This document shows positions 1-24,956 of a stretch of DNA of 24,956 nt, one piece after another; position 1 is the first letter of the stretch, and the number at the start of each line of letters is the position of its first letter. This stretch comes from a virus. The position numbers and the translations under genes were made by a program. The notes under the pieces are model-generated. The model did no database searches. It saw nothing but the letters and a program-made list of their open reading frames with translations, and had not been told where the DNA came from. The stretch is from IMG/VR virus record IMGVR_UViG_3300013132_004237, positions 1 to 24,956 of that record; one strand, given 5' to 3'.

Positions 1-397
1 CCAAAATATTTGGTTCCTATTTTGACATTGTTACCAAAAACTGTGTCGAGTTCACTTTTGTTACGGTAGCCCTCTGAACGAGACCGTTGTTTTCTTTTAG
101 AGTAAAAACCAACTCATCTACGACTTCTGTTACTAGGTATCTGTCTGACCGACCCTCCGTTTCCGTATCTTATTAAGCTACAGTAACTTCAGAACCTCTT
201 ACTAATCCAAGAGTTTCCATTTTGTTTAGCACATTGCCAATTATTGTTTGAATCAGTTTTTAACGAGTTTAATTCAGACCCGACATGCTCCTTTAATCCA
301 ACCAACGCCCGTCAAATCCAATATAGGCCCATATGTTTTGTACGGTGTGTTTCAAATGAACTAGTTATAAATATAAAGATAATAATATTTATTAGAT
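1..397. other. Stretch without an intact gene; possible decayed minus-strand gene
   Basis: No open frame of useful length crosses this stretch on either strand. By eye it is richer in G and C than the AT-rich genes that follow, and its minus strand is purine-rich, as coding strands are elsewhere in the window. The minus strand has short open pieces in different frames. One is a 51-codon frame from 169 down to 17 (starting DTETEGRSDR, ending in TAG). It lies directly after a frame that ends in tandem TAA TAA at 170-175 and whose last residues are METLGLVRGSEVTVA. This could be a broken or sequencing-damaged gene, an intergenic control region or a structured RNA; I cannot decide. The last 35 bases hold TATAAATA (366-373) and TATTTATT (386-393), which belong to the control region of the next gene. 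Confidence 0.35.
386..393 (+). promoter_or_regulatory. Candidate phage promoter core TATTTATT
   Basis: TATTTATT begins exactly 12 bases before the ATG at 398, the same distance as the TATTTATA copy before 7098. If it acts as a -10 element, transcription would begin at or next to the start codon, giving a leaderless message. TATAAATA, the T4 late-promoter core sequence, also occurs at 366-373. Confidence 0.4.
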
Positions 398-1468
398 ATG
401 CCAAGTGAAACTTACAAATTTTTAGAAAAGTTAAGTCAGGGTGATAATTCTGAAATTAATCGATACAACTATCCGGATGAATTGATATCTAATGTTCAAG
501 AATCTTCTAAAAATCCAAGATTAACTAAAATAACAATACAATTTGAAGATGTTGAAAAATATCTGAACCTTTTAGGCGTTGATAATGAAGAAGATTTATG
601 GGTTTGGAGAAAGTTTTCAGACAGATACTATTATGAGGATTATTCCTGGGATAGATATCGTGATGATTTTTTTGAGGGATATATTTTGGAGAGTTTGAAT
701 GCGGAAAACTTAAGGTTAATTTTAAAAATAAGAAGCTTATGTCCAGTTCCTAAAACAAGAGGAGAAGATCCGCAACATAAACTAGAAAATTTTTTAAACG
801 AGAGATTTTATAATGAAGTTGATAACATAATTGATATATATCAAACATATCATGATGAATGTATTGCAAGAGCAGTTAACGAAATAATTGAAAATGAAAC
901 TAAAAACCCATTTCAAAAATTAGGGATTACAGAAATTTATAAGAACCGTCAATTTAAAACAACTGTTGGTATCTTGCTAAATTTGTATAAAATAATAAAT
1001 GATCAAGAATTAGATTTGTTTGGACTTCTGAAAAAACTTGATGAAAAGTATAACAAATACATAGTTAGAGGCGATTGGTACGAATTGGAGTATAATAGTT
1101 GGTGTGATGATTTTGATTCTAATAGTATGAATGATGAAATAAAAAAATATTTGAATGACATCATAGAACAACTTGAAGAAGAGAGTGAAGATGATGAGGA
1201 TCTTATAGAATTTTATAAATTATTTGAAGCCGTTTGGAAATTAGGTGGATTTGAAAGGTGGATTAACATGGCCGGAAAACAAATCACTATAAGATTTACG
1301 GATTTAAAAAGAAATCCAACAAGACTTACATTTCGATACAGGAAACCGAACCAAAATTATATGGAAAGTGAGATTAGAAGTGTAAAAAACCTTGAGGAAT
1401 TGAATATGATGCTTTATCAAGGTGATTTATTTGAAAACGTCAAAAAAATATTAAGAAAACTTTTGTAA
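398..1468 (+). CDS. Hypothetical protein, 356 residues, acidic and mostly helical
   Basis: I do not recognise a family. The protein is soluble-looking, without signal peptide or membrane segment. It is rich in aromatic and acidic residues, with a W/Y/D-rich patch near residues 66-90 (for example YYYEDYSWDRYRDDFFEGY) and an acidic run near 262-272 (EEESEDDEDL). The C-terminal 70 residues (GKQITIRFTDLKRNPTRL onward) look like a small beta-containing domain followed by a basic end. The start is the first ATG after the TATTTATT element, with no Shine-Dalgarno sequence. Codon use and AT content match the phage genes around it. It ends 28 bases before the next gene, and its last codons overlap the -33 element of that gene's promoter. 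Its role is unknown. Confidence 0.8.
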   Translation: MPSETYKFLEKLSQGDNSEINRYNYPDELISNVQESSKNPRLTKITIQFEDVEKYLNLLGVDNEEDLWVWRKFSDRYYYEDYSWDRYRDDFFEGYILESLNAENLRLILKIRSLCPVPKTRGEDPQHKLENFLNERFYNEVDNIIDIYQTYHDECIARAVNEIIENETKNPFQKLGITEIYKNRQFKTTVGILLNLYKIINDQELDLFGLLKKLDEKYNKYIVRGDWYELEYNSWCDDFDSNSMNDEIKKYLNDIIEQLEEESEDDEDLIEFYKLFEAVWKLGGFERWINMAGKQITIRFTDLKRNPTRLTFRYRKPNQNYMESEIRSVKNLEELNMMLYQGDLFENVKKILRKLL

Positions 1469-1492
1469 AAAAATAAAAGTTTCTTATCTTTG
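1461..1492 (+). promoter_or_regulatory. Bacteroidota-type promoter, TTTTG-N19-TATCTTTG
   Basis: TTTTG at 1461-1465 is followed after exactly 19 bases by TATCTTTG at 1485-1492. This fits the known Bacteroidota primary-sigma consensus (TTTG at -33, TAnnTTTG at -7). Only four bases separate the -7 element from the ATG at 1497, so transcription would start at or very near the start codon. It is the clearest host-like promoter in the window and differs from the TATTTATA element seen before most other genes. Confidence 0.65.
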
Positions 1493-1496
1493 TTTT

Positions 1497-2282
1497 ATGG
1501 AAAGAGATTTCGAATTATTAAAAAAGGTTTTATCAGTTCCTTCAAAAACTTACAAAGAAGATTTAATGATAGATTTTATAACAACATGGTTGGAAAAAAA
1601 TAAAATTCCTTTTTATGTTGATGAATTTTATAATATCTATGCAACAAAGAAAACAGATGAAAATATTGATTATTTTCCATGTGTTGTATCTCATACCGAT
1701 ACGGTTCATAATATAGATTCAATAAATGTTGTTGAGGAGATGTTACCAAATGCTCAGAACGAAATTAAATTATCATTAAAAGCGTATAACAATGAAGGAT
1801 CCCCAACTGGAATTGGTGGTGATGATAAATGTGGTATATTTGGATGTTTGGAATTATTGAAAGAACTTCCAAATCTAAAGGCGGCATTTTTTGTTGCGGA
1901 AGAAACTGGATGTAAGGGTTCTTTTAATTCGGATCCTTCATTTTTTGAAAACGTAGGTTATGCAATTCAATTTGATGCCCCTGAAAATAATATGATTTCA
2001 GAATTTCTTATGGGTAAACCAATGTTCAAACGAGATAGTGATTTTTTCACAATAGGATCTGAACTACTTACAGAGCATTTCCCAAAAGATACCAAATATC
2101 ACAAACATCCATATACGGACATCTATCCTTTGAATCAAAAATTTGGTTTATCTTGTTTTAACATATCAATTGGATATTATAATTATCATACCAGAAATGA
2201 ATATGTTGTAGTTGAGGACACTTATAATGGGATCAAAGTTGGTAAACTTATGATAGAAAAATTAGGATATAATAGATATTAA
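1497..2282 (+). CDS. Compact M20-like zinc metallopeptidase (peptidase T-like)
   Basis: Predicted di-zinc exopeptidase of the M20/M28/M42 clan. The metal and catalytic set is visible in order: H66 and D68 in VVSHTDTVH; the bridging Asp in GIGGDDKCGI (about D109); the catalytic Glu and metal Glu in AEETGCKGS (E135, E136); D160 in IQFDAPENN; and the last His in NYHTRNEYV (H231). This matches the peptidase T-like layout. At 261 residues it is far shorter than typical M20 enzymes (about 370-450), and the space between D160 and H231 is too small for the usual lid or dimerisation domain. It may therefore be a minimal catalytic core acting as a monomer, perhaps on small peptides. There is no signal peptide, so it should act in the cytoplasm. 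It has its own host-like promoter and a terminator, a typical single-gene cargo arrangement. The substrate is unknown. Confidence 0.8.
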   Translation: MERDFELLKKVLSVPSKTYKEDLMIDFITTWLEKNKIPFYVDEFYNIYATKKTDENIDYFPCVVSHTDTVHNIDSINVVEEMLPNAQNEIKLSLKAYNNEGSPTGIGGDDKCGIFGCLELLKELPNLKAAFFVAEETGCKGSFNSDPSFFENVGYAIQFDAPENNMISEFLMGKPMFKRDSDFFTIGSELLTEHFPKDTKYHKHPYTDIYPLNQKFGLSCFNISIGYYNYHTRNEYVVVEDTYNGIKVGKLMIEKLGYNRY

Positions 2283-2307
2283 AAAAGGAGGTTTAATCCT
2301 CCTTTTT
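2282..2307. terminator. Bidirectional intrinsic terminator between convergent genes
   Basis: A perfect 10-bp stem (AAAAAGGAGG, 2282-2291, with CCTCCTTTTT, 2298-2307) closes a 6-base loop. It gives a T-run on the + strand and, from the A-run, a T-run on the minus strand as well. It lies between the peptidase gene and the convergent clpC-like gene. The last codons of the latter (KKKED and stop) are inside the stem. Confidence 0.85.
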
Positions 2308-4353
2308 CTTTCTTACTCTTTTTTTAGGTTCCGGTTTAATTATCTCTTTAAGATCGACATATTCATCTTCACCATTTTTCTTAATAAATAAAATATATTC
2401 TTTTTCTTCCTCAAGTTCATTGGTTAGAATTTTTTCTGAAATCAAGTCTTCGATTTTGTCTTGAATTGCCCTTTTTATTGGTCTTGCGCCATACTGATCA
2501 TCAAATCCAATTTTAGATATGTAATCAATAAGACAATCTTCATAACCAATATTATATTTCATGTTATTAACTCGAAGAATTAATTTGTCAACTTCCAATT
2601 TAACAATCCTATTAATGTCGTCTTTTTGAAGTGAGTTAAAGATAACAACTTCATCAATTCTATTTAAAAATTCAGGTGCAAAAAACTTACTTAATTCTTT
2701 TTTCAAAACATCTCGTTTAAGTTCTTCTTCCAAGATTTCATTATTTCTTGACTTAAAACCAACACCGGTTCCAAAATCTTGTAATTTCTTAACTCCGATA
2801 TTAGAAGTCATAATTATTAAACAATTTTTGAAATTAATTTTTCTACCCAGACCATCAGTCATATGACCATCGTCCAACATTTGAAGTAATGTTGAAAATA
2901 TGTCTTTATTTGCCTTTTCAATCTCGTCAAACAAAATAACAGAGTATGGTTTATTTTTAACTTGTTCCGTTAATTGACCACCTTCATCGTGACCAACATA
3001 TCCTGGAGGCGAACCGATTAATCTAGAAATTGTGTGTTTTTCCTGATATTCACTCATATCAACCCTAATAAGACTATCCTCACTCCCAAAGATTTCTTTT
3101 GCCAATTGTTTTGCCAAAAATGTCTTACCCACACCAGTTGATCCCAAAAATATAAACGAACCAATAGGTCTGTTTGGATCTTTGATTCCAACTCGATTTC
3201 TTCTAATTGATTTTGAAATCTTTTTAACGGCTTCTGCTTGACCGATGATTAATTTATTTAAAGTATCCTCCAAACTAACCAATGAATTTTTTTCATCAAG
3301 ATTTATTTTTGATACCGGTATCTTTGTCATATTAGACACCACTTCATAAATTAAATCTTCTGGTATTTCTCTTTTGTTACTTTTTAAGTCTTGTTCAAAT
3401 TTATTTTTTTCAACTTCTAACTTTATATTAACAGTTTTTTCACGGTCTCTTAATTCGGCGGCTAATTCATATTTTTGTTTTTTGATTACTTCCGCCTTTT
3501 CTTGTTTAATTGCAACAATTTCAGCTTTTAACTTTTCAATACTTTCAGGAAGTTTAATATCAATTTGCATTCTTGACCCAACCTCATCTAAAATATCAAA
3601 CGCTTTATCCGGAAATTCTCTATCAGTAATATATCTATCGGCCAATTCTACAAACAACCATAATACCTCATCACTATAATGAACCATATGATGATTTTCA
3701 TACTTACTTTTACTTAATTTCAGGATTTCAAAAGTTTCACTTTTAGTTGAAGGGTCAACAATTATTTTTTGAAATCTCCTTTCTAACGCTCCGTCTTTTT
3801 CAAAATTTTTTCTGTACTCGTCTAATGTTGTTGCCCCAATACATTGTATTTCACCCCTAGATAATGCCGGTTTGAATATGTTTGAAGCGTCTAATGAACC
3901 CGAACTATTCCCAGCACCTACCATAGTGTGAATTTCATCGATAAAAATAATGATGTTAGGATTTGCCTGTAATTCTTCAATGATCACTTTCATCCTTTCT
4001 TCGAATTGACCTCTATATTTTGTACCTGCAACAATAGAGTTCATTTCTAATGATACGATTCTTTTATCCGCCAAATTTTTTGGGCATTCCCCAGAATGAA
4101 TCATCATTGCAAGACCCTCAACAATTGCCGTTTTACCAGCTCCAGGTTCACCAATAATGATTGGGTTGTTTTTTTTTCTTCGAGATAAAATTTGGGCAAT
4201 CCTTATAATCTCTTTTTTTCTTCCAATTACAGGGTCTAATTTGCCTTGTTCTGCAAGTTTATTAAGGTCTTTACTAAAATTATCTAACACAGGTGTTGTA
4301 TTATCACCCTTTTTTTTGTTTTTGTCTCCATCATCTGCGAATTCAATTGCCAT
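2293..4353 (-). CDS. clpC: ClpC-type AAA+ unfoldase lacking the N-domain
   Basis: ATP-driven Hsp100 protein unfoldase, 686 residues against roughly 810-850 for cellular ClpC. AAA+ domain 1 has Walker A GEPGAGKT (68-75), pore loop around Y113 (GTKYRGQF) and Walker B IIIFIDEIH (134-142). A short middle domain carries a UVR motif (about 285-315, KYELAAELRD), typical of ClpC rather than ClpB. Domain 2 has Walker A GSTGVGKT (about 404-411), pore Y452 (PGYVG) and Walker B VILFDE (about 472-477). The ClpP-docking tripeptide is kept as V531-G532-F533, so it should be able to feed host ClpP. The two N-terminal Clp repeats are missing: the protein starts in the linker just before TPVLDNF, and an in-frame stop lies upstream, so this is not a wrong start. 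The linker and TPVLDNF resemble Bacteroidota ClpC, suggesting capture from a host. Substrate choice must differ from that of cellular ClpC, because adaptors normally bind the N-domain. Confidence 0.93.
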   Translation of the reverse strand: MAIEFADDGDKNKKKGDNTTPVLDNFSKDLNKLAEQGKLDPVIGRKKEIIRIAQILSRRKKNNPIIIGEPGAGKTAIVEGLAMMIHSGECPKNLADKRIVSLEMNSIVAGTKYRGQFEERMKVIIEELQANPNIIIFIDEIHTMVGAGNSSGSLDASNIFKPALSRGEIQCIGATTLDEYRKNFEKDGALERRFQKIIVDPSTKSETFEILKLSKSKYENHHMVHYSDEVLWLFVELADRYITDREFPDKAFDILDEVGSRMQIDIKLPESIEKLKAEIVAIKQEKAEVIKKQKYELAAELRDREKTVNIKLEVEKNKFEQDLKSNKREIPEDLIYEVVSNMTKIPVSKINLDEKNSLVSLEDTLNKLIIGQAEAVKKISKSIRRNRVGIKDPNRPIGSFIFLGSTGVGKTFLAKQLAKEIFGSEDSLIRVDMSEYQEKHTISRLIGSPPGYVGHDEGGQLTEQVKNKPYSVILFDEIEKANKDIFSTLLQMLDDGHMTDGLGRKINFKNCLIIMTSNIGVKKLQDFGTGVGFKSRNNEILEEELKRDVLKKELSKFFAPEFLNRIDEVVIFNSLQKDDINRIVKLEVDKLILRVNNMKYNIGYEDCLIDYISKIGFDDQYGARPIKRAIQDKIEDLISEKILTNELEEEKEYILFIKKNGEDEYVDLKEIIKPEPKKRVRKKKED

Positions 4354-4415
4354 AATCTTTGTTTTTTTTTTAAAATTAGTTATAATTTACATTATAGTAA
4401 ACTAAAATAAAAAAG

Positions 4416-4440
4416 TGTCATAAAAACTGACAATTTGTCA
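4416..4440. promoter_or_regulatory. Candidate operator in the clpC/dnaK divergent region (TGTCA/TGACA half-sites)
   Basis: Three alternating half-sites lie close together: TGTCA (4416-4420), TGACA (4428-4432) and TGTCA (4436-4440). The last two make the perfect 13-base palindrome TGACAATTTGTCA (4428-4440). The site sits between the divergently transcribed clpC-like gene and the UVR-dnaK pair, where a shared regulator could control both. The regulator is unknown, and the function is inferred from position and symmetry only. Confidence 0.4.
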
Positions 4441-4461
4441 TGTTCTATAAAATGGCACGTT

Positions 4462-4473
4462 TATTTATAAATA
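4462..4473. promoter_or_regulatory. Palindromic promoter-like element TATTTATAAATA
   Basis: TATTTATA (4462-4469) and TATAAATA (4466-4473) overlap to form a self-complementary 12-mer. It lies 46 bases before the UVR gene and 109 bases before the clpC-like gene. It could serve as a late-promoter core in either direction. The distance to the UVR gene start leaves room for a leader of about 30 bases. Confidence 0.35.
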
Positions 4474-4507
4474 GGTTTACACAAATAAACTTATAAAAAA
4501 AACAAAA

Positions 4508-4882
4508 ATGGATTTCGATAGTTTTGACGATTTGTTCAACAAAATGTACAATTATGTAAACACATCAAGTTTTTCAGGTAATGACTGGACCGAAAAAAAA
4601 TATCAGTCGCCAGATGGAAAAATTAGCTTTACTTATTTCTCTAGAAATAATAAATTTGAACCCACTCTAGATGAGATTGGTAAACTAAAAAATGAGTTGG
4701 ACACTGCGGTTGAATCACAAGATTTTGAACAGGCAGTCGTGTTAAGGGACAGAATTAAAAGTCTGGAAAAAAATAAACAACAGATCCTTTATCTTGAGAC
4801 CAAATTAAAAGAATGTGTGAAATCACAGGATTTTGAAAAAGCCATTGAGTATAGGGATCAAATAAACAAATTAAAATCATAA
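4508..4882 (+). CDS. Small protein with two UVR motifs
   Basis: A 124-residue protein. The N-terminal 50 residues are aromatic and polar and are not recognised ([15 protein letters not shown]). The C-terminal part is a charged helical hairpin with two UVR motifs, about residues 54-88 ([18 protein letters not shown]) and 92-124 ([18 protein letters not shown]). UVR motifs mediate protein contacts in UvrB/UvrC, in the ClpC middle domain and in McsA-type ClpC partners. No zinc-binding cysteines of the McsA type are present. The gene ends two bases before the dnaK start, so they form an operon, and it faces the clpC-like gene across 154 bases. This suggests an adaptor or regulator of the phage ClpC, but that is inference. 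The leader is A-rich with no Shine-Dalgarno sequence. Confidence 0.85.
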
Positions 4883-4884
4883 AA

Positions 4885-6744
4885 ATGGGAAAAATTATTG
4901 GTATTGATTTGGGTACTACAAATTCTTGTGTTGCCGTAATGGAGGGCAAAGAACCTGTAGTAATTACAAACAGTGAAGGGAAAAGAACAACACCATCGGT
5001 TGTTGGTTTTATTAAAGACGGGGAAAGAAAAATCGGTGACCCGGCCAAACGTCAGGCGGTTACAAACCCCAAAAAAACGATTTATTCAATTAAAAGATTT
5101 ATGGGAACATCATTCACTGAATCAAAAAGTGAAATTGATAAGGTACCATATAAAATCGTAAATGAAAAAAATTCACCACGAGTTGACATCGATGGTAAAA
5201 ACTTTTCACCACAAGAAATATCTGCGGCCATTCTTCAAAAAATGAAACAAACCGCAGAAGATTATTTAGGTCAAAGTGTGACTGAAGCCGTAATTACCGT
5301 TCCGGCATACTTCAATGACGCACAAAGACAAGCAACAAAAGAAGCTGGCGAAATTGCCGGTCTTACTGTGAAAAGAATTATCAATGAACCCACAGCCGCC
5401 GCTTTAGCTTACGGTCTTGATAAACAATCGAAAGACATGAAAATTGTCGTATTCGACTGTGGTGGTGGAACTCATGACGTATCAGTATTAGAATTGGGTG
5501 GTGGTGTTTTTGAAGTTTTGTCAACTGATGGTGACACACATCTTGGGGGTGATGATTTCGACCAAGCTATTATTGATTATTTGGCAAGTGAGTTCAAAAA
5601 TGAACATGGTATGGATATCACCCAAGATCCAATCGCACTTCAACGACTGAAAGAAGCTGGTGAAAAAGCTAAAGTAGAATTATCTTCGTCTCCACAGACA
5701 GAAATTAATTTACCTTATGTAACCGCGGACGCTTCTGGACCAAAACACCTTGTAAAAACAATTACAAAAGCCAAATTTGAACAATTGGTGGAACCTTTAA
5801 TTCAAAGAACAATTAAACCTTGTGAGTCAGCATTGAAAAATGCGGGTCTAAAACCAAGTGATATCGATGAAATTATTCTTGTTGGTGGATCGACACGTAT
5901 TCCAGCAATACAAGATGCGGTTAAGAAGTTCTTTGGTAAAGAACCATCTAAAGGTGTTAATCCAGATGAAGTGGTTGCTTTGGGGGCTGCGATTCAAGGG
6001 GGTGTATTGGCTGGAGATGTAACGGATGTATTATTGTTGGATGTGACTCCACTTTCTTTAGGTATTGAAACTATGGGTGGTGTATTTACAAAATTAATTC
6101 CAGCCAATACAACCATACCAACTAAAAAATCAGAAACATTTACAACCGCATCTGATAATCAATCCACAGTGGATATTCATGTACTCCAGGGTGAGAGAGC
6201 AATGTCAAAAGATAATCGAACTATTGGTAAATTCCATTTAGATGGTCTCCCACCAGCAATGAGAGGTGTACCTCAAATTGAAGTAAGTTTTGACATTGAC
6301 GCGAATGGTATTATTCATGTGTCCGCAACAGATAAGGGTACCGGAAAATTACAATCAATTAGAATTGAATCTTCTTCTGGTTTGTCAAAAGACGAAATCG
6401 AAAAAATGAAAATGGAGGCCGAAAAAAATGCTGAATCCGACAAGCAATTAAAGGAAGATGCTGACACATTAAATTCTGCCGACTCATTAATTTTTAGAGT
6501 TAATAAATCAATTAAAGATTTGGAAGGGAAAATTAGTGATGAAGAAAAATCAGATGTTGAGTCCTCTATTAATAAATTAAAAGAAGCGTTTGATAAAAAA
6601 GATGTTTCAGAAGTTAAGATTTTAACTGAAGAAGTTAATCAAAAATTTCAAACAATAAGTGAAAAACTTTACGCATCTACAACCACAAACGACGAAGTTA
6701 CGGATCAAGATTTTGAGAACGTTGACTACCAGGAAGTAAAATAA
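4885..6744 (+). CDS. dnaK: DnaK (Hsp70) chaperone, full length
   Basis: ATP-dependent Hsp70 that binds and releases unfolded segments. At 619 residues it is close to cellular DnaK length. The nucleotide-binding domain has [18 protein letters not shown] at the N-terminus, K70 in YSIKRFMG, the [10 protein letters not shown] segment (169-177) and the adenosine motif LVGGSTRIP (332-340). The interdomain linker [11 protein letters not shown] (381-391) and the substrate-binding domain follow, ending in a helical lid and a C-terminal YQEVK similar to the EEVD/EEVK-type tail. SGPKHLVKT (285-292) is typical of Bacteroidota DnaK. The phosphate-2 motif reads DCGGGTHD (191-198) instead of the usual DLGGGTFD; the threonine and aspartates are kept. 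No dnaJ or grpE is present here, so host co-chaperones would be needed. It is co-transcribed with the UVR gene and ends at a strong terminator. Confidence 0.97.
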
Positions 6745-6765
6745 TCTCCCAAGATTAAATAAATT

Positions 6766-6796
6766 AAAATCCACTTTTTTGGTGGATTTTTTTTTA
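6766..6796 (+). terminator. Intrinsic terminator after dnaK
   Basis: AAAATCCAC (6766-6774) pairs with GTGGATTTT (6782-6790) around a 7-base loop and runs into a long T-tract to 6795. It closes the UVR-dnaK operon and is followed within ten bases by the promoter-like TATTTATA of the next gene. Confidence 0.85.
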
Positions 6797-6800
6797 TCCC

Positions 6801-6808
6801 TATTTATA
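6801..6808 (+). promoter_or_regulatory. Candidate phage promoter core TATTTATA
   Basis: Exact TATTTATA, 24 bases before the ATG at 6825, directly after the dnaK terminator. It predicts a short A-rich leader. Confidence 0.45.
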
Positions 6809-6824
6809 TTAAAATAAAAAAATC

Positions 6825-7070
6825 ATGGCAATTACAAAAGAAGAAATCCAAGGAACAAAAATTTTAAATGAAATTGATTCGTCTAATTTGGTTAGAACCG
6901 AATATGATACCGAAACAAAAAAAATGATTGCGGAGTTCAAAAATGGAATGAAATATGAATATGAAGGAGTTCCACATCAAACCTACACGTCTTTTAGATC
7001 AGCGCAGTCACAAGGAAATTTCTTTAACAAGAACATATCTAAAACATTCGCGTACAAGAAAATAGGTTAA
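6825..7070 (+). CDS. KTSC-domain protein
   Basis: An 81-residue protein. Residues about 20-80 match the KTSC domain pattern: SSNLVRTEYDTETKKM, then EFKNGMKYEYEGVP, then GNFFNKNI and a final aromatic-lysine segment. KTSC domains occur as small stand-alone proteins in bacteria and phages and at the end of some lysyl-tRNA-synthetase-like proteins; their biochemical role is not established. There is no signal peptide or membrane segment. It is preceded by its own promoter-like element, and the next gene also has one, so it may be transcribed alone or read through. Confidence 0.82.
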   Translation: MAITKEEIQGTKILNEIDSSNLVRTEYDTETKKMIAEFKNGMKYEYEGVPHQTYTSFRSAQSQGNFFNKNISKTFAYKKIG

Positions 7071-7085
7071 AATGCTTTTTTTTAA

Positions 7086-7093
7086 TATTTATA
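7086..7093 (+). promoter_or_regulatory. Candidate phage promoter core TATTTATA, near-leaderless
   Basis: TATTTATA begins exactly 12 bases before the ATG at 7098 and is followed by TTAG. The spacing matches the copy before 398. A -10 role here would put the transcript start at the start codon. Confidence 0.42.
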
Positions 7094-7097
7094 TTAG

Positions 7098-7832
7098 ATG
7101 GATAAAGATGTGTTAAAAAGTTTTGAACAAAAAGAAACTTTAAATCCTAAAATTTGGGATAATGTCGATGGTCAATATAAACTAAATGAAGAAGTTAGAG
7201 ACCATTTATTAGATATTGCAAATACATTTATTGACTATCTTGATGTTGATATATTGATCACGGATATAATTATGATCGGATCGGCAGTAAATTATAACTG
7301 GTCCAAATATTCTGATATCGACGTTCACATACTTTTAAATTTTTCACAATTTCCAGAAAACACACAAGAATTATATATAGAATTTTTTGATCTTAAAAAA
7401 ACATTATTCAATCAAAAACACGAATTGTCTATTTATGGTTTAGACGTTGAATGTTATGTTCAAAACGAAGCCGAAACTGCATTTAGTAGTGGTGTTTATT
7501 CTATTTTATATAATATGTGGGTAAACGAACCTAAAAAAGGTGATACTGTTGATGTGGATTTTGATTTACTTAAAGATAAAGTTAATCAATGGATGGAAAT
7601 AATTGATGGTGTAATTGAAAATATTGAAGATGAGGATCCGGAAACAATAAAAGAACTTGTTAAAAAGTATAAATCAAAATTAAAGAAATATAGACAGTGT
7701 GGATTAGAAAAAGGTGGGGAAATGTCTTTAGAAAATTTGGTGTTCAAATACTTACGAAGAAACGGATATATTGAGAAGTTATATAATAAACCAACAGAAA
7801 TTATTGATAAAAAATTATCAATGAACCAATAA
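7098..7832 (+). CDS. Predicted nucleotidyltransferase (pol-beta fold)
   Basis: The N-terminal half has the signature of the nucleotidyltransferase superfamily: G61-S62 in IMIGSAVNYNW, then S72-D73-I74-D75 in YSDIDVHIL giving the paired metal-binding aspartates. A third carboxylate probably lies in GLDVECYVQ (D116 or E118). After it comes SSGVYSILYNMWVNEP, a stretch I associate with phage-encoded members of this group. The C-terminal part (about 150-244) is helical and highly charged. Such enzymes transfer a nucleotide to protein, RNA or small-molecule targets; the target here cannot be told. The protein is 244 residues, cytoplasmic, with no antitoxin partner next to it. Its position just before the structural block does not by itself suggest a virion role. 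Confidence 0.75.
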   Translation: MDKDVLKSFEQKETLNPKIWDNVDGQYKLNEEVRDHLLDIANTFIDYLDVDILITDIIMIGSAVNYNWSKYSDIDVHILLNFSQFPENTQELYIEFFDLKKTLFNQKHELSIYGLDVECYVQNEAETAFSSGVYSILYNMWVNEPKKGDTVDVDFDLLKDKVNQWMEIIDGVIENIEDEDPETIKELVKKYKSKLKKYRQCGLEKGGEMSLENLVFKYLRRNGYIEKLYNKPTEIIDKKLSMNQ

Positions 7833-7867
7833 TAGTTTCGAAAAATAAATATTCTTACTTAATGATA

Positions 7868-7875
7868 TATTTATT
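7868..7875 (+). promoter_or_regulatory. Candidate phage promoter core TATTTATT
   Basis: TATTTATT lies 41 bases before the ATG at 7909, in the only spacer ahead of the four-gene block 7909-12261, whose members otherwise overlap or nearly touch. Confidence 0.4.
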
Positions 7876-7908
7876 AAGAAAAATAATACATTATTAAAAA
7901 TAATTAAT

Positions 7909-9477
7909 ATGGGAGGATTAAAACCTATTGGTAGTGAAAAACTACAAGGAATGGAAAAAATCAAAAGAATGATTGAAATTTCGCGTTATAACGAAAATTT
8001 TCCATCAAGAGTAAATGAGGACTCTAAAAATACATATAGTGTCGATTTAGCCGATGGTAAAACATACTCTATTGTAAAAGAAAAGGGTGGATATATTATT
8101 AAAGAAACTTTTGGGGGTATTCACGACGAATATATTGAACCAATACAAAATAGAAAATATTTTTCTTCTTTTTCACAAGCACTTAAAAAAGTGAATTTGA
8201 TGGCAAAAGAATTTAATACGTTGTATGAAAATGAAGAAGGAACCTCACTTTTAGGCGAAAAAAAAAAGTTTAAATTAAGGTTAGGTAAATCAAAACCTCA
8301 AGACACACCAGAACCAGCAGGAGCTATGCCACCGGCACCAGAACCAGCAGGAGCTATGCCACCGGCACCAGAACCAGCAGGAGCTATGCCACCGGCACCA
8401 GAACCAGCAGGAGCTATGCCACCGGCACCTGGAGGAGATGCGTTTGGAGATACGCCTCCAGCACCTGAAGGTGACGACATGGGAGGTATGCCACCAGCAC
8501 CAGAGGGAGATGATATGGGTGATATGCCACCAGCTCAAGAAGATGATGATATGGGTGATATGCCACCAGCACCAGAAGATGATGATATGGGTGATATGCC
8601 ACCAGCACCAGAAGATGATGAAGACGGGTCAGACTCTGGAGAAGGTGACGAAGAATCATCAAAAAAAGATGAGGGAACATCATTTAAAGTAATTCAAAAA
8701 CTCACAGGTAAATTAGCTCAAAAAATTAGAAAATTCAATAACAATGATGATATGGACCCGAATGATGTAAAATACATCATTAATTCTATTTTATCAGCAT
8801 TGGATGTTGATCTGTTAGACGAGGATGATATCGAAGAAATAATATCAAGACTTGAGGGTGATACTGATGAAGATGAGGACGAAAATGACGAAATGTCAAA
8901 ATCTGATGAAGATGAAAATATGGGGGATGAAGAACCAATGGACTCTTCCGATGAAGATATGCCTCCACCACCAGAATCCCCAGAGGGTGGTGAAATGAAA
9001 GAATATTCACATTACTCTGAATTAGACGAAATAATGAATTTACCAGATGCGATTAATAAAAGCATCGGTTCTAAATTTTCCGGTAATGTACATGATAAAA
9101 TGCAAGAATTTGGTGAAGAGTATGGTATGCATGGGGCAAGAAAACCAAGACACGAGTACAAACATTTGTCTCACGGAACTTTTGGTGAATCCAAGGTAGA
9201 CAAAATTTTATCAAAATATTTTGTTCAAACAAAAAAAGAAATTATCAACGAAGAAAAGAAAAAATTCGAAAGGCAAACTAAGCTTGATATGAAATTACAG
9301 AAAGATTCTAATTATATTAGAACAATTTCTGAAAGCGTTCAACAGGAAAGATCAGCTCTTAAGTATTTGGAAAATAACCCAACATCAAAACTTGTTGGTA
9401 AAACCAACCAAGGGAATATCATTTTCAAAGAAGGAAATATTATTACAAAACTTACAAAGAACGGAAAAGTAATATGA
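7909..9477 (+). CDS. Repeat-rich acidic protein, probable head or virion component
   Basis: 522 residues, family not recognised. The N-terminus (1-125) is a folded-looking region with YSVDLADGKTYSIVKEKGGY. Then come tandem repeats: four copies of EPAGAMPPAP (residues 135-174) and about four copies of a 12-residue (E/D)DDMGDMPPAP-like unit (about 187-235). Acidic stretches (about 236-360) follow, and then a charged helical C-terminus (about 425-522). The motif GARKPRHEY (409-417) closely resembles GTKKPKHDF (219-227) in the scaffold protein at 22206. This shared motif, the acidity and the neighbourhood suggest a prohead-core or internal head protein, but this is inference. The start has no Shine-Dalgarno sequence. 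The stop codon overlaps the next start (ATGA), so translation is likely coupled. Confidence 0.75.
   Translation: MGGLKPIGSEKLQGMEKIKRMIEISRYNENFPSRVNEDSKNTYSVDLADGKTYSIVKEKGGYIIKETFGGIHDEYIEPIQNRKYFSSFSQALKKVNLMAKEFNTLYENEEGTSLLGEKKKFKLRLGKSKPQDTPEPAGAMPPAPEPAGAMPPAPEPAGAMPPAPEPAGAMPPAPGGDAFGDTPPAPEGDDMGGMPPAPEGDDMGDMPPAQEDDDMGDMPPAPEDDDMGDMPPAPEDDEDGSDSGEGDEESSKKDEGTSFKVIQKLTGKLAQKIRKFNNNDDMDPNDVKYIINSILSALDVDLLDEDDIEEIISRLEGDTDEDEDENDEMSKSDEDENMGDEEPMDSSDEDMPPPPESPEGGEMKEYSHYSELDEIMNLPDAINKSIGSKFSGNVHDKMQEFGEEYGMHGARKPRHEYKHLSHGTFGESKVDKILSKYFVQTKKEIINEEKKKFERQTKLDMKLQKDSNYIRTISESVQQERSALKYLENNPTSKLVGKTNQGNIIFKEGNIITKLTKNGKVI
8311..8430 (+). repeat. Four in-frame 30-bp tandem repeats
   Basis: The unit begins gaaccagcaggagctatgcc and ends accggcacca. 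Copies lie at 8311-8340, 8341-8370, 8371-8400 and 8401-8430. They are identical except for the last base of the fourth. Each encodes EPAGAMPPAP. Identity at synonymous positions points to recent expansion by slippage or recombination. Confidence 0.97.
8467..8618 (+). repeat. Imperfect 36-bp tandem repeats encoding DDMGDMPPAP-like units
   Basis: About four diverged copies of a 36-bp unit encode EGDDMGGMPPAP, EGDDMGDMPPAQ, EDDDMGDMPPAP and EDDDMGDMPPAP. The last two are nearly identical at DNA level (gatgatgatatgggtgatat is shared). The phase is kept, so length changes would stay in frame. It follows the 30-bp array after a short spacer and shares its MPPAP end, suggesting a common ancestral unit. 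Confidence 0.9.
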
Positions 9478-9881
9478 GTTTTTTAATTTACATCAACGGA
9501 CTTGGTTCTAACTATAAAGGTGAACATATCTATGAATTTATTTTTTCAAATTCATTAGATGAAGTCTGGGGTGAAAATTGGGAGTCTAAACCAGCAAATG
9601 GTTATCCATTACCACCAGATATTGAATACATATCAAAGGTTGGGGTTTTGACTCACGGTGAAATCAAATTAGAATTAATTCAAGATTCGGATGTTTTTTC
9701 TGTTCAAGATTCACTTGATGGTGTAATTGCTCTTGGGTGGGAAAAAGAAGACGAAATTGATTTTTCATTGGTGAAAAGATTAGTATTTAGATTTGGAGAA
9801 GATGAACAAATCGTAAAAGATAAATTATACGAAAGAGACCTCGTATTACAATTTGAAAAAAAAGTAGTTTATGAAAGCTAA
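9474..9881 (+). CDS. Hypothetical protein, 135 residues
   Basis: Not recognised. The protein is acidic and looks like a compact alpha/beta fold, beginning MSFLIYINGLGSNYKGEHIYEF and holding alternating hydrophobic strands (GVLTHGEIKLELIQ). It has no signal peptide, membrane segment or metal motif. Its ATG overlaps the stop of the gene before (ATGA at 9474-9477) and its 3' end overlaps the next gene by 11 bases. It is therefore translated within the tight 7909-12261 block and probably works with those proteins, possibly in virion assembly. Confidence 0.78.
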   Translation: MSFLIYINGLGSNYKGEHIYEFIFSNSLDEVWGENWESKPANGYPLPPDIEYISKVGVLTHGEIKLELIQDSDVFSVQDSLDGVIALGWEKEDEIDFSLVKRLVFRFGEDEQIVKDKLYERDLVLQFEKKVVYES

Positions 9882-10863
9882 AAACGATGTATTAATTTTA
9901 TTGGAAAATGGTTTCCATTTTGAATTTGTATCAAGATTAAACCCAAAAGAAGTTTCAATTTTGGCAGAAAAAGTTTATAAAAGAAATCAAGAAACAAAAG
10001 AGTCGGTACAAACGGTACAACAAACCGGATATAAAACAACAGTTACTCCAGGAACAGAGGCAAATTTAAATGTCAATGGTGCTGACATAAGTGTGGACCC
10101 ACAAAAAGGTATTACTATGATATCAACATCAAAACCCGTTGGTACCGGAGAAGTTACAGAAAAATTCCAATCAAAAAAACAACAAGGTTTATTTTGGGCT
10201 CGTTGTAATAAATGTAAAAATAAAAACTGCGAGTGGTGTAAAATGGCAAAAGAATTTTCTGATAAAACAACTAAAAAGGATTATGAAAATATGCCTGACG
10301 AGGTATCGGAAGATCTTTACACAAAAAAGACGGACAACGAAATGGAAAATTATCTTGAAGAAAGAATATTTGAAATGATCGAAAGACACATAAGTCCAAA
10401 AATGACTAAAAGTGAATTGATTACTACAATTTTAGAAAAAGTTTCAAAACATGAAAACATGATTTTGAAAACCCCGAAGAAAAATACTATGTTTTCCAAA
10501 GACGAAGGTAAAGAAATGAAAACACCAATTGGTAAAATGTTTAGTATGGGTGGCGAAATGAAAGAAAACACAAAAGAAAAAGAAAGAACACGAGAAAAAG
10601 ATAGAACAAAAGAAAGGGATAAGGATAGACGAGGAAATCCATTTAAAGATCCAAATCCTGATGTTAAAGAAAACCCAAAAGCAAACACAAAAGAAAAAGA
10701 AAGAACTCGAAAAAAAGATAGAACAAAAGAAAAGGATAGGGATAGAAGAGGAAATCCTTTTAAGGACCCGAATCCAGGCGTTAAAGAAAAACCAAAGGCT
10801 GGTCAAGAAACAGAAAAGCAAAAAAGTGATTTTATGCAAGTTATAACAATGGCTTTAAAATAA
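9871..10863 (+). CDS. Charged repeat protein with a four-cysteine zinc-knuckle-like motif
   Basis: 330 residues, family not recognised. The N-terminal 45 residues form a likely helical module (DVLILLENGFHFEFVSRLNP). CNKCKNKNCEWC (about residues 111-122) has spacing C-x2-C-x4-C-x2-C, fit to bind one zinc. A helical stretch follows (about 150-195). The C-terminal third holds two copies of a 39-residue unit, NTKEKERTREKDRTKERD then RRGNPFKDPNP, made almost only of K, R, E and D apart from the NPFKDPNP core. These arginine- and lysine-rich segments could bind nucleic acid or pack against acidic neighbours. It overlaps the gene before by 11 bases and ends six bases before the next start. A role in the virion or in DNA packaging is possible but unproven. 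Confidence 0.75.
   Translation: MKAKNDVLILLENGFHFEFVSRLNPKEVSILAEKVYKRNQETKESVQTVQQTGYKTTVTPGTEANLNVNGADISVDPQKGITMISTSKPVGTGEVTEKFQSKKQQGLFWARCNKCKNKNCEWCKMAKEFSDKTTKKDYENMPDEVSEDLYTKKTDNEMENYLEERIFEMIERHISPKMTKSELITTILEKVSKHENMILKTPKKNTMFSKDEGKEMKTPIGKMFSMGGEMKENTKEKERTREKDRTKERDKDRRGNPFKDPNPDVKENPKANTKEKERTRKKDRTKEKDRDRRGNPFKDPNPGVKEKPKAGQETEKQKSDFMQVITMALK
10567..10800 (+). repeat. Two in-frame 117-bp direct repeats
   Basis: Copies at 10567-10683 and 10684-10800 each encode a 39-residue charged unit that starts NTKEKERTR and contains RRGNPFKDPNP. The copies differ at scattered bases, so the duplication is older than the 30-bp array at 8311. Confidence 0.92.
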
Positions 10864-10869
10864 AAAAAT

Positions 10870-12261
10870 ATGAGTGAAGAATTATTAAAAAGATTAATTA
10901 GACGGGTCATAAAAGAAGCACCAGTTGATGATTACCTTCAGGATTATCCAGAAAGAATGCATCCAAGAACTAAAGAAAGAATTGAAGATCCAGAAGGAAT
11001 ATATGCGAAAAACAAAGCGTTTCCTAGTGGTGTTTCCGATGTTGAAAGAGTTGCGGCAACAAGATTTAAAGAGATTGTTGATTACATAAAAAGGTATTAT
11101 GGTACCGATAGAAACGTTACTGATCCATCAGTAAAAAGAGCAATCCAGATGGAACAAATGATGGCCGTTAGACAAGTTATGAGTATCGAGCCTAGACACA
11201 GAGAAGCTCTTCGTGATCTTGCAATGGAAATCGCGTCTAAAGAAGAAGGATGGATGCCTTATTCAGTGGAAGATGATAAACCACTTACCATGAAAGATGC
11301 AATTGAGAGTGGTATTGTAGTAAAAAGAAAATCAAATACGGGTGGAGTTATTTATGAATTTGATTACGTAAAAATTCAAACTTATTTAGGAGAAAGACCA
11401 ATTAATCCTAACTCATTTCAAATGAAACCTGAAAAAGAAAAAAAATTACCAATTCCTTCAAACTTTTCGTTTGATATTGATGATCTAACCCCTGAAGAAG
11501 AAAAACAATTAGAAATTGAAAAAAGAAATGTTATAAACGCGCTCATTCAAGGAAATGCAAAAAGAGGTCAATTCGCATACCAAATTGAAGATTACAAAAA
11601 TCAACTGGACCAAATAGACCCTAGTCTATACCCTCTTTATAATAAAATTATGAGTGCAAATGATTTAATGTACTTTACCGATGAAGACTTAATAGAAGCT
11701 TTAGGTGGAAACGCTGCTGGTGAAGCCGGTAAAGGTGAAATTGATGATGAGGATGATGATGAGGATGATGGTGGCGAAAAAGATTTATGGTATGCAAACG
11801 GACTTATATTTCCGATTTTAATTCACGAGTTGACAAAAGTATTTGATATGATCCCAGCAAGAAGTCAGTGGAAAGGTATGGACCCTGAAATGGCAAGTCA
11901 AGTTATTGGTCAAACAGATACTATGTCAAACGAACCCATGAATTTTAGAGTCGGAGCTCAACTTGTTAAAGATATTCGTTTTCTATTACCAGACGAATTA
12001 CTTATGGACCCGAAAATGAAAGTTGTAAAACCTTTTTTCCAACAAGCACTTTATTCGGTACCAGCAAAAGAATTTCTACAAGATATAATTGCAAATGTTG
12101 TTTCACAAGACAAAAAAAACCAAGAAAAGGCGAGAAAAAAATTCCAAGAATTGTACGACAAAGCAAAGGCTGAATACAAAAAATATAAAGAAAATTCTGA
12201 CGATGACGACGACGATGATTATGATGAAGAAGATGATTTTCTAAAATCATTAGGAAATTAA
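10870..12261 (+). CDS. Acidic structural-block protein, 463 residues
   Basis: Not recognised. It opens with an amphipathic basic helix (LLKRLIRRVIKEA), has a mixed middle region (about 40-290), and carries acidic runs near 290-305 (DDEDDDEDDGG) and at the end (about 443-456, DDDDDDDYDEEDD). Between these is a folded segment with LIFPILIHELTKVFDM and NEPMNFRVGAQLVKDIRFLL. Basic-helix-plus-acidic-tail architecture is common in prohead core and portal-associated proteins of T4-like phages, but I see no diagnostic motif. It is the last gene of the 7909-12261 block, six bases after its neighbour, and is followed by a terminator. Probable virion or head-assembly role, inferred from context. Confidence 0.75.
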   Translation: MSEELLKRLIRRVIKEAPVDDYLQDYPERMHPRTKERIEDPEGIYAKNKAFPSGVSDVERVAATRFKEIVDYIKRYYGTDRNVTDPSVKRAIQMEQMMAVRQVMSIEPRHREALRDLAMEIASKEEGWMPYSVEDDKPLTMKDAIESGIVVKRKSNTGGVIYEFDYVKIQTYLGERPINPNSFQMKPEKEKKLPIPSNFSFDIDDLTPEEEKQLEIEKRNVINALIQGNAKRGQFAYQIEDYKNQLDQIDPSLYPLYNKIMSANDLMYFTDEDLIEALGGNAAGEAGKGEIDDEDDDEDDGGEKDLWYANGLIFPILIHELTKVFDMIPARSQWKGMDPEMASQVIGQTDTMSNEPMNFRVGAQLVKDIRFLLPDELLMDPKMKVVKPFFQQALYSVPAKEFLQDIIANVVSQDKKNQEKARKKFQELYDKAKAEYKKYKENSDDDDDDDYDEEDDFLKSLGN

Positions 12262-12282
12262 TCCGATTAGAAATATTATTAT

Positions 12283-12312
12283 AAACCCTCGAATATAAAA
12301 TCGGGGGTTTTA
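12283..12312 (+). terminator. Intrinsic terminator before the terminase gene
   Basis: AAACCCTCGA (12283-12292) pairs with TCGGGGGTTT (12301-12310), with one T-G wobble, around an 8-base loop. It is followed by a short T-rich tail that merges with the TATTTATA element of the terminase promoter. The T-tract is short, so termination may be partial. Confidence 0.65.
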
Positions 12313-12320
12313 TATTTATA
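12313..12320 (+). promoter_or_regulatory. Candidate phage promoter core TATTTATA (terminase)
   Basis: Exact TATTTATA, 21 bases before the ATG at 12334, immediately after the terminator stem. This terminator-promoter pair would separate terminase expression from the upstream block. Confidence 0.45.
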
Positions 12321-12333
12321 ATAAAGTGTATAA

Positions 12334-14106
12334 ATGGCTTTAACAAAAGAACAACTTACTATTGAATATGTGAAATGTATGAGAGATACTCCGTATGCCC
12401 TTCGTACGTATTTGCAAACTTACGACAATACAGTTCAAAAATATGTACCTTTGGAGTTATTTCCAGATCAGGTTACACTTTTAAATGATTATGAAAATTA
12501 CGAAGAAAATATAGCACTTAAATATCGTCAAGCAGGGGTATCCACTGTGACTGCCGCTTGGATATCTAAAAGATTGGTTTTTGCTAAAAAAGAAAGACCT
12601 GAAAAAATTCTAATTATTGCTAACAAACTAGATACTTCTATGGAAATGGCAAATAAAATTAGATCATTTGTTGATCAATGGCCAAAATGGGTAGGTGCTG
12701 GTTTTTCTGTTGATAAAAATTCACAAAGACATTATAAGTTATCAAATGGATGCGAAGTAAAGGCGGTTGCAACATCACGAGATGCACTTCGTGGTTATAC
12801 CCCAACAATTCTTATTTTTGACGAGGCCGCGTTTATCGAAGCTGACAATGACTTCTGGGCAGCTTGTATGGCTTCCTTATCAACGGGTGGTAAGGTAATT
12901 GTTGTATCTACACCAAACGGATACGATCCAATTTATTACGATGTTTATAATCAGGCGGCAAAAGGTATGAATAATTTTAAAGTTACGGAAATGTTTTGGT
13001 GGAGAGATCCAAGATACACCAAAGATTTATTTTTGGTACCAACCGATGACATGGTCGATTATTTACTTAATAAAGATGAAAAAGATCATTCACAAAATAT
13101 TTCATTCGGACACATTGATCCTTATGAAAGAGATCATGAGGAATTAAAAAAATATTTTCAGCAAGGGTACAAACCATGTTCATCTTGGTATGAAAAAATG
13201 GTTAAAAAACTTAAGTATGATAAGAGAAAAATTAACCAGGAATTAAATTGTGAATTTTTAGGTTCCGGAGATAACGTATTTCACTCGAAAGAACTGGATT
13301 ATATCAAAGATAATTTACTACAGGAATCACCAACCAAAGTGATGGGAAATTCACTTTGGATTTGGAAGGATCCACAAGAAGGTCATAAATATATTATGGG
13401 AATTGACGTATCTCGTGGTGATAGTGAAGATTTTTCATCAATTCAGATTATTGATTTTGATGAAAGAGAACAGGTTTTAGAATATGTCGGAAAAATACCA
13501 CCGGATTCATTGGCGGAAATTGCATATAAATGGGCGGTAATGTATAATGCTTTTATTGTAATTGATATCACTGGTGGAATGGGTGTTGCAACAAGTAGAA
13601 AATTACAAGAGATTGGGTATAAAAATCTTTATGTTGATGGTGTTGATACTACAAACATTTGGAATTATAATCCGAAAGCTCAAGATAAGATTCCCGGAAT
13701 TAATTTCAACAATAAACGAGTTCAAATTATTGCAGCATTTGAAGAATATGTTAGACATAGATTCAAAATTAGAAGTGTCCGTTTATACAATGAAATGAAT
13801 ACATTTATTTATCTGAATGGGAGACCTGACCACCAAAAAGGTCAACATGATGACTTGATTATGGCAATTTCTATGGCAATTTATGTTGGTGAGGTGGCGT
13901 TTCAAAAATTAGAAAAAGTCACTCAACAAACAAAGGTCATGATTGAATCATGGACCGTATCAAATAATGAGTCGGCACATAAACAAATACATTTTGACCC
14001 CGTATTACCGAATACAAATTTGATGAATGAAAGAATGGGGTATAACACAAATCCATCAAAGAATGACTATATGAAATATGGTTGGTTATTTGGTGGCAAA
14101 AGATAA
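12334..14106 (+). CDS. Terminase large subunit (gp17-like)
   Basis: ATP-driven DNA packaging motor and headful nuclease, docking on the portal. The N-terminal ATPase has a Walker A variant KYRQAGVST (63-71) as in T4-type terminases, Walker B TILIFDEAAF (158-167, D163 and E164) and the coupling motif VVSTPNG. The C-terminal RNase H-like nuclease has its acidic residues in MGIDVSRGDSED (D358), FIVIDITGG (D411) and GQHDDLIMA (D506/D507). At 590 residues it is close to T4 gp17 (610). No small terminase gene is recognisable nearby. The gene starts after a terminator and promoter-like element and is followed six bases later by a 65-residue gene, probably co-transcribed. Confidence 0.97.
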   Translation: MALTKEQLTIEYVKCMRDTPYALRTYLQTYDNTVQKYVPLELFPDQVTLLNDYENYEENIALKYRQAGVSTVTAAWISKRLVFAKKERPEKILIIANKLDTSMEMANKIRSFVDQWPKWVGAGFSVDKNSQRHYKLSNGCEVKAVATSRDALRGYTPTILIFDEAAFIEADNDFWAACMASLSTGGKVIVVSTPNGYDPIYYDVYNQAAKGMNNFKVTEMFWWRDPRYTKDLFLVPTDDMVDYLLNKDEKDHSQNISFGHIDPYERDHEELKKYFQQGYKPCSSWYEKMVKKLKYDKRKINQELNCEFLGSGDNVFHSKELDYIKDNLLQESPTKVMGNSLWIWKDPQEGHKYIMGIDVSRGDSEDFSSIQIIDFDEREQVLEYVGKIPPDSLAEIAYKWAVMYNAFIVIDITGGMGVATSRKLQEIGYKNLYVDGVDTTNIWNYNPKAQDKIPGINFNNKRVQIIAAFEEYVRHRFKIRSVRLYNEMNTFIYLNGRPDHQKGQHDDLIMAISMAIYVGEVAFQKLEKVTQQTKVMIESWTVSNNESAHKQIHFDPVLPNTNLMNERMGYNTNPSKNDYMKYGWLFGGKR

Positions 14107-14112
14107 AATATT

Positions 14113-14310
14113 ATGGGACTAGAATTAAGACCAACATCTGGTAAAATATTAAATGGATCAACACTTATTGTCCCAGGACAACCTATATCAAGTTATAAGG
14201 TATTCCCAACAACTTTTCAGTTTAAAAAAGGAACATCGAGAGAATTAGTTAAGGAATATAATGTTCCACCTCAAACACCATCACCAACTCCAAATCCTAC
14301 AAAATTTTAA
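14113..14310 (+). CDS. Small hypothetical protein, 65 residues
   Basis: Not recognised. A basic, beta-looking body (MGLELRPTSGKILNGSTLIV) ends in a proline- and threonine-rich tail (PPQTPSPTPNPTKF). The start lies six bases after the terminase stop with an A-rich leader, so it is likely co-transcribed with terminase. Its position before the large fibre-like gene would fit a small structural or linker protein, but nothing in the sequence proves it. The length and the intact reading frame in phage-like codon use support a real gene. Confidence 0.65.
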   Translation: MGLELRPTSGKILNGSTLIVPGQPISSYKVFPTTFQFKKGTSRELVKEYNVPPQTPSPTPNPTKF

Positions 14311-14320
14311 TTTTAGAAAG

Positions 14321-14328
14321 TATTTATT
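14321..14328 (+). promoter_or_regulatory. Candidate phage promoter core TATTTATT (fibre-like gene)
   Basis: TATTTATT lies 38 bases before the ATG at 14359, in an A/T-only leader containing the palindrome TTTATTTAAATAAA. Confidence 0.4.
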
Positions 14329-14358
14329 TAAATAAATAAAAATTTAAAAAAAATAAAA

Positions 14359-17300
14359 ATGACTTTTGTAATAATTAATGACCCAATAGGTGGATTATCA
14401 TCTACCGTTAGATGCGGGTCCAACAATAACGCAAAATCGGCATATTCTACCGTGAGTGGTGGATTACAAAATACTTCGTCTGGAAAGTACTCAACAATTT
14501 CAGGCGGTTATTTGAACTCAACAACTAAAGATTACTCAACAATTGCTGGTGGGTTATTTAACACAACCACAGATTTATTTGGTACTATAGGTGGTGGATC
14601 AAGAAATACAGTCCAAAAAAATTATTCCACAATTTCTGGTGGTTTTTCTAATACAACTAACGGATGTTTTTCTACTTTAGTTGGTGGTAGAAACAACATT
14701 GCTCAATCTAATTATTCCACAATACTTGGTGGATGTAATAATATTGCAAATGGTATCGGATCTATGGTGTATGGTTTTGATAACGTGGCAAATGGTATAA
14801 ATTCTGTGGTATTAGGTGGTTCTAATATCGTAGGAAATAACAACGACACTGTATATGTTCCTTATTTAAATATTTCTTTTTTACAGACTGGATCTTCAGT
14901 AAATAATTTAGGTATTGATATCACTGGAAATGTAGTTGCTAGTGAATTACAACCGGATGTTTACATTACAGGTGGAACTATAGACTACAACACAGGGGAT
15001 TTAACTTTGAACAATAACAACTCAACTTCTGTTGTGATTTCTGGGTTTGAAAACACTTACTCGACTGGAGGAACTTTTGTTTCAAACACATTAACAATCG
15101 AAAATAATGATGGATCTTCATTTAATGTCACAGGATTTACTTCTGGAGGGGGGTGTGGATACGAATCGGTTTCATACATGGAACTACAAGATTTGGTAAC
15201 CGGTGGAACTCTTACTCAAGGTTCTTATTATTTAATTAATGATTTCCAAACTTGTTATGATCAACCAGATTTTAATTACAATGGAGATCCAATAACAACC
15301 CCAGAAACATATCACGTATCAGACATCGAGCAACTTGTTGTGTTTGCAACATCTGAACAAAGTTTTTCACCATTTGCATTTAGCATTTCACATCCTAACG
15401 ACAAAATAACATATGATTTTTCATTTAACACAACCGAAAATACTGGAAGTCCTGCTAAAGGAAGAATTACAGAAAGAATTGACGAGTTTAACAATAGAAC
15501 AGATTACGATCACAGATCAATATTATTTAAAAGATATAAAAGTTATTTTCAAGACGGTAATATCAATGGTAGAATAATTGAAATGAATAATGGTCTTGTA
15601 ACAGGATTAAATACAAACTTTACGGGTAATTTAATTACTGGAGATACAATTTTTATTATGTCACAAATCCCGATGATGTATGAAGTAATAAGTATTGATT
15701 CTGTAAGTGGGATGACAGTTGCAGGTTTTAACTATCAAAACTTTTCCGATCCTTTTGGTTTTGAGTGCGAATTAATGTTACCTTCAGGTTTAGAACCTAT
15801 AAGTGGGACTTTATATTATTTTAACGATGTTGGTAGTAATGAAATTATTGACGGTGGTGATGACATGTATGATGGTGGAAATAGAATCTATACAGACTTA
15901 TTTAGTAATGTCCCATATACCCACACACAAATGACCGATCCGCCTGTTAATGAATTAAACCAAGCGGTATTTGGTGACTTTGTTTATGATGGTACGGTAC
16001 AAAGTGGTGATACGTATTTTAATTTAGGGTCCACTTATTTTACAAATTCTTACCCTGGACTTTTTGTTATGAGTGCTTATGATGTTGAAATTACCGATTT
16101 CGAGATAGATGGTAATTTGGGTGCTGATGGTGATGGTCAGGCAGATACTTACGATTACACATTGACTTTTAGTGGAATTGATTACTCTGTTTATTGTAAA
16201 AGAGTATGGGGTGCTCAAGATCCATCTGTTAACCACATTTATATTGTTGATACGATTAATAATAATATTATACATAACATTGGTTTTTCAACAAATGATG
16301 ATTTAGATACAATTTCAAACTTAACAGGAGTTACTCAATTACATTATTTATTATTTGCACTCGCAGGGGGAGTCAAACCAACAAACACCCAAATTGAAAA
16401 CGTGGTTGAAAGTTATTTGACTTTAATTGAACCAACAGATATAAACATTACTTTATCTAATTTGAATTCAAACTTCACAGGGGTAACTTCTAATTTACCA
16501 GAAAATAATTCGGCATACAAATCTTTAAATTACAAACAAACCAATTTAACAGGAGATACCGAAAGTTTTGTTGAGTATTTAACTTTTCAAACCCTTTCAG
16601 ATGATATAATTAATAACTATATTGGAAATTATGCTAACACATATAATTGGGATAATAATTCATTTCTACTATCAAATAATGTTTTTTATGGTAATTTGGA
16701 TTATGTAAATAACACTTTTGGAAATTCTTGTTTTAATAATACATTTGATGACGATTGCACAAACAACATTATTGGTAATTTCTTTTATAATAATACCACT
16801 GATGATGATTTTGATGATAACCTAATTGGTAACAACTTTCATGACAATTATATTACCGCAAATTTCCGAAGAAATAGAATTGGTGATAATTTCAATAATA
16901 ATACTATTATAAACGGTTCTTTTGACAGAAATGACATTGGTAATCAATTTGAAAATAACGTAATAACTGATGGGGATTTTGAAAATAACAAAATAGGAAA
17001 CGTTTATGACAATAATATTATAAATTCTGATTTTTATAAAAACGACATAGATAGCGAATATAATAATAACAGAACATACTCTCAGTTTTACGGAAATCAA
17101 ATTGGTAATGGATATAATGGGAATAAAATATATTCACAATTTTATGTGAACAATATCAGTGAACTTTTCAATAATAATATAATTGGTGACCAAAATAGTA
17201 TTGTATCTTCGAATTTTTACGGAAACAAGATTGGAAACTTTTTCGAATCAAATACCATTACAACTAGTTTTTATGAAAATGAAATACTTGATTATTTTTT

Positions 17301-17727
17301 AAGCAATACCTCTTCTGGAGATTTCTACAAAAACAGTGTAAGTAATGATTTTCAAAATAACACATTGTTAGGAATATTTGCTTACAACAAAATTGGTAAT
17401 AATTTTACTACTAACAATATCGGTGATGGTTTTGGATATGGTATTAGTACAAGTCAAGGAAATGTAATTGGAAATTATTTTTACAACAATACAATTGGTG
17501 AATATTTTTATAATAACGTGGTTGCTGATGGATTTTATTCAAACACAGTTGTTGATTTTTTCCAATTAAATGATGTTAGGGTCTCAATTTTCTCGACTGA
17601 TTTTAGTAGTGCTACACATGTTTATGGGGATTATAATTGTACTTTATTTAAAAACTCAATACCTTTATCAAGATTGTCTTACTATGATGGTGCCGACTTA
17701 TTACAAATTACAAATGTTGACGCATAA
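14359..17727 (+). CDS. Large repeat adhesin or fibre-like protein, 1122 residues
   Basis: Probable surface fibre or adhesin. Residues about 29-160 hold eight to nine 15-residue repeats of the type YSTISGGxxNTTxxx, like the coils of a left-handed beta-roll in trimeric adhesin heads. A middle part (about 270-750) contains GSYYLINDFQTCYDQPDFN and a region with RTDYDHRSILFKRY, a domain seen in some phage and giant-virus proteins. Residues about 755-1085 hold around thirty F/Y-x-N-N-x-I-G repeats of 9-10 residues (FENNKIGN, FYKNDIDS), which should form a parallel beta-helix. This second part is unusually rich in Asn, Tyr and Phe. There is no catalytic motif, signal peptide or chaperone tail that I can see. 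Lying between terminase and portal, it is a likely virion host-contact or whisker-type protein; that role is inferred. Confidence 0.82.
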   Translation: MTFVIINDPIGGLSSTVRCGSNNNAKSAYSTVSGGLQNTSSGKYSTISGGYLNSTTKDYSTIAGGLFNTTTDLFGTIGGGSRNTVQKNYSTISGGFSNTTNGCFSTLVGGRNNIAQSNYSTILGGCNNIANGIGSMVYGFDNVANGINSVVLGGSNIVGNNNDTVYVPYLNISFLQTGSSVNNLGIDITGNVVASELQPDVYITGGTIDYNTGDLTLNNNNSTSVVISGFENTYSTGGTFVSNTLTIENNDGSSFNVTGFTSGGGCGYESVSYMELQDLVTGGTLTQGSYYLINDFQTCYDQPDFNYNGDPITTPETYHVSDIEQLVVFATSEQSFSPFAFSISHPNDKITYDFSFNTTENTGSPAKGRITERIDEFNNRTDYDHRSILFKRYKSYFQDGNINGRIIEMNNGLVTGLNTNFTGNLITGDTIFIMSQIPMMYEVISIDSVSGMTVAGFNYQNFSDPFGFECELMLPSGLEPISGTLYYFNDVGSNEIIDGGDDMYDGGNRIYTDLFSNVPYTHTQMTDPPVNELNQAVFGDFVYDGTVQSGDTYFNLGSTYFTNSYPGLFVMSAYDVEITDFEIDGNLGADGDGQADTYDYTLTFSGIDYSVYCKRVWGAQDPSVNHIYIVDTINNNIIHNIGFSTNDDLDTISNLTGVTQLHYLLFALAGGVKPTNTQIENVVESYLTLIEPTDINITLSNLNSNFTGVTSNLPENNSAYKSLNYKQTNLTGDTESFVEYLTFQTLSDDIINNYIGNYANTYNWDNNSFLLSNNVFYGNLDYVNNTFGNSCFNNTFDDDCTNNIIGNFFYNNTTDDDFDDNLIGNNFHDNYITANFRRNRIGDNFNNNTIINGSFDRNDIGNQFENNVITDGDFENNKIGNVYDNNIINSDFYKNDIDSEYNNNRTYSQFYGNQIGNGYNGNKIYSQFYVNNISELFNNNIIGDQNSIVSSNFYGNKIGNFFESNTITTSFYENEILDYFLSNTSSGDFYKNSVSNDFQNNTLLGIFAYNKIGNNFTTNNIGDGFGYGISTSQGNVIGNYFYNNTIGEYFYNNVVADGFYSNTVVDFFQLNDVRVSIFSTDFSSATHVYGDYNCTLFKNSIPLSRLSYYDGADLLQITNVDA
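14443..14830 (+). repeat. 15-residue (45-bp) coding repeats, YSTISGG type
   Basis: About eight to nine tandem protein repeats, each starting Y/F-S-T-I/V-x-G-G and having N at position 10. The period is a strict 15 residues for the first seven, with the last ones shortened by a residue. DNA copies are diverged (recurring words such as tactcaacaatt), so selection on the fold rather than recent duplication keeps the pattern. Confidence 0.85.
16620..17615 (+). repeat. Asn-rich beta-helix coding repeats (F-x-N-N-x-I-G)
   Basis: About thirty imperfect repeats of 9-10 residues, most simply paired into coils of about 19 residues with alternating IGN and non-IGN halves. At DNA level this gives recurring attggtaa and aataat words. 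The pattern is continuous and in frame. Confidence 0.85.
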
Positions 17728-17783
17728 ACTAAAGTAAAAATTGGAGTATTTAATTTTAGAGTTTTATTGTTAAGTTTTTTAAT

Positions 17784-19598
17784 ATGGAAGAAAATAAGAA
17801 ATTAACCGTTTGGCAAAGATTATCCAAAACCTTTGGACCTAATTCGTTGTTGGGTCAAGATATACCAACTTATAGGTTTGATAAGAAAGAACTATTAAAA
17901 ACTAGAGATAAAAATCAATACGAAAAAGAATTACTCCAGTCTCAACAATCTTTATTTCTATCTAATCAATGGGCCAAAATTGAGAGTAATCTATATACTC
18001 AAGCAATTTACTATGAACCAACTAGATTAGCGTCCTTTTACGATTACGAATCAATGGAGTTTACCCCAGAAATTTCAACAGCATTAGACATTTACGCTGA
18101 AGAATCGACAACACCAAATGAAGATGGTCACGTATTATCTATTTATTCCGAATCAAAAAGAATTAAGGCCATATTGGCAGATTTATTTAATAATACTTTA
18201 GATATCAATACAAACTTACAAATGTGGATCAGAAACACATGTAAGTATGGCGATAATTTTGTGTATATGAAATTAGATCCAGAAAAAGGTATTATTGGTG
18301 CGGTTCAATTACCCAACATCGAAATCGAAAGATTAGAGAGAGGTATGAAACCAAAAACACAAAACACTGAAGTCAAAACTGACGAAAAAGGTTTGAAGTT
18401 TAACTGGAAAGAAAAAAATATGGAATTTAATAGTTGGGAAGTTGCACACTTTAGACTATTAGGTGATGATAGAAAATTACCATATGGTACATCAATGTTA
18501 GAAAAGGCAAGACGTATTTGGAAACAGCTTGTTTTGGCCGAAGATGCAATGTTAATATACAGAACATCCAGAGCTCCTGAAAGACGTGTGTTTAAGGTAT
18601 TTGTTGGTAACATGGATGACAAAGATGTCGAGGCTTATGTTCAAAGAGTCGCCAACAAATTCAAAAGAGATCAAATTGTTGATAATAAGACCGGTAATGT
18701 TGATTTAAGATTTAATCAAATGGCGGTTGACCAAGACTACTTTATTCCTGTACGAGATGCTACACAAACAATGCCAATAGAAACATTACCTGGTGGTACA
18801 AACTTATCTGAAATTGCAGATATCGAATATATCCAAAAGAAACTTGTAACCGCATTGAGAATACCTAAAGCATATTTGGGTTTTGAAGAACCAGTTGGTG
18901 ATGGAAAAAATCTATCATTATTGGATATTCGTTTTGCAAGAACAATCAACAGAATTCAAAAAAATATTTTATCAGAATTAAATAAAATTGCAATTGTACA
19001 TTTATTCCTTTTAGGATTCGAAGACGAACTTCAAAACTTTACATTAGGGTTAAATAATCCATCTAAACAAGCAGATCTTCTAATGGTTGATGTTTGGAAA
19101 GAAAAGGTATTATTATATAAAGATTTGGTTTCTGAAATTCCTAATTCAATTGCACCTACTTCAGCAACTTGGGCTAAAAAACATATATTTGGATTCTCTG
19201 ATGAAGACATTAAATTAGATGTACAAAGAATGAGAATGGAACGAGCAGTTGCCGCTGAATTAACAAATACCGCAACAATTATTTCACACACAGGTATGTT
19301 TGATCAAATAGACAAATTATATAAAACTGTATCTGGAGCTACTGAAGGAGCTGCGGCTGAAGGTGGAGATGAAGGATTAGGAGGTCTAGGAGGACCACCA
19401 TCACCACAATCAGGACAAAAATCACAACCATCAGGACAACCACAAGGGACAGAACCTGGAGGACCGGCCGGGGGTCTTCCGGAAAACAAAATAAATTTGG
19501 AAAAATTAATTTTAGAATCTGAAGAAGACGACTTTTTTCAACGAAACGGATCTTTAGGTGAAATGGAAAAAGAATTATTGCGAATATTGAAAGATTAA
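17784..19598 (+). CDS. Portal protein (gp20-like)
   Basis: Dodecameric portal vertex protein that nucleates head assembly, docks terminase and lets DNA in and out. It is 604 residues against 524 for T4 gp20. Family signatures are YEPTRLASFYDYESMEFTPEI split over about residues 77-97, the DIYAEEST segment, and the strongly conserved block LPYGTSMLEKARRIWKQL followed by EDAMLIYRTSRAPERRVF (about 251-275). IPKAYLGFEE lies in the crown/stem part. The extra length is a Gly/Pro/Gln-rich linker (about 525-570) and a charged C-terminal helix ending KELLRILKD, perhaps a contact for scaffold. The 56-base spacer ahead holds only a weak promoter-like TATTTAAT (17747-17754). The start has no Shine-Dalgarno sequence. 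Confidence 0.96.
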   Translation: MEENKKLTVWQRLSKTFGPNSLLGQDIPTYRFDKKELLKTRDKNQYEKELLQSQQSLFLSNQWAKIESNLYTQAIYYEPTRLASFYDYESMEFTPEISTALDIYAEESTTPNEDGHVLSIYSESKRIKAILADLFNNTLDINTNLQMWIRNTCKYGDNFVYMKLDPEKGIIGAVQLPNIEIERLERGMKPKTQNTEVKTDEKGLKFNWKEKNMEFNSWEVAHFRLLGDDRKLPYGTSMLEKARRIWKQLVLAEDAMLIYRTSRAPERRVFKVFVGNMDDKDVEAYVQRVANKFKRDQIVDNKTGNVDLRFNQMAVDQDYFIPVRDATQTMPIETLPGGTNLSEIADIEYIQKKLVTALRIPKAYLGFEEPVGDGKNLSLLDIRFARTINRIQKNILSELNKIAIVHLFLLGFEDELQNFTLGLNNPSKQADLLMVDVWKEKVLLYKDLVSEIPNSIAPTSATWAKKHIFGFSDEDIKLDVQRMRMERAVAAELTNTATIISHTGMFDQIDKLYKTVSGATEGAAAEGGDEGLGGLGGPPSPQSGQKSQPSGQPQGTEPGGPAGGLPENKINLEKLILESEEDDFFQRNGSLGEMEKELLRILKD

Positions 19599-19600
19599 TA

Positions 19601-19608
19601 TATTTATA
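19601..19608 (+). promoter_or_regulatory. Candidate phage promoter core TATTTATA
   Basis: Exact TATTTATA, 21 bases before the ATG at 19622, in the short spacer after the portal stop. The spacing equals that before the terminase gene. Confidence 0.45.
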
Positions 19609-19621
19609 AAATAAACTAATT

Positions 19622-20338
19622 ATGAAATTCGGTCTTCTAAAAAGTAAAATAGAAAAATATTTAGTTGAATCTTACAAAGGAAAAAATTTCAAAGATTCAA
19701 TGTTTGTCTTTGATGAATTAATCTTGAAGAATAAAAATTTATCCAAACTTTTTTATTTATATGATGAATTATCATCGAACAAGTCATTAAGTGAATCAGT
19801 TGCAAATCAATACATAAACGAATCTATTACCATATTCGAAAACACAATAAATAAAATTTCTAAAAATCAGATTGATGAAATTCAATTGTGGGTTGGTCAT
19901 GTAATAACTAAAAACAACTATTGTGACATAGACAACCTATTTTCATCAAATGTATTAACTCTTGAAAATAAAATAGAAAGTAGAAAAGTTATCTTAGAAA
20001 ATTTGAAAAAGTCGTCAATCAAAGAAGATCTTATTGAAAATGTTAGTTTGAACACTTTAGTTGAGGCGGCAAATAAAACGGTAAATAACTATATTAATGG
20101 ATTAGATCCATCAAGTAAAAAAAGACTACTTAAAGTTTTATCGGAAAGTGATTCTAAATTACAAACAAAATATGAAATATTAAAAGAATCAGTTGTTGAG
20201 AAATTAGAGGATCTAAAATCTAATGAATCAGAAACTGATGTGATTAGTAGAATCGATGAAACAATTCAAAAATTATCAAATGAAGAATACAACAAAATTG
20301 AATACTTTAAATTGTTCGAATTGAATAAAAATCTTTAA
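19622..20338 (+). CDS. Helical protein in the prohead-core gene position
   Basis: 238 residues, almost entirely predicted helix, with charged coiled-coil-like stretches and many Lys, Glu, Asn and Ser residues (for example KIEKYLVESYKGKNFKDSM near the start and LEDLKSNESETDVISRIDE near the end). I do not recognise the family. It lies between portal and prohead protease, where T4 has the small prohead core genes 67 and 68, and T4 core proteins are also helical and charged. A core or portal-associated role is thus plausible from order alone. Its stop overlaps the end of the minus-strand bS21 gene by four bases. Confidence 0.72.
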   Translation: MKFGLLKSKIEKYLVESYKGKNFKDSMFVFDELILKNKNLSKLFYLYDELSSNKSLSESVANQYINESITIFENTINKISKNQIDEIQLWVGHVITKNNYCDIDNLFSSNVLTLENKIESRKVILENLKKSSIKEDLIENVSLNTLVEAANKTVNNYINGLDPSSKKRLLKVLSESDSKLQTKYEILKESVVEKLEDLKSNESETDVISRIDETIQKLSNEEYNKIEYFKLFELNKNL

Positions 20339-20523
20339 TTATTATTGTTGAATTTTTTCTGAACGTAGGCGGCCTTTTTATTTTGTTGTCGTTTGACAAC
20401 AGACTTTTTAGTAAATTCTCGTCTATCGTTCAAAATTGAATTTTGTCTGGTTTTGATAACCTTACTTTTTAATTCCTTTATCGCCCTTTCGATATCGTTT
20501 CTTTTTACTTTTACAATTAACAT
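20335..20523 (-). CDS. rpsU: Phage-encoded ribosomal protein bS21
   Basis: 62 residues matching bS21 over the whole length: MLIVKVKRNDIERAIKELKS at the N-terminus, then RREFTKKSVVKRQQNKKAAYVQKK. The MLIV start, the REFTKKSV block and KKAAYVQ are characteristic of Bacteroidota bS21. It should bind the small-subunit platform near the 3' end of 16S rRNA. In Bacteroidota that site, with bS18 and bS6, hides the anti-Shine-Dalgarno sequence, which fits the A-rich, Shine-Dalgarno-free starts of this phage. The tail is NNNN instead of the usual charged end. It runs against the surrounding head genes, has a TAAATTTG (-7 type) element upstream, and overlaps the convergent gene by four bases. It may swap into host ribosomes to favour phage messages; that effect is inference. 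Confidence 0.92.
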   Translation of the reverse strand: MLIVKVKRNDIERAIKELKSKVIKTRQNSILNDRREFTKKSVVKRQQNKKAAYVQKKFNNNN

Positions 20524-20558
20524 ATACTTTTGAATAGTTTTATATTTGATATATACTT

Positions 20559-20566
20559 CAAATTTA
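20559..20566 (-). promoter_or_regulatory. Bacteroidota-type -7 element for bS21 (TAAATTTG)
   Basis: On the minus strand TAAATTTG fits TAnnTTTG and lies 35 bases before the bS21 start codon. I see no good TTTG at the -33 position, so the promoter call is tentative. A TATATTTG on the + strand at 20541-20548 fits the same consensus for the other direction. Confidence 0.35.
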
Positions 20567-20610
20567 CGTATTTTTTCTAAAAATAAACTATTTAAGTATG
20601 AAAAAGTTTT

Positions 20611-21078
20611 ATGAAAAAAGGCAAAACCTCAAAAATAAGTGGTTTTAGAACTTCAAAAGTAACTTACGGAACTGTTGATTCCAAAGAATTTAAATCACTC
20701 TATTTAAACATCCAAACCTGGGTAGAACCCAAAAAAGTGGTTGACAACTGGCAAAGACTTGTATTAAACACAAATCGGTCCATCAAACATTCAGTTTATA
20801 ATAATTTAGATAAATCAATGTTTGACGACAAATTTATTGTAGATATGGATTTAAGAACCAGTGGATTACAACCCAAAAAAAAATCTTTTATGAATTTAGA
20901 AATAAATTTATTTTTATCACAAGATATAGATTTCAAATCTGTAAAATTAAAAAGATCATTAAAAAAATTAACCAAAGATATTTATGATAATGTTTTTATA
21001 AAAAACGAAAACTTCAAATTTTATCTCACCAAAAACGGCAACACCAAAAAAACTATTATAAAAACCGAACTTGTTTAA
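20611..21078 (+). CDS. Hypothetical protein, 155 residues, basic
   Basis: Not recognised. It is a lysine-rich protein with alternating strands and helices: SKVTYGTVDSKEFKSLYLNI near the start, DKFIVDMDLRTSGLQPKKKS in the middle, and KLKRSLKKLTKDIYDNVFIK then FYLTKNGNTKKTIIK at the end. There is no signal peptide or membrane segment. An ATG at 20598 is out of frame and gives only a short peptide, so the start at 20611 is preferred. It sits between bS21 and the prohead protease. Its position and basic character would suit a head-assembly factor or nucleic-acid binder, but no motif supports either. Confidence 0.72.
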   Translation: MKKGKTSKISGFRTSKVTYGTVDSKEFKSLYLNIQTWVEPKKVVDNWQRLVLNTNRSIKHSVYNNLDKSMFDDKFIVDMDLRTSGLQPKKKSFMNLEINLFLSQDIDFKSVKLKRSLKKLTKDIYDNVFIKNENFKFYLTKNGNTKKTIIKTELV

Positions 21079-21086
21079 TATTTATA
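21079..21086 (+). promoter_or_regulatory. Candidate phage promoter core TATTTATA (prohead protease)
   Basis: Exact TATTTATA, 26 bases before the ATG at 21105. It begins right after the stop codon of the previous gene. Confidence 0.45.
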
Positions 21087-21104
21087 AAAAAATAAATAAC
21101 GAAC

Positions 21105-21833
21105 ATGAAAATATTAGGACCCAACGAAATTGGAAAAGGTATTCTTGTCGAATACGATGCCGGATATATAAATCCAATGGATAGAAGAAATCTGGATTTA
21201 ATTAGAGAAAACAAAACTTTTTTGGACTACTCAAAACCTTTTGAATTCTATGCGGTTCTTCAAAAATATAATACCGCAAATAGAAATGGTAGAGTGTATC
21301 CTGAAAAGATATTAAAAAGAGAAGCCGACAATTATAAAAAAATGATTGATAAAGGTGTTGCGTTGTCAGAGTTGAATCACCCAGAATCTTCTTTGATTGA
21401 TTTGGATAGGGTTTCACACGCAATTACTGAAGTATGGTGGGAAGGTCCGGTTCTTCTTGGTAAATTGAGATTATTGACAAGCCCCGGTTTTCACGAAAGA
21501 GGTATTGTTTCAACAAAAGGTGATTTAGCCGCTAACTACCTTCGTCAAGGAGTTACATTAGGTATTTCTTCTCGTGGAGTTGGTTCACTTAAAAAAGTTG
21601 GTGACCAAAACGAAGTCCAAGATGATTTCGAATTAATTTGTTTTGACTTGGTATCATCTCCATCCACACCTGGAGCTTACTTATTTGTTAATAAAGATGA
21701 TAGAATGAAATTTGAGGAAAACTTGGGTGAAGAAAAAAATATAAATTTGGAAAGAGCCACTGGTATGAATACAAGTTCGATTGATAAAACCAAAAGTTTA
21801 ATGGATAAATTATCCGCATTTCTTGATAAATAA
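21105..21833 (+). CDS. Prohead core protease (gp21-like)
   Basis: Serine protease of the T4 gp21 type (herpesvirus-assemblin-like fold), 242 residues, that cleaves scaffold, capsid and itself during head maturation. Signatures are NRNGRVYPEKIL (60-70), the catalytic His in SELNHPES (H92), the catalytic Ser in LGISSRGVGSL (S155 or S156), and the following FDLVSSPSTPGAYLF (180-194). The C-terminal 45 residues (after NKDDRMKFEENLGEEKN) are charged and probably removed by self-cleavage. It lies in the T4 order portal - core - protease - scaffold - capsid. A likely cut site is visible in the capsid protein (INE/A, residues 58-61). Confidence 0.95.
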   Translation: MKILGPNEIGKGILVEYDAGYINPMDRRNLDLIRENKTFLDYSKPFEFYAVLQKYNTANRNGRVYPEKILKREADNYKKMIDKGVALSELNHPESSLIDLDRVSHAITEVWWEGPVLLGKLRLLTSPGFHERGIVSTKGDLAANYLRQGVTLGISSRGVGSLKKVGDQNEVQDDFELICFDLVSSPSTPGAYLFVNKDDRMKFEENLGEEKNINLERATGMNTSSIDKTKSLMDKLSAFLDK

Positions 21834-21869
21834 TATTTTTAGTATTATACTTTTTTTAAAATTATAATT

Positions 21870-22085
21870 ATGGAACAAGGAGAAAAGTATTTTGTGGCAA
21901 AAATTTCATCAGATTCAGTAGATAACGAAACTGGTCGTGTGAAAAAATTGAAAGAAGAAAAGTTAGTGTTGGGATATAGCCCAACTGATGTGGAAGCAAA
22001 AGTTACAAAGGTTTATGAAAATTACAATATGGATTGGAGAATCACTTCGATCACAGAAAGTAAAATCGATGAAGTAATCGAGTAA
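21870..22085 (+). CDS. Small protein, DUF4494-like
   Basis: 71 residues: KYFVAKISSDSVDNETGRVK, then EKLVLGYSPTDVEAKVTKVY, then a strand and SKIDEVIE. The order (strand, K-rich turn, a Y/S-x-T-x-x-E-A-like segment, helix, final strand) resembles DUF4494, a small family common in Bacteroidota genomes and their phages and of unknown function. The similarity is judged by eye and is moderate. The gene starts 36 bases after the protease stop and ends just before a terminator, so it is likely the last gene of the protease transcript. Confidence 0.7.
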   Translation: MEQGEKYFVAKISSDSVDNETGRVKKLKEEKLVLGYSPTDVEAKVTKVYENYNMDWRITSITESKIDEVIE

Positions 22086-22107
22086 TTATTTAAGTTTATT
22101 TTAATAT

Positions 22108-22138
22108 AAAAGGGATGACGAAAGTTGTCCCTTTTTTT
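22108..22138 (+). terminator. Intrinsic terminator between protease and scaffold units
   Basis: AAAAGGGATGAC (22108-22119) pairs with GTTGTCCCTTTT (22124-22135), with two G-T wobbles, around a GAAA tetraloop. It is followed by more T residues. It separates the protease/DUF4494-like transcript from scaffold and capsid. Confidence 0.85.
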
Positions 22139-22174
22139 TATATAAATAAAATTAATTTTTTTTAAAGTTCAAAG

Positions 22175-22182
22175 TATTTATA
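22175..22182 (+). promoter_or_regulatory. Candidate phage promoter core TATTTATA (scaffold)
   Basis: Exact TATTTATA, 31 bases before the ATG at 22206. TATAAATA, the T4 late core sequence, also occurs at 22141-22148 right after the terminator, so two possible starts exist in this spacer. Confidence 0.45.
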
Positions 22183-22205
22183 TTAATAAAATCCAAAAAG
22201 AATAA

Positions 22206-23786
22206 ATGGACAGAAACATTAATGAAATTGAAGACGCTCTATTTCAAGTGAAAAACCTTGAAGAGTCTCTCAAAAAAAATGCACAAGGAATACTTTCTTC
22301 AACTATGAAGGAAGAAATCAGTTCATTAGTAAAAGAATCTCTTAAAAAAGAGGTTGATGAAGAAGATGTTGAAGACGATACAGATGATGAATCGGACGAT
22401 ACTGATAACACAATGGATGACATGGAAGGTTCTACAGAAGATGATGTTATAGATGACATAGATTATGAAGAAGACGATTCAATAACAGAACCACCAGTGA
22501 CTCCAGAAGATGATGATGTCGAAACTATTGATTTGAGAGGCGAAAAAAACATGGATAATGTTATGAGAGTCTGGATGTCAATGGATCCTAACGACGGAAT
22601 CATTGTAACAAAAGACGATGAAATGATAAATTTATCAGATAAAAACACAGGAAAGGAATATATGATTTCTTTAAATGAGTCTGAAGATTTTTTTGAGGAC
22701 GAATTTATGGTGACAGATCCGTATGAAGAAGATCCGGATGAAGAAGGTTCATTTGAAGATGAGTTAACTGGTTTTGAAGATTATAGTGGTGAGTCAGATG
22801 ACTATGATCCATTTGAAGACATTGATTATTCTCAATTAGAGGAAATGATGGGTGGGTTCGGTACAAAAAAACCCAAGCATGACTTTATGTATGAACTCGA
22901 GTTCGATGACAAATCTGAATTTATGGAGGATTCTGATTCAGATGGTTTTGAGAACGAATACCGTGAATTTATGGAGGATTCTGATTCAGATGGTGAATTT
23001 GAGTACGAGGATGAATTCACGAAATATTCCGGTTCAGATGAAACTCTAGAAGGTTATGACTTTGAAGTAGATCAAAGTATTTTCGAATCCAAAAAAATGT
23101 CAGCAAAACCAAAAGGTGTTACCGGACATGGCCCAAAATTCAAATACGGTAAAACAACTGATTACCCAACAAAAAAACAAAAAACAGCGTTTGGTAAAGA
23201 AGGTGTTAAAGCCAAAGGAACTGGCAAAGCTAAGTTTGAATATGATGAGTATGTAAACATGGATGGGTACACAGAAAGGCCAACCAAAAGAAAAGAGTTC
23301 AGAGAAGCATCAAGAACATTAGGTAATGGTTCTAAATTTAGAAAAGGTGGTCTTCCAAAACCAAGAGCACATTCTAAAGCTAATACCGCTATCAATGAAG
23401 AACTTCAATTAATGAGAGAAAAAAATGAAGAGTACAGAAAAGCTCTTAATTTGTTCAGAAATAAATTGAATGAAGTTGCAGTATTTAACTCAAACTTGGC
23501 TTACGTAACAAGATTGTTCACTGAACATTCAACAACTAAACAAGAAAAGATTAACATTCTACGTAGATTCGACAATATCGAGACTATTAAAGAATCTAAA
23601 AATCTTTACAAAGTTATCAAATCTGAACTTGGTTCAGGACAAAAATCTCAACAAACAATTAAAGAATCAGTTCAAAGATCTGTGGAAAGAACACCTAGTA
23701 CGGGTTCTGCAGTGAATTTGATTGAATCTAAAACTTATGAGAATCCACAGTTCTTAAGAATGAAAGATTTGATGAAAAAAATATAA
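22206..23786 (+). CDS. Prohead core scaffold protein (gp22-like)
   Basis: 526-residue scaffold around which the capsid assembles and which is then degraded by the prohead protease. The C-terminal helical part is diagnostic: LQLMREKNEEYRKALNLF, then LNEVAVFNSNLAYVTRLFTE and KQEKINILRRFDNIETIKES (about 398-472), matching the gp22 family. The N-terminal two thirds are strongly acidic and repetitive (about 45-300), longer than in T4 gp22 (269 residues in total). They include the direct repeat EFMEDSDSDG and the motif GTKKPKHDF (219-227), also found in the protein at 7909. The section about 300-390 is basic (KPKGVTGHGPKFKYGK), giving an acidic-basic block pattern. It lies directly before the capsid gene. 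Confidence 0.9.
   Translation: MDRNINEIEDALFQVKNLEESLKKNAQGILSSTMKEEISSLVKESLKKEVDEEDVEDDTDDESDDTDNTMDDMEGSTEDDVIDDIDYEEDDSITEPPVTPEDDDVETIDLRGEKNMDNVMRVWMSMDPNDGIIVTKDDEMINLSDKNTGKEYMISLNESEDFFEDEFMVTDPYEEDPDEEGSFEDELTGFEDYSGESDDYDPFEDIDYSQLEEMMGGFGTKKPKHDFMYELEFDDKSEFMEDSDSDGFENEYREFMEDSDSDGEFEYEDEFTKYSGSDETLEGYDFEVDQSIFESKKMSAKPKGVTGHGPKFKYGKTTDYPTKKQKTAFGKEGVKAKGTGKAKFEYDEYVNMDGYTERPTKRKEFREASRTLGNGSKFRKGGLPKPRAHSKANTAINEELQLMREKNEEYRKALNLFRNKLNEVAVFNSNLAYVTRLFTEHSTTKQEKINILRRFDNIETIKESKNLYKVIKSELGSGQKSQQTIKESVQRSVERTPSTGSAVNLIESKTYENPQFLRMKDLMKKI
22917..22994 (+). repeat. 30-bp direct repeat in the scaffold gene
   Basis: Two identical 30-bp copies (22917-22946 and 22965-22994), offset by 48 bases, encode EFMEDSDSDG. 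Perfect identity at synonymous sites suggests a recent in-frame duplication. Confidence 0.92.
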
Positions 23787-23812
23787 AAAATAAACTTTTT
23801 TAAAAAACCGTA

Positions 23813-23820
23813 TATTTATT
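23813..23820 (+). promoter_or_regulatory. Candidate phage promoter core TATTTATT (major capsid)
   Basis: TATTTATT lies 43 bases before the ATG at 23856. It is followed by an A-rich leader of about 30 bases with almost no G or C, fitting strong Shine-Dalgarno-independent translation of an abundant protein. Confidence 0.42.
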
Positions 23821-23855
23821 ATATACATAAAAAATAAAGCTAAAAAAATAAAAAA

Positions 23856-24956
23856 ATGGGAGCATTATTAGAATCAGGTCTTGTTGGTAACATCGGTCTT
23901 AAGCACCTTAAAGTTATCAAAGAAGATACTATTAACAAATGGGACAGATTAGGGTTCCTTGAAGGCCTACGTGGTCACCTAAAAGAAAATGTTGCGCAGT
24001 TGTACGAAAACCAAGCGTCACATTTGATTAACGAAGCAACATCTGACTCATCTTCAGGTTCATTCGAAACTGTTGTGTTTCCTATCGTTAGACGTGTATT
24101 CTCTAAATTGTTAGCGAATGAAATCGTATCTGTACAAGCGATGAACTTACCAATCGGTAAATTGTTCTACTTTGTACCTAAAATTCAGGGATATTCAGGT
24201 GGTTCAGTTGTTGACAACGTGAACATTACATCGGGTGACCACTACGCACCTGTTGGTTCACCAGGTAATTATCCTGGAAGTCCTGAGAATGGTTACAATT
24301 CAGGTACAGGTCAACCTTTCGGTACTGCAGCTAAAAATCTTTACGATTTGTTTTACGAAGGTACTGAACCAGGTCTTAACCCTGGAGGTCTTTTTGATTA
24401 CTCGAAAGGTCGTTTTGTAACAATCACTGCTAACACACCTACGCAAGTATGGAGTAACGGAGCATTGATTACTCAAACGTTGAGTTCAGGTGAGTATAGA
24501 AAAATTATTGTAGCACTTTCAGGATTTACAAATCTTGGTGTTGGTAAACTTATTGGACCTGATGGTCAAGAAATTGATACCGAATCTTTCTTGTCGAATT
24601 TGGTACTTTACACCGCAGATGCAACTGTTGCAACACAATTAGGTTTAACATCGAGTGGTACTTTTACCCCTCTATTGTTCAGAGTAGTAACTCAAAGATA
24701 TGGTAAAGGTATTGTCGCACCAACATACAGTTCACAACAAACATCTTTCGGTTCTACTGGAAATGGTGGATATTTTGATAACGTATGTGACCAAAATGGT
24801 ATAATCTATTTGGAAATTGACGCTCAAGTACCTATTTGTGTATCTTGTGGTCAGTCAACACCTGATGGATATTCAGGAGCAACAATAACGGAGGCTGCTT
24901 GGTCAGGAACAGGAGCATCAACGGCAATCAAAGCGGCTTTCAGACGTTATGAAGAA
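23856..24956 (+). CDS. Major capsid protein (gp23-like), 3' end outside the window
   Basis: Open for 367 codons from MGALLESGLVGNIGLKHLKV to the window edge with no stop, so the gene is cut by the window. The T4 gp23 family signature is PIVRRVFSKLLANEIVSVQA (about 75-94) followed by MNLPIGKLFYF. The N-terminal 60 residues look like the delta-peptide removed by the prohead protease, with a cleavage-type site INE/A at 58-61; T4 gp23 is cut at a similar place (residue 65). A Gly/Ser/Pro-rich insertion follows (about 124-165), where T4-like capsids vary. Codon use is visibly richer in C-ending codons than neighbouring genes, as expected for the most expressed phage gene. The start follows an A-rich leader and the promoter-like element at 23813. 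Confidence 0.96.
   Translation, partial: MGALLESGLVGNIGLKHLKVIKEDTINKWDRLGFLEGLRGHLKENVAQLYENQASHLINEATSDSSSGSFETVVFPIVRRVFSKLLANEIVSVQAMNLPIGKLFYFVPKIQGYSGGSVVDNVNITSGDHYAPVGSPGNYPGSPENGYNSGTGQPFGTAAKNLYDLFYEGTEPGLNPGGLFDYSKGRFVTITANTPTQVWSNGALITQTLSSGEYRKIIVALSGFTNLGVGKLIGPDGQEIDTESFLSNLVLYTADATVATQLGLTSSGTFTPLLFRVVTQRYGKGIVAPTYSSQQTSFGSTGNGGYFDNVCDQNGIIYLEIDAQVPICVSCGQSTPDGYSGATITEAAWSGTGASTAIKAAFRRYEE

Follow-up and report, generated by a model that had tools for sequence, protein, structure and literature searches.

A reversed phage bS21 gene without a Shine-Dalgarno sequence and its possible escape from host feedback

The window analysed here, that is, the whole stretch of 24,956 bases from an IMG/VR virus record, carries a gene for the ribosomal protein bS21 on the reverse strand of its head-gene region. 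This gene belongs to a phage clade kept under purifying selection, and its leader is lacking the extended Shine-Dalgarno (SD) sequence that precedes rpsU in the Flavobacteriales. Provided that the host is Flavobacteriales-like, the missing SD would place the phage gene outside the feedback loop of the host. That such a feedback-free bS21 occupies the ribosomes and prevents replenishment of the host copy appears quite possible to us, if somewhat short of an even chance.

Gene identity and layout of the locus

The encoded protein matches Pfam PF01165 (Ribosomal_S21) with 34.8 bits (E 1.4e-8), exceeding the gathering score of 27, and its closest relative of solved structure is F. johnsoniae bS21 (7jil_z, E 6e-7), whose Tyr54 stacks on A1534 of the 16S rRNA (7JIL). 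The aromatic residue expected at this position in the Bacteroidia type is present as Tyr53 in the window protein, and the initial annotation of the uninterrupted ORF (Table 1) as a complete bS21 of Bacteroidota type thus holds. Since the NCBIfam equivalog TIGR00030 is matched with 24.7 bits, under the cut-off of 28.95, the protein is a divergent bS21 member, homologous to cellular S21 without being a certified equivalog of it.

Table 1 Features of the bS21 locus and of the surrounding head-gene region (window coordinates)
Feature	Position	Strand	Remarks
Terminase large subunit (TerL)	12334..14106	+	phrog_5989, E 1.6e-25
Portal protein	17784..19598	+	phrog_213, E 8.5e-64
g238, convergent neighbour	19622..20338	+	238 aa, function not assigned; overlaps bS21 stop by 4 nt
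Phage bS21 gene	20335..20523	-	62 aa, complete ATG..TAA ORF; Pfam profile and solved relative
Tyr53 codon	20365..20367	-	aligned with F. johnsoniae Tyr54; coordinate calculated from the ORF
Terminator-like hairpin and T tract, for the head-gene strand	20382..20403	+	inside bS21 coding sequence
Divergent gap with bS21 leader	20524..20610	-	87 nt, without SD; conserved TAnnTTTG and TATCAA block
Core of bS21-specific leader element, TATATCAA	20546..20553	-	conserved leader comparison
g155, divergent neighbour	20611..21078	+	155 aa, function not assigned; ORF list
Head maturation protease	21105..21833	+	phrog_207, E 3.5e-41

The gene is antisense to portal, g238, g155 and protease, and its opposite-strand position between portal and protease, recognised at first from the sequence, is borne out by the phrog matches of the flanking genes. 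Downstream of the protease, the forward strand continues with a 71-aa gene, a 526-aa gene (22206) and an ORF from 23856, which is cut by the window end and is MCP-like by position only; likewise judged from position only, the head-gene order resembles that of T4 genes 20-67-68-21-22-23. A PDB search with the fold model of g155 (pLDDT 84) gave no match at E <= 0.001. Between TerL and portal, a repetitive Asn-rich protein of 1122 aa is encoded (14359-17727, +), which is possibly surface or fibre-like. The same fragment also contains a ClpB/ClpC-like ATPase (2293-4353, -) and a full-length DnaK (4885-6744, +), both judged by eye from their translations; chaperones and Clp protease have also been mentioned for bS21 phages (Chen et al. 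2022, PMC9723584).

Collecting IMG/VR loci via the neighbour genes of bS21 yielded 159 loci, 143 of which contain bS21, always opposite to every detected neighbour (143/143). In 38 distinct loci the layout recurs, with a convergent overlap of mostly 4 nt and a divergent gap of 79-92 nt. The phages described by Chen et al. (2022, PMC9723584) infect freshwater Bacteroidetes, form five clades and reach up to 331 kb; their bS21 is reversed within the TerL/MCP/protease/portal region, for which a ribosome hijack was proposed. The window shares with them the reversed bS21 between two hypothetical genes of this region (its MCP being assigned by position only), the aromatic residue equivalent to Tyr54, a divergent N-terminal helix and a clade-variable C-terminus. 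The antisense placement, initially regarded as notable, is therefore the published standard and, being conserved throughout, neither accidental nor unique; moreover, the term operon is too strong, since the region was found not to be transcribed as one operon (PMC9723584). As both the layout and the hijack idea are already in the literature (Chen et al. 2022), the window locus is one more member of the published group with nothing essential different. A further criterion for that group is a TerL at least about 70% similar to those of its phages (PMC9723584); the window TerL has less than 30% identity to the best matches listed in the phage collection. The present analysis adds to the published description the absence of an SD, a leader element particular to bS21, a hairpin within the coding sequence and gene copies in decay; autoregulation, promoters and terminators are not mentioned in the main text of Chen et al. 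(PMC9723584). In the uncultured phages LR756502 and LR745206 (635-642 kb), bS21 is 46-48% identical and equally without SD directly upstream, but it points in the same direction as the small neighbouring ORFs; the reversed layout is therefore not common to those phages.

Inside the bS21 coding sequence, hairpins like that of the window occur in 32 of 86 distinct sequences, with 6.1 expected from synonymous shuffling and the signal being localised, although these counts come from related sequences and are hence not independent. One reading is that the reversed bS21 may terminate the head transcript arriving from g238.

Conservation, loss and residue pattern

The window bS21 has 202 relatives among the IMG/VR viral contigs, and the median pairwise dN/dS of 87 distinct bS21 coding sequences is 0.19, exceeding 1 in only 1 of 2083 pairs; the phage gene is under purifying selection and therefore not a chance ORF. 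In the phylogenetic tree, a branch supported with 100/99 separates phage from Bacteroidia bS21, with all phage proteins in one clade, so that a single acquisition suffices; finer forks have no resolution owing to the short alignment. The tree is thereby compatible with one acquisition by an ancestor of the freshwater Bacteroidota-phage lineage.

Some members of this lineage have lost the gene. Four loci (L299, L302, L312, L315) retain both neighbours without bS21, which rules out that bS21 is tied to them; the first codons of bS21 (MLIINVKR) and its leader persist there on the minus strand, adjoining a new gene that is accompanied by a repeat array. In L311, bS21 is no longer recognisable, and what is left of it is leader-like sequence only. 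Because of these losses, bS21 is dispensable for some lineage members and not essential for their lifestyle. The bS21-less relatives contain a dispersed multi-copy gene of about 135 aa (MKIIITENQYKLIKEN...WLDEVYNLRGIT), both in the bS21 slot and elsewhere (gene or array positions L312:3245-3425, L346:4333-4527, L347:77-280, L388:1874-2243 and L409:1859-2224), which is absent from the window. Its last 36 nt are repeated behind the gene as a CRISPR-like array (repeat GTTGGATGAGGTCTACAATTTAAGGGGARTCACAMC) with a period of mostly 64-69, up to 6 copies and 52 distinct spacers of mostly 29-32 nt. A search of about 690 Bacteroidia genomes, allowing up to 3 mismatches, did not detect the repeat, and no target was found for the spacers tested. 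The array is reminiscent of type VI-B direct repeats or of RNA-based anti-CRISPRs.

At the position equivalent to Tyr54, all of the 79 distinct phage proteins carry Tyr (71), Phe (4) or His (4). Compared to 83 distinct host proteins, the conserved phage-specific differences cluster at window residues 8-40, while K39, S41, V42, R45, K50, A51, Y53 and Q55 are the same as in hosts; hence the C-terminal half, which touches the 16S 3' tail, is largely common to phage and host, and the N-terminal half is phage-specific, the same pattern as in the published comparison (Chen et al. 2022, PMC9723584). F. johnsoniae bS21 (7JIL) aligns over residues 1-56 including the A1534-stacking tyrosine, but differs from the phage protein by a one-residue deletion in the latter near position 10, by phage-specific residues 17-40 and by the extended SD of its gene. 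An alignment with host bS21 at the contacts to the 16S 3' end had been suggested as a check in the initial annotation, and it reveals these residues, Tyr53 included, to be kept; judged from them, the window bS21 plausibly enters host ribosomes. The Asn-only tail highlighted in the same place is indeed present in the window, but is not conserved and forms the most variable part of the protein (NNNN, NNNNN, FNQN, FKND etc.), which rules it out as a functional adaptation.

Leaders and autoregulation

In F. johnsoniae, the extended SD of rpsU is used by ribosomes without bS21, resulting in autoregulation (McNutt et al. 2023, PMC9976891). We found an extended SD in 80/80 rpsU leaders of those Flavobacteriales closest to F. 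johnsoniae, with a median SD:anti-SD pairing energy of -18.3 kcal/mol (range -13.2 to -20.9), whereas 38 phage bS21 leaders pair with a mean of -1.3 kcal/mol, compared to -1.1 for shuffled sequences. In wider sets, strong SDs (pairing energy <= -8 kcal/mol) are present in none of 71 phage leaders and in 9 of 30 rpsU leaders from diverse Bacteroidia, limiting the feedback argument to Flavobacteriales-like hosts. It should also be noted that the missing SD could merely reflect the phage-wide use of SD-less leaders.

This general use was seen correctly from the beginning: an SD precedes 0 of 21 window genes and, in a 290-kb relative, 2 of 322 (2.06 expected). The conclusion drawn from it, namely that SD-less, A-rich leaders are the basis for choosing phage messages, does not stand. 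Over 120 kb of a Flavobacterium genome, an SD precedes 0/81 genes and the mean A content at -15..-1 is 50%, and the phage set compared with it has 1/265 and 52%; as Flavobacterium leaders are equally SD-less and A-rich, these two features alone cannot label a message as coming from the phage.

The phage bS21 leaders have an element of their own, TAnnTTTG in 25 of 34 distinct leaders followed by TATCAA in 34/34, commonly ATATATATCAATATAA. The TAnnTTTG block resembles the Bacteroidota -7 box, from which we infer a putative role as promoter or leader. The decamer of the bS21 leader was rejected as a phage-wide element, since its other copies are not in leaders of this kind but seem to fall within coding sequence. 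The bS21 element is unlike the motif upstream of about half of the phage genes with a non-coding leader, a promoter-like sequence ATATTTATA situated mostly 10-30 nt before start codons (L091-L105); TATTTAT is found in 76 of 154 upstream regions versus 12.5 expected and 33 on the antisense strand. In the window, this motif scores well at the TerL, MCP and g238 leaders, and the bS21 leader is at background (p about 0.57), which speaks against its sharing the head-gene motif. A degenerate version of that motif in bS21 leaders is possible, a few relatives having closer variants.

Discussion

Based on the above, a phage-adapted bS21 made from its own reverse-strand leader would replace host bS21 on the 30S subunits, where the kept C-terminal half with Tyr53 would bury the 16S 3' tail together with bS18 and bS6, so that occupied ribosomes remain SD-blind. 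Having no extended SD, unlike the rpsU of Flavobacteriales, the synthesis of the phage protein would not be shut off as ribosomes fill; with the anti-SD hidden, translation of host rpsU would stay low and phage bS21 would build up at the expense of the host copy. The altered N-terminal half, located on the mRNA-facing side, may in addition adapt initiation to the late messages of the phage or lower the translation of the host. A stronger version, in which the SD-free bS21 fills bS21-less ribosomes, hides the anti-SD, silences rpsU replenishment and thereby locks a phage-marked state, we hold only tentatively and with considerable doubt.

In favour of the feedback-free model, the bS21 of pelagiphage HTVC008M, likewise phage-encoded but reportedly acquired from a Pelagibacter host and tested only in E. 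coli, was incorporated into E. coli 70S ribosomes (PMC6375957). The ribosomes carrying it had only about 5% activity in vitro (PMC6375957), which counts against the model, as does the loss of bS21 in some relatives. The same low activity is what would be expected if phage bS21 poisoned host ribosomes late in infection; we consider this very improbable, because the E. coli assay is heterologous, the synthesis of late phage proteins has to continue, and phage bS21 is transcribed late and highly together with the capsid genes (PMC9723584). This late co-expression with structural genes rather speaks for specialised ribosomes as proposed by Chen et al. (2022) and in the initial annotation, where the phage-specific N-terminal half, conserved among the phages, would make swapped ribosomes prefer phage late messages; such a preference is unlikely, phage and host messages being separated neither by SD use nor by A content. 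Alternatively, the phage could simply top up a limiting exchangeable bS21, keeping ribosomes fully active late in infection with unchanged selectivity. The kept anti-SD-contact residues are in line with such a supply, as is the slower initiation of F. johnsoniae ribosomes without bS21 on SD-less mRNAs (PMC9976891), the class to which nearly all phage genes belong, but for pure supply the N-terminal half would not need residues that are both phage-specific and conserved, and we regard it as quite unlikely.

Of all ribosomal proteins, bS21 is the one most often carried by phages (PMC9976891), and the question whether phages make specialised ribosomes is touched by the present locus. If the tentative stronger version of the feedback-free model were true, the phage gene would be an answer to the counter-defence speculated on by McNutt et al. 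(PMC9976891). For F. johnsoniae, an rpsU'-gfp reporter has been published, as have strains in which bS21 is mutated or expressed conditionally, and the difference between an autoregulated host rpsU with extended SD and a phage bS21 without SD makes the so far vague idea of a hijack testable by reporter in this organism.
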